Shown here in pieces: positions 1-64,000 of a DNA stretch of 64,000 bases. The position numbers and the translations under genes were made by a program. How positions within the stretch are numbered: the stretch's first letter is position 1; the number at the start of each line of letters is the position of its first letter. Where the stretch lies: contig NZ_AP014510.1 in the NCBI RefSeq assembly GCF_000828675.1, forward strand, positions 887,413 through 951,412, given 5' to 3'. The notes beneath the pieces were generated by a model. That model had not been told where the DNA came from, did not search any database, and saw only the letters and a program-made list of their open reading frames with translations. Origin of the DNA: Thermotoga profunda AZM34c06 (lineage in GTDB: Bacteria > Thermotogota > Thermotogae > Thermotogales > DSM-5069).

Positions 1-545
1 AGGGCAGTTGTTGGTTCGTCTGCTATGAGTAATTTTGGGTTACACAACATTGCCATGGCTATCATGGCTCTCTGTCTCATTCCGCCACTGTATTCAAAAG
101 GGTATCTGTAGACCATCTTCTCGGGTTCTGGTATGCCGAGTTGTCTCATTATCGTTGTGACTTTCTCTATCGCCTCTTTGTACGACATACCATAATGTTG
201 TTCAAGGACCTCTGAGAGTTGTTTTCCAATCTTTATATTTGGGTTGAGTGAGTTCAGCGGATTTTGAAAAACCATGCTGATTTTTGTACCACGAGGGTGG
301 GTATTGGTTCTCAGAAGATCTTGACCCTCAAAGATTATCTTTCCTTTGACTATTTTCCCTTGTGGTTTTGGAATGAGTCCCATTATCGCAAGGGCAGTCA
401 CACTCTTACCCGATCCACTTTCTCCAACAATCCCGACACATTCATTTTCAAACACCTTAAAAGAGATACCATCGGGTGCCTTAAGTGTTGCGTGTGATGT
501 TTTGAATTCCACTGTGAGATCTTCAACAGACAAAAGAGGATTCAA
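1..545 (-). CDS. Peptide-type ABC transporter ATP-binding protein, OppD/DppD family (3' end outside window)
   Basis: This is the N-terminal 181 residues of an ATPase that would power uptake of peptides or related solutes through the two permeases encoded just upstream. It shows a Walker A motif GESGSGKS (residues 41-48), a Q-loop glutamine at 94, the signature YSGGMRQR (152-159) and Walker B LLIADEP (172-178). This order and spacing are typical of OppD/DppD, whose members run to about 320-330 residues, so roughly 45% lies beyond base 1. The start is a TTG at 545-543 behind a strong GGAGGAGAG ribosome site. It overlaps the stop of the M20 gene by two bases, so the two are probably translationally coupled. 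An OppF-type partner probably follows outside the window (inference). Confidence 0.93.
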   Translation of the reverse strand, partial: MNPLLSVEDLTVEFKTSHATLKAPDGISFKVFENECVGIVGESGSGKSVTALAIMGLIPKPQGKIVKGKIIFEGQDLLRTNTHPRGTKISMVFQNPLNSLNPNIKIGKQLSEVLEQHYGMSYKEAIEKVTTIMRQLGIPEPEKMVYRYPFEYSGGMRQRAMIAMAMLCNPKLLIADEPTTA

Positions 546-1708
546 AACTCTCTCCTCCTGTTGATGAAATATTCCTTAACTTGTTCAAGAAGGTTTGAGT
601 TATTTACAAGATCAAAAACAGTCAGTGCGAGTGCCTTGGTAGCTCTTATCATGGCATTATAACCGTATTCTGAATTGGATGCCTCGGCGAATTCTTTTGT
701 ATGAGTCGGTATGATTTTGTCACCTGTTATATTTATATATGCATGGATTGCCGGAACGATCTGTGTTACCGCACCCATATCTGTCGAGCCAACACCTTGT
801 TCATAAGTTCTGGCTGCGATTTTTTCACCGACGAATTTGTAGTTCTCTTCAAGAGTTTTTGCAAGTGGTACGTTCACATAGACTTCGGGCATCTCTTCCT
901 CGACTGTGATATTGCTGACACAACCGGTCATGTTACAAGCACCTTGTACAAGATTCCTCAATTTTTGTTCTAAGAAATTCACCTCTCCGATTGTCAGAGC
1001 CCTCAAACCAATTTCTGCACATGTATACTCTGGAATGGTGTTAAAAGATTGTCCACCATTGGTGATTATTCCATGGATTCTGACCTTTTCTGGAAGTTGC
1101 TGCCTCAACAGACCAATCGAGCTGAATAAAAGTATCATTGCATCGAGTGCGTTTATGCCTTTTGCTGGATCGGCTGCTGCATGTGCTGATTTTCCGAAAA
1201 ATTCTATTTTGAAACGTCTTATCGCATACGCAATATCAAAACCTGTACTCATTGAAGCTGGATGGATCATCATTGCAATATCAATATCTTTGAAAACACC
1301 AGCTTTTATTAGTTCTTTTTTGCCAGCTCCATGCTCTTCCGCAGGACAGCCAACAACTACAAGTGTGAATGGAAGGTCTTGAAAAGCTTTCTTAAGGCCA
1401 ACGGCTGCACCACAACTCATAGTACCTATCATATTATGACCACAGGCATGACCTATCGCTGGTAATGCATCGTATTCAGCCAGAAGAGCTATCTTGGGTT
1501 TTCCATGACCTGCTGTTGCTATAAAAGCTGTTTCAAGCCCTCCTATTTTTCTTTCAACAGAGAAACCATTTTCTTGAAGAAAATCTGCGAGTAACTTTGA
1601 AGATCTGAATTCTTGATGAGAAAGCTCTGCAATCTGGAAAATAGTTTTTGCGATTTTCACCAATTCATTTTTCAAAAGATCGATTTTTTCACAGATTTTG
1701 TCCTTCAA
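542..1708 (-). CDS. M20 family amidohydrolase (AbgB/M20D-like)
   Basis: A cytosolic metal-dependent amidohydrolase expected to cleave an acyl-amino acid, dipeptide or aminoacyl-type amide. The motif AEYDALP (about residue 80) followed by GHACGHN (about 89-95) gives the metal ligands of the M20 fold; this spacing and the length (about 390 aa) match the M20D/AbgB branch. Two in-frame codons upstream (GTG 1717, ATG 1714) sit on or next to the AAGGAG ribosome site, so the TTG at 1708, eight bases from it, is the more likely start. It lies between permease and ATPase genes of one ABC system in the same operon, so it probably hydrolyses what that transporter brings in (inference). The exact substrate cannot be told from sequence. 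Confidence 0.88.
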   Translation of the reverse strand: MKDKICEKIDLLKNELVKIAKTIFQIAELSHQEFRSSKLLADFLQENGFSVERKIGGLETAFIATAGHGKPKIALLAEYDALPAIGHACGHNMIGTMSCGAAVGLKKAFQDLPFTLVVVGCPAEEHGAGKKELIKAGVFKDIDIAMMIHPASMSTGFDIAYAIRRFKIEFFGKSAHAAADPAKGINALDAMILLFSSIGLLRQQLPEKVRIHGIITNGGQSFNTIPEYTCAEIGLRALTIGEVNFLEQKLRNLVQGACNMTGCVSNITVEEEMPEVYVNVPLAKTLEENYKFVGEKIAARTYEQGVGSTDMGAVTQIVPAIHAYINITGDKIIPTHTKEFAEASNSEYGYNAMIRATKALALTVFDLVNNSNLLEQVKEYFINRRREF

Positions 1709-1720
1709 GATCATCACTCC

Positions 1721-2536
1721 TTATTTTTTCAGTCTCGGATCTAATAGGTCTCTCAAGCCATCACCGAGTATGTTGAAACCAAGACAGGTGATGAGTATTG
1801 CAAGCCCTGGAAAGATTGCCATGTGTGGAGCTGTCTGAAGATAATTTTTGGCTTCTGAAAGCATACTTCCCCACGATGGTGTTGGTGGTTGAATTCCAAG
1901 CCCCAAAAAACTCAGAGTGGCTTCACTTATCACTGCACCAGCAAAATTCAAAGATGAATAGACTATCAATACGGGTACAACATTTGGCAAAATGTGCTGA
2001 AAGATTATCCACAAGTGAGAAGCACCCATTGATTTTGCTGCGAGTATAAATTCTTCATTTTTGATATTCATCACGGCACTTCTCATTACTCTTGCGAAAC
2101 TTGGCACCATAACAATTCCTATGGCAAGCATTGCATTGAACAAACCAGCACCCAAAACGGCCATCATGGCAATTGCGAGAAGTACATATGGAAAAGACAA
2201 TAAAGCATCTGTAAATCTCATTATAAGAGCGTCGACAAAACCACCGAAATAACCAGACAGGATACCAAAAAAAGTTCCGATAAGTGCACCTATCCCAACA
2301 GCGATTATTCCGACCATTAATGAAATTCTACTGCCATAAACTAATCTGGAAAATATATCCCTTCCATAATCATCTGTTCCCAATATGTGTCCACCTTCAC
2401 CTGGTTTTGCAAAGATGTACAGAAAATCCATGTCATCAACGGGATGCGTTGCCAAAATCGGAGCAAAGATTGCCGCAAAGATATTAACAAGAACTATTGC
2501 CAATCCAAATACGATTTGTTTGTTGAGAAATTTCAT
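1721..2536 (-). CDS. Peptide-type ABC transporter permease, DppC/OppC family
   Basis: Inner-membrane permease subunit, about 272 aa. It has an N-terminal membrane anchor, the OppC-type periplasmic signature LGTDDYGRDIFSRLVYG, about six membrane segments, and the cytoplasmic EAA loop near the C terminus ending in TLSFLGLGIQPPTPSWG, a hallmark of DppC. It would pair with the DppB-type permease encoded upstream. The open frame reaches a GTG at 2551, but that codon overlaps the AGGAG ribosome site, so the ATG at 2536 (MKFLNK) is preferred even though its spacing is a little long. The 3' end abuts the M20 gene with about 12 bases between. Confidence 0.92.
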   Translation of the reverse strand: MKFLNKQIVFGLAIVLVNIFAAIFAPILATHPVDDMDFLYIFAKPGEGGHILGTDDYGRDIFSRLVYGSRISLMVGIIAVGIGALIGTFFGILSGYFGGFVDALIMRFTDALLSFPYVLLAIAMMAVLGAGLFNAMLAIGIVMVPSFARVMRSAVMNIKNEEFILAAKSMGASHLWIIFQHILPNVVPVLIVYSSLNFAGAVISEATLSFLGLGIQPPTPSWGSMLSEAKNYLQTAPHMAIFPGLAILITCLGFNILGDGLRDLLDPRLKK

Positions 2537-2543
2537 AATGTTA

Positions 2544-3500
2544 TCACACACTCCTGTAAGAATGTCTTATCTTGGGATTTATCAAAGCGTAAGTTATATC
2601 CACGATGAGATTCACAAAAATATACATGATGGCTATAAAGAGAACTTCTCCCTGTACGAGCATATAATCACGCCTGAAAATCCCATCTACCATCAATTTA
2701 CCAAGTCCTGGCAGAGCAAAGACTGTTTCTGTCAAAACTGCACCTGCAAGAAGATTTCCAAGCTGCAAACCTATGACTGTTATCACGGGTATGAGTGCGT
2801 TTTTCAAAGCATGTCTATAAAGAATCAGATTTCTCTTTAGTCCCTTGGCATAAGCTGTTCTTATGTAGTCTTGATTCAGAACTTCAAGCATGCTCGATCT
2901 TGTAAAACGGGCAATTGTTCCCGTCGAAAGAATCCCCAACGCGAAGGATGGTAGTATGAAATGGCTTATGACATCCCACAAACCCTTAGTTGGGTTACCA
3001 AGACCAACAGCGGGTAACCAACCAAGTTGTAATGAAAAGACGATTATCAAGACCATACCGAACCAGAATATTGGAATGGAGATACCTATCAAAGCCAACA
3101 CAGTCACAAATAAATCGACAAAAGAGTTGTGTTTCATTGCCGCCAAGATACCTGATGGAATACCTATAACAACGGCTATCAGTAACGCACACAAACTCAA
3201 CGTGATGGTTGTTGGTAGTCTTTCAAGAATGAGTGATAAAACATTTTGTCTATATATGAGAGAATTTCCGAGATCTCCCGTTAGAACCCTTTTCAAATAG
3301 ATGACAAATTGTATCAAAACAGGTTTATCCAGGCCAAGTTGTTGTCTGAATCGTGCGATGTCCTCGGATCTTGCCTGTGGACCAAGTAGCACCATGGCTG
3401 GATCTCCTGGTATCATTTTCATTATCAAAAAGACAGTCAGTATCACGAAGAAAAGCGTAGGAATAACTTGAAGAAGTCTTTTTGCGACATACTTTCCCAT
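2544..3500 (-). CDS. Peptide-type ABC transporter permease, DppB/OppB family
   Basis: Inner-membrane permease of 318 aa, the usual DppB length. The N-terminal segment MGKYVAKRLLQVIPTL and the following IPGDPA motif are classic for DppB. Later come GDLGNS, several membrane segments, and the EAA-type loop with AKGLKRN and HALKNALIPV. It forms the channel with the DppC-type partner encoded next, whose reading frame overlaps this stop. The start ATG is 42 bases after the binding-protein stop, and that gap holds a strong stem-loop. Confidence 0.94.
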   Translation of the reverse strand: MGKYVAKRLLQVIPTLFFVILTVFLIMKMIPGDPAMVLLGPQARSEDIARFRQQLGLDKPVLIQFVIYLKRVLTGDLGNSLIYRQNVLSLILERLPTTITLSLCALLIAVVIGIPSGILAAMKHNSFVDLFVTVLALIGISIPIFWFGMVLIIVFSLQLGWLPAVGLGNPTKGLWDVISHFILPSFALGILSTGTIARFTRSSMLEVLNQDYIRTAYAKGLKRNLILYRHALKNALIPVITVIGLQLGNLLAGAVLTETVFALPGLGKLMVDGIFRRDYMLVQGEVLFIAIMYIFVNLIVDITYALINPKIRHSYRSV

Positions 3501-3517
3501 TCAATCACTCCAAGAAA

Positions 3518-3541
3518 CCAAGAGCGCTTGCGCGCCCTTGG
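3518..3541 (-). terminator. Stem-loop between binding-protein and permease genes, likely attenuator
   Basis: On the minus strand CCAAGGGCGC, loop GCAA, GCGCTCTTGG forms a ten-pair stem with one G-T pair and a GNRA-like tetraloop, followed only by TTTCTT. It fills the gap between the binding-protein stop and the DppB start. The weak U tract suggests partial termination or protection of the upstream mRNA end, which would give more binding protein than permease (inference). Confidence 0.7.
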
Positions 3542-3542
3542 C

Positions 3543-5081
3543 TCATTTCTCAACCCACACATTTGTACCTGGTGCGAACAAGCGAATCATCATGTCGGGA
3601 GATGGTTTGTAACCTTGAACCTTCTTGTTAACTCCATTAACGACTAATTTGTGCCACATTGGAAAGTAAACCATATCTTTCATAATCAGTTCTTCTGCTT
3701 TTCTATAATATTCTGTTCTTTTTGCCTGATCAACCGATGATTCCCCCAGTTCAATGTATTTGTCTACTTCTGGATTGTTATAGCCTCCACCATTTCCATA
3801 GGTTCCCTTTCTTGAAGAGTGGAACATATAGAAGATAAAGAATTCTGGGTCAGGATACCACGTCCAGCCGATAGTATATGCATCCGCATCGCCTTTGGAA
3901 GTAGTTCCGGTGAAGGCGCCCCATTCGAGTGATTGGACCTCGATTTCGAAACCGACTTTTTTGAGCATTGACTGGATTATCACAGCAGCCTTTCTTCTGT
4001 TGGGGTCTTCTGGTGTGTAGATGGTGAGTTTGACTGGTTTGTTTTCATACCCAGCTTCTTTCAAGAGTTGTTTTGCTTTCTCTGGATCGTATTTGGTGTA
4101 GAAAGACTTCACATTAGGATTATATGCCCAGGAACCTGTTGGGATAGGACCATAAGCTGCTTCGGCAGTTCCATTTGGAAAGATGACTTTGACGAGTTGT
4201 TCGACATCTATTCCCCTGAAAAATGCCTCTCTGATTCTTTTATCGGTTGTCGGTCCCTTGATCGAACTCAAGTAAACTGCGTAGACATTACATCCTCCAA
4301 CCATTCTTGCCTCGACATTTGAACTGGCATTTACCTTGGGAATATCTTGATCGAGAATATCGCTCGTTATGTCCACTTGTCCACTCAGCAATGCTACCGT
4401 CAGTACAGATTTATCTGGTATGAATTTGTATGTGATTTGTTTTAAGTATGGTTTTTCACCCCAGTAATCTTCATTTCTCTCAAAGACCATGTGACTGTCT
4501 TTTACCCATTCGACCATTCTGAAAGGACCTGTTCCTACTGGGTGGAGTGTGAATTGATCTTTCCATCCCTCACATTCTTCCTTCGGAACAATTGCTGCAC
4601 CTATATCTGTTAAAACTGTCAAGAACGGAGCGTAGGGATATTTGAGTGTGATTTTTACAGTGTATCTATCCAGAACTTCAACACGATCCACCATATAGAT
4701 TCTAACCATCGGCGAAATTGATATCTCCCTTTCAAAACTGTACTTCACATCTTCGGCGGTCATTTCCCTTCCATCCTGGAACTTTCCTTTCTGGAAATGA
4801 ACTCCTTTTCTCAGTTTGAAAGTCCATTCCTTCAGATCTGAACTAACTTCCCATGACTCAGCAAGGAGAGGATGAATTTCCTTGACTTCTGCATCGTACG
4901 CAACAAGGGTTTCAAAGACATTTCTCATAACCTGTGCTGAGGCAAGGTCTTGATACATGGCGGGATCCATAGTTGTTGGATTTTGATCTGAGCCAACTGT
5001 AATAACTGAATCGTAGTTTGGCGCTGCCAAGACGAAACTGAACAAAGCTACCAAAAAAAACACCAAAACCCACTTTTTCAT
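3543..5081 (-). CDS. Extracellular solute-binding protein, family 5 (peptide type)
   Basis: A 512-aa secreted or lipid-free periplasmic binding protein for a peptide-like ligand. Residues 1-20 form a clear signal peptide with a Lys-Lys start, a hydrophobic core and an Ala-Ala cleavage region. The mature part has family 5 hallmarks: TVGSDQNPTTMDPA near the N terminus, ESWEVSSDLKEWTFKLRKGV, then GTGPFRM and FIPDKSV. These correspond to the two lobes and hinge of DppA/OppA proteins (about 500-540 aa). No lipobox cysteine is visible. It follows the AroM gene and precedes both permeases in one operon. Ligand identity is open; the M20 hydrolase in the operon hints at an amide-bonded compound. Confidence 0.94.
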   Translation of the reverse strand: MKKWVLVFFLVALFSFVLAAPNYDSVITVGSDQNPTTMDPAMYQDLASAQVMRNVFETLVAYDAEVKEIHPLLAESWEVSSDLKEWTFKLRKGVHFQKGKFQDGREMTAEDVKYSFEREISISPMVRIYMVDRVEVLDRYTVKITLKYPYAPFLTVLTDIGAAIVPKEECEGWKDQFTLHPVGTGPFRMVEWVKDSHMVFERNEDYWGEKPYLKQITYKFIPDKSVLTVALLSGQVDITSDILDQDIPKVNASSNVEARMVGGCNVYAVYLSSIKGPTTDKRIREAFFRGIDVEQLVKVIFPNGTAEAAYGPIPTGSWAYNPNVKSFYTKYDPEKAKQLLKEAGYENKPVKLTIYTPEDPNRRKAAVIIQSMLKKVGFEIEVQSLEWGAFTGTTSKGDADAYTIGWTWYPDPEFFIFYMFHSSRKGTYGNGGGYNNPEVDKYIELGESSVDQAKRTEYYRKAEELIMKDMVYFPMWHKLVVNGVNKKVQGYKPSPDMMIRLFAPGTNVWVEK

Positions 5082-5095
5082 TTGAACACCCCCTT

Positions 5096-5695
5096 TTAGA
5101 GTAAAGTTCTTAAATAGTTCCCCAAAATCCTCCTTGCACTCAAAACAATACCTTTTGTATATCTTCTAAAGAATTTTTCATGCTCCAATGTATATCCAAT
5201 GCAATCTAAATAGATGAGTTGTTGATCAGTTAGATCAAAATCCAAATGATCTTCTGTATATGGTGAAAAAGCTATGCAGTTCACCTTTTGTGCGATTTCA
5301 TTCCATCTTTTCATGGCGTCTTTGCATTGATCTTTTTGCGGTACTATAACGGTCGCATTTTGAACCTTTGGCAATGCCTGGAAAAAACTGTTGATAACTT
5401 TGTATGGCAAGATCAATCTATCATTGTCAAATTTTGCAGTGCAGAGAAGGACTGTAGGCTCATCGAATACCATCTTTGAAAGTTTTTTGCATACCCATTT
5501 GTGTGATATATAAGAGATTGTACCATCGTTCTTTCTACTGACAAGGAGATCGTCTGGGCCCATCGGCGCATAAATAGAAGGTTCAACGTTATCTATGAGA
5601 CCTATTTCGCGATATGCAAAGTCTTTACCGATTATTTTCATTAACTCTGGAATCACGTCGTTTCTCGGGCTCTCACCTATGGTGATGAAAAGCAT
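5096..5695 (-). CDS. AroM family protein
   Basis: A 199-aa cytosolic protein. The N terminus MLFITIGESPRNDVIPEL closely follows the AroM family pattern (TIGQ/ESPR-D-V-PE), and the rest keeps the family's length and the motif APMGPDDLLVSR. The function of AroM proteins is not established; E. coli aroM is only known as a gene co-transcribed with shikimate kinase. Here it is the first gene of a peptide-type ABC operon that also carries an M20 amidohydrolase, so a role in handling the imported compound is more likely than one in aromatic synthesis (inference). The start ATG follows GGGGGTAAAGAAA and lies about 30 bases from a consensus promoter. Confidence 0.82.
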   Translation of the reverse strand: MLFITIGESPRNDVIPELMKIIGKDFAYREIGLIDNVEPSIYAPMGPDDLLVSRKNDGTISYISHKWVCKKLSKMVFDEPTVLLCTAKFDNDRLILPYKVINSFFQALPKVQNATVIVPQKDQCKDAMKRWNEIAQKVNCIAFSPYTEDHLDFDLTDQQLIYLDCIGYTLEHEKFFRRYTKGIVLSARRILGNYLRTLL

Positions 5696-5724
5696 TTTTC
5701 TTTACCCCCACTATTGTTTAATTA

Positions 5725-5753
5725 ATTATACTAAACGTACTTTGAAGTGTCAA
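5725..5753 (-). promoter_or_regulatory. Consensus sigma-A type promoter of the aroM-ABC operon
   Basis: On the minus strand TTGACA (5753-5748), a 17-base spacer and TATAAT (5730-5725) make a perfect housekeeping promoter. It reads into the AroM gene, whose ATG is 30 bases downstream of the -10 box. Confidence 0.88.
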
Positions 5754-5819
5754 CATTTAGTTCATTGGGCTTTTTAAGTTGTATAATAAGATTCACTGTA
5801 ATTAAAAGGATGGTGAACA

Positions 5820-6755
5820 ATGAGCATGTTGTACCTGATACCTGGTATTGCACTCGGACTTGTATTAGGTGCAAATGATGGCGCAAGTATCTTTGGCCCC
5901 CTTGTGGCTGTGGGGTCGATCAAACGAAGAACAGCTGTTTTGATCAGCAGTCTTTTTGTGATCTTGGGTGCGATCTTTGGCGGTCGTGAAGGTATAAAGA
6001 CTTTGAATACTCTGACCACACTCGATCAATATCAGATTTCGATAGCAATATTGTCTGCAGCAATAACCGTTATTTTGATGATATCTTTAAAAGCTCCAGC
6101 TTCAGTCTCTCAGGCAGTCGTTGGTTCACTCATTGGTATCGGACTGATTTTCGGGCCCGAGAATGTGAGATGGTTTGTTCTGCTAAAGATAATCTTAGTT
6201 TGGGTTTTTACACCGCTTCTTGCAAGTTTTCTGGCTTTTGTTGTGTACAGAATATTAGCGGTTATCTTCAGACATTTGAGAAGCATTTACGTGCAAGATT
6301 TGCTCTTGAGATATGCGAGTTTTATAGCGGTTTGTTATAGTGCATATTCACTTGGAGCTAACAATGTTGCTAATGTTGCTGGTTCTTTTGTTGAAATGGG
6401 TCTGGACCCATTTTTGGCTCAATTAGTTGGTGGTGTTTGTATAGGTTTTGGTGTTCTGATTTTCAGTAAGAGGATGACTTTTGTCATTGGAAAAAGTATA
6501 ATATTGTTGGATCATTTTTCATCACTTGTTGCATCTATTTCTATGGCAACAAATGTCTTTATATTCTCCTTAGTAGGTGTTCCAATTTCTGCCACGCAGT
6601 CCACTGTGGGTGCGGTGATAGGTGCGGGTATGAGTAGAGGTGAACGTCTGAGTAGCAGAAAAACGAAGGTTAGGATTGTCCTTGGTTTGACATTGACGCC
6701 ATGTGTTGGTGGTATTATCTCTGTTTTCCTCTATCTTGTATTGAGAGGAGGTTAA
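5820..6755 (+). CDS. Inorganic phosphate permease, Pit (PHO4) family
   Basis: Membrane permease of 311 aa, on the short side as in many archaeal and thermophile Pit proteins. The two inverted halves each carry a PHO4 signature: GANDGASIFGPLVAVGS near residue 17 and GANNVANVAGSFVEMG near 180. About nine to ten hydrophobic segments are visible. It would take up phosphate, or metal-phosphate, using an ion gradient. The next gene, one base downstream, encodes a DUF47/PhoU-like protein, the usual regulatory partner of Pit. The ATG follows AAAGGATGGTG. A -10 box TATAAT sits at 5782-5787, with no convincing -35, so control by an activator is possible. Confidence 0.92.
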   Translation: MSMLYLIPGIALGLVLGANDGASIFGPLVAVGSIKRRTAVLISSLFVILGAIFGGREGIKTLNTLTTLDQYQISIAILSAAITVILMISLKAPASVSQAVVGSLIGIGLIFGPENVRWFVLLKIILVWVFTPLLASFLAFVVYRILAVIFRHLRSIYVQDLLLRYASFIAVCYSAYSLGANNVANVAGSFVEMGLDPFLAQLVGGVCIGFGVLIFSKRMTFVIGKSIILLDHFSSLVASISMATNVFIFSLVGVPISATQSTVGAVIGAGMSRGERLSSRKTKVRIVLGLTLTPCVGGIISVFLYLVLRGG

Positions 6756-6756
6756 T

Positions 6757-7404
6757 ATGGGTTGGATAGTTGGAAGAAAGGAACAGGAGATAATAAAAAA
6801 AGTTTTGGAACATCTGGATATCATGAGTACAGAGCTTCAGGAACTTAGAAAGCTCATTGAGAAATATCTAAATCATGAAATTGACGAAATCGAGTCTCTT
6901 GCTGAAAGAGTGAGATATTATGAGCATCAAGCGGATATTGCGAGAAGAGAAGCTGAGACAATGATGTACAGTGGTGCATTTTTACCGAATTTCAGGGGGG
7001 ATCTACTCGGTATCATTGAAGCGGCAGACAAAGTTGGAAATAAAGGAGAATATGTGGCTGATATTCTTGAACTTGAGCATCCTATTATTCCTGATTCTTT
7101 GAATTCCCAATTGCTAAAATTGTTTGACATTTGTGTTGAAACGTACGAAGCATTAAAGGTTTCGATAAAAGATTTGTTTGAAGATCTCGAAAAAATAGAG
7201 GAACATGTCCTGTTGGTTGAACAAAAAGAACATGAAGTCGATGGTGTTGAGAGATGTTTGATCAAGCAGATATACAGAATGGATATTTCGAATGGACATA
7301 AGATGCAACTCAAAGAACTCGTTAGAAATATCGCCGATATTGCAGATCGCGCCGAGGATTGTTCCGATAGAGTAGAGATAGTATCATTAAAAAGGAGGGT
7401 GTGA
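6757..7404 (+). CDS. DUF47 family PhoU-like protein
   Basis: A 215-aa all-helical cytosolic protein of the DUF47 group (TIGR00153 type), related in fold to PhoU. Acidic helices with repeated E-x-x-x-D/E patterns, including YYEHQADIARREAETMMYSGAFLPNFRGD near residues 50-75 (split here only for description), are typical and resemble the metal-binding helices of PhoU. The start ATG follows GAGGAGGTTAAT, one base after the Pit stop. DUF47 proteins commonly sit beside Pit genes and are thought to modulate them. The gene ends with GGAGGG inside its last codons, which serves as ribosome site for mazG. Confidence 0.9.
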   Translation: MGWIVGRKEQEIIKKVLEHLDIMSTELQELRKLIEKYLNHEIDEIESLAERVRYYEHQADIARREAETMMYSGAFLPNFRGDLLGIIEAADKVGNKGEYVADILELEHPIIPDSLNSQLLKLFDICVETYEALKVSIKDLFEDLEKIEEHVLLVEQKEHEVDGVERCLIKQIYRMDISNGHKMQLKELVRNIADIADRAEDCSDRVEIVSLKRRV

Positions 7405-7405
7405 T

Positions 7406-8182
7406 TTGTCACAGATTGGTCAGAGCTTCGAAGAATTAGTTTCAATAATGAGAAAATTGAGATCTGAGAGAGGATGTGAGTGGGATAGACAACAAACTCA
7501 TGAAAGTTTAAAATCTTATTTGGTTGAGGAAATCTTTGAATTGATTGAAACAATAGATCAAAAAGATGATCAAAAAATGAAAGAAGAGCTTGGTGATGTG
7601 TTGCTTCAAGTTGTTTTTCACAGTCAGATCGCATCAGAAAGAGGAACTTTTCAGATTGAAGAAGTTATAAAATCTTTGAATGAAAAACTCATCAGAAGAC
7701 ATCCGCATGTTTTTGGAGACAGTCCCGGGTATTCCTATCAACAATGGGAGAAGATCAAATCTCAAGAGAAAGGAGAGGAAAAATCTTCCGCAATTGGTAA
7801 AGTCAATCACGCACTTCCGGCATTGAGTCTTGCGCGAAGGATTCAAGAAAATGCTGCAGCAGTTGGTTTTGACTGGCCTGATGTTTCAGGTGCTTTACAA
7901 AAGATCGATGAGGAAATTCAAGAATTGAAAGAGGCTATGGGAAAGGGTCAAAGGAATAAACTTGAAGAAGAATTAGGTGATTTACTATTTGCAGTAGTCA
8001 ACGTAGCACGATTTTTGGATTTAGACCCCGAAATTGCTTTGAGAAAGGCAACCGAGAAATTTGTCAGAAGATTTCAAATTGTTGAAGAATTTGCCAGAGC
8101 AAGAGGATTGGATATGAAGAAACTTTCCCTTGCTCAACTCGATGCACTTTGGGAAGAAGTGAAGGGAGGAGAATCAAAATGA
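7406..8182 (+). CDS. mazG: Nucleoside triphosphate pyrophosphohydrolase MazG
   Basis: Cytosolic enzyme of 258 aa that hydrolyses NTPs and dNTPs to monophosphate and pyrophosphate, thereby clearing aberrant nucleotides. Two MazG domains in tandem are visible. The first has WDRQQTHESLKSYLVEE and EELGDVLLQVVFHSQ; the second has DEEIQELKEA and EEELGDLLFAVVNVAR, giving the E-E-x-E/D metal-binding patterns in both. Length matches E. coli MazG (263 aa). The start is TTG at 7406, six bases after GGAGGG. The stop overlaps the next gene's ATG (ATGA). Confidence 0.95.
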   Translation: MSQIGQSFEELVSIMRKLRSERGCEWDRQQTHESLKSYLVEEIFELIETIDQKDDQKMKEELGDVLLQVVFHSQIASERGTFQIEEVIKSLNEKLIRRHPHVFGDSPGYSYQQWEKIKSQEKGEEKSSAIGKVNHALPALSLARRIQENAAAVGFDWPDVSGALQKIDEEIQELKEAMGKGQRNKLEEELGDLLFAVVNVARFLDLDPEIALRKATEKFVRRFQIVEEFARARGLDMKKLSLAQLDALWEEVKGGESK

Positions 8183-9207
8183 AGAAGTTTTTCGTGTTCT
8201 GCGCAATCTTTTTAACAGTTTTTTTGTTCGCTCAACAAACCCAACCAGCAACAACGGTAGTTGCTGAAGTCAACGGTACACCTATTACCATGGCTGAACT
8301 GGACAGAGAGGCAAACCTTAACAGGCTGTTAGTTCAGATCCAGTCCATTGACGACAGATTTTATGAAGTTCTCACAGGTACATCGGAAGGCATGAATCTT
8401 TTGCTTCGTTACAAGAGAGAAGTATTGAACAGCCTTATAGACCAAGTGTTGATCAAACAAATTGCTGAAAAGATGAATATAATTATCCAGAAAGAGGATA
8501 TCGAGAAAATGGTTTCAGATGAACTGAACAAAACACTTACCCAGTATGGCATGACAGAGACCGATTTGGATTGGTATCTAAAACAATCTGGATTAGGGGA
8601 TCTTGAATCATTCAAGGATAGATTGAGGTGGATCTTCTCTGTTCAGCAAGCTGTTACTTTGATTCAACAACAAGTTACTTCCTCGGCAACTGTTACTGAG
8701 GAAGAAGCAAAAAAGTTTTATGAAGAAAACAAGGATTATTTTGCTGTCGAAGAAGCGGCAAAATTGTTGCGCATTATCGTGGACAGTAAGGAAAAGGCTG
8801 ACAAGGTCCTTGATCGTATAAGAGCTGGTGAGGAATTTTCTCAAGTTGCAAGTGATGTATCTATCGATCCTCTTACCAAGGGCAAAGCAGGGGATCTTGG
8901 ATGGGTTGAGCGTAACAGTGGATTGATAGCAACCGACATAGAAGAGAAGATCTTCGCAAGTCCTAAAGGTGCAACGCTTGGACCACTTCAAAGTACAGGT
9001 GGATGGGAAATCTATCGTATTTTGGATAAAAGACCAAAGGGATATGAGGCATTCGAAAACGTTATGAACGATATATATCAGTACTTAACCCAGCAAAAAG
9101 CTCAACAACTTTGGCAGGATTGGATATCTCAGCAATTCATACCATTTAAAAATTCCAGCACGATAAATATCTATCTGTTAGCAGAAGGAGGACAAGCAAA
9201 TCAATGA
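8179..9207 (+). CDS. Secreted peptidyl-prolyl isomerase, parvulin/SurA-PrsA type
   Basis: A 342-aa exported foldase that catalyses prolyl isomerisation in envelope proteins. Residues 1-19 are a signal peptide (MKKFFVF to LFAQQ). An N-terminal chaperone domain similar to SurA_N (about 28-180) is followed by one rotamase domain (about 190-285) with AAKLLRIIVDSKEKA, GEEFSQVASDVSIDP and GKAGDLGWV. The open frame extends ten codons upstream, but the ATG at 8179 has the GGGAGGAG ribosome site and starts the signal peptide. It overlaps mazG by four bases. There is no obvious lipobox, so it is probably soluble in the periplasm or attached by its signal. Confidence 0.9.
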   Translation: MKKFFVFCAIFLTVFLFAQQTQPATTVVAEVNGTPITMAELDREANLNRLLVQIQSIDDRFYEVLTGTSEGMNLLLRYKREVLNSLIDQVLIKQIAEKMNIIIQKEDIEKMVSDELNKTLTQYGMTETDLDWYLKQSGLGDLESFKDRLRWIFSVQQAVTLIQQQVTSSATVTEEEAKKFYEENKDYFAVEEAAKLLRIIVDSKEKADKVLDRIRAGEEFSQVASDVSIDPLTKGKAGDLGWVERNSGLIATDIEEKIFASPKGATLGPLQSTGGWEIYRILDKRPKGYEAFENVMNDIYQYLTQQKAQQLWQDWISQQFIPFKNSSTINIYLLAEGGQANQ

Positions 9208-10256
9208 ATCTTAAGACAATAACTTTGGAATGGACAGGAGATTCTCTTGTACTTGTTGATCAAAGAAAGTTACCACACGTTGTTGAGTATATTGAATGTA
9301 AAACTTATCAAGAGGTTGCACGGGCGATCAAGGAGATGATCGTCCGTGGCGCCCCTGCCATAGGTGCGGTAGCAGCATTTGGATTTGTACTTGGAGCAAA
9401 GCAATTTTCGAATCTGAAGGAAAAGAGTTTTGTTGAACACATGAAAACAGTCAAAGAAGTTCTCGCATCAACTCGTCCAACCGCAGTTAATCTTTTCTGG
9501 GCATTGGAACGCATATACAACAAAATGGATCAAATTGACGATGTTGATCAACTTGTATCTGTTCTTGAAAAAGAAGCTATAGAAATTGCAAACGAAGATA
9601 TAAAAGTGAACAAAGCCATTGGAATGTATGGACAAACTTTGTTGAAAGATGGCGACACGGTTTTAACGCACTGTAATGCTGGTGCTCTGGCAACAGTGGA
9701 TTACGGTACTGCTCTTGGAGTGATAAGGGCAGCAGTTGAAAACGGTAAAAAGATAAGAGTTTATGTAGATGAAACAAGGCCTTATTTACAAGGATCACGT
9801 TTAACTGCTTGGGAATTGGTACAACTCGGTGTTGAAACAATACTCATAACGGACAATATGGCTGGCTGGGTTATGAAACAAGGTAAGGTCAATGCCGTGA
9901 TCGTTGGAGCCGATAGAATAGCTGCAAATGGCGATGTGGCAAATAAAATAGGTACTTATTCCGTTGCAGTTCTTGCGAATAAAAATGGCGTGCCTTTTTA
10001 CGTTGCAGCACCCATTTCGACGATAGATATAAAGATTAAAGACGGCACCCAAATCCCTATAGAGGAACGTTCTCACGAAGAGGTCACACATATAAATGGA
10101 AAAAGAATTGCTGCCGATGGTGTCAAAGTTTACAATCCCGCTTTTGATGTCACAGAGCACGAATTGATAAGCGCGATAATAACGCAAAAGGGAGTCTTGA
10201 GAAAACCATACAGTGAAAGTATCAGAAAACTATTTTCACTGGAGGACCAAATGTGA
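9204..10256 (+). CDS. mtnA: S-methyl-5-thioribose-1-phosphate isomerase
   Basis: Methionine-salvage enzyme of 350 aa that converts 5-methylthioribose 1-phosphate to the ribulose form. The IRGAPAIG-like motif appears as VRGAPAIGAVAAFGF (about 47-61), the catalytic cysteine lies in THCNAGALATVDYGTALG (Cys157), and GADRIAANGDVANKIGTY (about 236-253) holds the catalytic Asp. This matches MtnA rather than eIF2B-alpha or ribose-1,5-bisphosphate isomerase by length and by GSRLTAWEL. The start ATG overlaps the foldase stop. No other Mtn genes lie next to it, so the rest of the pathway is elsewhere or uses other enzymes. Confidence 0.95.
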   Translation: MNLKTITLEWTGDSLVLVDQRKLPHVVEYIECKTYQEVARAIKEMIVRGAPAIGAVAAFGFVLGAKQFSNLKEKSFVEHMKTVKEVLASTRPTAVNLFWALERIYNKMDQIDDVDQLVSVLEKEAIEIANEDIKVNKAIGMYGQTLLKDGDTVLTHCNAGALATVDYGTALGVIRAAVENGKKIRVYVDETRPYLQGSRLTAWELVQLGVETILITDNMAGWVMKQGKVNAVIVGADRIAANGDVANKIGTYSVAVLANKNGVPFYVAAPISTIDIKIKDGTQIPIEERSHEEVTHINGKRIAADGVKVYNPAFDVTEHELISAIITQKGVLRKPYSESIRKLFSLEDQM

Positions 10257-10702
10257 GGATAGATCCCTTAGAGGATGGAAAATTCAAAAGTTCTGAGGTA
10301 AAGAGAAAAAAACAGATAAAATCAAAGGGATTGAGTGAAGTCTCAAAATCTGGTTTTTTTGAAATCCTTGAAGATGTCGAAGAAGAAAAGTTAGACGAAC
10401 TTCTGGAGCAATTGATCAAGAAGGTCGTCAATTCAGGTAATGAGCTTGTCAGATCTCCCACCCAGGAGAACCTCAAGAAATACCGGGAGAGCGTAAAAGA
10501 ATTTCTCAAAGTGATTGAGAAAAGGCTATACAAAATAGGGAAGCAGATCTCAAAAGATATCGATCTACATGTTGTAGGTCAAGAGATCGATCAAAGATTA
10601 GAACAGATTGCGAAGGATTTGATAGAAGCTGAAAAAGGTGCGATCATGCTTGCAGCCAGAGTTCAAGAGATATACGGCTTGCTCATGGATCTATACAGGT
10701 GA
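10253..10702 (+). CDS. YaaR family (DUF327) protein
   Basis: A 149-aa charged, largely helical cytosolic protein of the DUF327 family, named for Bacillus subtilis YaaR. The core, from FFEILEDVEEEKLDELLEQL to YRESVKEFLKVIEKRLY, and the C-terminal IDLHVVGQEIDQRLEQIAKD are recognisable family features. Function is not established. It starts at a GTG overlapping the mtnA stop and runs into the delta-prime gene with a four-base overlap. The order YaaR, HolB, RicT(YaaT) is the one found in Bacillus, which supports both identification and a link to replication or RNA metabolism. Confidence 0.85.
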   Translation: MRIDPLEDGKFKSSEVKRKKQIKSKGLSEVSKSGFFEILEDVEEEKLDELLEQLIKKVVNSGNELVRSPTQENLKKYRESVKEFLKVIEKRLYKIGKQISKDIDLHVVGQEIDQRLEQIAKDLIEAEKGAIMLAARVQEIYGLLMDLYR

Positions 10703-11583
10703 GCAGTATGGATGATTTAATAGATAGGGTTAAGAATTTCATCACTGCGCATATTGGATCATCTATATGTCTATGTTCAAACGATGAACATCTGTTGCAA
10801 TGGATCTGTCCACGGGTTGTTGAAATGATTACAAAAGAGTATTTGACTTTGAATGAACCGGGTATCGATGATATACGTTATATGATTGATTTTTTGTACA
10901 GTGCGGCTAATGATAGTTACAAAATTGTCTTTATTCACAGAGCAGAGAGAATTTTGCAGGAGGCAACCAATTCAATGCTCAAAATCTTAGAAGAACCACC
11001 TTTTAATTCTGCTATTGTCTTGACTACCACGAGATTTACTGACTTATTGCCAACTGTCAGAAGCAGGGTAAAGACTTTGAATATATTTATCGACAAAGGC
11101 ATCTTCGAATCACTGAAAGAAAGATTTCTTAATCATCCGAAGATTGACTTGATACTCGCCCTGTGCAAAGATGATTTTGAAATACTTCGTTATATACAAC
11201 AAATTGAGGAAATTCCATCAGACATTAAATTTGAAGAGTCAGAATTTATTAAGATGTTTGTTGATGGTGAAATAGCTGCTCATGACAGATTAAAAATGGC
11301 ACTTATGCTCGATGATTTATATGCGAGGTTTTCAAAATGGACTGAAAAAGATTTAGTACAACTGTATCTGAGTATAATGAAAAATTCAGATAAGATAGAC
11401 TTGAACATGATGGTATTTCTTATGTGCAGGATTTTGCAAAACATCCTTGAATTGAGAGGATATAGAGATGTATCGACATTTAAATGGCTTGATTCGATAT
11501 TAACTAACAGATTGATGAATTTCAATGGGTCGCTTACTTTATTGAATTTGCTTATATTGATCAAAAAAACAGCAAAGAGGTGA
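10699..11583 (+). CDS. holB: DNA polymerase III delta-prime-like clamp-loader subunit
   Basis: A 294-aa AAA+ type protein, expected to be the delta-prime subunit of the clamp loader. Residues about 70-125 contain the family's core: YKIVFIHRAERILQEATNSM, LKILEEPPFNSAIVLTT and LLPTVRSRV, where the SRV replaces the SRC arginine-finger motif. No P-loop is present; the region expected to hold it reads SSICLCSNDEHL (residues about 21-32). Loss of ATP binding is normal for delta prime. The C-terminal part is divergent. The GTG start overlaps the YaaR stop; an ATG three codons later is possible. Identification also rests on the YaaR-HolB-RicT gene order. Confidence 0.85.
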   Translation: MSSMDDLIDRVKNFITAHIGSSICLCSNDEHLLQWICPRVVEMITKEYLTLNEPGIDDIRYMIDFLYSAANDSYKIVFIHRAERILQEATNSMLKILEEPPFNSAIVLTTTRFTDLLPTVRSRVKTLNIFIDKGIFESLKERFLNHPKIDLILALCKDDFEILRYIQQIEEIPSDIKFEESEFIKMFVDGEIAAHDRLKMALMLDDLYARFSKWTEKDLVQLYLSIMKNSDKIDLNMMVFLMCRILQNILELRGYRDVSTFKWLDSILTNRLMNFNGSLTLLNLLILIKKTAKR

Positions 11584-12413
11584 TGAATTTGTATATGACA
11601 GCAGTTGTATACGCTGTTGAAGTATTGCCAAAGGGAAAGCTGAATTATTACGCAGAGAATGGTGAAGATATAAAACCAGGTGATCTTGTTTTGGTCATGA
11701 CTGAATTTGGACCGGATGTCGGAAGGGTTATAAAGGGTCCTAAAGAGATGGGAATAGAAGAGCTCGGAACTGAGCTCAAGCCGATTATCAAAAAATTGAC
11801 CGAGGAAGATTTAAAAACACATCAAGAAAATATAAAGGATGCTCAAGAAGCATTCAATGTATGTGCGGAAAAGATAAAAGAGCACAATCTTCCTATGAAA
11901 CTACTCCATACTCGTTATATGTTTGACAGATCGAGGCTGGTTTTCTTTTTCAGTTCAGAAACCAGGGTCGATTTTAGAGAACTTGTGAAAGACCTTGCGA
12001 GAATTTTCAAGACACGTATAGAACTGAGGCAAGTTGGAGTGCGAGATGAGTTAAAATTCATTGGTGGTTTGGGGCTGTGTGGTTTACCAACATGTTGTAG
12101 CACGTTCCTAAGAGAATTTGACAGTATTACCTTGAAACATGCAAAATGCCAGCAGTTAATGATCAACACGGCGAAGATATCTGGTGCCTGTAGAAGACTT
12201 CTATGTTGCTTAATGTATGAGTACAATTTTTATGAAGAGGAACTCAGGGGTATCCCCGAAGAGGGCGAAACGGTCCTTTACAATGAAAAAAGTTACAAAG
12301 TTCAATCGACAGATGTGTTCAAAAAAACGGTGCTTGTCATGTCTGAAGAAGGAGAAATGGTGTATCTACCATTTTCATATTTCAGAGGTGATGAAGGTGC
12401 TTCAGGTGGGTAA
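11580..12413 (+). CDS. ricT: PSP1 domain protein, RicT (YaaT) family
   Basis: A 277-aa cytosolic protein. RicT belongs to the Y-complex (RicA/F/T) that assists RNase Y-dependent mRNA processing in Bacillus and carries Fe-S cluster ligands. The PSP1 core is clear: GDLVLVMTEFGPDVGRV near residue 35, then GGLGLCGLPTCCSTFL and GACRRLLCCLMYE, which provide the conserved cysteines (about 165-210). Several starts are possible: GTG 11580, ATG 11583, or TTG 11589 placed best after AGAGG. It overlaps the holB stop and the start of the next small gene. No RicA or RicF gene is seen here. Confidence 0.92.
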   Translation: MMNLYMTAVVYAVEVLPKGKLNYYAENGEDIKPGDLVLVMTEFGPDVGRVIKGPKEMGIEELGTELKPIIKKLTEEDLKTHQENIKDAQEAFNVCAEKIKEHNLPMKLLHTRYMFDRSRLVFFFSSETRVDFRELVKDLARIFKTRIELRQVGVRDELKFIGGLGLCGLPTCCSTFLREFDSITLKHAKCQQLMINTAKISGACRRLLCCLMYEYNFYEEELRGIPEEGETVLYNEKSYKVQSTDVFKKTVLVMSEEGEMVYLPFSYFRGDEGASGG

Positions 12414-12618
12414 GTTATTGATAATTGTAGGGCTTATTCTTATAGTAGTAGGGATATTCACATACATAATTGGTCGTTTCACACCACTTGGACGTTTACC
12501 AGGGGATATTGTTATAAAGAGAGAAAGGTTTGTGTTGTATTTTCCACTCATGACATGCTTGATCATAAGCGCTGCTTTGTCGTTGATCTTTTTCGTAATA
12601 TCAAAATTGACCAAGTGA
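12391..12618 (+). CDS. DUF2905 family small membrane protein
   Basis: A 75-aa protein with two membrane segments separated by a short loop, matching DUF2905: VGKLLIIVGLILIVVGIF, then GRLPGDIVIKRERFVLYFP, then a second hydrophobic segment. The motif LGRLPGDI is the family's hallmark. Function is unknown. A longer frame extends upstream inside ricT but is not family-like. The start may be ATG 12391 or, better placed behind AGAGGTG, GTG 12397. It overlaps the end of ricT, so translation is probably coupled. Confidence 0.85.
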   Translation: MKVLQVGKLLIIVGLILIVVGIFTYIIGRFTPLGRLPGDIVIKRERFVLYFPLMTCLIISAALSLIFFVISKLTK

Positions 12619-12640
12619 GTTTAAGGGAGGGACATGGCGA

Positions 12641-14530
12641 ATGAAAAAGTTCACCAAGGAAGAGATTAGAAGGCTTAAAGAAATTGCTCGATTGTGTCGT
12701 GGTGATATCCTTAAAATGACGTATATTGCTAATTCAGGTCATCCAGGTGGGTCGATGTCATCACTTGAGATCTTTTTGAGTATCTTTTCTTTCGCTAAGA
12801 TAGATCCAAAAAACCCTCAAGATCCTTTGCGAGATCGAATTGTTATCAGCCATGGTCACACATCACCTGGCGTTTATTCTGTGCTTGGAAGGCTTGGTTT
12901 TGTAGATATAGATGAAGTCATCGCGGGTTTCAGGCATCATGCAAGCATTTTTGAAGGCCACGTTACCCGTGGAATACCTGGTATTGAATGGACAACTGGC
13001 AATCTCGGTCAAGGTCTTTCAGCAGGCGTTGGCTTTGCTCTTGCATCTAAGATAAAAGAGCAAGATTATCATGTCTTTGTTGCGATGAGTGATGCCGAAC
13101 AGGCAAAAGGTCAAGTGGGAGAAGCGCGTAGGGTGGCAAAGAAATATGGTTTGAGTAACATAACAGTTGTCATAGATTACAACGACGCTCAAATATCTGG
13201 GAGAGCCAGAGATGTAATGCCAGTTAATATAAAAGCAAATTACGAAGCTGATGGTTGGAGAGTAATCGAAGTTGATGGTCATGATATAGAACAGCTTTTG
13301 AATGCATTGGAACAAGCAGTTGAAGATAAAGTCAACCCTGTGGCTATTATTGCACACACTGTTATGGGAAAAGGTGTTTCATTCATGGAAAATGATGTTT
13401 CTTTCCATGGAAAACCTTTGACTAAGGAACAACTCGAGAAGGCTTTGAATGAACTTGGAATAGAAAATGATGTGGAAAAATATCTCAAGATGCGTCAACA
13501 ACTTGGAAATCAAAGACACAGGCCATTTCATATTGAGTATCCCGTTAAAATAACTATTCCACCGAGCAGAACCTACACAGACAAGATGGACAATCGTGGG
13601 GCTTTCGGGAAAGCCTTACTTGATCTGGTAAAGGCGAATAAAGACATCGAGACTCCTATTGTAGCAGTAGACTGCGATCTTGCTACATCAGTCAAATTAG
13701 ATGATGTTCAAAAACATCTTCCACAGATGGTTCTTGAGCTTGGTGTTCAAGAACACAATGCTGCAGCAGTTGCAGGAGCTTTGTCAGCAGATGGTGTAGT
13801 GACGTTCTTTGCAGATTTCGGTGTCTTTGGGGTTAGTGAAACGTACAATCAGCATAGATTGAATGCAATAAATCATACTAATTTGAAAGTAGTTGTAACT
13901 CACTGTGGGCTGAATGTCGGTGAAGATGGTAAGACTCACCATGGTCTTGATTATATCTCTGCTCCCGCGAATTGGCTTGGGTATAAAGTGATAGTTCCAG
14001 CAGATCCCAATCAAACAGATCGGGTGATCAGATATGTTTCAGGGGTATATGGAAATTATTTAATTGCAATGGGTAGAGCAAAGATGGCACCGATCTTAGA
14101 TGAAACAGGAAAAATATTCTTTGGTGATGATTATCAATTTGTTTATGGAAAAATCGATGTTCTCAGAAAGGGAGATAAAATAACGATAATCACTTGTGGT
14201 TCAATTGTTGAAAATGCGGTAAAAGCCGCCGACAATTTCAAAGAAAAAGTTACTGTGTTAAATGTATCTTGTCCATTTGATCTCGATGAGTCTGTTCTCA
14301 GAGAATATGCCCATGGGAAAAATGTTCTTGTCTTAGAAGATCATGCTGCACCATTAGGTCTTGCTGCTCTGCTGGCTAAATTTTTCCTTGTCAAGGGGAT
14401 AATTCCATCGAGATTTGAACACGTAGCGATCGAAGAACATGCTGTTTCTGGACCCTATGAAGCTTTGTATGACATTTATGGACTCAGTACTCCTAAGATC
14501 GTTGAAAAACTGGGTCGGATGATCGAGTGA
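12641..14530 (+). CDS. tkt: Transketolase
   Basis: Thiamine diphosphate-dependent enzyme of 629 aa for the non-oxidative pentose phosphate pathway. It moves two-carbon units between sugar phosphates. The N-terminal half has the substrate/ThDP residues in ANSGHPGGSMS (about 30-40) and SHGHTSPG, the ThDP motif begins at the DAEQAKGQVGEA segment (about residue 150), and the pyrimidine-binding half begins near 310 with DNRGAFGKALLDL. The catalytic glutamate is in ELGVQEHNAAAVAGAL. The C-terminal regulatory domain is present, so the protein is a full single-chain transketolase. It has its own GGGAGGG ribosome site and a four-base overlap with rnc. Confidence 0.94.
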   Translation: MKKFTKEEIRRLKEIARLCRGDILKMTYIANSGHPGGSMSSLEIFLSIFSFAKIDPKNPQDPLRDRIVISHGHTSPGVYSVLGRLGFVDIDEVIAGFRHHASIFEGHVTRGIPGIEWTTGNLGQGLSAGVGFALASKIKEQDYHVFVAMSDAEQAKGQVGEARRVAKKYGLSNITVVIDYNDAQISGRARDVMPVNIKANYEADGWRVIEVDGHDIEQLLNALEQAVEDKVNPVAIIAHTVMGKGVSFMENDVSFHGKPLTKEQLEKALNELGIENDVEKYLKMRQQLGNQRHRPFHIEYPVKITIPPSRTYTDKMDNRGAFGKALLDLVKANKDIETPIVAVDCDLATSVKLDDVQKHLPQMVLELGVQEHNAAAVAGALSADGVVTFFADFGVFGVSETYNQHRLNAINHTNLKVVVTHCGLNVGEDGKTHHGLDYISAPANWLGYKVIVPADPNQTDRVIRYVSGVYGNYLIAMGRAKMAPILDETGKIFFGDDYQFVYGKIDVLRKGDKITIITCGSIVENAVKAADNFKEKVTVLNVSCPFDLDESVLREYAHGKNVLVLEDHAAPLGLAALLAKFFLVKGIIPSRFEHVAIEEHAVSGPYEALYDIYGLSTPKIVEKLGRMIE

Positions 14531-15252
14531 ATAAAGAAGAAATATCAACTGTAATTTCTTTCATGGAATCTATTGGTTATAGATTTCTCCAACCACAGTT
14601 AATTTATAACGCTCTGTGTCACTCTTCATATGCACATGAACAAAATCAACGTGGTCGAAAAGATGTTGAATCGAATGAAAGATTGGAATTTCTCGGTGAT
14701 GCAGCTATCGATCTTTTGATCGCTGAGTATTTGTATACTAATCTTCCCGATGCTTCAGAAGGCATCATGGCGAAGGTAAAAGCCGCCGTAGCAAGTGAGG
14801 AAGCCCTTGCGCAAATAGCCAGAGACATAAATTTGGGGCAGTATCTTTTCCTTGGCCATGGAGAAGAGGTCACGGGTGGTCGTGATAGAGATTCAATACT
14901 TGCCGACACACTCGAAGCGGTGGCTGCAGCGATCTATATTGATGGTGGTATGTCATCTTTAAAAAGATGTCTCCTTTCATATTTTGCAAAGTACGCCCAT
15001 CAAGTGGTAGAAGGAAAAATTGTTTTTGACTATAAAACCTTTTTGCAGGAAATAACTCAGGACAGATTCAAGCAACTTCCTGAATATGTTGTTGTCGATG
15101 AACAAGGACCATCTCATATGAAAAGATTCACTGTAGAACTTAGATTAAACAGAAAAGTCATTGCTGTAGGAGAGGGGTTTTCAATAAAAGAAGCCGAAAA
15201 AAATGCTGCAAAAAAAGCCATTGAAAAGCTCAAAGGAGAACAGAATCAGTGA
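14527..15252 (+). CDS. rnc: Ribonuclease III
   Basis: Double-strand-specific endonuclease of 241 aa for rRNA and mRNA processing. The signature NERLEFLGDAA (50-60) carries the catalytic acidic residues, the second set is in DTLEAVAAAIYIDGG (about 123-137), and a double-stranded RNA-binding domain occupies about 163-238 with KNAAKKAIEKL at its end. The GTG start overlaps the transketolase stop (GTGA). The downstream radical SAM gene overlaps its stop, as is common in Firmicutes and Thermotogae. Confidence 0.96.
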   Translation: MNKEEISTVISFMESIGYRFLQPQLIYNALCHSSYAHEQNQRGRKDVESNERLEFLGDAAIDLLIAEYLYTNLPDASEGIMAKVKAAVASEEALAQIARDINLGQYLFLGHGEEVTGGRDRDSILADTLEAVAAAIYIDGGMSSLKRCLLSYFAKYAHQVVEGKIVFDYKTFLQEITQDRFKQLPEYVVVDEQGPSHMKRFTVELRLNRKVIAVGEGFSIKEAEKNAAKKAIEKLKGEQNQ

Positions 15253-16253
15253 AGATTTTACCGGTATTTTTACCTCAAATGGGTTGCGAAAAAAAGTGTG
15301 TATTCTGCGACCAGGGATCAGCGACAGGGTTTTCAAAAGCCCCCGAACTCTCACAGCTGGATGAGTTGGTGAAGAATTATAGATCCAGCACTGAGCAGTT
15401 TGAAATAGCTTTTTATGGGGGCACATTCACAGGTATGAGTGAAACTTTGCAGGAATTTTATCTTGATTGGGCGGATAAATATGTCAGAGAAGGGGTTTGT
15501 AAGGGTATTAGAATTTCAACAAGGCCAGATCAAATTGACGAAAAAAAGATTGAATATCTCAAGATTCACAATGTGAATTTCATAGAAATAGGTGTTCAGT
15601 CATTTGATGAAGAGGTTCTGGAAAGATCGAATAGAGGTCATAGTGTTGAAGATGTAGAAAATGTTTGCAAGATGTTGAATGACATGAAAGTGGATTTTGG
15701 TTTACATCTGATGGTGGGATTGCCTGCCGACGATGAGCAAAAAGATCTTTACAGTGCTTGGAGAACAATAGAAGTTGGTGCAAAGACATGCAGGATACAT
15801 CCAACTTTGGTTTTAAAAAATTCCACTCTTTCAAAGCTTTTCATGACCGGTGAGTACCGTCCACTCGATTTTGAAAATGCTGTCAATATATGTTCAAAAA
15901 TGGTTGGCATACTTGAATCGCATAATGTAAAGGTGATCAGAGTGGGTTTATTCATTCCAAATGAGCTTGAGGGTAATATCATAGCCGGTCCTTACCATCC
16001 AAGGTTTGGTGAAATTGTGAGAATCAAACTCGTCAATGATGTGATCTCTTATCTGAAACCGAGTAAAATCGTTTATACTCATAGACAAACGGGTATTTTG
16101 AAATTTGTCGATTTGCAAAGACAGATGGGTGAAGAGTTCGGCTTTCTGGTTGATGGTCAGTTTTTAAGATGGAAAGACGCACTGAATAGATACATTTCTG
16201 GAGGTGTGCAAGGTGTTCGAACAGCTCAAAAAAGATATATTACAACAAATTGA
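15249..16253 (+). CDS. Radical SAM protein (Elp3-like)
   Basis: A 334-aa radical SAM enzyme. The cluster motif is C-x3-C-x2-C at Cys13, Cys17 and Cys20 ([13 protein letters not shown]). YGGTFTGM follows (residues 56-63), then STRPDQID and [17 protein letters not shown], all typical of the Elp3/oxygen-independent coproporphyrinogen oxidase-like superfamily. It lacks the acetyltransferase half of true Elp3. A stand-alone protein of this type beside rnc is conserved in many anaerobes; its substrate, perhaps a tRNA, is unknown. The start GTG overlaps the rnc stop and the C terminus overlaps the pheS start region. Confidence 0.88.
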
Positions 16254-17217
16254 GAGTGTGAACGATCTTCAGCAGCTTGAAAAACTAAGAGTGGCATTAC
16301 TCGGCAAGAAAGGAACAATCACAGAGCAAGTCAAGAGTATCGGTAAATTACCTATCCAAGAACGTCCGGCAGCGGGTAGGGTTTTGAACGAACTCAAAGA
16401 GGAGATTCAAAGAGCTCTTGAGGTAAAAAGAGAGGAACTTATGAAAATAGAAGCCGAAAAATTATCTAAAAAAATGTGGGTCGACATAACGCTTCCAGGA
16501 ATCAGAAGACGTGTAGGTCACAGACATCCAATAATGAAAACTCTTGAGGAAATAGAGATTATATTCGTATCGATGGGATTCAAGGTCGTTGAAGGTCCGG
16601 AAATCGAAGATAGTTGGCACAACTTCGATGCATTGAACACTCCTGAGTGGCATCCTGCGAGAGACGAGCACGATTCGTTTTATTTAGATAGTTTTCTTCT
16701 GCGTACTCACACATCACCTGTTCAGGTGAGAACTATGTTGTCTGCGCAGCCACCGATTGCGATCATATCTCCTGGTAGGGTTTATAGAAGAGATTATGAT
16801 GCAACACATCTTCCAATGTTTACTCAAGTTGAAGGCTTATACGTAGATGAAAATGTCTCTGTGGCACATTTGAAATATACGCTTGAGAAATTCGCTCAAC
16901 AGATATTCGGTAGTGAAAGACGCATAAGGCTCAGACCAAGTTTCTTTCCATTTACAGAACCCAGTTTCGAAGTAGATGTTTCTTGTGGAGTATGCGGTGG
17001 AAAAGGCTGTCAAGCATGTGGTTACAGTGGATGGCTTGAGATATTGGGTGCGGGTATGGTACATCCAAATGTTTTTAGGAATGTCGGTTATGATCCGGAG
17101 AAATGGACTGGTTTTGCTTTTGGAATGGGTGTCGAAAGAATAACAATGCTCAAATACAACATCAAAGATATGAGGGATTTTATCAGAAACGACAAGAGAT
17201 TTCTTGAGAACTTTTGA
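16213..17217 (+). CDS. pheS: Phenylalanine--tRNA ligase alpha subunit
   Basis: Catalytic subunit of the (alpha beta)2 synthetase that charges tRNA-Phe; about 334 aa. An N-terminal coiled coil for tRNA binding (about 1-85) is followed by the class II core: [17 protein letters not shown] (motif 1 region), the [18 protein letters not shown] segment (motif 2), and the cysteine-rich [13 protein letters not shown] leading into [14 protein letters not shown] and [14 protein letters not shown] (motif 3). The open frame starts at GTG 16204, but this overlaps the GGAGG site, so GTG 16213, eight bases away, is preferred. It overlaps the radical SAM gene by about 40 bases and precedes pheT by 14. Confidence 0.96.
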
Positions 17218-17231
17218 TGGAGGGATAAGTC

Positions 17232-19601
17232 GTGCTTATACCGTTAGAATGGCTCAGAGAATATGTTCAGATAGACTGGACGGATGAGGAAATAGCAAAC
17301 AGACTCACAATGGTTGGTGTGAGTGTGAAGAGTATAATAACGCCTTTGACAAAAGGAAAGGTTATATGTTCAGTCGTTAAGAAGATACAAACACATCCAA
17401 ATTCAGACAAACTCCATATCTGTGAGGTTTTCGATGGGAGTAATCGCTACAGAACTATAACTTCTGACATGACTGTAGGCGAAGGATCGCTCGTAGCTAT
17501 TGCAATACCTGGTACCGTTCTTGCCAATGGTTCAGTTGTTGAACCAATCTCGATAAAAGGTGTTTCTTCTGAAGTGATGATGTGTTCCTTGGAAGAACTT
17601 GGACTGGAAATGAAATCTGAGCACGTTTATCAGATACAAGAGGATATACCTTTGGGAACGGATCTAATAGAATACTGGAATCTGGATGGTAAAACTTTGG
17701 AGATCGAAATAACCCCTAACAGACCTGATTGCCTTGGAGTCATCGGTGTTGCACGAGAACTTGCGGCACTTTGTGGTAAGACCTTGCAGCAGCCAGACAC
17801 GAATTTCAATGTGACAGGTAATCTCACAAAGGACTTTGTCAAGGTCAAGATAGAAGATTTAGATGGTTGTCCAAGATACTGTGCTGGTTTTATGGAATCT
17901 GTTGAAATTAAACCAAGTCCAATTTGGTTGCGTAGAAGATTAATGAATGCCGGTATTAGACCAATAAACAATGTTGTTGATATTTCAAATTACGTGATGC
18001 TTGAAACAGGACATCCTGTACACATTTTTGATTATTCTAAGATTTCAGATGGGTACATAATTGTGAGGAAGGCTTTGGAAGGTGAGCAAGTGACGCTCCT
18101 GGATGAGAAATTGTATTCACTCAACGGGATAGAGACTCTCATAACAGATAAAGATAAAATTTTGGCAATTGGTGGGATTATGGGAGCTCACGAGAGTGGA
18201 GTGTCTGATTCAACAAAAAACATTGTTTTGGAAGTCGCTTACTTTAATCCAGTGAGAATTCGAAGAAGTTCAAAGAGTTTAAACATAAAATCAGATGCGT
18301 CTTATAGATTTGAAAGGGGTGTTGATCCAAACGATTCGTTGTTCGTCATGAAGCGATTGGTACACCTTATTGAGAAAATTGCCAATGGAAAAGCCACAAG
18401 GGATTTTGTAGATGTGTATCCCAAAGAAATAACCCCAAAACAGGTCAAACTCAGAGAATCCAAGCTTTCCAAGCTTTTGGGAACGAATGTTGACAGAAAC
18501 GCGGTGCAAAGGATTTTGATTTCGCTGGGAATGAAAGTTGAAAACGTAGAAGATGGATGGATCACCCAGATTCCGACATTTAGACCGGATATATCCATAG
18601 AGGAAGATCTGATCGAGGAAATCGGGAGAATATATGGATATGACAAGATAATTCAACAGGTACCGAAAATTTCGGCATCTGGCAAGGGGTGGAGTGAGCT
18701 CAACACCTTCAGAAAAACTATCCGTCAACTTCTCATCGGTAGTGGCTTTGACGAAACTGTGAGTCTTTCATTTGCATCTTCTTCGATTGTAAAACAAATT
18801 ATGGATATCGATTTGTTGAAATTGAAAAACCCGATGACAGAAGATATGGATTGTCTAAGACCATCGCTTGTCTTTGGTTTGATAGATTCACTTTCTTACA
18901 ATGCCAAACGACAGATCAGAGATATCAAGTTTTTTGAGATAGCCAAGGTATACTATTTGGACAATGGTGTTCCTATCGAGAAAGAAAAAGTTGGCGTTAT
19001 TATGACAGGACAGTTGAATGAAGAAGACTATACAGATCATCGTTCAGTATCTTTGCTGAGTATGAAAGGCGTTCTCGATGAACTCTCTGACCATCTTTCG
19101 GTGAATTTAGAAGTTGTACCTGCACAGATTGACTGGCTTACTGCTGGTAGATCTGGAAAGATTCAGTTGGAGAATGAAACTGTTGGGATAATTGGAATGT
19201 TGAACAGCAAATTCAATCAGATCTACGATATAAAAGGAGAAGTTTACTATATGGAACTTGATTTGGAACAGATTTTCAAAAATAGCAGGACTGTAAAACA
19301 ATTGAGGGATATTTCCAACTTTCCAGCGGTAAGAAGAGATATATCGTTATTGATACCAATCGGATTTTCTTCGCAACAAATAACTTCATTCCTGATGAAA
19401 TCGAATCAATATGTTGAAAAAGTGGGCGTGAGCGATATATACACAGGTAAAGATATACCACAAAATATGATGAGTGTAACATTTTATGTCATTTATAGGG
19501 CTTCTGATCGTTCATTGACAGATGAAGAGATAAATACCATCTTTGATAAAACCATTGGTGATATCGAGAGTACCTTTGGCGTGAAAAGGAGATTTGTGTG
19601 A
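17232..19601 (+). CDS. pheT: Phenylalanine--tRNA ligase beta subunit
   Basis: Non-catalytic, editing and tRNA-binding subunit of 789 aa, the usual length. Domains in order: an EMAP-like tRNA-binding domain (about 40-150), the B3/B4 editing domain with RPDCLGVIGVARELAAL and YCAGFMESVEIKPSP (about 160-390), the B5 domain (about 405-475) with TFRPDISIEEDLIEEIGRIYGYDKI, the catalytic-like core, and the C-terminal ferredoxin-fold anticodon-binding domain starting at FPAVRRDISLL (about 700-789). It starts at GTG 17232 after GGAGGGATAAGTC and forms an operon with pheS. Confidence 0.97.
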   Translation: MLIPLEWLREYVQIDWTDEEIANRLTMVGVSVKSIITPLTKGKVICSVVKKIQTHPNSDKLHICEVFDGSNRYRTITSDMTVGEGSLVAIAIPGTVLANGSVVEPISIKGVSSEVMMCSLEELGLEMKSEHVYQIQEDIPLGTDLIEYWNLDGKTLEIEITPNRPDCLGVIGVARELAALCGKTLQQPDTNFNVTGNLTKDFVKVKIEDLDGCPRYCAGFMESVEIKPSPIWLRRRLMNAGIRPINNVVDISNYVMLETGHPVHIFDYSKISDGYIIVRKALEGEQVTLLDEKLYSLNGIETLITDKDKILAIGGIMGAHESGVSDSTKNIVLEVAYFNPVRIRRSSKSLNIKSDASYRFERGVDPNDSLFVMKRLVHLIEKIANGKATRDFVDVYPKEITPKQVKLRESKLSKLLGTNVDRNAVQRILISLGMKVENVEDGWITQIPTFRPDISIEEDLIEEIGRIYGYDKIIQQVPKISASGKGWSELNTFRKTIRQLLIGSGFDETVSLSFASSSIVKQIMDIDLLKLKNPMTEDMDCLRPSLVFGLIDSLSYNAKRQIRDIKFFEIAKVYYLDNGVPIEKEKVGVIMTGQLNEEDYTDHRSVSLLSMKGVLDELSDHLSVNLEVVPAQIDWLTAGRSGKIQLENETVGIIGMLNSKFNQIYDIKGEVYYMELDLEQIFKNSRTVKQLRDISNFPAVRRDISLLIPIGFSSQQITSFLMKSNQYVEKVGVSDIYTGKDIPQNMMSVTFYVIYRASDRSLTDEEINTIFDKTIGDIESTFGVKRRFV

Positions 19602-20535
19602 AGTTGTGAAGATTTATGAGTATAACCCAGATCTACCAATGAACATCGAACAAAAAAACTGTGGAGATTATTCAATAATCTCCTTTGATGCAGTTTATGA
19701 ACCAGATGTACCCGAGTCAAAAAAGATATATGTGTACGCTTTTCAACCAAAGGATCCGTGGGTCAATCTGATTTTCCTACACGGTATTGGCAACGGAAAT
19801 ATACCCTATTTACTTTGGTTTGGAAAGTATTTCGAAAGATATGGTGTGCAAACTTTTTTCATGATCCTTCCATATCATGAAAACAGGGCAAAACCACAGT
19901 GGAATGGTGGGGAGCCCTTCTTCTCTCCTTCTCCATCTTATTGCTCTAAGATCTTTCATCAAGCTGTGAAAGATGTCAGAAGAACTCTTGATTATGTAAA
20001 GAAAATCTCAACTTTGCCTGTCTCAATAATGGGTTTTAGTTTTGGTGGCATGATTGCCACGATGTGTCTTGCCTTAGATAAGAGATTAGAAAACGGTGTA
20101 ATTGCCTTTGCTGGTGGCGATTGGAGATGGATAAACTGGTACTCACCTTATACAGAGCCACTCAGGAAAAATTATTCAAAGTACAGTAATGAGTACAACT
20201 GTGTAAACGAATCAAGTTGTATCAAAAATAGATTGCAAGATTTTCAGAAAATAGGAAAGCTCAAACAAATCGACGATATATTTTCACTCTTTCCAGCTTG
20301 TTTTCATTACGATCCCATCGCTTATGCACAATTTGTAGAGCAACCTATATTGTTTTTCCAGGGAATCTTTGACAAAATTATTCCGTATAAAAGTTCGCAG
20401 ATTCTCTTTGAAAAACTCCCAAATGCAAAAAAGGCGATGGTTTTCTCTGGACACAAATCTTCATATATCTTCAGAAGATATATAGCTAAAAGGGTAATAT
20501 ATTTCTTGAGAAGTACATTCTCTAAAGGCATTTGA
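19594..20535 (+). CDS. Alpha/beta hydrolase family protein
   Basis: A protein of about 310 aa with an alpha/beta hydrolase fold. The oxyanion motif FLHGIGNGN is near residue 61-69 and the nucleophile elbow GFSFGG is at 147-152 (Ser149). Candidate acid and histidine residues lie in QGIFDKIIPYKSS and VFSGHKSSYI near the C terminus. It could be an esterase, lipase or acyl-peptidase-like enzyme; substrate unknown. The frame opens at TTG 19594 overlapping pheT; GTG 19606 is an alternative and neither has an ideal ribosome site, so coupling to pheT is likely. It contains clusters of Cys (in YNCVNESSCIKN) whose role is unclear. Confidence 0.75.
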   Translation: MCEVVKIYEYNPDLPMNIEQKNCGDYSIISFDAVYEPDVPESKKIYVYAFQPKDPWVNLIFLHGIGNGNIPYLLWFGKYFERYGVQTFFMILPYHENRAKPQWNGGEPFFSPSPSYCSKIFHQAVKDVRRTLDYVKKISTLPVSIMGFSFGGMIATMCLALDKRLENGVIAFAGGDWRWINWYSPYTEPLRKNYSKYSNEYNCVNESSCIKNRLQDFQKIGKLKQIDDIFSLFPACFHYDPIAYAQFVEQPILFFQGIFDKIIPYKSSQILFEKLPNAKKAMVFSGHKSSYIFRRYIAKRVIYFLRSTFSKGI

Positions 20536-20578
20536 GATAACCACTCTCCAGTTATTTGTTAAAAAATCACCTATGTCG

Positions 20579-20606
20579 TTGACTTGAATTTGATTTGGTG
20601 TATAAT
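20579..20606 (+). promoter_or_regulatory. Promoter of the TRAP transporter operon
   Basis: TTGACT (20579-20584), a 16-base spacer and TATAAT (20601-20606) form a near-consensus housekeeping promoter 63 bases before the binding-protein ATG. It lies in the 133-base gap after the hydrolase gene. Confidence 0.82.
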
Positions 20607-20619
20607 TTTTTTTCGGACA

Positions 20620-20635
20620 CCACTATTAACGGTGG
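20620..20635 (+). promoter_or_regulatory. Candidate operator, imperfect palindrome
   Basis: CCACTATTAACGGTGG is an inverted repeat with 6 of 8 positions matching in each half, placed just after the expected transcription start. That is a typical repressor position. The RpiR-type regulator encoded in this operon is the obvious candidate to bind it (inference). Confidence 0.45.
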
Positions 20636-20668
20636 CAGTCATATAATTTTTTCACAGGGGGTGAACCC

Positions 20669-21694
20669 ATGAAGGGTACAGGCAGACTTACAGTGATCTT
20701 CTTGGTGGCTCTATGTGTTCTTACAACTGCATTGTTCGCAGCTCCGAAATATGTCTTGAGGTTCAACCACGTTCTTGCTCCTACCGAACCATACCATGAA
20801 GGATTTCTCAAATGGGCAAAGGCTGTTGAAGAAAGAACAAACGGTGAACTGAAAATTGAAGTTTATCACAGCGCACAACTTGGTGTTGAAGAAGACATAC
20901 TCGAACAAATCAGAGCTGGTGCCAATATCGGTCAGAATACAGATTCGGCAAGAATGGGAATGTACGTTCCACCTATCGCAGTCATGAATGCACCGTATTT
21001 TGTTAATTACCTTGGTGCAACTACACCAGAACAAGCTCTGGACGCTCTCACAAAACTTAAACAGACTCCGACAATGCAAAAATGGTTGAAAGAACTGGAA
21101 GAAAAGTATGGGTTCAAAGTGGTTTCTTACATGTGGATTCAGGGTTACAGACATTTCTTCACCAACAAACCGATTAGAAAACCCGAGGATCTAAAAGGAT
21201 TGAGAATTAGAACACCCGGGACTCCTATTTGGCAAGAATCTGTTCGTGCACTTGGTGCACAACCTGTAGCCATGAACTTTGGAGAGATTTACACGGGTAT
21301 TCAAACCAAAGCCGTCGATGGTGCAGAATTAGTGTACGCAAATATATACGGTGGAAAACTCTACGAAGTTCTCAAATACGGTTCTGAAACTGGCCACATT
21401 CTTTTAATCAACTTTGAAGTTGTCAGTGCAAAGTGGTTTAACAGTTTGCCACCGGAATATCAGAAAATACTGGTAGAAGAATGTGATAAAGCCGGTATTG
21501 AAACCTCTTTGAAGATCATGAAGGAATTGAATGAAAAATTCAAACAGGAAGTAGTGAATAAGGGTATGCAAATCATCACAGATGTCGACATCGATGCATT
21601 CATGAAGGCTGGAGAAAAGGCTTATGAAGTTCTCAAGCTTGTCGAAGCCAGAAACCAGCTCGTTCAAGAACTAAAAGCACTGGAAGGGAAATGA
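20669..21694 (+). CDS. TRAP transporter solute-binding protein, DctP family
   Basis: Periplasmic receptor of 341 aa for an organic acid. Residues 1-24 are a signal peptide ending in LFAAPKY. The mature protein has the DctP pattern: LRFNHVLAPTEPYHEGFLKWAKAVEERTNGELKIEV near its start (described in part), the ligand-carboxylate arginine region GLRIRTPGTPIW (about 175-190) and NFGEIYTGIQTKAVDGAE. The arginine in this region normally pairs with the ligand's carboxylate. The neighbouring SDR, hydroxyacid dehydrogenase and FGGY kinase argue for a sugar acid rather than a C4-dicarboxylate (inference). The ATG follows AGGGGGTGAACCC. Confidence 0.93.
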   Translation: MKGTGRLTVIFLVALCVLTTALFAAPKYVLRFNHVLAPTEPYHEGFLKWAKAVEERTNGELKIEVYHSAQLGVEEDILEQIRAGANIGQNTDSARMGMYVPPIAVMNAPYFVNYLGATTPEQALDALTKLKQTPTMQKWLKELEEKYGFKVVSYMWIQGYRHFFTNKPIRKPEDLKGLRIRTPGTPIWQESVRALGAQPVAMNFGEIYTGIQTKAVDGAELVYANIYGGKLYEVLKYGSETGHILLINFEVVSAKWFNSLPPEYQKILVEECDKAGIETSLKIMKELNEKFKQEVVNKGMQIITDVDIDAFMKAGEKAYEVLKLVEARNQLVQELKALEGK

Positions 21695-21714
21695 CAACTC
21701 TTTGTTCTTCCTAT

Positions 21715-21742
21715 GCCCAACTCCACATGGAGTTGGGCTTTT
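21715..21742 (+). terminator. Stem-loop with T tract between binding-protein and small-permease genes
   Basis: GCCCAACTCC, loop ACAT, GGAGTTGGGC forms a perfect ten-pair stem followed by TTTT. It stands 20 bases after the binding-protein stop and 28 before the DctQ start. It is probably a partial terminator or mRNA 3'-end stabiliser that keeps binding protein in excess over the permeases (inference). Confidence 0.8.
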
Positions 21743-21769
21743 GATCTGTCTTTTGCAGAGGTGATATGG

Positions 21770-22264
21770 ATGAAGAAACTCGACCAGTATCTTCTTGCAT
21801 TTGAGAAGACAGCCGCGAAGATTTTAATAATTGTGATGATAGTTTTTATTTTTATGTCTGGTATTGCGAGATTCTTGAAACATCCAATGAATTGGGCAGT
21901 TGATATGAGTACTTTTATGTTTGCATGGGCGTGCTTTTTTGCAGTTGATGTAGCATGGAGAAACAACAGAATGATGTCAGTCGATCTTTTGGTAAAACGG
22001 CTTTCACCAAGAGCACAGAAGATAATCAGATTGATTAATTATTTTATAATATCTGCTTTCCTGGTTTATTTGATAATCTGGGGATTTCGATTGACCTACA
22101 CAACCAGGTTCAGAACATTTGCAGGTATACCTAATTTCAGTTATTCATGGGTAAACGTGAGTGTGCCAATAGGTGCAATTCTCACGCTTAGAACCACGAT
22201 AATCAAGATAATAACTGAGCTACGAAAGACACCCAAGAAGGTACAAACAGAGGGGGCAGAATGA
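21770..22264 (+). CDS. TRAP transporter small permease, DctQ family
   Basis: Membrane subunit of about 164 aa with four hydrophobic segments, e.g. ILIIVMIVFIFMSGIARF and STFMFAWACFFAVDVAW. The conserved WAVDMSTFMFAW and RNNRMMSVDLLVKRL segments are DctQ signatures. An open frame runs 19 codons upstream through the stem-loop, but the ATG at 21770, six bases after AGAGGTG, starts the family's usual N terminus. It overlaps nothing and the DctM gene begins one base after its stop. Confidence 0.92.
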   Translation: MKKLDQYLLAFEKTAAKILIIVMIVFIFMSGIARFLKHPMNWAVDMSTFMFAWACFFAVDVAWRNNRMMSVDLLVKRLSPRAQKIIRLINYFIISAFLVYLIIWGFRLTYTTRFRTFAGIPNFSYSWVNVSVPIGAILTLRTTIIKIITELRKTPKKVQTEGAE

Positions 22265-22265
22265 G

Positions 22266-23549
22266 ATGACTCTTGTTATAATCGTTTTCGCCATCTTTCT
22301 CTTAATGGGTATGCCTGTGGCTTTTGCTATAGGTATATCTGGATTCGTGTGGTTTTTGCAAAATCCATCTCTTCCCATAACCATACCCATACAGGTTAGT
22401 TTGTCGCAGGTACTCAATTTCACGTTGATTGCAATACCACTCTTTATTTTGGCTGGTAATGTGATGAATTATGGAGGCGTGACCAGCAGATTGATGAATT
22501 TTGCGGCATCTTTGACTGGTCACATGAGGGGTGGTCTTGCTCAAGTCTCAGCGGTTTTGTCAACGCTCATGGGTGGTGTTTCTGGCTCGAGTATTGCAGA
22601 TGCGGCTATGGAGACACGAATGCTTGGGCCAGAGATGCTTAAAAGGGGTTATCCAAAAGGTTATGCGGTGGCAGTGAATGTCTGGACTTCATTGATAACA
22701 CCGATAATACCGCCTGGGATTGCATTCATTATATATGGGACTATTGGACAGGTTTCAATAGGAAGATTGTTTGCAGCAGGCATAATTCCAGGACTTTTGT
22801 TGATGGTTGCATACATGTTTGCGATATGGCTTTCAGCAAAAAGCATGGGTTTACAACCAGAAAGGGAAAAGCGAGCTCCTGCGAGTGAAGTTATCAGAGC
22901 TTTGGGTAGGAGTATCTGGGCTGTCATATTTCCTATACTCCTTTTGTTGGGACTCAGAACAGGTATCTTCACACCGTCTGAGGTTGGATCATTCGCAGTA
23001 GTTTACGGATTGATAGTCGGTATGATCATCTACAGAGAATTAGATGTAAAAACATTTTTCAAGCATACACTCGACGACTCGATTAATGACGTTGGCAGTG
23101 TCATGTACATAATAGCCATGTCACAGATCTTTGGTTATGGTATGGTGTGGGAAAAAACACCAGAAAAGTTGGCAAGTTTCTTGTTGAATATCAGTACCAA
23201 TCCATATTTATTAATGACGGTGATAGTTTTGTTTTTGATTTTTGCAGGTTTGTTCATAGATGCGACGGCATTAATTTTGATGTTGACTTCGGTTCTGCTT
23301 CCTGTTGCAAGAAAAGTTGGATTGGATCCCGTACACTTTGGCTTGGTTTTTATACTCGCCGCGGCTATGGGAAATCAAACTCCACCAGTTGGCGCATCGA
23401 TGTACGCAGGTTGTTCAGTTCTTGGTGCTTCCGTAGAAGAGTACACGAAGGCATCATTGCCATTTTTCATTGCAACTGTTGCCGTTATATTTGTTGTAAT
23501 GCTTTTCCCACAATTAGTGTTGTTGCTACCGAATTTATTGTTTAGATAA
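22266..23549 (+). CDS. TRAP transporter large permease, DctM family
   Basis: Membrane subunit of 427 aa with about 12 segments that carries the sodium- or proton-coupled translocation path. Typical motifs are FAIGISGFVWFL, IPLFILAGNVMNYGGVTSRL near residue 60, MGGVSGSSIADAA near 100, and TPIIPPGIAFIIYG near 145. The C-terminal GNQTPPVGASMYAG is also characteristic. It is the third gene of a complete DctPQM set. Confidence 0.95.
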   Translation: MTLVIIVFAIFLLMGMPVAFAIGISGFVWFLQNPSLPITIPIQVSLSQVLNFTLIAIPLFILAGNVMNYGGVTSRLMNFAASLTGHMRGGLAQVSAVLSTLMGGVSGSSIADAAMETRMLGPEMLKRGYPKGYAVAVNVWTSLITPIIPPGIAFIIYGTIGQVSIGRLFAAGIIPGLLLMVAYMFAIWLSAKSMGLQPEREKRAPASEVIRALGRSIWAVIFPILLLLGLRTGIFTPSEVGSFAVVYGLIVGMIIYRELDVKTFFKHTLDDSINDVGSVMYIIAMSQIFGYGMVWEKTPEKLASFLLNISTNPYLLMTVIVLFLIFAGLFIDATALILMLTSVLLPVARKVGLDPVHFGLVFILAAAMGNQTPPVGASMYAGCSVLGASVEEYTKASLPFFIATVAVIFVVMLFPQLVLLLPNLLFR

Positions 23550-23564
23550 AGGAGGTTAGAAAAG

Positions 23565-24320
23565 ATGAATTTCTCTGGGAAAGTAGTCTTGATAACAGGT
23601 GCTGGTTCTGGCATAGGTCGCAAAGCTGCGGTGATGTTTGCTGAAAGAGGCGCAAAAGTAGCAGTCAATGATATATCAGAGCAGAGAGGTAATGAAACTG
23701 TTGAGATGATTAAAAAAATAAGTGGCACAGCCATTTTTGTTGGTGGAGATGTTGCAAAAGATGCGGAAAGAATAGTGAAAGAAACTGTGGAAATATTTGG
23801 AAAGATAGATATACTGGTGAATAATGCCGGTATAGTTCCATACGGCAATATCGAAGAAACTTCTGAAGAAGATTTTGCAAAAACCATAGAGATAAATGTG
23901 AAAGGACCTTTCTTACTTTCAAAATACGCTGTTCAAGAGATGAAGAAACAAGGTTCGGGTGTTATAGTCAATATCGCTTCTGAAGCTGGACAGGTCGGTA
24001 TCCCAAGAAGATGTGTATACAGTGTCTCAAAAGCCGCACTTTTGGGTTTGACAAGGTCTTTAGCCGTTGATTATGTGGATTGCGGAATTAGGGTTAATGC
24101 AATTTGTCCAGGAACAACATACTCTCAAGGATTAGCAGAAAGAGTTAAAGCATCGCCAAATCCAGAAGAAACCATGAGAAAAATGGTTTCAAGAATACCC
24201 ATGAAACGACTTGGAAAAGAGGAAGAGATTGCCTTTGCGATACTGTTTGCGTCTTGCGATGAAGCGTCTTTTATGACTGGTAGTGTGATCAACATCGATG
24301 GGGGATCGACGATGGTTTAA
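23565..24320 (+). CDS. SDR family oxidoreductase (gluconate 5-dehydrogenase-like candidate)
   Basis: A 251-aa classical short-chain dehydrogenase. Cofactor motif TGAGSGIG (11-18), NNAG (86-89), catalytic Ser139, Tyr152 and Lys156 (YSVSK) are all present. Asp36 in the VNDIS segment after beta2 favours NAD(H). It starts 15 bases after DctM behind AGGAGG. Context with a TRAP importer and FGGY kinase suggests reduction or oxidation of a sugar acid, such as 5-ketogluconate to gluconate (inference). Sequence alone does not separate this from many other SDR substrates. Confidence 0.85.
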   Translation: MNFSGKVVLITGAGSGIGRKAAVMFAERGAKVAVNDISEQRGNETVEMIKKISGTAIFVGGDVAKDAERIVKETVEIFGKIDILVNNAGIVPYGNIEETSEEDFAKTIEINVKGPFLLSKYAVQEMKKQGSGVIVNIASEAGQVGIPRRCVYSVSKAALLGLTRSLAVDYVDCGIRVNAICPGTTYSQGLAERVKASPNPEETMRKMVSRIPMKRLGKEEEIAFAILFASCDEASFMTGSVINIDGGSTMV

Positions 24321-24409
24321 TTTCATATTATGAAAATTGTCATAGAACAATGCATACTCGTGAGATAGAATTTTCATCAAAGTAGTGGATATCATTAGGA
24401 GGTGTTTTT

Positions 24410-25252
24410 GTGGATATACTACAAGTTCTGAGAGATGCTTATGATTCACTAACAGATGCCGAAAAGAGAATAGCCGATGTGATTTTAAAAGATCCAAGGG
24501 GCGTGCTTGAATGTTCAATAAGCGATCTGAGCAGACTTGCAAATGTAAAAAGCGAAGCCTCTGTGGTTAAATTCTACAGGAAGTTGAATCTGAGTAGTTT
24601 TCAACAATTCAAAGTATTACTCGCTCAAGATCTTTCTAAAGCACCGATGGAAATTGTCTATGAAGATGTCTCAGAAGAGGATGATTCAAGAACAATTACT
24701 CAAAAAATCTTCAAAGCAACGGTTAAAGCGATACTGGATACACTTGATAGTTTAGATGTTGAATCTATCGAAAAGGCAACTGTTCTATTCAAAAACGCCC
24801 AAAGGATACTCTTTTTCGGTTTTGCGGCATCTGCGGCCGTTGCATTCGATGCCTTTCACAAATTCACCAGAATAGGGAAAAATTGTTTGTTTTCCAATGA
24901 TGAGCACATTATGGCTACTGTTCTTGCAAATTGTACTCGCAACGATTTATTAGTGGCAGTTTCTCATTCAGGAGAAACAAAATCAATGGTTGCGCTTGCA
25001 AAAAAGGCTATGGAACTGAGCGTACCAGTTGTTACTATAACAGGCAACAGAAAATCGAGTTTGGCAAAGGTCTCGACAATTGTTCTTTCCACGAACACCA
25101 GAGAAACTCGAATCAGAACAGATGCGATGACATCTCGAATTGTTCAGTTGGTGATCTTAGATACGATTTACACTATGCTTGCCGCGCGAGATGCAAAAGC
25201 TATAGAGAGTTTGAATAAGAGTCGTCTTGCAGTCTCAGAATTGAAATACTGA
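24410..25252 (+). CDS. RpiR/MurR family transcriptional regulator
   Basis: A 280-aa regulator. The N-terminal helix-turn-helix of the RpiR type (about 1-77; LTDAEKRIADVILKDPRGV, then SDLSRLANVKSEASVVKFYRKL in part) precedes a SIS sugar-phosphate-binding domain (about 120-255) with RILFFGFAASAAVAFD, LVAVSHSGETKSM and VVTITGNRKSSLAKVS. It is expected to sense a phosphorylated sugar made by this pathway and act on the operon's promoter. The start is GTG 24410 after TAGGAGGTG. The 89-base gap before it has no clear promoter. Confidence 0.9.
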   Translation: MDILQVLRDAYDSLTDAEKRIADVILKDPRGVLECSISDLSRLANVKSEASVVKFYRKLNLSSFQQFKVLLAQDLSKAPMEIVYEDVSEEDDSRTITQKIFKATVKAILDTLDSLDVESIEKATVLFKNAQRILFFGFAASAAVAFDAFHKFTRIGKNCLFSNDEHIMATVLANCTRNDLLVAVSHSGETKSMVALAKKAMELSVPVVTITGNRKSSLAKVSTIVLSTNTRETRIRTDAMTSRIVQLVILDTIYTMLAARDAKAIESLNKSRLAVSELKY

Positions 25253-25276
25253 TTCTCGTTTTCAGGAGGGGATCAT

Positions 25277-26251
25277 GTGAAGACCGTACTTATAGTTACG
25301 CGAACCTTTGGTAAGTATTCATCTGAACCGATTGATTTGCTGAAAAACAATGGATTTGATTTGCGGTGGAGTGATTCTTTAGATCCAGATATCTTGAAAA
25401 ATGTAGACGCAATCATTTTGGGGACTGGCAAACTCAGCGGTGATATAATCCAAAATTCTTCTTTGAAGATCATAGCTCGAAATGGTGTGGGTGTGGATAA
25501 TGTCGATCTAAAAACGGCCACACAGATGGGAATACCAGTAACAATTACCGTGAATGCAAATACAATTTCGGTTGCCGAACTTACTATGGGACTGATTTTT
25601 GTTTTGTCAAGAAAGATAGTCGCTGTCCACAACGAGTTGTATGAGAGGAAAAGATTTTCGTCATCAATTGGTGTAGAGCTTTTTGGAAAAATTCTTGGAA
25701 TAATAGGTTTTGGTGCTATAGGTAAAGAAACAGCAAAAAGAGCACTCTGTCTTGGAATGAAGGTCTTAGCCTATGATCCATTCGTTGATAAACAAACGAT
25801 GGCGCAATATTCAGTTGAATGTGTTGACATGGAAACTCTTTTGAAAACAAGTGATTTTGTTTCCCTACATTTGCCTTTGAATCAATCTACAAGGAAATTA
25901 ATCGGTAAAAAAGAGTTTGAAATGATGAAAAAAACTGCCTTTTTGATAAACACATCACGTGGTGGCATAGTCGATGAAGTAGCGTTGGTCGAAGCATTGA
26001 GGCAAAATCAGATCGCTGGAGCGGCGCTCGATGCCTTTGAAATAGAGCCCTTGCCTGAAGATTCTGTGTTGTACAACTGTCCTAATTTAATTCTAACGCC
26101 TCATATCGGTGCACATACCTATGAAGCCATCTACAAAATGAATATGATGGCAGCCCAATCTGTCGTCGATTTCTTCAATAAAAAATTACCTAAGCACATC
26201 GCCAATGGTGAGGTTGCTGAGAAACTTTTGAAGCAGGGTTTTTCACAATAA
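25277..26251 (+). CDS. D-isomer 2-hydroxyacid dehydrogenase (SerA/2-ketogluconate reductase-like)
   Basis: NAD(P)-dependent dehydrogenase of 324 aa. The catalytic domain is split around a Rossmann domain with GFGAIG (144-149). Active-site residues are in NTSRGGIVDE (Arg, about 233) and LTPHIGAHTYE (His, about 282), with the Glu between them in DAFEIEPLP. The early motif ARNGVGVDNVDL is phosphoglycerate dehydrogenase-like, but no ACT domain follows, so biosynthetic SerA is unlikely. In this operon it could reduce a 2-keto sugar acid (inference). The GTG start follows CAGGAGGGGATCAT. Confidence 0.86.
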   Translation: MKTVLIVTRTFGKYSSEPIDLLKNNGFDLRWSDSLDPDILKNVDAIILGTGKLSGDIIQNSSLKIIARNGVGVDNVDLKTATQMGIPVTITVNANTISVAELTMGLIFVLSRKIVAVHNELYERKRFSSSIGVELFGKILGIIGFGAIGKETAKRALCLGMKVLAYDPFVDKQTMAQYSVECVDMETLLKTSDFVSLHLPLNQSTRKLIGKKEFEMMKKTAFLINTSRGGIVDEVALVEALRQNQIAGAALDAFEIEPLPEDSVLYNCPNLILTPHIGAHTYEAIYKMNMMAAQSVVDFFNKKLPKHIANGEVAEKLLKQGFSQ

Positions 26252-26269
26252 TGGAGGTGTTTTTTTGTC

Positions 26270-27712
26270 ATGGGAGTATATGTTGGTGTTGACTTAGGTA
26301 CAACTGCCGTCAAAGTGATTGTGTACAACCCTCTTACTAAGGAAATAGAAATGGACATCGGTAAAGCCTATCAACCTTTTTCCACAGGACCAGGAATGTT
26401 CGAGCAAAATCCTTCAGATATAGAGGATGCAGTTTTTGATGCTCTAAAGCAAGTAGCACAATCATTTAAAAATATCGATGCGATTGTTTTGGATTCTGCA
26501 TTGCATACTTTGTTGCTACTTGATAAAGACTTAGAACCAATCGGTAATATTGTTCCCTGGTTGGACGAAAGATCTGTAGAACAAGTAAGAAAGATATCAA
26601 ATAACCAGGAGCTTGCAAATCATTTGCACAGGAAAACTGGTTGCCCTCCAGATACAGTCTATCCATTTTACAAAATTCTCTGGCTTTATGAAAATGATGG
26701 TGAAAAACTCGAACAGACTTTCAAAATAGTCTCTCAGAAAGACTACATTGTTTACAAATTGGCAGGCGAGTTAGTCAGTGATATTTCCGTTGCGTCTGGA
26801 AGTGGCTGTCTTGATATACACAAAAAACAATGGTGCTATGACGAATTGAAAGACCTTGCAAAACTTGAGAGAGAAAAATTTCCACAACTTGTTTCGGTGA
26901 GAGAGATTTTGAGATTACAAAAACCTGCAGCAGACAGATCCGGTTTGAAGGAAGGAATTCCTGTAATTGTGAGCCTTTCGGACGCGGCCGCTTCAAGTAT
27001 AGGTGCAGGTGCAGGTGTCGAAGATTCTTTGACGCTTTCTGTTGGGAGCAGTGCTGCAATTAGAACTATTGTCAAACAGCCGCCAAAAGAATATCCAGCT
27101 CCCGGTATTTGGTGTTATATACTCGATGAGAATCACTACATAACAGGTGCAGCTATTAAAAATGGCGGTTATGTTTTTGATTGGTATATAAAACTTCTCT
27201 CAAAGTACGACCATACTGCAGCTGTGAAAAACGTTGAAAAGATACTATACGAACTTGATTTAGAAAATTCGGTTCTTTTCTATCCTTTCATTTTTGGAAA
27301 GAGATTTCCAAAATTCGATCCAACACCGTGTGCAAGGTTTGACAGACTAAAGAGCACTACTACGCAGGAACAGGTTGCAAAGAGTGTACTTGAAGGGATA
27401 GCTTTTAATTTAAAGCGCGCCTTCGACGTTGTGAAAACGATGCCAAAATCCCTTGAGAAAGTAGTAGCTACCGGTGGATTGACTCAAGCTGACGTTTGGA
27501 TGAAAATGGTCAGCGCCATCTTTGACCAAAAGATAATTCTTCAGAGTAGCCGACAAGGTGCAGCACTTGGTACGGTGCTCTATGTATTGAGCAATGGCGA
27601 TCTATCATCTTTAGAGCAAACAACTGAAAATATAGACGAATATAAGCCAGAACCTGTGCTAAAAGAGTATTATGCGAAATTATACCAAATATGGCTTAAT
27701 GGCATAAGATGA
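26270..27712 (+). CDS. FGGY family carbohydrate kinase, gluconokinase-like
   Basis: A 480-aa sugar kinase. The actin-like phosphate-1 motif GVDLGTTAVKVIVY (about 6-19), the VPWLDERS segment and DAAASSIGAG (about 240), plus the adenosine motif VVATGGLTQADVWMKMVS near 405, are FGGY hallmarks. The pattern around WLDERS resembles gluconokinases and xylulokinases more than glycerol kinases. It is the last gene of the TRAP operon and would trap the imported acid as a phosphate, for example 6-phosphogluconate (inference). Confidence 0.85.
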   Translation: MGVYVGVDLGTTAVKVIVYNPLTKEIEMDIGKAYQPFSTGPGMFEQNPSDIEDAVFDALKQVAQSFKNIDAIVLDSALHTLLLLDKDLEPIGNIVPWLDERSVEQVRKISNNQELANHLHRKTGCPPDTVYPFYKILWLYENDGEKLEQTFKIVSQKDYIVYKLAGELVSDISVASGSGCLDIHKKQWCYDELKDLAKLEREKFPQLVSVREILRLQKPAADRSGLKEGIPVIVSLSDAAASSIGAGAGVEDSLTLSVGSSAAIRTIVKQPPKEYPAPGIWCYILDENHYITGAAIKNGGYVFDWYIKLLSKYDHTAAVKNVEKILYELDLENSVLFYPFIFGKRFPKFDPTPCARFDRLKSTTTQEQVAKSVLEGIAFNLKRAFDVVKTMPKSLEKVVATGGLTQADVWMKMVSAIFDQKIILQSSRQGAALGTVLYVLSNGDLSSLEQTTENIDEYKPEPVLKEYYAKLYQIWLNGIR

Positions 27713-27836
27713 GCTTTTCAGAAGTTAGATTAAACTAAGTTCTACTTTGATTGTAAATCGTGGAATATTTTGATTTTTCTATTCTAAACTCTTTTTAGAT
27801 CAAGGTTCTGGAATTTTTAGTATATACACAAAATCG

Positions 27837-27898
27837 TATAATATATAATGGACAGCGCTGACCGGCCGGTGCAAGATTGTCAACGTACAATGGCATAA
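27837..27898 (+). other. GC-rich palindromic island with possible 16-codon ORF
   Basis: In an AT-rich 188-base gap between two convergent operons stands TATAAT (27837-27842), then the adjacent palindromes CAGCGCTG (27853-27860) and ACCGGCCGGT (27861-27870), then TTGT/ACAA repeats. An ATG at 27848 opens 16 codons to a TAA (27896-27898), without a ribosome site. It could be a small RNA, a protein-binding site, or a relic. There is no T tract, so it is not a standard terminator. Confidence 0.35.
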
Positions 27899-27900
27899 GT

Positions 27901-28431
27901 CTACTCTTTTGGTACTCTTTCAACAATAACGAGTTCTGTGTCGCCGTACCTTTTTGATTTGACTAAAGTAAATTGTTTTGGTAAAATGAATTTCTCTAAA
28001 ATCGCTTTTTCTAAAATGATGATCTTTCCAATATGATCTTTTTCAGAGATGGTGTTTAAGAGCACTTGAGTGAAACCAAGGTTATATGGTGGATCGGCAA
28101 AGACTATATCAAACGATTCTGTACATGAGCTAAGAAATCTTCTAAAATCTGCGTTCACAATCCTTATTTCTACACCGAGTTTCTTGGCATTCTCAATGGT
28201 AGTGGTAATTGCTTTTTTTGATATATCAACGGCTACGACATTAATTGCACCATGACTCATCGCCTCGAAAGAAACAATCCCACTCCCACAAAAAAGTTCT
28301 AAGAAACTCTTGTTTGAAACATCAACCATGTTGAAGATCGCTTGTCTTACGATTGAAGTTGTGTACCTTGTTCTTTTATCTGGAACTGGTTTTAATTCCC
28401 TCCCCTTAAAAATCCCACCTGTTATTTTCAT
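27901..28431 (-). CDS. rsmD: 16S rRNA (guanine966-N2)-methyltransferase RsmD
   Basis: SAM-dependent methyltransferase of about 176 aa. MKITGGIFKGRELKPV at the start and TTSIVRQAIFNMV are RsmD signatures. The SAM site is LELFCGSGIVSFEAMS (about 46-61) and the catalytic motif FADPPYNLG lies near residue 121. The open frame reaches far upstream into the transporter gene, but the ATG at 28431, behind GGAGAAGG and overlapping the transporter stop (ATGA), is correct for the family. It is the last gene of the deacetylase-kinase-glycosidase operon, probably a passenger. Confidence 0.93.
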   Translation of the reverse strand: MKITGGIFKGRELKPVPDKRTRYTTSIVRQAIFNMVDVSNKSFLELFCGSGIVSFEAMSHGAINVVAVDISKKAITTTIENAKKLGVEIRIVNADFRRFLSSCTESFDIVFADPPYNLGFTQVLLNTISEKDHIGKIIILEKAILEKFILPKQFTLVKSKRYGDTELVIVERVPKE

Positions 28432-29738
28432 ACCTTCTCCTGCATCCTGACCTTTTGCTTGATTTGTTCCAGATATTTTCCATCCAGTGGATAGTATCTT
28501 AGAACAAAAACGCCTATTAACGTGGCTATTATCGGCACGACGCTGCAAAGTATTCTGAAACCAACTAATACGGTTGGTGGTTGCGAATCAACGGACACAG
28601 TTGCGTCATAACCGCTCAAAGAGAAAACAAGTCCCATTATTATGGAATTCAAAGATATGCCAAGCCTTATCACCAATGCATTCGCACCAAAATACATACC
28701 TTCACGCCTTTTCCCTGTTTTGACCTGATCTTCGTCAACTATATCCGCAATCATTATATCGAGTATTATCAATGCACCCGCAAGACCCATAGCGAGACTT
28801 GAAGTGAGTATTATTCCTTGAACGAAATTTCTTATAAATGCGAACCCACTCAACAGTGTTGCCCAGATGATCATGGAAAGCATCATGGTCTTTTTAGCAC
28901 CAATCTTTGTTGTTATCCTTTGCCACAGTGGAATCAAAAAGAAGGCAACTATGAATATCAGAGCCATTAAGATCGTTGTCTGAGTGTCGTTGATTTTCAA
29001 AACGTACTTTGCATAAAAAGGTAAAGCCGATGTGAGTCCAGTATAAGTGAATTGTAAAAGGAACGAAGCTATTACATAGGTTAAAAAAGACTTGTTGATG
29101 AATGTAAATTTCAACGCTTCAACTATACTCAAACTTTGTTCTTGAGAATATTTGGGGTTTTCTTTTGAGCCAAGTAATGTTAGGTATAGGATAGAGCCAC
29201 CTATTGTTGCAAAGATTATTCCCATATTTCGCCAACCTATCATTGAAGCAATCATTGGTGGTGCAGCTATTCCAAGTAGCAAACCTGGTATTGCGAGGAT
29301 CTGCCTCAAAGCCGATACTTTTGCTCTCTCTTTCAATGTAGGATACATCTCAGGAAATAGTGCGGTCCAGTTCAGAATGACTATGGTGAAAAAGCTATCG
29401 AAAAGAAAGATCATTAAAAAATAGTACACCACCAAAGCCATTGGTTTTGTATTGTCAAAAGGTGGTGCCCAAAAAAGTGCAAAAACCAAAGCAAGAGGCA
29501 ATGAAAACCAAAATATATATGGTTTTCTTCTGCCCCATTTTGTTTTTGTTCTATCTGAAAGATAGCCAAACAATGGGTCGTTTATGGCATTCCAAAGTCC
29601 ATACAACATCATGACTATACTTATCAAGTGTGGTGGTGCCTTCAGAACATCTACATAATAAAAAATTGCAAAGGTCGCAACGGCGTTCGACAAAAGAGCA
29701 GAACTGAACGAACCAAGGCTGTAGACAAAATCTCTCAT
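28428..29738 (-). CDS. GPH family sugar:cation symporter (MelB-like)
   Basis: A 436-aa transporter with about 12 membrane segments. The N-terminal half has FYYVDVLKAPP, the cation-site-type region YGLWNAINDPLFGYLSDRTKTKWGRRKPY (described in part) and FWFSLPLALVFALFWAPPF, all diagnostic of the glycoside-pentoside-hexuronide family. It should import an unmodified glycoside with Na+ or H+. Downstream genes of the same operon, a GH4 phosphoglycosidase, BadF-type kinase and PIG-L deacetylase, suggest a disaccharide that is phosphorylated after entry (inference). ATG follows GGAGGGTAATC. Confidence 0.92.
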   Translation of the reverse strand: MRDFVYSLGSFSSALLSNAVATFAIFYYVDVLKAPPHLISIVMMLYGLWNAINDPLFGYLSDRTKTKWGRRKPYIFWFSLPLALVFALFWAPPFDNTKPMALVVYYFLMIFLFDSFFTIVILNWTALFPEMYPTLKERAKVSALRQILAIPGLLLGIAAPPMIASMIGWRNMGIIFATIGGSILYLTLLGSKENPKYSQEQSLSIVEALKFTFINKSFLTYVIASFLLQFTYTGLTSALPFYAKYVLKINDTQTTILMALIFIVAFFLIPLWQRITTKIGAKKTMMLSMIIWATLLSGFAFIRNFVQGIILTSSLAMGLAGALIILDIMIADIVDEDQVKTGKRREGMYFGANALVIRLGISLNSIIMGLVFSLSGYDATVSVDSQPPTVLVGFRILCSVVPIIATLIGVFVLRYYPLDGKYLEQIKQKVRMQEKV

Positions 29739-29748
29739 GATTACCCTC

Positions 29749-31002
29749 CTATCCCAGGTCTATGAAATCTCTGTTTGATTTGAGAATTTCTTCAAGTAAT
29801 TGTTGAGCATCTTCAATACCAGGTCCAAGTGGATGTAGTAACATTGCTTTAATTGCTTTTTGTTTTGATTTTTCCAGAAAGGCTTGAATTGTTAGCCTTT
29901 CATACATTTTGATGGTGTGAGTTAAACCAACTGCGAATTCATCAGCTCTGCCAAGTGTTACTGGAAAGACTCTACCTGCCTTTACAAGACAAGGAATTTC
30001 AAGCACATAGTCATCTGGAAGATTGTTCACAGCACCATTGTTCTTGGTGTTCACTATGTGCATTGTTCCTGAAGATAGTGAAAGATCTCTTATCAAGTAA
30101 GCCGCAGCCGTTGAGTACATGCTACCCCCTCTTTGGGACAATTCCAATGGAATTTGGTCTATTTTTTTGTACAGTTCGAGTAGTTTGCTTTCTATCGATA
30201 GAACTTTTTCAGCACGAATGCCTTCCTTTTTGAGTTTTTCGAGCATTGTTTTTTCAGAGAGATAGTATCTCAAATAGGCATTTGGATATAATCTCAGCGC
30301 ATCTAAAACCCATTCTGGAAATTCTTGCGAAGGGATATTGGCTAAGTGCAATTTCATGTTTTGCATCAACTTCTCTGTTATATCTTGGTCTTTCACATAA
30401 ACCTTTTCGAGAAATGTCAAATGGTTCAAGCCATAGTATTTGAGAAAAATATCTTCCATTTTGCAACCGATTATCTGTGATATCATCTTCAAAAGATTGA
30501 TGGGTATATTGCAAAGTCCAATGAATCTATCAAAACCAAGGTAATTCAAAACAAACTCAGTCACATGACCTGATGGATTGGTGAAATTGATAATCGTTGC
30601 TTTGCTGTATTTATCTACTATTTCAACATATTTTCTCACCACGGGAAAGGTTCTCAAAGCGCACGCAAAACCACCTATACCAGTTGTCTCCTGACCTATC
30701 AATCCATGAGAGAGTGGTATTCGTTCATCGTTCTGCCTTGCCAAGAGTCCACCTACGCGAAACTGAAAAATCACGTAATCTGCTCCCTGTACAGCTTCTA
30801 TTATTTCAAAGGTCTTTTTTATCTTGAACCCACCTTTGACAAGTTTTTGTGTGAACTCATAGAGAATCTGAAGTTTTTCAGATGATTTTTCTATATCATG
30901 TAGAACAACTTCATCTATGTTCACATCTTTTGATATTTCCATAAAACCTTTGATGAGTTCAGGAGTATATGTACTTCCAGCGCCGATCACAGCGATTTTC
31001 AT
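29749..31002 (-). CDS. GH4 family 6-phospho-beta-glucosidase (BglT-like)
   Basis: NAD+- and metal-dependent glycosidase of 417 aa that cleaves phosphorylated glycosides by a redox elimination mechanism. The Rossmann start MKIAVIGAGSTYTPELIKG, metal ligand Cys164 (GLCNIPIN), and His194 (GLNHLTF) are visible, plus GGSMYSTAAAYLIRDL near 290. The sequence runs nearly parallel to T. maritima BglT as I remember it, including SGHVTEF and NLPDDYVLEIPC. BglT acts on 6-phospho-beta-glucosides. Its start overlaps the kinase gene's stop. In the operon it is the hydrolysis step. Confidence 0.92.
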   Translation of the reverse strand: MKIAVIGAGSTYTPELIKGFMEISKDVNIDEVVLHDIEKSSEKLQILYEFTQKLVKGGFKIKKTFEIIEAVQGADYVIFQFRVGGLLARQNDERIPLSHGLIGQETTGIGGFACALRTFPVVRKYVEIVDKYSKATIINFTNPSGHVTEFVLNYLGFDRFIGLCNIPINLLKMISQIIGCKMEDIFLKYYGLNHLTFLEKVYVKDQDITEKLMQNMKLHLANIPSQEFPEWVLDALRLYPNAYLRYYLSEKTMLEKLKKEGIRAEKVLSIESKLLELYKKIDQIPLELSQRGGSMYSTAAAYLIRDLSLSSGTMHIVNTKNNGAVNNLPDDYVLEIPCLVKAGRVFPVTLGRADEFAVGLTHTIKMYERLTIQAFLEKSKQKAIKAMLLHPLGPGIEDAQQLLEEILKSNRDFIDLG

Positions 31003-31964
31003 TGCTCATCACTCCAATATTTAATCAATCTTGCGATGGCATTTTCATCGAATGGATGACCCGATATCTCCGCCGCAAGGAGTACCGCTCCAACTACTGG
31101 AGGATGCTTAGGAATAATTACGTTGAATTCACTTCCAAGAGCAGACTTTATCATTTTTATGAGTATTTCGTCTGCATTTTTGAAAAACCCACCTTCAAGA
31201 ACTACCTTCACAGGAAAAGTGAAATGCATTTCTCTTGTAAAAGCATCGACTATTTTAACCACTTCATCGACTATTTGAGAAAGTATTTTGAGGGCTACGT
31301 AATCAAAGAGATGGGCTGCCTCATAAAGAGTTTGTATCAGTAGGATGGCATACTCATAAATCTTTGATCTATCATGTCCCATGTATTCATAATGCATAAT
31401 ATCTTCAATTGGTTTGCCTATCTTGGTTTCAAAAATCTGTTGCATGAGTGTGTGTTCGTCTCTTTTGTCCTTTGATCGGATTATCGCTGAAGCAACCATG
31501 CCAGCTATTATGAATGAACCAAGTCTTTCACCAAAAAAACGTGAGAATCCACCTTTTCTTGAGATTGTCTTTTTATCACATGCATAGTTGATACCACCAG
31601 TACCACAACTTATCAGTATACCTACATCATCTAAGGTTCCAGATCTCAGAGCAATTCTACCGTCGTTGTCAAAACTGTATTTTTCCAAATTGAGTTTATC
31701 CAAGATAGATTTCGTGATTTTTATTTCAAAATCCATGTCAGCTCCGGCAACTCCAAAATATGAGTAAGTCAGATCGATCTTTTTCAAACCGGCTTTTGTC
31801 ATTGCTTGATTTACTGCTTGATTTATGATTTCAAACGCTTGATCCACGCCGACACCTTGGTAATTTGCACCTTTCGTTCTGAGATATGACACAACCTTTC
31901 CAGATTCGTCTGCTATTACAACATCTGTTTTGCTACCACCGATATCTACTCCCATGAAATACAT
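30999..31964 (-). CDS. BadF/BadG/BcrA/BcrD-type ATPase, N-acetylglucosamine kinase-like
   Basis: A protein of about 321 aa of the ASKHA fold. The phosphate-1 motif GVDIGGSKTDVVIAD (about 5-19 from Met4), the connect region ISCGTGGINY near residue 115, GGFSRFFGERLGS and the adenosine motif VVLEGGFFKN near 260 match the GlcNAc-kinase branch rather than the Fe-S dehydratase activators, since the activator cysteines are absent. It should phosphorylate an amino sugar or its disaccharide. The frame opens at GTG 31973, but ATG 31964 is eight bases from AGGGG and is preferred. It is flanked by a deacetylase and a GH4 enzyme. Confidence 0.85.
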   Translation of the reverse strand: MYFMGVDIGGSKTDVVIADESGKVVSYLRTKGANYQGVGVDQAFEIINQAVNQAMTKAGLKKIDLTYSYFGVAGADMDFEIKITKSILDKLNLEKYSFDNDGRIALRSGTLDDVGILISCGTGGINYACDKKTISRKGGFSRFFGERLGSFIIAGMVASAIIRSKDKRDEHTLMQQIFETKIGKPIEDIMHYEYMGHDRSKIYEYAILLIQTLYEAAHLFDYVALKILSQIVDEVVKIVDAFTREMHFTFPVKVVLEGGFFKNADEILIKMIKSALGSEFNVIIPKHPPVVGAVLLAAEISGHPFDENAIARLIKYWSDEQ

Positions 31965-31975
31965 TTCGATCACCC

Positions 31976-32719
31976 CTAAAATTTCACGGCTTCTGGCATC
32001 ACATGAAGCATTGTAGGTGGAAGAACTTTGAACGCTTCAACAAGTTTCTCGTTATATTTTGCTCTCTCAGTTAGGTAAAAAGAAAGCATTTGTAAAGATT
32101 TTTCATCAAACTGACTCCTGTGTTGTGCAATGGCAAGTAATTTCTTTTCAAGATGTCTTTGCTCGATTTCATAAAAAGTGTTCGGAAAGGCTGTGTTGAA
32201 AAAACTGATAGCCTTTACTTCATGGTCTGTTGTGCCAGGACAAACCTTGGGTAATCTATACAAACTTGTAGCTTGCGAAGCTCCCATACCTGTTTTTATG
32301 TGATCTGGATGAACTTCATAAACCAAAAATGGGTCGACGGTAAAAACGATATCAGGCTTAATCTTTCTTATGTATTCAGCCGTCTTTGTTCTGACTTGTT
32401 CAATTGTGTAATCTCCGAGATCTTCAAAATCAAGCCAAATCAACTCATGGACACCCAGGATTCGCGCAGCGTTTTGTTGCTCACTTTTTCTTATTTCGCT
32501 CAATCTCTGACCAACGATTTTCTGGTCTTGTGAACCTGCCCCACCATCCGTGACTGTTAAATAATAAACTTTAACACCTTTCTCTGAGAGTTTTGAGACT
32601 GTTGCCCCCATACTGATGTCGGCATCATCTGGATGAGGTTGAACGCACAGAATTTTCTCACACTCTTCGAAATTAGGAACCATGAAAAACTCTCTGAGCT
32701 TTTGGGATAGATCAGTCAT
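31976..32719 (-). CDS. PIG-L/LmbE family deacetylase
   Basis: Zinc-dependent N-deacetylase of about 247 aa. The metal motif QPHPDDADISMGAT (His29, Asp31, Asp32 from the chosen start) and the later VHPDHIKTGMGA, with the third histidine, identify the family, whose members remove acetyl groups from GlcNAc conjugates such as diacetylchitobiose, GlcNAc-PI and mycothiol precursors. The first gene of the operon, it sits directly before the GlcNAc-kinase-like gene. The ATG at 32719 is eight bases from AAGGAG; the ATG at 32737 lies in front of that site and is unlikely. Confidence 0.88.
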   Translation of the reverse strand: MTDLSQKLREFFMVPNFEECEKILCVQPHPDDADISMGATVSKLSEKGVKVYYLTVTDGGAGSQDQKIVGQRLSEIRKSEQQNAARILGVHELIWLDFEDLGDYTIEQVRTKTAEYIRKIKPDIVFTVDPFLVYEVHPDHIKTGMGASQATSLYRLPKVCPGTTDHEVKAISFFNTAFPNTFYEIEQRHLEKKLLAIAQHRSQFDEKSLQMLSFYLTERAKYNEKLVEAFKVLPPTMLHVMPEAVKF

Positions 32720-32744
32720 GATGTTCACTCCTTTCATAACAATA

Positions 32745-32775
32745 ATTCTACATCACAATGGTGTTTATTGTTCAA
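32745..32775 (-). promoter_or_regulatory. Candidate promoter of the deacetylase-kinase-GH4 operon
   Basis: Minus strand TTGAAC (32775-32770), 19-base spacer and TAGAAT (32750-32745), 26 bases before the ATG. The long spacer makes it a weak or regulated promoter. Confidence 0.45.
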
Positions 32776-32937
32776 TCTGGGAATTTGTTGTTTGGTTTTG
32801 TGAAAGACCTTTTCGGTGTTGAAAAAAGAGCGGGAGGGTGTAAAATTTCATGTAAACATAAGGTTACTGACAGACGACGCATCGAGAATATTGTTAACAT
32901 GCGTGTTAGAAAACGTTTGCTTGTAAAGCGTTTTTGT

Positions 32938-32966
32938 TTGAATATCGACGTACATAGCCATATAAT
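32938..32966 (+). promoter_or_regulatory. Promoter of the rsmH-ftsL-ftsI cluster
   Basis: TTGAAT (32938-32943), a 17-base spacer and TATAAT (32961-32966), 31 bases before the rsmH start. Just upstream, at about 32910-32936, AAAACGTTT and AAGCGTTTT form an AT-rich inverted repeat that might be a regulator site or part of the leader. Confidence 0.75.
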
Positions 32967-32996
32967 TAAAGTACCATTGGTAGCGGAGCGGTGTAA

Positions 32997-33875
32997 GTGG
33001 ATTGGATTCATGTTCCAGTCATGGCAAAAGAAGTACTACATTATTTTAGCAGTTTAAGGGGAATATTTCTCGATTGTACTGTGGGTGCAGGTGGACATTC
33101 GGAAGCAATTCTTAACAACATTGATGGCAGCGTGGTCATTGGATTGGATGTCGATGACGATGCTTTGCAGTTAGCGAAGCGAAGATTGAGCGAATTTGAA
33201 AAACAAGGAAGATTGTTTTTAGTAAAATCTTCATATGTCAATGCAAGAGATGTTCTAAAACAATTGGGAGTGTCGTCAGTAAACGCAATACTTATGGACC
33301 TTGGTATGTCCACGCTGCAGCTTACCAATAGCGAGCGTGGTTTTGCGTTTTCTATGGATGGTCCACTTGATATGCGAATGGACAAAGATCAACAATTGAC
33401 GGCTTATGATGTTGTCAATTTCTGGACACAAGAGCAACTTAGAAGGTTGTTTTTTGAATGTGCTGAAGAAAAACGCTATGCCAAGAGAATAGCAGATTTT
33501 ATTGTCAAATGTAGACCTATAAAAACAACCCAGGAATTGGCCAAAGTAGTAGCAAGGGCTTTGCCAGAATCTGAGAAAAGATTACGAAAAAGGCATTTTG
33601 CAACAAAGGTGTTCCAGGCAATTCGAATAGCGGTAAACAATGAGCTTGAAAATCTGAAGAAATTCTTGTCGTATGCTCCAGAGTTATTGTGTATTAGAGG
33701 GAGAATTGCAGTTATTTCTTTTCATTCTTTGGAAGATAGGATTGTAAAGGAAAGTTTCAGATCAAGTGGGTGTTTAACGGTTGTAACGAAAAAACCAATT
33801 AGACCAACGCAGGATGAGATATCTAACAATCCAAAAGCCAGAAGCGCAAAGATGAGAGTAGCGGAGCGAAAGTGA
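32997..33875 (+). CDS. rsmH: 16S rRNA (cytosine1402-N4)-methyltransferase RsmH
   Basis: SAM-dependent methyltransferase of 292 aa (MraW). Recognised by HVPVMAKEVLHYF at the start, DCTVGAGGHSEAIL (SAM site, about 26-39), the LMDLGMSTLQL segment and ERGFAFSMDGPLDMRMD. C-terminal FQAIRIAVNNELENL and ISFHSLEDRIVK are also signatures. It begins with GTG 32997, eight bases after GGAG. As in most bacteria it opens a division cluster, here shortened to rsmH, an FtsL-like gene and ftsI. Confidence 0.96.
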   Translation: MDWIHVPVMAKEVLHYFSSLRGIFLDCTVGAGGHSEAILNNIDGSVVIGLDVDDDALQLAKRRLSEFEKQGRLFLVKSSYVNARDVLKQLGVSSVNAILMDLGMSTLQLTNSERGFAFSMDGPLDMRMDKDQQLTAYDVVNFWTQEQLRRLFFECAEEKRYAKRIADFIVKCRPIKTTQELAKVVARALPESEKRLRKRHFATKVFQAIRIAVNNELENLKKFLSYAPELLCIRGRIAVISFHSLEDRIVKESFRSSGCLTVVTKKPIRPTQDEISNNPKARSAKMRVAERK

Positions 33876-33889
33876 GAGGAGGAGGGGGT

Positions 33890-34177
33890 TTGGCCCTCGC
33901 AAAAACTCAAGCGAAGAGAAGTTCAAGGGTTGTCACACGCACCATTGTCCTCGATCTCAGCAAGGTGTTTCTCCTGGTTCTTTTTGTCGCAATAATAGTT
34001 GCCATAGCCTTCCCTATAGTGCGGCTTGCTAAACTTTCTGCTCAATTGTCTCAGCAGAACAGAGTTTTGGAAATGAAAATCGTCGAGCTCCAACAACAAA
34101 TTGAGCAACTTGAGAACCAGCGATCTTTGACGTTTGCCAATCATGAACTTGTAAGAACAGGAGAGCATGAGAAATAG
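33890..34177 (+). CDS. FtsL/DivIC-like bitopic division protein
   Basis: A small protein of about 95 aa with a basic N terminus (KTQAKRSSRVVTR), one membrane segment (VFLLVLFVAIIVAIAFPIV) and a leucine-zipper-like coiled coil (LSAQLSQQNRVLEMKIVELQQQIEQLENQ, in part). This layout and the position between rsmH and ftsI are those of FtsL, a divisome linker of very low sequence conservation. I infer the function from architecture and place. The frame starts at GTG 33872, but TTG 33890, seven bases after AGGAGG, looks better. It overlaps ftsI by 11 bases. Confidence 0.75.
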   Translation: MALAKTQAKRSSRVVTRTIVLDLSKVFLLVLFVAIIVAIAFPIVRLAKLSAQLSQQNRVLEMKIVELQQQIEQLENQRSLTFANHELVRTGEHEK

Positions 34178-35939
34178 TTTTCTTGAATTGCGTACGAAGT
34201 TGATAATTAGAATAGCGGGCATTGCGGCAGCCGTGATGATATTGGCGTTTTGTTTTCGTGGCACATCAGCTGGTGTTTCTTCAAATTGGAGTGTTCGCAT
34301 ACCTGCGATGCGTGGTAAGATACTTGACACAAATGGCCGCTTTTGTGCTGTCGATGAAATTTCTTATGTTGCCTACTTGGATGTTCGTTTCCTCAAATCA
34401 CAGTACTCCGACAGGTTATCTCCGCAATTATCACTTTTGCTGAAAAACTTTGGCATCTCTTTATCTGCCGAAGAAATTCTCAAAGGATCAACAAGTTTTG
34501 TGAAATTAGCCGAAGAGAAAGACCGAAATTCGATAATCGTGAAGATCCCAACCTCACTCATACCATACGTATCTATTCAGATGGTCACCGTCAGAAAACA
34601 GATAAAAGAATATGACTTTGACAAAATCCTTGGAAAGGTTATTGATGGTCATGGAATAGGTGGAATAGAAGAGAAACTCGACAGCGTGCTCTCAAAGAAA
34701 AGCGATGGGAAATTACTTTTGAAATACCAAGGGTTTGTCACGTTATCTCCGAAAATAGATAAGATCGTAAAGCCAATCGATGGACAAGATGTAAAGTTGT
34801 CACTTGATATAGACATTCAAAGAATATGTTATAGAGAGATACAAAAGGCTGTACAAGAAAATAAGGCACTCGCAGGCGGAGTAGTTATAATGGAGACAAA
34901 GACTGGGAAGATCAGGGCGATGGTTACAACAAGAGATTGGAACGATATAGTCATGGGTTATTTTGAGCCTGGATCGGCAATAAAACCCATTGTTTATTCA
35001 ATAGCTCTGGAAAACAACGTTATCCAATTGGATGATTCCTTTGACTGTCCGGGTAGTATCAAACCCGTACCGGAACTCGATATAACTGTAAGAGATCTCG
35101 AAGCCCATGGAAAGACTGATGTCAGTAAAGCGCTCGTTGTTTCGTGTAATACCGCAACGATTTTGATTGCTGAGAAAATCAAAAATCAACTTGGAGTCTA
35201 TCAATACTACGATTGGCTCAAGAAGTTTGAATTTGGTGAGAAAACTGGTGTAGAGATTGCAGGTGAAATATCTGGTGTTTTGAGAAAACCAGAGCAATGG
35301 TCGAAGATCGATTTTGCAATGATTTCAATTGGGCATGGTATAGGAACTCCCGCTCTACAATTTTTAGCGGCCTTCAACACTATCGCGAACAAAGGAGAAT
35401 ATGTTTATCCGAGCATAATCGAATCCAGTGAAGTGAAGAAGAAAAGCGTTATAAGCGAAAGAACAGCTTACGAGATTTCGCAAATATTACGTCGAGTGGT
35501 AGAGGAAGGTACCGGGATCAGGGCACAAGTTCCAGGAATAAATGTTGCGGGTAAAACAGGTACGGCACAGAAGATAGCGTCTGGCGAAGGAAAATATTTC
35601 TCGATCTTTGTTGGTTTTTTTCCGTATGAAGATCCAAAATATACCATGCTTGTGTACATCGACGAACCTTCAGCAGATAAATATCTTGCCGGAGAGGTTG
35701 CAGCACCTGTTTTTGCATCAATTGTGAAAAAGTTGAATACGTTGTCCAAAGAAAGTCCCATCAGTTATCCCAAAGGAATTATCCCAGATTTGAGAGGTAT
35801 GAGTTTGAGAGATGCGCTGATCATTCTGAATGATATTGGAGTAAAGGATATACAGGTAAAAGGTTCAGGTGTTGTTGTTCAGCAATATCCGGAACCGGGC
35901 ACGACCGATTTGAGTAAGATCTTGTTGATTTTGCAATGA
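34167..35939 (+). CDS. ftsI: Division transpeptidase FtsI/PBP with C-terminal PASTA domain
   Basis: Class B penicillin-binding protein of 590 aa that cross-links septal peptidoglycan. It has one N-terminal membrane anchor (about 11-32), a PBP dimer domain (about 43-190) beginning IPAMRGKILDTNG, and the transpeptidase domain with active serine motif SAIK (Ser270-Lys273), SCN (326-328) and KTG (463-465). A PASTA domain occupies about 537-590 (IPDLRGMSLRDALIILND), as in Gram-positive PBP2x/SpoVD. The SxxK reads GSAIKP instead of the common GSTFKP. It overlaps the FtsL-like gene and is followed by a tRNA promoter. Confidence 0.93.
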   Translation: MRNSFLELRTKLIIRIAGIAAAVMILAFCFRGTSAGVSSNWSVRIPAMRGKILDTNGRFCAVDEISYVAYLDVRFLKSQYSDRLSPQLSLLLKNFGISLSAEEILKGSTSFVKLAEEKDRNSIIVKIPTSLIPYVSIQMVTVRKQIKEYDFDKILGKVIDGHGIGGIEEKLDSVLSKKSDGKLLLKYQGFVTLSPKIDKIVKPIDGQDVKLSLDIDIQRICYREIQKAVQENKALAGGVVIMETKTGKIRAMVTTRDWNDIVMGYFEPGSAIKPIVYSIALENNVIQLDDSFDCPGSIKPVPELDITVRDLEAHGKTDVSKALVVSCNTATILIAEKIKNQLGVYQYYDWLKKFEFGEKTGVEIAGEISGVLRKPEQWSKIDFAMISIGHGIGTPALQFLAAFNTIANKGEYVYPSIIESSEVKKKSVISERTAYEISQILRRVVEEGTGIRAQVPGINVAGKTGTAQKIASGEGKYFSIFVGFFPYEDPKYTMLVYIDEPSADKYLAGEVAAPVFASIVKKLNTLSKESPISYPKGIIPDLRGMSLRDALIILNDIGVKDIQVKGSGVVVQQYPEPGTTDLSKILLILQ

Positions 35940-35941
35940 TC

Positions 35942-35971
35942 TTGACCGTTAATCCCTCTCGATGATATAAT
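35942..35971 (+). promoter_or_regulatory. Promoter of tRNA-Gln
   Basis: TTGACC (35942-35947), 18-base spacer, TATAAT (35966-35971), ten bases before the tRNA 5' end and three after the ftsI stop. Confidence 0.8.
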
Positions 35972-35981
35972 TAACTGGCGT

Positions 35982-36055
35982 TGGGAGGTCGTCTAATGGT
36001 AGGACAGCGGACTCTGGATCCGCCGGTGGAGGTTCGAGTCCTCCCCTCCCAGCCA
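35982..36055 (+). tRNA. tRNA-Gln (anticodon CTG)
   Basis: A complete 74-base cloverleaf. Acceptor TGGGAGG pairs with CCTCCCA, a D arm GTCT/GGAC, anticodon stem GCGGA/TCCGC with loop CTCTGGA giving anticodon CTG (reads CAG), and T arm GGAGG-TTCGAGT-CCTCC. The U1-A72 pair is characteristic of tRNA-Gln. Discriminator G and CCA are encoded. Confidence 0.95.
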
Positions 36056-36060
36056 GATCT

Positions 36061-36083
36061 GCAGGCGAAAGCCTGCTTTTTTT
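36061..36083 (+). terminator. Intrinsic terminator of tRNA-Gln
   Basis: GCAGGC, loop GAAA, GCCTGC and seven T residues directly after the tRNA. A strong factor-independent terminator. Confidence 0.95.
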
Positions 36084-36092
36084 GTGTTGTGA

Positions 36093-36145
36093 TACAACGT
36101 GGAGATGTTGTACGGGTACTGAACTTAATGAAGATGTAGTATAAT
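36093..36145 (+). promoter_or_regulatory. Upstream region of tig: inverted repeat and -10 box
   Basis: TACAAC (36093-36098), eight bases, GTTGTA (36107-36112) is a perfect inverted repeat; a -10 box TATAAT follows at 36140-36145, 30 bases before the trigger factor ATG. No good -35 is seen, so the repeat may be an activator or repressor site. It does not match the CIRCE heat-shock operator. Confidence 0.45.
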
Positions 36146-36175
36146 GTAACGGAAAACATTCAAGGAGGTCATACG

Positions 36176-37465
36176 ATGCAAAAGAATATCAAGACACAGG
36201 AAAAAAATTTAGTTGTCTGTGAATACACTTTTACGAAGGACGAGGTTGCACAAGCGGAAGAGAATGCTATTAAACAGATCGCAGACAGAGTAGATATCCC
36301 TGGCTTCAGAAAAGGGAGAGCACCTAAGCACCTTTTGAGAATGCGCTATCCTGAAACGATAAAATCTGAGATGCTCGAAATACTTTGGCAGAAAATTTCA
36401 GAAGAAATCGATATTAGTGAAGAATTGCTTTTATCACCAATTTTAGAAGATTTTGAGATTAGCAAGGATGGCGCGAAGTTGGTTCTGCAGATTCACAAAA
36501 AACCAGAAATAGTGATAAAACCATTTGAAGAATTCGAGCTAAAGAGACTCGATAAACCATCGACTCTCAATGGTTATGTTGAAAGAAGGCTTAAGGAATT
36601 ACAAGAATTTCATGCCGTATTAGAACCCAAAGAAGGTCCGGCCGATTTTGGAGATATGGTAAGGGTAAAGATGACCATAACAACAGATGATAAGGTAGTA
36701 ATGAACGAAAAAATCAACGAATATGTACTTTACAAAGAAGATGACAGACCTATTGTGACAGAGGTCGTTGGTAAGAAAGCAGGCGATGTGGTTGAATTCG
36801 ATAGAGATTTCGGAAAAAACAAGGTTTATCATTACAAAATTGAAATTGAGCAGGTTAACAAGAGAAAATTGCTCGATATTTCTGATGAACTTGCAAAGGC
36901 CGTTGGTACAGAATATGAAACACTTCAACAACTCAAAGAAGCACTTGAAAAAGAAGGATCTGAACTTTATGAAAGAGACATGAAGGAATTTCTCCAAAAT
37001 CAAGTGATTGATATTTTGGCAAATGAGTCAGAACTGTTGATATCGGAACGTACGATAGCTGAACTTGTAGAACGTGCATTCGAAAAGATTAAACAAGACA
37101 AACAAGAATATGAAAAATTGCTCAAAGATCATGAAAATGATCCCGAAAAGCTCAAGGAGGCTCTGAAAAACTATTACTTAACTGATCTCAAGAGAACTCT
37201 ATCGATAGAAAAGGTTGCGCGTGAAAATGATCTGAAAGTGACAGACGAAGAAGTAGAAGCGCAGGCACAAGATCTGGCAGTTGCGTGGGGAATTTCGGTT
37301 GATAGAGCTAAATCAATTCTGAAATCACGTCAAGATATCTCCAACGATGTTCGATGGGAATTGTTGAAAAGAAAGGTAGCAGACATAATTCTTGAAAAAG
37401 CCAAGGTAATAGACATCAAACCAGAGGAATTACAAAAGGAGGAAAAGGAACATGAAGATAAATGA
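36176..37465 (+). CDS. tig: Trigger factor
   Basis: Ribosome-associated chaperone of 429 aa. The N-terminal ribosome-binding domain contains the signature [16 protein letters not shown] (about 41-56). A PPIase-like middle domain (about 150-230) has FGDMVRVKM and [12 protein letters not shown], and the C-terminal chaperone domain is highly charged and helical. It ends inside the ribosome site of clpP; the two genes overlap by 14 bases, the common tig-clpP arrangement. The FKBP-like domain appears divergent, so isomerase activity may be weak. Confidence 0.95.
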
Positions 37466-38051
37466 TCAATTAATTCCGACTGTTATAGAAACCACTGGTA
37501 GATATGAACGAGCTTATGATATCTATTCAAGACTTTTGAAAGATCGAATAGTTTTTCTTGGATACCCAATAGACGACCACACGGCAAATCTTGTGGTAGC
37601 ACAATTATTATTTCTCGAGGCAGAGGATCCAGATAAGGATATTCAACTTTACATAAACAGTCCTGGAGGATCGGTGACAGCTGGCCTTGCGATATACGAT
37701 ACGATGCAATATGTGAAATGCGATGTAACGACGATTTGTGTGGGACAAGCTGCTTCGATGGCTGCTGTATTGCTCACAAGCGGCACTAAGGGAAAACGAT
37801 TTGCATTGCCGAACGCGAGAATAATGCTCCATCAACCACTCGGTGGCGCTGAAGGACCGGTCAAAGATGTTGAGATAATAACGAAAGAACTTCTTCGAAT
37901 AAAGAATTTGATAAATAATATACTCAGTGAAAAGACTGGTCAGCCATTCGAACGAATAGAAAAGGATACGGACAGGGACTTTTTCATGGATGCTTATGAA
38001 GCTTTGAACTATGGATTAATAGATAGGGTGATCGAACCAAAGAGAAGGTGA
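37452..38051 (+). CDS. clpP: ATP-dependent Clp protease proteolytic subunit
   Basis: Serine protease subunit of 199 aa that forms the 14-mer chamber. Catalytic triad Ser102 (GQAASMAA), His127 (MLHQPLGG) and Asp176 (KDTDRDFF) are present; the N-terminal handle is typical ([10 protein letters not shown]). It starts at ATG 37452 after AAAGGAGGAAAAGG inside the end of tig. No clpX follows; mutS comes next, six bases on. Confidence 0.97.
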
Positions 38052-38057
38052 GACTAT

Positions 38058-40493
38058 TTGAAACTCACACCAATGATGCAACAGTACATGCAAATAAAAT
38101 CAAGGTATAAAGATGCAATTTTGCTCTTTCGCCTCGGTGATTTTTACGAGGCGTTTTTTGAAGATGCCCAACTTGTATCCAAGATACTCGATCTCGTATT
38201 GACACACAGACAAGGTGCACCAATGGCGGGCGTCCCTTATCATGCTGTGAACGTTTATCTCAAGAAGCTTGTGCAAGCTGGATACAAAGTAGCGATATGC
38301 GACCAACTCGAAGACCCTGCTGTTGCAAAAGGGCTTGTCAAAAGAGAAGTTACCAGAATCGTCACACCTGGTACAGTTCTGGAAGATGAATTACTCGAAC
38401 AGGAATCGAACAATTACCTTGTTGCCCTATGTAAATATTCTCGATATACGATTGCCGGTGTAGACGTTTCAACTGGTGAGAGTTTCGCAACTTCATTTGA
38501 TGATTTTCAAGCAACATTGGATTTTCTTGAATCGATAAAGGTTTCTCAGATACTTTGTGATTTGTCGCTGAGAGATGATTTGAAGCAAAGATTCAATAAC
38601 ATCATGATAGAAACTCTTTCGGATTGGCACTTGAGTGGCACTAATGTTGAAAAGGATATCGCAGAAGCTTTTGGTGTCTCAACTATTGACCATTTTGAGC
38701 TTGGTGAGAATCTGCAAACCTTTGGTGCTTTAGTTAGATACCTTCGATTTACATTGATGGTGAACAATGTGTTCCTCAAGCCTCCTAAAATTCTCAGGGA
38801 TCAATCTTATATTTTTCTGGATCCTTCAACTATAGAACATCTTGGGTTGTTACCAGGGGTAAAAGGTAAGAACCTCTTTGACGTGCTCAATTTTACAAAA
38901 AGTCCAATGGGTGCAAGGCTTTTGAAAACTTGGATTTTGCAACCTTTGAGAGATTTGAAAAAGATTGTAGAAAGGCTTGACATGGTTGAAGCCCTGGTCA
39001 ATGATCAATTGTTGTTGAGTGAGATTAGGGAGTACCTGAGTGCCGTCAAAGATATTCAGCGAATTGCCGGAAGAATTCGTTATGGTAAGGCATCTCCAAA
39101 AGATCTTGTTGCTTTGCGTTGCACTTTGTCGGTTTGTCCATATATAAGAGAAGTTCTCTTGAGCAACGAATGTTTTTCACATATTGCTCAAATAGATTGC
39201 CTTGAAGACCTATGTGAGAAACTCAATCAAGCTATCGAGGAAGACCCATCTATGATCATTGGAGAAGGCAAAGTAATAAGAGCTGGCTATGATAAAGAAC
39301 TCGATGAGCTCAGAGAACTTGTTTATCATTCAGAGGAGTTACTAAAAGACTTTGAAAGAAAAGAGAAATTGAGAACGAATATACCAAATTTGAAAGTAGG
39401 TTATAATACCGTATTTGGTTATTTTATAGAAGTGACAAAATCACATCTTTCGAAAGTTCCAAAAGACTATGTCAGGAAACAAACTCTTGTAAATGCAGAG
39501 AGGTTTATAACAGAAGAATTGAAGAATTTTGAAGAAAAGATACTGACAGCCAAGGAAAAACTTGAAAAGCGTGAGAAGGAACTTTACGGGAAGCTCTGCT
39601 CTGAGATATTGGAGAAAATAGAGTCAATCATGAATTTGGCCGATTTTCTTGCGTCTATCGATGTTCTTTCTTCGCTGGCTTATGCTGCTACGCGTTATGG
39701 ATATACTAAACCAAAATTTCAGCCAGATGGGATTTTGTATTTGAAGAATTCGAGACATCCTGTAGTGGAAAAACTCGTTGACAACTTCGTTCCAAATGAT
39801 TTATTCATGGATCGATCGAAGAGTTTCGTGATATTAACTGGACCAAATATGAGTGGCAAATCAACCTTCATACGCCAAGTAGCTCTGATCGCTTTGATGG
39901 CTCAGATTGGTAGTTTTGTTCCAGCCGATGAGGCTATTTTGCCGGTTTTTGATAGAATTTTCGCAAAAATGGGTGTGCGTGATGACATAGAATCTGGCAA
40001 GAGTACCTTTTTGGTCGAAATGAACGAGGTTGCAAAGATAATTCATCAGGCTACGAAGGACAGTTTGGTTGTACTTGATGAAGTTGGCAGGGGTACGAGC
40101 ACTTTCGATGGTATAAGTATTGCGTGGGCGGTTTCTGAATATATACATAACCAGATAGGATGTAAATGTATCTTTGCTACACACTTCACAGAACTGACAG
40201 AACTGGCCAGATTGTATGAAGGCGTTGAGAACAAAACTGTACAAGTAGTTGAAGAAAAATCTGGTGTAGTCTTTTTGCACAAAGTGATCGATGGAGTGGC
40301 TGACAAAAGCTATGGTATTGAAGTTGCTGCAATAGCCGGACTTCCAAAGGATATCGTTCAAAGAGCAAGAGAAGTGCTTGATGTCATTGTAACTAAGAGC
40401 GAACTTGAAGACAAACTAAGAGTTGTTAGTTCCGAGAAACTCAAGAGATTGAAGAGAAAGAAGGTGCATCCGGATCAATCGGCGTTGTGGTGA
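38058..40493 (+). CDS. mutS: DNA mismatch repair protein MutS
   Basis: Mismatch-recognition ATPase of 811 aa. Residues 24-33 (FRLGDFYEAF) hold the Phe-x-Glu mismatch-reading motif, which separates MutS from MutS2. Domains I-IV follow; the ATPase has Walker A GPNMSGKST near residue 596, Walker B LVVLDEVGRGTSTFDG near 670, and the C-terminal helix-turn-helix. It starts at TTG 38058 after GGTGAGAC. The C terminus is followed closely by a DHH protein gene. Confidence 0.96.
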   Translation: MKLTPMMQQYMQIKSRYKDAILLFRLGDFYEAFFEDAQLVSKILDLVLTHRQGAPMAGVPYHAVNVYLKKLVQAGYKVAICDQLEDPAVAKGLVKREVTRIVTPGTVLEDELLEQESNNYLVALCKYSRYTIAGVDVSTGESFATSFDDFQATLDFLESIKVSQILCDLSLRDDLKQRFNNIMIETLSDWHLSGTNVEKDIAEAFGVSTIDHFELGENLQTFGALVRYLRFTLMVNNVFLKPPKILRDQSYIFLDPSTIEHLGLLPGVKGKNLFDVLNFTKSPMGARLLKTWILQPLRDLKKIVERLDMVEALVNDQLLLSEIREYLSAVKDIQRIAGRIRYGKASPKDLVALRCTLSVCPYIREVLLSNECFSHIAQIDCLEDLCEKLNQAIEEDPSMIIGEGKVIRAGYDKELDELRELVYHSEELLKDFERKEKLRTNIPNLKVGYNTVFGYFIEVTKSHLSKVPKDYVRKQTLVNAERFITEELKNFEEKILTAKEKLEKREKELYGKLCSEILEKIESIMNLADFLASIDVLSSLAYAATRYGYTKPKFQPDGILYLKNSRHPVVEKLVDNFVPNDLFMDRSKSFVILTGPNMSGKSTFIRQVALIALMAQIGSFVPADEAILPVFDRIFAKMGVRDDIESGKSTFLVEMNEVAKIIHQATKDSLVVLDEVGRGTSTFDGISIAWAVSEYIHNQIGCKCIFATHFTELTELARLYEGVENKTVQVVEEKSGVVFLHKVIDGVADKSYGIEVAAIAGLPKDIVQRAREVLDVIVTKSELEDKLRVVSSEKLKRLKRKKVHPDQSALW

Positions 40494-40503
40494 TATACCG
40501 ATA

Positions 40504-41307
40504 TTGCACCTAACGCATACCAATGCGGATGCCGATAGTTTTGCAAGTGCCTATTGGGGCTATCGAACGATAGGTGGGGGGATCTATGTCGACAACCCTG
40601 ATTCGACTGTTTTGAATTTGATGAAGAAGCTGAATGTCCAAAATTTTTTCCCAGAACAAGTTCATTGTTTCTATGTATACGATACGTGCGAGCCACAAAA
40701 AGTGCCTTTTGATGTTTACAACTACAGAGTTTTTGATCATCATGCCAGTTATTGTTCAGAATTCTTGAGTAAAGCAGATTTTGCACATGTTCGACAGAGA
40801 ACGGCAAATGTGATGAATCTCTATGATTTGAGCAAAGAAATGCAGTTGGACGAAAAGATCCTGTTTGCCTTTGCCGTCGCACTTGTTACCGATACGGGTT
40901 TTTTGAAAACAGCCCGATCTGAGGAAATAGAGTATTTGGCAAAATTTTTAGGCAATCATATTCTTGAAGAAGTATTTGATGTCATATTATTTGGCAAAAT
41001 AGAAGATACTAAGAGATTCGTCGATATACTTTCAAAGATACAAATCATTGAGCAGAGATTCAAGATAGGCTTGGTGAAATGTGAGAGTGACGATGAATTC
41101 CTTTGTATAGTTGATTTACTCATGTTCCCTTTGGGTCTTTCGATAATAATTGGAAGGCTTCCATGGGGAATTTGGATTTATTGCAGAAAAAACCTTGTTC
41201 AGAAGATATATCAACAGTTATTGAGAAACTTCTCAAACCGTGAAGCCGGCAAATTATTTGACTTTTATGACGTAGATCTGATTATCGATTTACTGAAGAC
41301 GTTGTGA
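40504..41307 (+). CDS. DHH superfamily phosphoesterase-like protein
   Basis: A 267-aa protein with all four catalytic motifs of the DHH family: HTNADAD (His5, Asp9, Asp11), VYD (Asp60), FDHHASY (Asp78-His79-His80) and VTDTG (Asp130). Manganese-dependent hydrolysis of a phosphodiester or pyrophosphate bond is likely. The C-terminal part lacks the GGGH motif of the DHHA1 domain that NrnA- and RecJ-type enzymes use to hold RNA or DNA ends. Substrate is therefore unclear. The apparent start is TTG 40504, 11 bases after the mutS stop, with no good ribosome site. Confidence 0.8.
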   Translation: MHLTHTNADADSFASAYWGYRTIGGGIYVDNPDSTVLNLMKKLNVQNFFPEQVHCFYVYDTCEPQKVPFDVYNYRVFDHHASYCSEFLSKADFAHVRQRTANVMNLYDLSKEMQLDEKILFAFAVALVTDTGFLKTARSEEIEYLAKFLGNHILEEVFDVILFGKIEDTKRFVDILSKIQIIEQRFKIGLVKCESDDEFLCIVDLLMFPLGLSIIIGRLPWGIWIYCRKNLVQKIYQQLLRNFSNREAGKLFDFYDVDLIIDLLKTL

Positions 41308-41361
41308 GATTATGAATCAAAGAGAAAATTGAATCTTTTAAATAACAAGGGGGGATAATTC

Positions 41362-42758
41362 TTGATCAGGTATATTTACGATCATTTACCTGAATTTGTG
41401 AGAAAACCAGCCACTTCTCTCTTTTTTTACGCGGTACCTTTTCCTTATAATAGAGGGTTACGTTATGCAAATATTTATATTTATAGAGAATTGATGAAGA
41501 CACAATGGTGGGACGAAAAGAATCTCCTGTTACTTCAATTTGAGAGGTTGAGAGATTTATTATTGTATGCTTATGAGAATGTACCTTATTACAACGAGCT
41601 TTTTACAAAATATGGTTTTAATCCGAAAAAATTCCAAGATTTCACAGATTTATCTGTATTACCACGGATTGTTCTCACGCGTGAGGAGATTAATAGGAAT
41701 TTTGAAGATCTAATCCCCAAAAACTATGATGGATACAGAATTTTGCTTAAGACTGGTGGAACTACGCGATTGCCAATGAGTTTTTATGTATCAGAAAATA
41801 CTTATTTAGCTGCACTTGCATGTATTCAGAGGCAATGGTATTGGGCTGGCGTGAAACCGAAGGATTTGATCTTTGTCTTTCGTGGAGGTGTTGTAACAAA
41901 GAAAGCAAAAAGACTAAATTATTTTTGTGAAAGGATAAACAACGAAGTCTATTTTGACACATCAAACATGGATGGAAATACTTTGAACAGATATGTGGAT
42001 ATTTTGAATAGAATGAAACCAACAGCTATTCGCGGTTTTCCTTCTTGTTTGGAAATACTTTCAGACTATATAATCGAGCGAAAAATCTCTGTTCACCAAC
42101 CAAAGGCAATACAAACTTCTTCAGAGGTTTTGTTGCCAAAACAAAGAGAGAAGATCGAATTGGCATTTGGCTCAAAAGTTTTTGATACATACGGTAATGG
42201 TGAACACACTATAATTGCAACAGAATGTGACAAACACAGTGGCCTTCATCTCAATCAAGAGTTTGGTTATACTGAATTCGTCAAGATTGGAGAGACAGAG
42301 GAGAATGAAAGTATATACAAGGTGATCACGACATCTTTGTTTAATAGTGCATTTGTCTTCTTTCGATATGATACTGAGGATCTGGTGATATTGGATCATT
42401 CTGCATGCTCATGTGGCAGAAGGTTTCCCCTAATTAAGAAAGTAATGGGAAGGTGTGGGGATATAATAAGATGCTCAAATGGCAAGAAGATCCCACCGGT
42501 TTCTTTTGCCAATTTTTGGGTTGATAATCTAAAAGACAGGTTGAGAGGTATCAAATATGTCCAACTGGTTCAAAAAGATCTGGAATATTTCATTGTCAGA
42601 CTCATAGGTCAAGAGGATCGTGAAAATGAAAAAATGAAAAAGTGATAAAGGAAATACTGCCAAATCTTCTGGGTAAGAATGTCAAAATCGAGTTTGAATA
42701 CCTATCTCATGTCGACTTCCACAAGAAATGGAGAGTGACCATTTCAGAGATCGAGTAA
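41362..42758 (+). pseudogene. CapK/PaaK-like adenylate-forming protein, frameshifted near the 3' end
   Basis: A phenylacetate-CoA ligase/CapK-like protein. Residues 60-90 (ERLRDLLLYAYENVPYYNEL) and LKTGGTTRLPMSFYVS (the glycine- and threonine-rich AMP loop) are typical; TYGNGEH and FRYDTEDLV follow. The first frame ends at a TGA (42643-42645) after 427 residues, inside the C-terminal domain. The -1 frame continues from GTG 42642 for 38 codons to a TAA (42756-42758), ending in a segment KKWRVTISEIE that matches the family's usual end. One base lost from the A6 run at about 42630-42635 explains it. TTG start after AAGGGGGG. It may still work if the last domain is dispensable or slippage restores the frame. 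Confidence 0.75.
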
Positions 42759-42936
42759 ATTCCTTTGATTTTTGCAAGCTATGGTCTGTTAATCATGGCT
42801 ATGTTTCCTGGTTATATTAGTTGAACTTTAATCATGATTGACAGGACTAAAATATAGTATTGGTGATAAAATAAAAATAGAAAAAATCTATTCAGGTTAA
42901 ACACTGTTTCACATATACCTTTAGGAGGAATATGAA

Positions 42937-43524
42937 ATGACTCGAGAACAACTCATAGAAATCATCTCTGAACGAGTAGCTAAATGTACAGCATGTACTC
43001 TTCATACAGGTCGAACAAATGTGGTTGTTGGTGAAGGTAGTTTGTATGCTCCAATAATGTTTGTTGGTGAAGGACCAGGTGAAGAAGAGGACAAGACAGG
43101 AAGACCCTTTGTTGGAAAAGCAGGACAGCTTCTGACAAAAATTCTTGAATCAGTCAGTATTAGTCGTGAAGATGTCTATATATGTAATATAGTGAAGTGT
43201 AGACCACCGAATAACAGAGCACCCAAGCCCGATGAACAAAAAGCCTGTGGTCATTTTCTCCTTGCACAGATAATGATTGTAGATCCAAGAATCATAGTAC
43301 CACTCGGTAGTACTGCCTTGTCTTTTTTTCTGAATCAGAATCTTTCAATCACAGAATGTAGAGGTAAAGAAATAGATTGGAAAGGGGGAAAGAAACTCTT
43401 TCCGATGTTTCATCCAAGTTTCCTGCTGAGAAATCCTTCAAAGGAAAAAGGTTCACCCAAGGATCTCACTTGGCAGGATATAAAGAAAGTAAGGGCATAC
43501 TTCGATCAGTACAAAGGGAGGTAA
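42937..43524 (+). CDS. Family 4 uracil-DNA glycosylase (Fe-S)
   Basis: DNA repair enzyme of 195 aa that removes uracil. Residues 44-52 (GEGPGEEED) are the family 4 motif, HPSFLLRNP (about 159-167) the second. Four cysteines, Cys17, Cys20, Cys88 and Cys104, are placed as the 4Fe-4S ligands. It resembles T. maritima TmUDG as I remember it. ATG follows TTTAGGAGGAAT. The 178-base gap upstream contains TTGACA at 42838 but no convincing matching -10 box. Confidence 0.95.
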   Translation: MTREQLIEIISERVAKCTACTLHTGRTNVVVGEGSLYAPIMFVGEGPGEEEDKTGRPFVGKAGQLLTKILESVSISREDVYICNIVKCRPPNNRAPKPDEQKACGHFLLAQIMIVDPRIIVPLGSTALSFFLNQNLSITECRGKEIDWKGGKKLFPMFHPSFLLRNPSKEKGSPKDLTWQDIKKVRAYFDQYKGR

Positions 43525-43528
43525 GACT

Positions 43529-44053
43529 ATGGCAAGGGGTAGAAAGAAAATTTTAACACCAGCACTTGAGGATTACTTAACTATCATTTATGAAATTCAG
43601 CAAAAACAACCAGCCGCCAGAATCAGTACGATTGCTCGAAAAGTAGGTGTAAGTCTTCCAAGTGTTACGAACGCCGTTAGACGCTTGGCAGATCTTGGTT
43701 ATGTCGAATACGAAAAATATGGGCTCATAGTTTTGACAAACAAAGGGAAACGTAAGGCACAGATCATGCGTGTACTGCAGCAGAGAATTTGTAACTTCTT
43801 TTATTATGTGTTAGGAGTGCCTGTCGATGTTTCTGATAAGATCTCCAAGCATTTGTCACACTATCTCACAGCTCGAGCGCGTGAAAGAGTGAAAGAATTC
43901 TACAGATTGATTCTCGATTTTGATGAAACCAAGGCAAAAGATCTCAGAAAATTCATCGAAGAAAGTAGAAAATTGGTTAACGTGGAGCAACTCCCACAGG
44001 AAGTCCTTGAAGATATAAAGGCAGCAGAGATAGAGGAAGAAGAAGGTGACTAA
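43529..44053 (+). CDS. MntR/DtxR-like transcriptional regulator with degenerate metal site
   Basis: A 174-aa winged-helix regulator. Its first 120 residues align by eye to Bacillus MntR: TPALEDYLTIIYEI, STIARKVGVSLPSVTNAVRRL and YEKYGLIVLTNKGK. Of the MntR metal ligands only the Asp (Asp15) is kept; positions equal to MntR Glu11, His77, Glu102 and His103 read Thr, Val, Ser and Lys. It may act without metal or sense something else. An acidic tail ends the protein (EIEEEEGD). It lies between udg and an epimerase gene with gaps of four and two bases. Confidence 0.85.
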   Translation: MARGRKKILTPALEDYLTIIYEIQQKQPAARISTIARKVGVSLPSVTNAVRRLADLGYVEYEKYGLIVLTNKGKRKAQIMRVLQQRICNFFYYVLGVPVDVSDKISKHLSHYLTARARERVKEFYRLILDFDETKAKDLRKFIEESRKLVNVEQLPQEVLEDIKAAEIEEEEGD

Positions 44054-44055
44054 TT

Positions 44056-44976
44056 GTGCCTAATATTCTTGTCACTGGTGGAGCTGGATTCATAGGATCA
44101 CACTTGGTGGATGCACTGACTCAGGAAGGTTATAAAGTCGTTGTAGTTGACAATCTTTCTACTGGAAAAGTAGAAAACTTGAATCGAAATGTTCTGTTTT
44201 ACCAGCAGAGTGTTGAAGATGAAGAGATGATGGAACGTATTTTCATGTTGCACAAATTTGATTTTGTGTTCCATCTTGCGGCTCAAGCAAGTGTCAGTGT
44301 TTCTGTGAAAGAACCAGCAAAAGATGCTAAAGTGAACATCCTGGGAAGTTTAATTCTTTTGGAGAAGAGTGTGAAATACGGTGTAAAGAAATTCATCTTT
44401 TCCTCAACAGGTGGGGCGATTTATGGAGAAGGTGTACCAGTGCCAACAAGCGAAGCGACTGTGCCTCATCCTATCTCTCCTTACGGAATTGCCAAGAGAT
44501 CTGTCGAGATGTACCTTGAGTTCTACAAAAATGAAAAAAATTTAAACTATGTCTCTTTGAGATATGGTAATGTATATGGCCCAAGACAGGATCCAAACGG
44601 TGAAGCCGGTGTCATCGCGATATTTTCTTCGAGAATGCTTAAGAATGAAGAAGTTTTTATCTTTGGAGACGGTGAATATGTGAGAGATTATGTATATGTT
44701 AAAGATGTTGTACGTGCCAATTTGCTTGCTTTGAATCAAAACGTGAGTGGCATATACAACATAGGAACGAGTATTGGGACTTCTGTGAATGAACTTTTCA
44801 AGATGCTCGCGCAGATAACAAATTATCAAAGACAACCAACCTATGCACCACCGAGGAAAGGCGATATACGAAAAAGTATCTTAGATTCATCAAAGGCAAG
44901 GTCGGAATTGGGCTGGTCTGTAACGACAACACTTGCTGAGGGATTAGCAGAAACTGTTGAGTTCTTTAAAGCATGA
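44056..44976 (+). CDS. NAD-dependent nucleotide-sugar epimerase (GalE-like)
   Basis: Extended SDR enzyme of 306 aa. Cofactor motif GGAGFIGSHLVDAL (7-20), the catalytic Ser/Thr region FSSTGGAIYGEG and the YGIAKRSVE motif (Tyr and Lys four apart) are present. RYGNVYGPRQDP is typical of UDP-glucose 4-epimerase-like enzymes. It probably interconverts UDP-sugars for glycan synthesis. The GTG start comes two bases after the regulator stop. A stem-loop begins in its stop codon. Confidence 0.88.
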   Translation: MPNILVTGGAGFIGSHLVDALTQEGYKVVVVDNLSTGKVENLNRNVLFYQQSVEDEEMMERIFMLHKFDFVFHLAAQASVSVSVKEPAKDAKVNILGSLILLEKSVKYGVKKFIFSSTGGAIYGEGVPVPTSEATVPHPISPYGIAKRSVEMYLEFYKNEKNLNYVSLRYGNVYGPRQDPNGEAGVIAIFSSRMLKNEEVFIFGDGEYVRDYVYVKDVVRANLLALNQNVSGIYNIGTSIGTSVNELFKMLAQITNYQRQPTYAPPRKGDIRKSILDSSKARSELGWSVTTTLAEGLAETVEFFKA

Positions 44977-45001
44977 TGGGTAGGTGAATCGCCTACCCAT
45001 C
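44975..45001 (+). other. Stem-loop between epimerase and rarA
   Basis: GATGGGTAGG, loop TGAATCG, CCTACCCATC makes a perfect ten-pair stem that starts within the epimerase TGA. No T tract follows; the rarA ribosome site GGGGG comes right after. It may be an mRNA stabiliser, or it could mask or expose that site (inference). Confidence 0.6.
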
Positions 45002-45014
45002 TTGGGGGTCTTAA

Positions 45015-46325
45015 ATGATGTTCGACCCACAAGTAGATGAATACAAACCTCTTGCAGAAAGGGTCAGACCAAAGAATTTTGAAGATTTAATTGGTCAGCA
45101 ACATGTGATGGGAAAAGATGGGATATTGCGTAGAGCCCTTGAAAAAGGGAGTATATTTTCTTGCATCTTGTATGGTCCACCTGGTTGTGGAAAAAGTTCT
45201 ATTGCGGAACTCATAAGAAAATATGTGAATGCCGAATATTATTCATTCAGTGGAGCGCTTCATGGCGCTGCTGAGATCAAGCAAGCTATGAACCGAGCTC
45301 AGGAGATGAAAAAATACGGTAAACAAACGGTGGTTTTTATAGATGAAATTCATCGTCTCAACAAAGCACAGCAAGATCTTTTGCTCTCCAAGGTAGAAGA
45401 TGGGACGATAACGTTGATAGGTGCAACAACAGAAAATCCTTCTTTTGAAATCATTCCTCCATTATTGTCAAGATGCAGAGTGATCTTTCTCAAACCTCTT
45501 TCAAACGAAGATTTAGTGAGAATAATGAAAAGAGCCTTGATAGTAGACCAAAAGATCGCGAATTATGGAATATCAGTTAACGAAGAAGTTCTTGAATCGA
45601 TTGCTCAGCTTTCTCAAGGTGATGCGCGTTTTGCGCTCAATACCCTTGAAATGGCAATTGAAACTGCAAAGACTATGGACAAGAAGATACTCGATCTAAA
45701 GATCTTACAAACCAGTACAAGTTATAAACCCCAAGGATACAGATCTGAAGAACACTATGATTTTGCTTCTGCATTCATAAAAAGCTTGAGAGGTAGCGAC
45801 CCAGACGCGGCATTGTATTATATGGCAAGAATGATCGATTCTGGAGAAGATCCCATGTTCATTGCAAGGAGAATGATAATCCTTGCCAGTGAAGATATAG
45901 GTTTAGCTGAACCCATGGCACTACTCGTTGCGGTGGCTGCAGCCCAAGCCGTTGAATATGTAGGATTACCCGAATGCGTATTGAATCTTGCCCAGGCTGT
46001 GATCTATCTTGCGGCAGCACCAAAGAGTAATTCAGTTTACTTGGCAGTTGAAACGGCGAAAAACGTTGCAAAGCAATCTATTAACCTTCAAGTTCCACTC
46101 TTTTTGAGAAACCCTGTTACAAAATTGATGAAAAACGCAGGCTACGGTGAAGGATACATTTATCCTCACGAAGTCGGTGGTTTTGTGAGAAGAAGTTATA
46201 TGCCAGATGAATTAAAAAAGGTCAAGATCTATTTACCCAAAGACATTGGAAAAGAATCGAATATCAAAAAAAGACTCGAAGAGCTCTGGGGGAAAGAAAA
46301 ATATTCACAGGAGGAAAGAAAATGA
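45015..46325 (+). CDS. rarA: Replication-associated recombination ATPase RarA (MgsA)
   Basis: AAA+ ATPase of 436 aa acting at stalled replication forks. Residues 17-36 (VRPKNFEDLIGQQHVMGKDG) are the family's start, Walker A GPPGCGKS is at 54-61, Walker B VFIDEIHRLNKAQQD near 112, sensor 1 GATTENPSFEI near 140. The C-terminal tetramerisation domain has SEDIGLAEPMAL and NPVTKLMKNAGYGEGYIYPHE (in part), both specific to RarA/WRNIP1. It overlaps the next gene by four bases. Confidence 0.94.
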   Translation: MMFDPQVDEYKPLAERVRPKNFEDLIGQQHVMGKDGILRRALEKGSIFSCILYGPPGCGKSSIAELIRKYVNAEYYSFSGALHGAAEIKQAMNRAQEMKKYGKQTVVFIDEIHRLNKAQQDLLLSKVEDGTITLIGATTENPSFEIIPPLLSRCRVIFLKPLSNEDLVRIMKRALIVDQKIANYGISVNEEVLESIAQLSQGDARFALNTLEMAIETAKTMDKKILDLKILQTSTSYKPQGYRSEEHYDFASAFIKSLRGSDPDAALYYMARMIDSGEDPMFIARRMIILASEDIGLAEPMALLVAVAAAQAVEYVGLPECVLNLAQAVIYLAAAPKSNSVYLAVETAKNVAKQSINLQVPLFLRNPVTKLMKNAGYGEGYIYPHEVGGFVRRSYMPDELKKVKIYLPKDIGKESNIKKRLEELWGKEKYSQEERK

Positions 46326-47191
46326 AGAAGATAAGATCATCGAATTGTATTTACGCTTTTTCATCTTTGATGAAACCTGTAGAAACCATTGAACCAGGTG
46401 AAATAGTAGTCTTTGAAACCGTTGACGCCCTGGGAGGTCAAATCAAAGACGAAAATGATACAGCATACCTTGATTTTTCAAAAGTCAACCCTGCAACAGG
46501 ACCTGTATTTATCAAAGAAGCATATTCTGGAAAAGTTCTCAAGGTTAAAATTTTGGATATAGAGATCTTCGATAAAGGTGTTATAGTTGCCGAAGAGGGC
46601 TTTGGTGTACTACCCGATGTTGTTAAAGGTTTCAAAGCTAAGATCGTTGAAATTAAGAACAATATGGTCTGTTTCGATAACCTTAGACTTCCGATAGACC
46701 CGATGATTGGTGTAATTGGTGTGGCCCCAGAAGAAGGTGAATTTCCAACTGGCACAGCTCATAGGCATGGGGGAAATATGGACACGAAGCAGGTTAAATC
46801 GGGAAATATTATTTACCTACCAATCTTTCAAGATGGTGCTCTCTTTGCTTTAGGCGATGTTCATGCACTGATGTCTGATGGGGAGGTATGTGTTTCTGCG
46901 TGTGAGGTCGGCTCGAAAGTGACAGTGAAAATAGAAGTTGTTGATAGGAAAATCGATTGGCCTATTGTCGAAACATCCAAAGGTTACTTCATATTGGTTT
47001 CTTTGCCGGACATAAATGAGGCTTTTAGAGAAGCCACAAAGCAGGCTGTGAATTTTCTTTCTGAAAGACTTGAGATATCATTTGACAAAGTTTATATGTT
47101 GGCAAGCCTTGTGGTAGACATTCAAGTGAGTCAGTTAGTTGATCCAAATAAAACAGTCAGGGCTTTTATACCAAAGACAATTTTTCATTAA
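46322..47191 (+). CDS. Acetamidase/formamidase family protein
   Basis: A 289-aa member of the FmdA/AmdA family, which hydrolyses short-chain amides to ammonia and an acid. Recognisable segments are NPATGPVFIKEAYSGKVL, APEEGEFPTGTAHRHGGNMDTK (in part; the GGNMD motif is diagnostic) and GDVHALMSDGEVCVSACE, with the putative metal/active site residues His and Asp. It is shorter than fungal acetamidases, matching the T. maritima homologue. The start overlaps rarA. Physiological substrate unknown. Confidence 0.9.
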   Translation: MKKIRSSNCIYAFSSLMKPVETIEPGEIVVFETVDALGGQIKDENDTAYLDFSKVNPATGPVFIKEAYSGKVLKVKILDIEIFDKGVIVAEEGFGVLPDVVKGFKAKIVEIKNNMVCFDNLRLPIDPMIGVIGVAPEEGEFPTGTAHRHGGNMDTKQVKSGNIIYLPIFQDGALFALGDVHALMSDGEVCVSACEVGSKVTVKIEVVDRKIDWPIVETSKGYFILVSLPDINEAFREATKQAVNFLSERLEISFDKVYMLASLVVDIQVSQLVDPNKTVRAFIPKTIFH

Positions 47192-47212
47192 TCGATTGGA
47201 GGAGTCAATACA

Positions 47213-48043
47213 ATGAGTGTTGCAATAGTTGTTGACAGCAGCATGGACTATCCCAGTGAATATAAATGGCAACTGCCAGTTCATATACTTCCTTTGAGAC
47301 TCTATGTGGACGAAAGGGAATATAGAGACAGATATGACATAGATGAAAGACAGATATATCAATACATGATTGACGGAAAGAGAGTTAAGACTGCCCTGCC
47401 GAACGTGAAAGAGACGGCGGAGTTACTATCAGAACTTTGCAAGAAATACGGTAAAGTAATCGTGTTGACACTTTCTCAAAAACTCAGTGGAACTTTCAAC
47501 ATGATTAGAATGGTGGTTGAAAATTTCAATCTGAACAAAAAAGTTGACGTCTACGACTCAAGAGGAGTTAGTGGTAAGATCTTTTATGTCTTAGATAAAT
47601 TGATCAATGACCTACTCAACAACAGAAAAATTTGTCAAGAAGCTATTGATGAGTACAGCAGAAATTCGACAATGTTTTTTGTGCTCAATACCTTGGAATA
47701 CCTCAAGAAAGGCGGAAGAATAGGCAAATTGAGTGCTTTTATTGGCAAAATTTTGAATATAAAACCAATTCTCTCGTTGGATGAAAAAGGAGAACTCTAC
47801 AAAGTGGCAACTGCAAGAAATGACAAAGATTTGGTCAGTACCATGGTTTCGTTGATTAAAGATTTCATTGGCTCAGAGAAAAATTATGTTCTTTACGGGG
47901 GATATGGTCTTGACAGTATGAAAGATCTTCTGCAGGATGTGATTTCTAAATTCAATAGATGTGATGGATTAGCTCGTGTAGGTCCAGCGGTCGCTGCACA
48001 TGCTGGGCCAGAGGTTTTTGGAATTCTCGTTGGTAAAGCTTGA
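47213..48043 (+). CDS. DegV family fatty-acid-binding protein
   Basis: A 276-aa cytosolic protein. It begins VAIVVDSSMDYP, with the DSS motif of the family, and has TLSQKLSGTFNM near residue 90 (the SGTF/Y motif binding the fatty acid head group) and a C-terminal lipid-binding lobe with LKKGGRIGKLSAFIGKILNIKPIL. DegV proteins bind fatty acids for fatty-acid kinase; no kinase gene is seen here. The ATG follows TTGGAGGAGTCAAT. It ends about 90 bases before tRNA-Pro. Confidence 0.93.
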   Translation: MSVAIVVDSSMDYPSEYKWQLPVHILPLRLYVDEREYRDRYDIDERQIYQYMIDGKRVKTALPNVKETAELLSELCKKYGKVIVLTLSQKLSGTFNMIRMVVENFNLNKKVDVYDSRGVSGKIFYVLDKLINDLLNNRKICQEAIDEYSRNSTMFFVLNTLEYLKKGGRIGKLSAFIGKILNIKPILSLDEKGELYKVATARNDKDLVSTMVSLIKDFIGSEKNYVLYGGYGLDSMKDLLQDVISKFNRCDGLARVGPAVAAHAGPEVFGILVGKA

Positions 48044-48088
48044 GTTGTTTTGTCAAACAATTTTCAAAGTCTTTGAACATTTGGTATC

Positions 48089-48116
48089 TTGATAAATATC
48101 TTCTTTGTGATAATAT
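48089..48116 (+). promoter_or_regulatory. Promoter of tRNA-Pro
   Basis: TTGATA (48089-48094), 16-base spacer, TAATAT (48111-48116), 16 bases before the tRNA 5' end. Confidence 0.65.
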
Positions 48117-48132
48117 ATTCATTGGTTTGTGT

Positions 48133-48210
48133 CGGGGCGTAGCGCAGACGGCTTAGCGCGCCTGCCTTGGGAGCAGGAGGTCGCTGGTTCAAGTCCAGTC
48201 GCCCCGACCA
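48133..48210 (+). tRNA. tRNA-Pro (anticodon TGG)
   Basis: A 78-base tRNA with encoded CCA. Acceptor CGGGGCG pairs with CGCCCCG, anticodon stem CCTGC/GCAGG with loop CTTGGGA (anticodon TGG, reads CCA), T arm GCTGG-TTCAAGT-CCAGT. The C1-G72 pair is typical of bacterial tRNA-Pro. A run of T residues and an AT-only hairpin follow (48211-48232), a weak terminator at most. The rest of the 209-base gap to the next gene holds only the operator described below. Confidence 0.95.
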
Positions 48211-48384
48211 TTTTTTATATAAATATAAAAAATCCCTTCTTTAACCACATCTACCAATTTTTCATCATACATAATCATAAAATGATACAAATTATGTTCC
48301 TGTATACAAAATAGGCAGGGGTATTCTTGCATTCGTCTTGCTGATTAATTTAAAGATATTTTCAAAGTGTTGTCATGGAAATAG

Positions 48385-48400
48385 TTGTATAATTGTACAA
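48385..48400 (+). promoter_or_regulatory. Palindromic operator overlapping the -10 box of the arsR-type gene
   Basis: TTGTATAATTGTACAA is a 16-base palindrome with a single mismatched pair. It contains the -10 box TATAAT (48388-48393) and lies 20 bases before the regulator's GTG. Binding here would block RNA polymerase, so the downstream ArsR-type protein is probably autoregulated. Confidence 0.7.
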
Positions 48401-48419
48401 CAGTGAAAGGAGGAAAGTT

Positions 48420-48683
48420 GTGCAAGTCGAAGAGATTTTTAAAGCCCTGGCATGCAAATGGAGGATTGAAATCATAAAACAGATAGCAAAACAAGATCTT
48501 TGCATGTGTGATCTTGAAGCGGCAAATTATATCGATAAAACAACTATTTCAAGGCATATAGCCATTTTACAAAATGCTGGAATTATTGAGTTGCGAAGAG
48601 AAGGGCAGAAAAAAAGAATAATCCTAAAGGACAACAGGATTCTGGAACTCATAAATTTGGCTGAAAAGATCGTTGAAAAATGA
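48420..48683 (+). CDS. ArsR/SmtB-type helix-turn-helix regulator
   Basis: A small winged-helix repressor of about 87 aa. Residues show the ArsR layout: IFKALACKWRIEIIKQIAKQ, then DLCMCDLEAA with the ELCVC-type pair of cysteines in front of the recognition region, and KTTISRHIAILQNAGIIELRREGQKK (in part). The CMC motif, like ArsR's ELCVCDL, suggests thiol-based metal(loid) sensing. GTG 48420 is six bases after AAAGGAGG and is the start; the frame extends upstream only through the operator. It probably regulates itself and the ferredoxin genes that follow. Confidence 0.88.
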   Translation: MQVEEIFKALACKWRIEIIKQIAKQDLCMCDLEAANYIDKTTISRHIAILQNAGIIELRREGQKKRIILKDNRILELINLAEKIVEK

Positions 48684-48708
48684 TATTCACAGAAGGAGGA
48701 GATATAGA

Positions 48709-48921
48709 ATGGCAAAGAACTGGTATCCAGTTATTGATTACGACAAATGTGCTGGATGTCTGAGTTGTGCAAATTTCTGTCCTCATGGAGTTTACACAAT
48801 CAAGGATGGTAAACCTGTTGTCACAAATCCTCTTGAATGTGTGGAGTTTTGCAGAGGTTGTCAAAAACTTTGTGACTACGGCGCGATAACTTACTCGACG
48901 GAGGTGAAAGTCCATGGGTAA
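48709..48921 (+). CDS. Two-cluster [4Fe-4S] ferredoxin-like protein
   Basis: A 70-aa iron-sulfur protein. The first cluster motif is Cys14, Cys17, Cys20 and Cys24 followed by Pro (CAGCLSCANFCP); the second is Cys44, Cys48, Cys51 and Cys55, with unusual spacing (C-x3-C-x2-C-x3-C). It may carry two 4Fe-4S clusters and transfer electrons to a partner encoded next. ATG follows AGAAGGAGGAG; an upstream extension in the frame overlaps the arsR gene and is not needed. It overlaps the next gene's ATG. Confidence 0.88.
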   Translation: MAKNWYPVIDYDKCAGCLSCANFCPHGVYTIKDGKPVVTNPLECVEFCRGCQKLCDYGAITYSTEVKVHG

Positions 48922-49270
48922 AAAGGGATTGTTACTGTGTGTTTGTTAAGGTACATGCCCGTCTTTTCATCAAATGAATGTTTTTGAAGTGCTCAATGCT
49001 ATAAGAAGAGAAAATTTGGTTGATTTTGTCGCACTTCATCCACAACTGTGCGCAGATGATGGAGATACTTACTTGAAAACATTGACAAAAGACGATCAAA
49101 TAGAAAAGCTGTATGTAGCGGGTTGTGATCCAGCGATGCAAAAAAAGATGTACAGGGATGCTTTTGAAACGAGTAATTTTGACAGATCGAAACACGTTGG
49201 TGTAGATATAAGAAATATGACTACAGAACAGGCAATTGAAGCAATTAAGAATATGATCAAAAATAGCTGA
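48914..49270 (+). pseudogene. Cysteine-motif protein interrupted by in-frame TAA at codon 12
   Basis: The ATG at 48914 has a textbook ribosome site (GGAGGTG, seven bases) and overlaps the ferredoxin stop, as expected in this genome. It reads MGKKGLLLCVC, then TAA (48947-48949), then continues in the same frame with GTCPSFHQMNVFEVL to a TGA at 49268-49270, 119 codons in all. The CVC-x-GTCP pattern and CADDGD downstream look like an HdrA-like N-terminal domain that handles Fe-S or thiols. The simplest reading is a nonsense change, for example CAA to TAA. A 98-aa product from ATG 48974 is possible but has no ribosome site and would lose the cysteine motif. Confidence 0.7.
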
Positions 49271-49301
49271 GTTTTGTTGTATCATATCTTTGGTGATAGC
49301 T

Positions 49302-49949
49302 GTGTGCAGGATGATTGGTTTTTCTTTTGAAACTGAACAAGATGTAGGTGTATTTTTCAAACATTTACAATCAATGGCTCAAAATGGTAAGAGTGCTCCC
49401 CACAACCACGGGTGGGGAGTTTATGCTATCAAAGACAACGCAGTGATCTATTATCGCTCACCAAGGCCGGCGTATGAAGAAGAAATGACTTCGTTTCCTG
49501 CAAAAATAGGGATCTTTCACGCAAGAAAGGCATCAGAGCACTTGCCGATAACCTTTTTGCAACTCCATCCATTTATAGATAACAGAGGCAAGGCATTTTG
49601 TCACAACGGAACTATATATGACATTGAGTACTCTTCAATAGATAGCGATACTTACTCATATTTCTTGAAAATCAAAGATTTCTCAAATTACGAAGATCTA
49701 ACTAACAAAATCGGGGAAATAGCTCAAAATTACAGGCACACAGGTATGAATTTTTTGATGATCAATAACGATGAACTGGTTGTTTATTGCGGATACAGTG
49801 GAAATAAAGATTACTACACTCTATGGTATCGAGATACAAATGGCTTTGTGGTGAGCTCAGAACCGATGGATCAAAGATTCAAACCGATAGATAATAAAAC
49901 ACTTCTCGTTGTGAAGGATGGAAAAATAGAGCAACTGAGATCGATTTAA
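49302..49949 (+). CDS. Class II glutamine amidotransferase domain protein (YafJ-like)
   Basis: A 215-aa Ntn hydrolase. Starting at GTG 49302 it reads MCRMIGFSFE, placing the catalytic cysteine directly after the initiator methionine as the fold requires. HNHGWGVYAI, FHARKASEHLPI (Arg of the glutamine site) and FCHNGTIYDIEYS are the remaining class II motifs. The frame also opens four codons earlier, but that start would bury the nucleophile. There is no synthase domain, so it is of the stand-alone YafJ type with unknown acceptor. It lies between the ferredoxin group and a terminator. Confidence 0.88.
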   Translation: MCRMIGFSFETEQDVGVFFKHLQSMAQNGKSAPHNHGWGVYAIKDNAVIYYRSPRPAYEEEMTSFPAKIGIFHARKASEHLPITFLQLHPFIDNRGKAFCHNGTIYDIEYSSIDSDTYSYFLKIKDFSNYEDLTNKIGEIAQNYRHTGMNFLMINNDELVVYCGYSGNKDYYTLWYRDTNGFVVSSEPMDQRFKPIDNKTLLVVKDGKIEQLRSI

Positions 49950-49963
49950 TGATCGGTGAAAAC

Positions 49964-49987
49964 AAAAAGGGGCTTTAGCCCCTTTTT
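49964..49987. terminator. Bidirectional intrinsic terminator
   Basis: AAAAAGGGGC, loop TTTA, GCCCCTTTTT works on both strands between the convergent amidotransferase and trxB genes. Confidence 0.93.
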
Positions 49988-50933
49988 ATGTGAAATAATT
50001 CTCTGCTGCGTGCGTAGCTGCTATTGCGCCATCTGAAACCGCAGTTATTATCTGTCTGACACTCTTTTTTCTAACATCTCCTATGGCATACACCCTTGGA
50101 ATATTAGTTTGCATGAATTCATCTGTGATGATATAACCAGATTCGTCAGTGTTGACAACACCCTTGACAAAATCTGAATTTGGTACCAGACCGATAGCTA
50201 TGAAAACACCGTCAACTTTTATGTTGCTCAATTCACCTGTTTTGGTGTCTCTAAGAATAACTTCCTCCAATTTCTTTGTTCCTGAAAAACTTTCAACGAC
50301 TTTGTTGAACGCGAATTTGATCTTTTGATTGGAAAAGGCTCTGTCTTGCAGTATCTTAACAGCTCTCAATTTGTCACGTCTGTGAATTACAGTTACAGAC
50401 CTTGCTATTTTGGCAAGATAGAGTGCATCGTTTATAGCTGTGTCTCCACCACCAACAACCGCTACATCTTTGTCTTTGAAGAAATAACCATCACAAGTTG
50501 CACAATATGAGATACCCTTTGCAGTCAATTCTTTCTCACCAGGCACATTCAATTTTTTCGGATCGGCACCTGTTGCTATCATCAAAACGTGTGATTTTAT
50601 CATTCTCCCATCTTCTGTCTCAATGATTCTTTCGTCACCGTTTATTATGATATGTTTCACCTGTTCATTCAAAAAATGTGTGCCAAGTGACTGGGCATGT
50701 TCTTTCATTCTCCCAGCGAGTTCTTGACCTTCGATCGAGGGAAAACCAAGATAGTTGTCTATATAAGTAGTGAGATTCAATTGACCGCCTTCAAGTGTCT
50801 TCTCTACAACGAGTACGCTCAAACCAGCACGAGTGGCATAAACAGCTGCACCAAGTGCGGCAGGACCACCGCCAACAGTGATCACATCGTAATAATCTCT
50901 TATCTCACTCCTATGACCTGTATCAAAGATCAC
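49986..50933 (-). CDS. trxB: Thioredoxin reductase
   Basis: NAD(P)H-dependent flavoenzyme of 315 aa. FAD motif GGGPAALGAAVYATRAG (21-37), redox pair Cys144-Cys147 in CATCDGYFF, NAD(P) motif VVGGGDTAINDALYLA, and C-terminal VYAIGDV are present. It follows, in the same operon, a protein disulfide oxidoreductase that is its likely electron acceptor. The GTG start follows GGGAGATGACCAAAC. The first 11 residues precede the usual N terminus. Confidence 0.95.
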   Translation of the reverse strand: MIFDTGHRSEIRDYYDVITVGGGPAALGAAVYATRAGLSVLVVEKTLEGGQLNLTTYIDNYLGFPSIEGQELAGRMKEHAQSLGTHFLNEQVKHIIINGDERIIETEDGRMIKSHVLMIATGADPKKLNVPGEKELTAKGISYCATCDGYFFKDKDVAVVGGGDTAINDALYLAKIARSVTVIHRRDKLRAVKILQDRAFSNQKIKFAFNKVVESFSGTKKLEEVILRDTKTGELSNIKVDGVFIAIGLVPNSDFVKGVVNTDESGYIITDEFMQTNIPRVYAIGDVRKKSVRQIITAVSDGAIAATHAAENYFT

Positions 50934-50939
50934 GTTTGG

Positions 50940-51599
50940 TCATCTCCCAGTTGCTTTGAAAAGTTCTTGTATGAATGCATTTTCTGGATATGCACCAACA
51001 AAATCGTATTTGTCGTTGATAAAGGTATGAGGAACGGAGGAGACTCCATAGTTCATACTCAACTCTGGAAATTCATTTGCTTCTATCATCTCGGCAACTA
51101 TGTTTGAATTAACCATCGCCGCACTATGTGCCATCAATACAGCCTTTGGACAATAAGGACAAGTTGGTGTCACAAAAACCTTTATTCGAAGGGGTTGGTT
51201 TATAGAACGAATCTTTTCAATTTGCTCTGCATTGAAGAACGATGGTTTACCCGTTGAAATCGATATGATATCCTGTATCAAACTGGAGAATTCATGACCA
51301 GATGGTATTCCGTAAAATCTCACTCTTGTATCGTTACCTTCTTTATCAAGAAGGATTATAGCTGGTGTCATATCTACTCTGTATCGCTCTGCAATTTCAC
51401 GATCTTTTTTCACATGATAGACATACATCTCCATTTTGCTATCAATTGAAGACAATTCTTCGAGCACTTGCTGAGTAAGATCGCAGTACTCACATTCAGT
51501 TTTGTCATCAACAAAGATCAGAATTTTCACTGGATCTTTCAATTGCTCCGAGAAGACTTTTTGAAGATACTTTGCGTCTTTTTCACTTATCAATGCCAT
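50940..51599 (-). CDS. Protein disulfide oxidoreductase, two thioredoxin folds (PDO)
   Basis: Redox protein of about 219 aa with two tandem thioredoxin-like domains. The active sites are CEYC (Cys38-Cys41 counting from the first possible Met) and CPYC (Cys149-Cys152), with cis-Pro segments MTPAIIL and SVPHTFI. Such PDOs are typical of hyperthermophiles, where they form and shuffle disulfides inside the cell. The start is Met3 (51599), seven bases after GGAGG. It is encoded six bases upstream of trxB, which probably reduces it. Confidence 0.93.
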   Translation of the reverse strand: MALISEKDAKYLQKVFSEQLKDPVKILIFVDDKTECEYCDLTQQVLEELSSIDSKMEMYVYHVKKDREIAERYRVDMTPAIILLDKEGNDTRVRFYGIPSGHEFSSLIQDIISISTGKPSFFNAEQIEKIRSINQPLRIKVFVTPTCPYCPKAVLMAHSAAMVNSNIVAEMIEANEFPELSMNYGVSSVPHTFINDKYDFVGAYPENAFIQELFKATGR

Positions 51600-51651
51600 T
51601 TTCATACCTCCTCAATTGGTTCTACATAAATTCTACCAAACAAGTCGGAAT

Positions 51652-52164
51652 TTATTCTTTTCTATCCAGTAAAGATGAAGTAAAACCTAATATGACGAGT
51701 AAAACACCGAGGGATAGTTTACTCAATTCATGACCAACTGAAATCCTGTTGAAGACGAAAGTCAGAACGAACAAACCCCAGCAAATCAAAATAGAAGCGA
51801 CATTTCGCTTTGTACATCGTTTTAGCAGATAGGTGGTTACATATTCTCTCTTTGTAAAACCCATAGAAAGAAAGAGTACGCGAAATCTCTTATCTTCATT
51901 TTCAAGATAAGCAGATAATCGACCTACATGGAAGAGAAAAGCGATCAACGAACATATGAAAAAATTCCTCACACCATATTGTCCAAAGGCTGATGTATAA
52001 GTAATGAGGACACCCAATGTAGTAATTACGTTGATAGTTGAAAATGGTGTGAGTGTCATGTTTGCCGTTCCAGAAAAATTAGCCCAGACGACGGGCAAAG
52101 CAGAAGATATGCCAATTGTCGAGTAGACTAAACCAAGTAAAAAATCTCTCAGAAAATCACTCAC
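51652..52164 (-). CDS. Unrecognised membrane protein
   Basis: A 170-aa protein I do not recognise. Hydrophobic segments lie at about 7-27, 45-60, 67-85, 120-137 and 148-165, so four or five membrane passes are likely. Basic loops sit near residues 95-118 ([17 protein letters not shown]). It starts at GTG 52164 overlapping the SPFH gene stop by four bases, so it is translated with the SPFH and NfeD proteins and may work with them (inference). Confidence 0.75.
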
Positions 52165-53090
52165 GCCTGTTTTTTCTCCTCTCCTTGTGGTTCTTTTTTC
52201 AAAACCTCTGCTATACCTGCTAAACTCGAAAGGATAGCCGAGGCTTCCATCGGTAAGAATATCTTAGTTGCCTTGCCGTTGGCAATCTCTTTAAGTGCAT
52301 CAAGGTATTTGATTGCAATTAAATCACTTGTAGGTGCACCTTCATGTATGGCTTTGAAAACATTTATGATTGCTTCAGCTTGACCTTGAGCTTCTGCTAT
52401 GAGTTTAAATCTATTGGCTTCAGCGACCTTCTTAATTGCCTCAGCCTCACCTTCGGCTCTTAAAATGGCTGCATTTCTCTCGCCTTCAGCTTTGAGAATT
52501 TCTGCTTGTTTTATACCTTCTGCTTCAAGAATCGCTGCCCTTTTGGTCCTCTCGGCTTTCATCTGTTTACTCATGGCATCAGTTATGTCTTTGGGCGGAT
52601 CTATTTTCTTGATTTCAACTCTGGTTATCCTTACCCCCCATTTATCCGTGGCATCATCCAAAACCGTTCTCAATCTCGTGTTTATCTTCTCTCTTGAGGT
52701 GAGAGTTTGATCCAGTTCGAGTTCTCCTATTACATTTCTCAAGTTAGTTTGCGCAAGTTTGAGTGTTGCAAATTGAAAGTTATTGACATTGTACACTACT
52801 TTGTACGCATCGGTGACCTCATAGTATATTACGGCATCAACTGTGACTACAACGTTATCTTTGGTTATAACCTCTTGAGGAGGTACATCTATCACCATTT
52901 CTCTCAGATCAACCCTCGTCATTCTGTCAAAAAATGGAACTATGAAATGTAAACCCGGTCCAGCCTCTCTGTGAAATTTACCAAGTCTTTCAATCAATCC
53001 CCTTTGATATGGTCTTACCACCTTGATACCAGTTGCAGCTATTATCAATATCAAAACGGCAACTACACCGAGTGCAATTATCATTTTCAT
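52161..53090 (-). CDS. SPFH/Band 7 membrane protein (QmcA/stomatin-like)
   Basis: A 309-aa membrane-anchored scaffold protein. One N-terminal membrane helix (2-22) is followed by the SPFH domain with [21 protein letters not shown] (in part), [22 protein letters not shown] and [19 protein letters not shown]-like segment [20 protein letters not shown], then a long Ala/Glu-rich coiled coil (about 170-240) with repeated AEGE units. It belongs to the QmcA/slipin group that organises membrane microdomains and nearly always pairs with an NfeD protein, as here. The gene overlaps both neighbours by four bases. Confidence 0.94.
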
Positions 53091-53524
53091 TCACCTCCTT
53101 TTAGTCTTTCGACGATGACATGTGCTCCTTCCACTTTTAGAATTTTGACCCTTTCCCCTTCTTGGATAACAGAATCGTCATTGGAGTAAGCTCGCCATAT
53201 ATCGCCATTGATCTTGACAAGACCTTTACCTTGTTCGTTATCGATTGTTTCAATCACTGAACCGATTTTTCCTATTATCTCATCTATGTGTATCTTACGT
53301 GGTTGTTCCTTGGTTAATTTTTTAGTTAATGGTCTGGTTAAAATGACCAAAAGACCAGAGATCACGATGAAAGTTATGACTTGGACCAACGTACCAAAAG
53401 CGATACTAACCGCAGACGCTACGAATGCACCTATTCCGAACCAGAACAAGAAAAATGTCGGGGTGAGTATTTCTCCTATCACGAAGATCACGCCAAAGAT
53501 CAACCACACTACAAAAGGTTCCAT
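53087..53524 (-). CDS. NfeD family membrane protein
   Basis: A protein of about 145 aa with three to four N-terminal membrane segments (about 4-75) and a C-terminal OB-fold domain (about 85-145; [28 protein letters not shown], in part). It matches the short NfeD class and is the partner of the SPFH protein encoded next. Met4 (53524), eight bases from AAAGGGG, is the likely start; the GTG at 53533 overlaps that site. Confidence 0.9.
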
Positions 53525-53538
53525 GTGTATCACCCCTT

Positions 53539-54387
53539 TCAGAGTGTGAACACGGTTTCAGGATCGACATAGCTTATCTGGAAGTTTATATTTTCTTTTA
53601 TATTTCTCAGGTATCTGTCAACTTTCCCACTGTATCTGGAAGAAATATGGTATAGGATCAGTCTTTGAACATTGGCTTGGCAGGCTATTTCGATGACTTC
53701 TTCGAGTGAAGCATGTGCATTCATTCTTCTATCGCTGGTTTTGAGAAATGTACATTCGTGCAAAAGTATTTCAGTGTCCTTGGCATCCATTGGATCTATA
53801 CCAAAAGTGTCACCAGAAACTGTCAGTATTTTTTTCTCGTATATTTCTGTTATTTGATCTGGTCCGAGTCTTTTTGATAATCTACTAATTTCTTCTTCCG
53901 GGAGATCTCTGTACTCTTGTTTAAGCCTTCGTCGTGTTTCAATTACATTATACCCGAAACTGAAATCCTGAACTGTATGTTTAACTTTGAATGGTACTAT
54001 GTACCTTGCAAATCCACCTGCTTGCCTTAGAAAGATTTTTTCTTGAGCTGAAACAGGTTGTGCGATCAACTCAAATCTTAAATCATCGTTTGCCTTTTTT
54101 ATGAATTCTAACCATTCCTCGATTGCCGTATTTTCTTTTGGATAATAAACTGTTAAAGGTTTTTCTCTATCACCCATGGAGTTGTTTCGTGTGTTTACTA
54201 CAGTCCAAAGACCAGATATGTGGTCGATATGACCATGCGTTAGAAAAACATGCCTGATCGCATAAATCCTGTTTGACATTGTTAAAGAGACACCTTCGCC
54301 TGCGTCGAAGAGAATTCTTTCAGGCGCATAATAAATCCAAGTCGAATACAAGGCTTTAGAGTATATCTGAAGTATCAGCTCACTCAC
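53539..54387 (-). CDS. rnz: Ribonuclease Z
   Basis: tRNA 3'-processing endonuclease of 282 aa with a metallo-beta-lactamase fold. The zinc motif is THGHIDH (His51, His53, Asp55, His56), followed by TVSGDTFG and LLHECTF with the later ligands, and LILYHISSRY near residue 245. Sequence runs closely parallel to T. maritima RNase Z as I remember it, including YSTWIYYAPERILFDAGEGVS near the N terminus (in part). That enzyme is unusual in cutting after an encoded CCA, and both tRNAs in this window encode CCA. It overlaps rplI by four bases. Confidence 0.93.
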   Translation of the reverse strand: MSELILQIYSKALYSTWIYYAPERILFDAGEGVSLTMSNRIYAIRHVFLTHGHIDHISGLWTVVNTRNNSMGDREKPLTVYYPKENTAIEEWLEFIKKANDDLRFELIAQPVSAQEKIFLRQAGGFARYIVPFKVKHTVQDFSFGYNVIETRRRLKQEYRDLPEEEISRLSKRLGPDQITEIYEKKILTVSGDTFGIDPMDAKDTEILLHECTFLKTSDRRMNAHASLEEVIEIACQANVQRLILYHISSRYSGKVDRYLRNIKENINFQISYVDPETVFTL

Positions 54388-54839
54388 CCTTTCTCTTCGC
54401 CTACAACTTCCAGTTTTATCACACCTTTGACACCTCCAGGCAGGTGCATTTGAATATCATAAAGTCCTACTTCTTTTAGAGGTTTTTCAAGATGAATCCA
54501 CTTTTTATCTATCTCGAGATTTGTTTCTCTTGAGAGAACTTCTGCCAGGTTAACAGATGTCAAAGCTCCAAAGAGTTTTCCACCGCCCCCAACTTTGACA
54601 TGTACTTTGTGGATTTGGCGCTGTAGAATTTTGAGCATTTCCTCACTCTTTTTCCTGGTAAGGTCTTCTTTATGAACTTTTAGGTTTTTTTCATTTTGGA
54701 TTCTTTTCACTTCACCTTCTGTTGCAGGTTTTGCCAATCCACGGGGTATGAGGTAATTTCTCGCATATCCATCCTTTACTTCTTTGAATTCGCCACTCTT
54801 ACCTATACCCGGTATATCCTTGAGTAAGACAACTTTCAT
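54384..54839 (-). CDS. rplI: 50S ribosomal protein L9
   Basis: A 151-aa ribosomal protein. The N-terminal signature GKSGEFKEVKDGYARNYLIPRG (about 14-34, in part) and the long central helix, then the C-terminal domain with VGGGGKLFGALTSVNLAE, leave no doubt. It opens the minus-strand operon with RNase Z, NfeD and SPFH genes. A -10 box TATAAT lies at 54868-54863 with no good -35. ATG follows AAAGGAGGAGC. Confidence 0.96.
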   Translation of the reverse strand: MKVVLLKDIPGIGKSGEFKEVKDGYARNYLIPRGLAKPATEGEVKRIQNEKNLKVHKEDLTRKKSEEMLKILQRQIHKVHVKVGGGGKLFGALTSVNLAEVLSRETNLEIDKKWIHLEKPLKEVGLYDIQMHLPGGVKGVIKLEVVGEEKG

Positions 54840-54931
54840 TTCATGCTCCTCCTTTCATTTTCATTATATCCTAACATTATTTAGGAAACTGATCTAACAG
54901 GAAAATGCAATGTTCTATATAATTAATTTAT

Positions 54932-56032
54932 ATGCAATTTGAATTTTTGGAGGTATTGTTTTTTATGTTATTTCTTTTTGAACAATTATTGTTGATTGTC
55001 TCTTGGATTATTGGCTGGATGATTTTTGCAAAACCAAAGTTTTTGAAACGGCAAGAACCATTGATTTTCCCAAGTGTCTCTGTGATTATACCAGCGAGGA
55101 ATGAAGAAACCAATATCGCCAAGATAATCAGATTATTAAAAGAACAAACCTATAAAAATTTTCAGATTATCGTAGTCAATGATAATTCAACAGACAAGAC
55201 AAGGGATGTCGTACTCTCTTTTAAAGGAGTAGAATTGATTGATCTGAGTGAAGAACCTCCCAAAGGTTGGGTAGGGAAGTCTTGGGCTTGTTGGAATGGT
55301 TTTTTGAAGGCAGATGGAGAAATACTGATCTTTATGGATGCCGATGTTGAACCTTCGCCAGAAGCCATTGAATCACTTGTTGCAATATACAGCAAAAACA
55401 AAGGATTCGTCTCTGTTTGGCCCTATCAGAGATTTGAGAAATTGTACGAACACTTAACTTTGCCATTCAACATGGTTGTCGTAGGCTCTACGGGATCTTT
55501 TTCTATCTTTAGCGGTAAACCGAAGGGATCCTATGGGCCTGTGATTGTGGTAGGTAGGCAGGACTACGCAAGACTTGGAGGTCATTCTGCAACCAAGAGT
55601 CAAGTCCTCGAAGATGTCAAACTTGGCAATATCTTTGCCGACAATGGATATTGTTTAGAGAATTATCTTGGAGGAGAACTCATAAAATTCAGAATGTATC
55701 CAATCGGGATTGGACAGATGTTTGAAGGATTTACCAAGAACATGTCCTTAGGAGCTGCCTCTGTTGGTGTGAATTTCTTTTTGATTTTTCTTTGGATGAT
55801 AGGACTTTATTCAGCGGCGTTTGGTATTCTCTAACTTTCTAAGATCTTTTATTATATGCTCTTTGTACTTCAAATTTATCTTGTATCTCGCAAAACGGGT
55901 GATTACAATATTCTGGATGCCCTGTTTTATCCTCTTCATTACTGTTTTTTTCTTTTGATCTTTTTTATTTCATTGATCAAAGTTATTTTTTTCAAAAGAG
56001 TAGTTTGGAAGGGGAGAAAGATAGGTGTTTGA
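54932..56032 (+). pseudogene. Family 2 glycosyltransferase (CrtQ-like) interrupted by in-frame TAA
   Basis: An inverting glycosyltransferase anchored to the membrane. An N-terminal helix is followed by the GT-A domain: PSVSVIIPARNEETNI, IIVVNDNSTDKT, the DXD-type FMDADVEPSPEA, and VLEDVKLGNIFAD. The first frame stops at TAA (55832-55834) after 300 residues. The same frame then stays open for 65 more codons, encoding two hydrophobic segments and ending FKRVVWKGRKIGV before TGA at 56030-56032; WKGR is the family's usual C-terminal signature. The plsY start overlaps that distal stop by eight bases, the arrangement expected if the original gene ended there. ATG 54932 lacks a ribosome site; ATG 54965 after GGAGG is an alternative start. 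Confidence 0.78.
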
Positions 56033-56639
56033 TCTTATTGTGATCATATTGCAATTTATATCAGGATCGATCATGTTTTCATATATTCTTGCCAGATCTC
56101 TTGGTGTTGACCTTTCCAAGATCCGAGATGGTAACCCCGGCTCGACAAATTTGTGGAGAGCCAAGGGTATAAAGTGGGGTATTATTGCTCTTTTACTCGA
56201 TTATTTCAAGGGTACTTTCCCTTTGTTTTTGTTTTTAAACTTGAAGTTGATCAATAACAAATATACCATCTGCATCGCTGCTTTAGCTGGTATAGCCGGT
56301 CATGCTTTCTCACCTATGCTTAAATTCAAGGGAGGTAAAGCAGTTGCAACAACCTTTGGTGCTTGGTCTGTATTGACAACTTGGCAAGGACCTATTATCT
56401 TAGGTGGCGTTTTTACGCTGTTCAGCATTTTCAAGAGAAAAACGACTGTCGAAGACGATGCAATTAGGGTATTAATTGGTTTTTTAGCGTTGATCCCATT
56501 TGTTATGTACATGAGTTTCTCAGCACGTTACGATTTATTGATTTTTTATATTGGAAATCTTGCTATCATAAGTTATAAGCATTGGACAAACTGGAGGAAT
56601 TTTTTTCAGAGAAATATCACAAGATGTAAATTTTTGTGA
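56025..56639 (+). CDS. plsY: Acyl-phosphate:glycerol-3-phosphate acyltransferase PlsY-like
   Basis: Membrane enzyme of 204 aa that makes lysophosphatidic acid from acyl phosphate. Five membrane segments and the family motifs are present: GNPGSTNLWRAKG (motif 1, about 37-49), GHAFSPMLKFKGGKAVAT (motif 2, about 91-108), and a weaker third motif near the C terminus (SYKHWTNWRNFF). GTG 56025 follows GGGGAGAAAGATAG. The usual GKGVAT reads GKAVAT here. It probably forms one transcription unit with the glycosyltransferase. Confidence 0.9.
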   Translation: MFDLIVIILQFISGSIMFSYILARSLGVDLSKIRDGNPGSTNLWRAKGIKWGIIALLLDYFKGTFPLFLFLNLKLINNKYTICIAALAGIAGHAFSPMLKFKGGKAVATTFGAWSVLTTWQGPIILGGVFTLFSIFKRKTTVEDDAIRVLIGFLALIPFVMYMSFSARYDLLIFYIGNLAIISYKHWTNWRNFFQRNITRCKFL

Positions 56640-56665
56640 ATATACTAAGAATTGGGAGGAATTAG

Positions 56666-56893
56666 ATGGAATACGATCTATATTTGAGAATCAACAGTGA
56701 GGATGTTCACAAGCTCGGTTATATTCTTGAGGTTGAAGACAATATGGTGAATATGAGAAAGTATGAGAACGGGCTTTTGAGGATATTAGTTCCTGCAGAT
56801 CTGCTGGAAGATTTGTTGAACTTTCTAAATTCAGTGAAAGAACACATTGAATTTGAAATAGTGGAATGTAAAGAGAACGATGGGCATATTTAA
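56666..56893 (+). CDS. Small conserved protein, DUF4911-like
   Basis: A 75-aa acidic protein (MEYDLYLRINSEDVHKLGYI start) resembling the small DUF4911 group; I am not certain of the family. It may adopt an RRM-like or ferredoxin-like alpha/beta fold. No catalytic motif is visible. ATG follows TTGGGAGGAATTAG. It overlaps the YqeG gene by 14 bases and may be functionally tied to the YqeG-YqeH pair. Confidence 0.7.
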   Translation: MEYDLYLRINSEDVHKLGYILEVEDNMVNMRKYENGLLRILVPADLLEDLLNFLNSVKEHIEFEIVECKENDGHI

Positions 56894-57377
56894 AAAAATC
56901 CTGCCAAGAGAATTTCTTGAAGATTTGACCAATCTCGATGTGGAAAGATTTCTCAAAAATGGTGTAGATTATTTCGTATTCGATTTTGACAACACGCTTG
57001 GTCTGTGGAAAAGTTGTACCGTCGAGAAGAGGTTCGAGCCGATCTTAGCCAAGATATTGGGGGCTAACGGTAAAGTTTTGATAGTTTCTAACGGTAGGCC
57101 AAGACAGATCCCATTCAACGGAGTGAGGATAATTTGGCGAGCAAGAAAGCCATTTACTTGGAAAATAAAGAGAATACTCGATTCAGACGGCATAGATCCC
57201 AGAAGGGTTGTCATGATTGGAGATCAAATCTTTACAGATGTTCTTGCTGGTAATTTACTTGGAATGTACACCATTAAAGTAAAACCTTTGAGTAATAGGG
57301 AGTTCATCGGTACCAAGGTTCTTAGATTTTTTGAGAAAATCGTTTTACGTCTTGCAGGAAAAGGTGGAAGGTTATGA
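56880..57377 (+). CDS. YqeG family HAD phosphatase
   Basis: A 165-aa HAD superfamily phosphatase of subclass IIIA. The nucleophile motif is FDFDNTLGLW (Asp35, Asp37), with motif II in VLIVSNGRPRQ, and MIGDQIFTDVLAGN near residue 115 giving the last acidic pair. YqeG is widely linked to the GTPase YqeH, whose gene follows with a four-base overlap. The substrate is not firmly known; a phosphatidylglycerophosphate phosphatase role has been described for relatives (PgpP/Gep4). Confidence 0.9.
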   Translation: MGIFKKILPREFLEDLTNLDVERFLKNGVDYFVFDFDNTLGLWKSCTVEKRFEPILAKILGANGKVLIVSNGRPRQIPFNGVRIIWRARKPFTWKIKRILDSDGIDPRRVVMIGDQIFTDVLAGNLLGMYTIKVKPLSNREFIGTKVLRFFEKIVLRLAGKGGRL

Positions 57378-58480
57378 AATGTGAAGGTTGTGGCGCACAG
57401 ATTCAGCATGAAAGTGAAAAGAAACCTGGTTATATACCACTGGATGTTTTTACAAAAAGGATATCGGAAGGAAAACAGGTGCTTTGTCAGAGGTGTTTTA
57501 GAGCAAGACATTACGGAAAATTAGAGCCTGTTAGAATCTCCAAAGATTTTTTACATGAATTATCCAGAATTGTCGATGATTTTGAAAGGATAATCTGGGT
57601 CCTTGATATAACAGACTTCGAGGGAAGTTATGATCCTTTTTTGATTGATATTTTGAGAAATAAAGAAAAGATAATTGTAGTAAACAAGATAGACCTTTTA
57701 CCAAGAGCGGTGTCTATTCAAGAAATAAAAGATTGGGTCCTTAAGAGACTTGAAATCGAAAGGATAGAAGAAATTTTTCTTACAAGCACTCTTAGAACAT
57801 ATGGCATAAGAAAACTCGCGAGCCAGTTGGGTAATTTTCGAAAAGTTCTTTTCGTTGGTGTGACAAATGTTGGCAAATCTTCGCTTGTTCGAGCTTTAAC
57901 TGGAGCCGATCTGAGTATCACTCCATTCCCTGGTACCACCCTTGGTTTAATCAAAGCCAGAATGCAAGGCACAACAATATTTGATACACCAGGTTTAGTT
58001 ACAGAGCATCGCATAATCGATCTTTTACCGGCGGAATGTCAAAAGAGAATCGTTGCACAGAAACACCTTAGCAGGATGACCTTTAAACCCGAGAACAACA
58101 AAACATTCTTTATAGGTGGGATGTGCCGTTTTGACATTCAATTTGCAACAGAATTTCTACCGATCTTTCAAGTTTTTGCAGGACAGGGTGTCAAGTTCCA
58201 CTTGACTGATTCTAAGAAGGCTGATGAACTTTGGGAAAGACAATACGGCAAACTTTTAGTCCCACCTTGTACTCCAAAACAACCGTCTTTTCAATCTTTA
58301 AACTGGCGAGAAGAAGAATTTGATCTTGATGTTGGCGAAGAACTCGCGATCGCGGGGCTTGGATGGTTGAGCATCAGAAGAGGTCCACTCAGGATCAAAG
58401 TGAAAATACCAGAAAAGATCACAGTGAAAAAGAGGATAGCGCTTGTTAATCCATACAGAGGAGGTATGAGTGATGAATAA
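57374..58480 (+). CDS. yqeH: Ribosome biogenesis GTPase YqeH
   Basis: Circularly permuted GTPase of 368 aa needed for 30S assembly. An N-terminal zinc finger (Cys3, Cys6, Cys38, Cys41) precedes the G domain, whose motifs come in the order G4 (NKIDLL, near 97), G5, then G1 (GVTNVGKSS, near 160) and G3 (DTPG). The C-terminal domain follows. The order and zinc finger are diagnostic. It overlaps yqeG and the PduL gene start. Confidence 0.95.
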   Translation: MKCEGCGAQIQHESEKKPGYIPLDVFTKRISEGKQVLCQRCFRARHYGKLEPVRISKDFLHELSRIVDDFERIIWVLDITDFEGSYDPFLIDILRNKEKIIVVNKIDLLPRAVSIQEIKDWVLKRLEIERIEEIFLTSTLRTYGIRKLASQLGNFRKVLFVGVTNVGKSSLVRALTGADLSITPFPGTTLGLIKARMQGTTIFDTPGLVTEHRIIDLLPAECQKRIVAQKHLSRMTFKPENNKTFFIGGMCRFDIQFATEFLPIFQVFAGQGVKFHLTDSKKADELWERQYGKLLVPPCTPKQPSFQSLNWREEEFDLDVGEELAIAGLGWLSIRRGPLRIKVKIPEKITVKKRIALVNPYRGGMSDE

Positions 58481-59057
58481 AAAAGAACCAGGTATTGTTG
58501 TTGGAGTGAGTAACAGACATGTACATCTCTCCCGAGAGGATTTGGATGTCCTTTTTGGAAGAGGTTATGAACTCAAGCCCATCAAAGATCTTGGACAACC
58601 TGGACAATATGCAGCAGATGAGAAGGTAATCATCGTAGGTCCAAAAGGTGCAATTGAGCAAGTAAGAGTCCTTGGACCAGTTAGGAATCAGACTCAGATT
58701 GAGATTTCAAAAACGGATGCCTTCAAACTCGGTGTGAATCCACCTGTGAGAGATTCTGGAGATATAGAAGGTACACCAGGTATAGTCATTGTTGGTCCCA
58801 AGGGTACAGTTGTGAAAGACAAAGGAGTTATCTTGGCAAAAAGGCATATCCACATGCTCCCAAAAGATGCTCGGCATTATGGTGTTAAAGATAAAGATAT
58901 TGTAAAGGTTGTCTGTGAAAAAGAAGGACGTAGACTTGTATTCGACGATGTTCTGATAAGGGTTAGTGAAAAATTTGCTTTGGAATTCCATGTCGATACA
59001 GATGAAGCAAATGCAGCTTTGTTGAATAATGGTGATCTTGTGTGGATAATTTCGTGA
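58473..59057 (+). CDS. pduL: Phosphate acyltransferase, PduL family
   Basis: A 194-aa phosphotransacylase that interconverts acyl-CoA and acyl phosphate, a step in acetate formation. Two PduL domains are evident: GVSNRHVHLSREDLD near residue 12 and AKRHIHMLPKDAR near 125, providing histidines for zinc. No N-terminal encapsulation peptide precedes the first domain and no microcompartment genes are present, so it is a cytosolic PduL and may serve as the Pta of the acetate pathway (inference). ATG 58473, seven bases after GGAGGT, is the start. Confidence 0.93.
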   Translation: MNKKEPGIVVGVSNRHVHLSREDLDVLFGRGYELKPIKDLGQPGQYAADEKVIIVGPKGAIEQVRVLGPVRNQTQIEISKTDAFKLGVNPPVRDSGDIEGTPGIVIVGPKGTVVKDKGVILAKRHIHMLPKDARHYGVKDKDIVKVVCEKEGRRLVFDDVLIRVSEKFALEFHVDTDEANAALLNNGDLVWIIS

Positions 59058-59242
59058 AGGTGATTTACCAAGAAAAGGTATATGAATTTGAAAAATCCAT
59101 ATCAGTGAGAGAAGTTTTGAAAAAACTTAACTTAAATTCTGAAGAACATGTGGTTATAGTCGATGGACAGATATACACAGAAGACAGGGTTATTAGGAAA
59201 GGTTCACAAGTTGTGATACGCAAAGTGACTTCTGCTGGATAG
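59054..59242 (+). CDS. Small ubiquitin-fold (ThiS/MoaD-like) protein without terminal Gly-Gly
   Basis: A 62-66-aa beta-grasp protein. VYEFEKSISVREVLKKLNL, VIVDGQIYTEDRVI and GSQVVIRKVTSAG follow the ThiS/MoaD plan, but the C terminus ends Ser-Ala-Gly instead of Gly-Gly. Sulfur-carrier activity through a thiocarboxylate is therefore uncertain, though the terminal Gly is kept. GTG 59054 overlaps the pduL stop (GTGA); GTG 59042 is an alternative start. No ThiF/MoeB-type activating gene is nearby. Confidence 0.8.
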   Translation: MKVIYQEKVYEFEKSISVREVLKKLNLNSEEHVVIVDGQIYTEDRVIRKGSQVVIRKVTSAG

Positions 59243-59253
59243 CGGGTGATATC

Positions 59254-60453
59254 GTGATAAGCCATGAGGTACTTTCACACAAAAAAGAATTGGTAGAACT
59301 GAGAAGAGATTTTCACATGTACCCAGAGGTTGGTTTTGAATTACACAGAACTGCACAGAAGGTACAAGAATACCTTGAAAACCTTGGGTTAGAAGTTAAA
59401 AGAATGGCGAAAACGGGAGTTGTGGGAATTTTAAGGGGATCAAAAGCAGGTAAGACTATTATGCTTCGTGCCGATATGGATGCTCTGAATCTGCAGGAGC
59501 TCAATGACGTACCGTACAGATCGAAAGCAGATGGAGTTATGCATGCCTGTGGGCATGATGGTCATACCGCCATGCTACTTTTGGCGGCTAAGGTTTTAAA
59601 GGACCATCAGAGTGAGCTTTGTGGTAATGTGAAATTCGTCTTTCAACCATCAGAGGAAAAATTTCCTCCAGGTGGAGCATTGCCAATGATTGAAGAAGGT
59701 GTTCTTGAAGATCCTCGTGTTGATTACGCTTTTGGGATTCACTTGTGGAATTCACTTGAATGTGGCAAAGTTGGTTTGAGACCAGGTGCTATGATGGCGG
59801 CAGCCGATGAATTCAGAATAGTTTTGAAAGGTAAAGGGGGACATGGCGCTCTACCCCACCAGTGCAAAGACCCCGTTGTCGCAGCAGCTCAACTGATCTT
59901 AGCTCTGCAGACAATTGTGAGTCGCAAGATAGATCCACTACAAAACGCCGTTTTGAGCGTTGGAAAAATTCAATCTGGTAGTGCTTTTAATATCATACCA
60001 GAGTATGCCACTATAGAAGGTACCACGAGGTCTCTTGATGAAACAGTAAGGCAAACTATCAAGCAGGAAATACAAAGAATTACCCACGGATTGGCTATTG
60101 CAAATGATGTGGATTTTGAAATTGAACACAAAGAAGGAACGGCTGTTTTACACAACGATGAAGCCTTGAGTCAGTTTGTTTTTGAAGTAGCCAAAGATGT
60201 AGTTGGAGAAAAAAACGTAATTTTCGTACCGCCAACTATGGGCGGTGAAGATATGTCGTTCTTTTTACAAAAAGTACCTGGTGTTTTCTACCTGGTTGGA
60301 TCTGCAAATACAGAAAAAGGTATAGATAAACCGCATCATTCGCCTTATTTCGATATAGATGAAAATTCCCTACTGATAGGAACTCAGATGCATGTTGAAA
60401 TAGTTCTCAAACTTTTGAGGGAGCAAGATGGTAGTCTTTCAAAAGATAATTGA
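59254..60453 (+). CDS. M20D amidohydrolase (N-acyl amino acid / IAA-amino acid hydrolase type)
   Basis: Metal-dependent amidohydrolase of 399 aa. RRDFHMYPEVGFE (18-30), LRADMDALNLQE (about 71-82), HACGHDGHTAMLL (97-109) and FQPSEEKFPPGGALPMIEEG carry the two-metal site. Length and motifs place it with N-acyl-L-amino acid amidohydrolases and carboxypeptidases of the HipO/YxeP type; the sequence is clearly a different M20 branch from the one at the left edge. It starts at GTG 59254 and overlaps the next gene by 26 bases. Confidence 0.93.
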   Translation: MISHEVLSHKKELVELRRDFHMYPEVGFELHRTAQKVQEYLENLGLEVKRMAKTGVVGILRGSKAGKTIMLRADMDALNLQELNDVPYRSKADGVMHACGHDGHTAMLLLAAKVLKDHQSELCGNVKFVFQPSEEKFPPGGALPMIEEGVLEDPRVDYAFGIHLWNSLECGKVGLRPGAMMAAADEFRIVLKGKGGHGALPHQCKDPVVAAAQLILALQTIVSRKIDPLQNAVLSVGKIQSGSAFNIIPEYATIEGTTRSLDETVRQTIKQEIQRITHGLAIANDVDFEIEHKEGTAVLHNDEALSQFVFEVAKDVVGEKNVIFVPPTMGGEDMSFFLQKVPGVFYLVGSANTEKGIDKPHHSPYFDIDENSLLIGTQMHVEIVLKLLREQDGSLSKDN

Positions 60454-61177
60454 AGCATTTTTGTTGCCACCTGGATTTTTCGTGACACTGTTCATTTTAA
60501 TGAGTATTTTGTGGTGCAAGAAAGCTCCAAAAAAAGCCTTATCGATGTTTTTCTTGGCAATCGTATTTTACTTTCTCAGTAGTATAATTGGAATTTTTCT
60601 GTTGTTATATCCACTTGAAAAATCTTACTCTTATAGCGATCTTCAGGATGCCGAAGTGGTTGTCGTGCTTGGTGGTGGGGTTGTGAAGACGCCCGATGGC
60701 TATCAGTTATCAATTCACACTGTTGCCCGATTGTTGAGAGGTTTGGAGATCGCTAACAAAAAACATTTGCCTTTGATTGTAACTGGTGGTAAACTTCCTG
60801 GAGTTGATCAATTACCTGAAGCTGAAATCATGAAACAACAGGCAATTTCTCTTGGTTTTGAGGAAGGCAATATCTTTGTAGAACCATTGGCAAGAACAAC
60901 TAAAGAAAATGCCTTTTATACTATTGCACTTATGAAGCAAAAAGCATTTAAAAAAGCTGTTCTTGTAACTTCAGCTGTTCATATGAAACGTGCTGTCTAC
61001 TGTTTTGAAAAAAATGGAGTATCGGTGATACCTTGTCCCACGGCTTTTCTATATGATCACTCGAAAATTGAATGGATTGACTTGATACCAAACAAAGACG
61101 CTCTTGATGCAAATCTTGCGGCTATTCACGAATACCTCGGTTTGGTCTGGTATAGAATCACAGACTTTCTAAAGTAA
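60428..61177 (+). CDS. YdcF/ElyC-like DUF218 membrane protein
   Basis: A 249-aa protein with two N-terminal membrane segments (about 15-62) and a DUF218 domain (about 75-235). AEVVVVLGGGVVKTPDG, TGGKLPG, EAEIMKQQAISLG, ARTTKENAFYT and VTSAVHMKRAVYCFEKNG are the family pattern. The family includes E. coli ElyC, which affects cell-wall precursor use. ATG 60428 overlaps the M20 gene and follows GAGGGAGCAAG. A strong hairpin follows the stop. Confidence 0.9.
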   Translation: MVVFQKIIEAFLLPPGFFVTLFILMSILWCKKAPKKALSMFFLAIVFYFLSSIIGIFLLLYPLEKSYSYSDLQDAEVVVVLGGGVVKTPDGYQLSIHTVARLLRGLEIANKKHLPLIVTGGKLPGVDQLPEAEIMKQQAISLGFEEGNIFVEPLARTTKENAFYTIALMKQKAFKKAVLVTSAVHMKRAVYCFEKNGVSVIPCPTAFLYDHSKIEWIDLIPNKDALDANLAAIHEYLGLVWYRITDFLK

Positions 61178-61190
61178 ATACTATCGAAAA

Positions 61191-61217
61191 ACAAAGCCCC
61201 CTTAAAGGGGGCTTTGT
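61191..61217. terminator. Hairpin terminator after the YdcF-like gene
   Basis: ACAAAGCCCCC, loop TTAAA, GGGGGCTTTGT. An 11-pair stem 13 bases after the stop with a short T run; suitable for both strands, though the T tract is weak. Confidence 0.85.
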
Positions 61218-61232
61218 CATATACTTGTTGGA

Positions 61233-61590
61233 TCAGATTATTGGTTCTGGATATATCCAAGTTTTAGTATCTGGCTCAAAACGGCTAACTCCATCTTATG
61301 GAAGAGGCATTTCTGGATACATCCAAGTTGCAGTACCTGTGTCGGTTTCTTTCACAAAGATAGTGTAAAAATATCCTTGAGTTTTGCCTGTAACAGTTAT
61401 CATTGGTAAAGTAACAGAAGTGATCATTCCATCATCGGTTTCACATTGCAAAGTGAGTGTGTAAACTTTATCCACAAAATCTGGTGGATCGTTCAAGATA
61501 TTAGGAAGAAATCTTACATCATGTTCCGGTGCTGCCAACACTTTCGCATCTGTTATAGTAGCTGGATAAGTGAAGTTGAGATAACCCCGA
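61233..61590 (-). pseudogene. 3' remnant of an unrecognised gene (beta-rich, repeated TWxYPE motif)
   Basis: Between the alaS terminator and the YdcF terminator an open minus frame encodes about 98 residues without a proper start: it begins around GYLNFTYPATITD and the only initiation codon, GTG 61541, has no ribosome site. It reads to TWMYPEMPLP and a TAA (61298-61296), then in the same frame DGVSRFEPDTKTWIYPEPII to a TGA (61235-61233). The TWMYPE/TWIYPE repetition shows a small internal duplication. It looks like the decayed C-terminal part of a secreted or surface beta-sandwich protein; I cannot name it. Confidence 0.45.
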
Positions 61591-61592
61591 GT

Positions 61593-61617
61593 AAAAAAGG
61601 AGGCTTTTGCCTCCTTT
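61593..61617 (-). terminator. Intrinsic terminator of alaS
   Basis: Minus strand AAAGGAGGC, loop AAAA, GCCTCC and TTTTTT, starting within one base of the alaS stop. Confidence 0.93.
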
Positions 61618-64000
61618 ACTTTTGTTCAAGTAATCTTTTTGTGTATTCTATGACTTCGTTTATCTTTGTGGGATTTTTGCCACCAGCTTGTGCAAAATCT
61701 GGTCTTCCTCCGCCGCCACCTTCCAAAATCTGGGCAGCGTATTTTGCTATATCTCCCGCTTTGATCTTTTTTGTGAGATCCTGAGTGACACGCACTATCA
61801 AATTGACTTTATCTCTGCTCACAGAGAATAGAAGTGCTACTAAAGAATTTTCACCAGAAATGGCTATATCTGAAAGATTTCGCAATTCATTTGATTCAAC
61901 ATCATCAAATATGTGGTACAAGAATTTTATATCTTTGATCTGTTTCACGGGAGCCTGTTTGAGTTGTAAGGTCAATGATTTTGATCTGAGCTGTTCCAAT
62001 TCTCTTTGCATAATATGATTCTTTTCGAGTAGATTTTCAATTCTCAACGAAACTTCGTCTTGTGATGTACCAAGTTTTTCGCAGATATTTTCTATTAGTT
62101 GTTCTTTTGTTCTCAGATAATTCAATGCATTGAAACCCGTTGTTGCTTCTATACGTCTTGTACCAGCAGAGATCGCAGATTCAGAGATTATTTTGAACAA
62201 ACCTATATTTCCGGTGTTTTTGACATGAGTTCCACCGCACAATTCCTCGCTGAAATTGGATATCTTGACGACTCTGACCACATCGCCGTATTTTTCTCCA
62301 AACAATGCTATTGCACCTTCTGCCACAGCTTCTTTATAGGATTTTTCCTGCGTAACAACAGGTAATGCTTCAAAAATAGTGCTGTTGACAAGATTCTCTA
62401 TCTGTTCAATTTCATCTTTTGTTAATGCCTGATAATGTGTGAAATCAAACCTGAGTCTGTCTGGTGCAACGAGTGAACCCGATTGTTTTACATGATTTCC
62501 AAGTGCTTTTCTCAAAGCAGCATGTAAAAGATGCGTTGCGGTGTGATTTCTCGCTGTGGCATCTCTTTTCTCTTTATCTACTTGAAGTCTCACCCTCATG
62601 CCTTGATGCAGTTCTCCATATTCAAGTCTAACCACATGAGCAATGATTCCCTCGATTGGGACGTAAACATGTTCTACAATAGCTGAGCCATTATCCCAAG
62701 AAATCTTACCCGTATCGGCTACCTGGCCACCTCTTTCGGCGTAAAAACAGGTTTTATCAAAAACAACTTCTAATCTCGAGTCTTGCTTTTTTGTATAAAT
62801 GACAGTCGCTTCACAATTTAGAGTTTCATAACCTACAAAAGCTGTTTTGATCGTCTTTGCAAGCCTGTTGTAATCTTCTGATGATTTAGCAAACTCAACT
62901 TCAATCCTTGCGCTTCTTGCCTTTTCTCTTTGTAATTCCATGAGCCTTTCAAATTCATTTAGATCTACTTCAAGACCACGTTCTCTGGCAACATCAACGA
63001 CTATATCTGGTGGGAAACCATATGTATCATACAGTTTGAAAACATCTTCTCCACTGATTATCTTGTGGGATTTGGCGATGATATCATTGAGCATTTCGTT
63101 GCCTTGAACTATTGTCTTGAAAAACCTTTCTTCTTCAGTCTGAGTAACTTCAAGGATTAATTTTCTTCTTTCAACGAGTTCTGGGTAAGTTTTTCCCATT
63201 TTCTCTATAACTGCATCATTGATAAAGTGGAGAAATGGCTTTTTTGCACCAAGTAACACCCCGTGCCGAACGGCTCTTCTCAGGATCCTTCTCAGTACAT
63301 AGCCACGCTCTTCATTCGATGGGAAAACACCATCGGCTATCAAAAAGCTAACGGCTCTTGAATGATCGGCAATAACTCTTATAGAAATATCTTTTGAGTT
63401 GCTTTCTTTATACTTCACATTCAATACTTCTCCTATACGATTTATTATTGGCATGAACAAATCTGTTTCGAAGTTTCCGCCAACTTTTTGAATTACGGAA
63501 GCGATTCTTTCCAGACCAGCACCAGTATCTATGTTCTTTTTCGGAAGCGGATTGAGATTTCCATTTTCATCTTGATTGAATTCCGTGAAGACCAGATTCC
63601 ATATTTCCAAAAAGCGTTTATCTGAGTTGGCTGGTGTGCATTCTTCGTTCTTTGGGCAATCATCCATAACACCAGTGTCGTAATGAATCTCTGAACATGG
63701 TCCACATGGACCTGTTGGACCCGCAGGTCCCCAGAAATTCGTATCTTTACCCATACGAACTATCTTTTTCTCAGGAATTCCTACCAGATCTCTCCATATC
63801 TTGAAAGCTTCCTCATCGTCTTTGTATATCGTTACCCATAATTTCTCTTCGGGAAGTTTCAAGATCTTGGTGACAAACTCCCATGCCCAAGTGATCGCTT
63901 CTTTTTTGAAGTAGTCTCCAAAGGAAAAATTACCAAGCATCTCGAAAAAAGTTTGATGTCTTGGTGTTCTTCCTACGTTGTCTATATCATTTGTTCTCAA
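61616..64000 (-). CDS. alaS: Alanine--tRNA ligase (5' end outside window)
   Basis: C-terminal 794 residues of the synthetase that charges tRNA-Ala; full enzymes have about 860-880, so about 70-80 residues lie beyond base 64000. The first visible residues, RTNDIDNVGRTPRHQTFFEMLGNFSFGDYF (in part), belong to class II motif 2; GPAGPTGPCGPCSEI and GAGLERIASV follow. The editing domain has HTATHLLHAAL and CGGTHV (zinc site), and the C-terminal oligomerisation (C-Ala) domain ends with GGGGRPDFAQAGGK. The methionine at the window edge is internal, not the start. Confidence 0.96.
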   Translation of the reverse strand: MRTNDIDNVGRTPRHQTFFEMLGNFSFGDYFKKEAITWAWEFVTKILKLPEEKLWVTIYKDDEEAFKIWRDLVGIPEKKIVRMGKDTNFWGPAGPTGPCGPCSEIHYDTGVMDDCPKNEECTPANSDKRFLEIWNLVFTEFNQDENGNLNPLPKKNIDTGAGLERIASVIQKVGGNFETDLFMPIINRIGEVLNVKYKESNSKDISIRVIADHSRAVSFLIADGVFPSNEERGYVLRRILRRAVRHGVLLGAKKPFLHFINDAVIEKMGKTYPELVERRKLILEVTQTEEERFFKTIVQGNEMLNDIIAKSHKIISGEDVFKLYDTYGFPPDIVVDVARERGLEVDLNEFERLMELQREKARSARIEVEFAKSSEDYNRLAKTIKTAFVGYETLNCEATVIYTKKQDSRLEVVFDKTCFYAERGGQVADTGKISWDNGSAIVEHVYVPIEGIIAHVVRLEYGELHQGMRVRLQVDKEKRDATARNHTATHLLHAALRKALGNHVKQSGSLVAPDRLRFDFTHYQALTKDEIEQIENLVNSTIFEALPVVTQEKSYKEAVAEGAIALFGEKYGDVVRVVKISNFSEELCGGTHVKNTGNIGLFKIISESAISAGTRRIEATTGFNALNYLRTKEQLIENICEKLGTSQDEVSLRIENLLEKNHIMQRELEQLRSKSLTLQLKQAPVKQIKDIKFLYHIFDDVESNELRNLSDIAISGENSLVALLFSVSRDKVNLIVRVTQDLTKKIKAGDIAKYAAQILEGGGGGRPDFAQAGGKNPTKINEVIEYTKRLLEQK

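Follow-up and report, generated by a model that had tools for sequence, protein, structure and literature searches.

A putative PTS-free, chitobiose-type catabolic operon with a BadF-family kinase and a GH4 glycosidase in Thermotoga profunda

Background

How does a bacterium without a PTS obtain the phosphorylated disaccharides that some of its glycosidases require? Enzymes of family GH4 use NAD+ and a metal in a redox-elimination mechanism, and those of the BglT type need 6-phospho substrates; BglT of Thermotoga maritima was crystallised as a 6-phospho-beta-glucosidase. Among the 61 related genomes compared in this study, PTS enzyme I was found in just 6, none of which has a BglT-type GH4, and in 0 of the 29 that carry one. 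With no enzyme I in any of the Thermotogota genomes that have a BglT-type GH4, the origin of the phosphorylated substrate becomes a question.

The question is raised by an operon in the window analysed here, a stretch of 64,000 nucleotides from Thermotoga profunda AZM34c06. A sequence-only reading of this DNA proposed that the operon contains, without a PTS, an analogue for each step of the chitobiose (chb) pathway of Escherichia coli, and at the level of protein families the comparative genomics agrees with this proposal. A literature search that covered few subscription journals found no account of the combination of PIG-L, BadF, GH4 and GPH proteins, no paper naming TM1280/TM1281, and nothing relevant on a chitobiose kinase.

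Results and discussion

Organization of the operon

Five co-directional genes with hardly any gaps between them occupy positions 27901-32737 on the minus strand of the window, in the order PIG-L deacetylase, BadF kinase, GH4 glycosidase, GPH symporter and rsmD (Table 1). The first four are intact and lie where the sequence-only reading had placed them, and all four Pfam matches are far above the curated cut-offs; the end coordinate given in that reading, 32775, falls just upstream of the PIG-L gene. The likely start codons of the deacetylase and kinase genes are the ATG at 32719, with AAAGGAG ahead of it, and the ATG at 31964, respectively. The GH4 ATG overlaps the BadF stop codon, the symporter gene begins 10 nt past GH4, and rsmD, from 28431, overlaps the symporter stop codon, the operon extending in this manner into a housekeeping gene. 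Cluster c4, to which rsmD belongs, comes after the cassette in most f1 genomes. Promoter and terminator scans gave matches no more numerous than in shuffled sequence.

Table 1. Genes of the operon, with positions in the window and basis of each assignment
Gene product	Position	Strand	Basis
PIG-L (CE14) deacetylase, diacetylchitobiose-deacetylase type (predicted)	31976..32737	-	PF02585, Dac matches, catalytic residues
BadF-family sugar kinase, GH4-linked clade (putative)	30999..31973	-	PF01869; own clade apart from NagK-type
GH4 6-phospho-beta-glucosidase, T. maritima BglT ortholog (by similarity)	29749..31002	-	phmmer; 59% identity; motifs
GPH-family (MelB-like) cation symporter (putative)	28428..29738	-	PF13347; TIGR00792 below cut-off
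rsmD-like 16S rRNA methyltransferase, final operon gene	27901..28431	-	Named by eye, not by family search

Proposed pathway

We infer from the genes and their families a PTS-free, chitobiose-type catabolic route, and consider this reading of the operon reasonably probable. Its steps would be the following: 1) the GPH symporter imports a free disaccharide, for which N,N'-diacetylchitobiose or a closely similar GlcNAc-beta-disaccharide is the likeliest candidate; 2) the Dac-like PIG-L protein strips the acetyl group from the non-reducing GlcNAc; 3) the BadF kinase uses ATP to phosphorylate the 6-OH of the non-reducing residue of the disaccharide; 4) the GH4 enzyme cleaves the phosphorylated disaccharide, releasing GlcN-6-P and GlcNAc; 5) the freed GlcNAc is deacetylated or phosphorylated; and 6) GlcN-6-P is deaminated by a SIS-type deaminase encoded elsewhere in the genome. 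In the sequence-only reading phosphorylation came before deacetylation; the reverse order is probable, since archaeal Dac attacks the free non-reducing end of (GlcNAc)2 (PMC9779004). As to step 1, the GPH protein contains an MFS_2 domain (PF13347, 8.1e-73; 245.8 bits, cut-off 27) and scores 193.1 bits against TIGR00792, below the cut-off of 231.35, and we propose this MelB-type symporter as the putative importer.

The glycosidase and the source of phosphate

The GH4 protein matches PF02056 and PF11975 (1.5e-39 and 1.3e-43), and phmmer matches it to the structures 1up4, 1up6 and 1up7 (4.7e-169). Its identity to BglT of T. maritima is 59% over 415 residues, and the motifs for NAD and metal and that of the tyrosine are kept (NFTNPSG, LCN, GLNHL and the tyrosine of NxYLRYY). 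By similarity, this protein is the ortholog of BglT, and the need for a 6-phosphate on its substrate would carry over from the ortholog. The E. coli GH4 enzyme cleaves glycosides of glucosamine-6P after ChbG has acted (PMC12791066).

The complete genome (2.19 Mb) lacks PTS enzyme I (PF05524), and this lack bears out the PTS-free part of the sequence-only reading; consequently, a hidden PTS is ruled out and the phosphate for the BglT-type enzyme must have another source. The operon itself includes neither an EII gene nor a YdjC gene and is accordingly not a member of the PTS-dependent chb type.

Distribution of the genes among related genomes

The GH4 gene and a BadF gene of the GH4-linked clade are both present in 29 of the 61 related genomes, one genome has the BadF gene only, and 31 have neither; the genus-level BadF/GH4 table is 14/0/0/13. 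The two genes lie side by side by coordinates in 27 of the 29 genomes, and the two exceptions (G033 and G051) are both multi-contig assemblies. This near-invariant partner suggests a testable answer to where BglT obtains its substrate, namely from an ATP-dependent disaccharide kinase.

Of the 29 genomes with the GH4 gene, 18 also have PIG-L, compared with 4 of the 32 others (genus-level p = 0.002, uncorrected for relatedness). In seven genomes, which belong to three families and have different transporters, PIG-L lies within the BadF-GH4 gene cluster: with the GPH symporter in T. profunda itself (G000), G002 and G003; with no transporter in G006; with DeoR and a deaminase in G015; and together with ROK, BadF, GH4 and OppABCDF in G046 and G052.

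The main rival explanation is that BadF and GH4 form a general beta-glucoside module, where the kinase acts on cellobiose or other beta-glucosides at O6', the BglT-like GH4 cleaves the product, and PIG-L is loosely associated and has a separate role. Such a module would agree with the nearest characterised GH4 being the T. maritima 6-phospho-beta-glucosidase, and with seven genomes of the genus Thermotoga (which we take to be our group g5) where BadF-GH4 is present and PIG-L is absent. It would also agree with the PIG-L genes that are unlinked in several genomes, for example with an MFS gene or one for ornithine aminotransferase as neighbour, and in g3 and g12. In G001, from the same genus as T. 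profunda, PIG-L stands alone and is followed directly by rsmD (L075:1059-2527), with BadF, GH4 and GPH missing between the two and the flanks matching the window. Furthermore, ATP-dependent beta-glucoside kinases are known in another family, namely the ROK-family BglK of Klebsiella and Listeria, which acts with a phospho-beta-glucosidase; in that system, ATP-dependent phosphorylation of a disaccharide likewise feeds a phospho-glycosidase, whereas the kinase of the present operon belongs to the BadF family and is tied to GH4 and a deacetylase. The recurrence of PIG-L in the same cluster in three families despite differing transporters argues against the module, as do the deaminase in the G015 operon and the ChbG-type deacetylase and nagB that accompany GH4 and BadF in Haliovirga (see below), and we regard it as unlikely, albeit deserving serious attention.

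Because the Thermotoga-genus relatives have the kinase and GH4 but no deacetylase, the core pair is not restricted to chitobiose, which corrects the sequence-only reading on this point. This pair may be of general use for beta-glucosides, the deacetylase widening its range to include GlcNAc disaccharides. In both G029 (L053:2122-10839) and G048 (L057) the BadF-GH4 pair comes after a DegT aminotransferase gene of the same cluster, and in G029 a ROK regulator, sugar ABC genes and a Gfo/Idh oxidoreductase accompany it, a context that suggests other substrates too, such as a different amino or keto sugar.

Clusters that point to amino sugars

Two clusters support an amino-sugar route. The gene row in G015 consists of DeoR, a SIS deaminase, PIG-L, BadF and GH4, and among solved structures its SIS protein is nearest to 1j5x, the glucosamine-6-phosphate deaminase of T. 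maritima, with archaeal PH0510-type proteins next. The second cluster is from another phylum, on a plasmid of Haliovirga abyssi (Fusobacteriota; NZ_AP027060.1, 134564-150130; L119:4992-8117 and L120), where a same-strand gene run comprises GH4, a YdjC-family deacetylase, BadF, a sugar-binding protein, two ABC permeases, a chemotaxis receptor, a UgpC ATPase, nagB, a ROK protein and two GH8 genes. Its deacetylase, which has no annotation beyond "polysaccharide deacetylase family protein", matches PF04794 (3.6e-54), to which ChbG of E. coli also belongs, so that another deacetylase family occupies the slot of PIG-L, next to BadF, GH4, an ABC importer and nagB; the notion that PIG-L takes the place of ChbG gains from this exchange. 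PTS genes lie directly upstream of the Haliovirga cluster, from which it follows that the absence of a PTS is a property of the Thermotogota hosts and not of the cassette. The cross-phylum cases come from plasmid records, and a contig scan with a single GH4 sequence gave one named locus. A match to the PIG-L protein is also present, unannotated, on a Subdoligranulum plasmid (H16).

A kinase clade linked to GH4

The kinase is a member of the BadF superfamily (PF01869, 3.2e-42; 145.4 bits, cut-off 31.5). Against the NagK equivalog model it scores 59.9 bits, with a cut-off of 370, and it is a distant match to NagK SO3507; its closest named BadF members, all distant, are NagK, MurK and hexokinase. 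Its pocket motif is GGFSRFFGERLGS and not the WG..GD found in most NagK-type BadF proteins; the GH4-linked kinases have GG(F/Y/L)..GERLG in most cases and GD.LG in four. In a tree with nine further BadF proteins of these genomes, encoded in other clusters (mostly of GlcNAc type), the kinases linked to GH4 group in one clade (support 100/98) apart from the NagK-type paralogs, with the Haliovirga kinase included on a long branch. The score under the cut-off, the different motif and the separate clade rule out a plain NagK, and the term "GlcNAc-kinase-like" used in the sequence-only reading is apt only insofar as NagK is a distant relative. A structure model of the kinase from a two-row alignment has a mean pLDDT of 37.

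It could be argued that the kinase phosphorylates the monosaccharides GlcN or GlcNAc after cleavage, the substrates of GH4 being unphosphorylated or phosphorylated in some other way, and the names of the closest BadF members fit that possibility. We consider it quite improbable given the separate clade, the replacement of WG..GD by GGx..GERLG and a NagK-type BadF already present in the GlcNAc cluster of this genome; in addition, BglT-type enzymes generally need 6-phospho substrates and no PTS is available to supply them. We propose instead that the protein is a putative ATP-dependent disaccharide 6-kinase. More generally, we lean, with caution, towards the view that this new BadF clade uses ATP to phosphorylate entire beta-linked disaccharides and thereby feeds GH4 in PTS-free bacteria, and that it combines with one or other of two unrelated deacetylases (PIG-L/Dac and YdjC/ChbG) to make up a modular counterpart of chb in at least two phyla. 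If so, a function would be assigned to BadF proteins now annotated merely as ATPases, and it would be explained how bacteria without a PTS feed enzymes that require phosphorylated sugars.

The deacetylase and the identity of the disaccharide

The PIG-L protein (PF02585, 4e-31) has archaeal diacetylchitobiose deacetylases as its top four PDB matches (E 1.2e-47 to 1.9e-43) and scores 152-166 bits against the Dac chains versus at most about 50 bits against other PIG-L chains, which places it nearer to Dac than to PIG-L proteins of the BshB/MshB type. Its score against the BshB1 model is 80.6 bits (cut-off 182.5); this score, together with the far better Dac matches, rules out a bacillithiol- or mycothiol-type deacetylase. 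In Dac of P. chitonophagus the Zn triad is His40-Asp43-His151, Asp42 is catalytic, and a further catalytic residue, His259, is donated by the neighbouring subunit (PMC9779004). These residues of 8BGN (H40, D43, H151, D42 and H259) align with H35, D38, H146, D37 and H245 of the PIG-L protein, H245 being the counterpart of the His from the C-terminus of the neighbouring subunit, and all five, the Zn triad as well as the two catalytic residues, are kept in each of the 22 aligned proteins (the protein from the window and 21 Thermotogota relatives). The substitute for ChbG named in the sequence-only reading is thus Dac-like and has the full catalytic set. We propose on these grounds that it is a Dac-type CE14 deacetylase, predicted to deacetylate (GlcNAc)2 at the non-reducing end.

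The least probable of the alternatives keeps the proposed route and replaces diacetylchitobiose by another GlcNAc disaccharide, for example one that is N-acetyllactosamine-like or derived from the cell wall, in line with the lack of a GH18 chitinase in the genome, the variety of transporters among genomes and a Leu in place of W227, a hydrophobic residue of the acetyl pocket in archaeal Dac, and at odds with a Dac-type active site, subunit-crossing His included, that in archaea is tuned to (GlcNAc)2 (PMC9779004) and with the Haliovirga GH8 genes, which would fit chitosan-type oligosaccharides. Chitosanase activity is among the activities of family GH8.

For the chitobiose-type route we prefer, the absence of GH18 from the genome makes scavenging of the disaccharide more likely than growth on chitin; the chitin polymer is an improbable substrate, and growth on it is rejected. 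The NagB family (PF01182) was not found in the T. profunda genome, but a SIS deaminase with 50% identity to that of G015 is encoded away from the operon, in a GlcNAc-type cluster at about 2134-2145 kb of G000:C1. This amino-sugar cluster (L106:8272-19501, corresponding to G000:C1 2134271-2145500) contains a DeoR-like regulator, the SIS deaminase, two GHL10 proteins, a SIS_2 protein, sugar ABC genes, a 363-aa protein without a Pfam match and a NagK-type BadF, and it ends with the start (N-terminus) of a gene matching the GH20 of G002, where GH20 closes the corresponding cluster. The nagA homolog adjoins an SMC-like gene outside any sugar cluster. With the deaminase encoded elsewhere in the genome, the pathway can be completed. 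The location of the nagA homolog and the deaminase outside the operon nevertheless counts against the route we prefer, as do the lack of GH18, the Thermotoga-genus genomes without PIG-L, the unlinked PIG-L genes, and the gene contexts in G001, G029 and G048.

Comparison with known systems

With the chb operon of E. coli (the ChbBCA PTS, ChbG and the GH4 enzyme ChbF) the proposed route would share its logic, i.e., import, a 6-phosphate on the non-reducing residue, removal of one acetyl group, and GH4 cleavage to GlcN-6-P and GlcNAc. It would differ in that a symporter and an ATP-dependent kinase stand in for the PTS, the deacetylase is of the PIG-L/CE14 and not the YdjC type, and deacetylation probably comes before phosphorylation. 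Taken together with its deacetylase, the system would represent the chitobiose route assembled independently, with unrelated parts doing the job of E. coli chb. The archaeal Dac-GlmA pathway of Pyrococcus and Thermococcus has in common a Dac-type PIG-L acting on the non-reducing end and a SIS-type GlcN-6-P deaminase, there GlmD; in that pathway the GH35-like GlmA cleaves unphosphorylated GlcN-GlcNAc, whereas here the kinase and a phospho-specific GH4 would take its place. Within the same phylum, PTS-free use of chitobiose is represented by the T. maritima ChiR regulon, which comprises chiEFG, cbsA and nagAB (PMC3750489); it relies on the chitobiose hydrolase CbsA and nagAB, and the regulon as described includes no Dac, BadF or GH4.

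Other gene arrangements

In G058 (L081:3084-12628) Opp transporter genes are found with a NagK-type BadF, PIG-L, a GNAT acetyltransferase and GH20, in a cluster that lacks a BglT-type GH4. In G054 (L080:548-2659) a Dac-type PIG-L is followed immediately by a GH1 beta-glucosidase, which may offer an alternative means of cleaving deacetylated chitobiose. Finally, positions 20669-27712 of the window contain a catabolic cluster with a TRAP-type transporter, an SDR dehydrogenase, an RpiR-like regulator, a 2-hydroxyacid dehydrogenase and an FGGY-like kinase (all named by eye), and the same gene set is found just beyond rsmD in G002 (L036).
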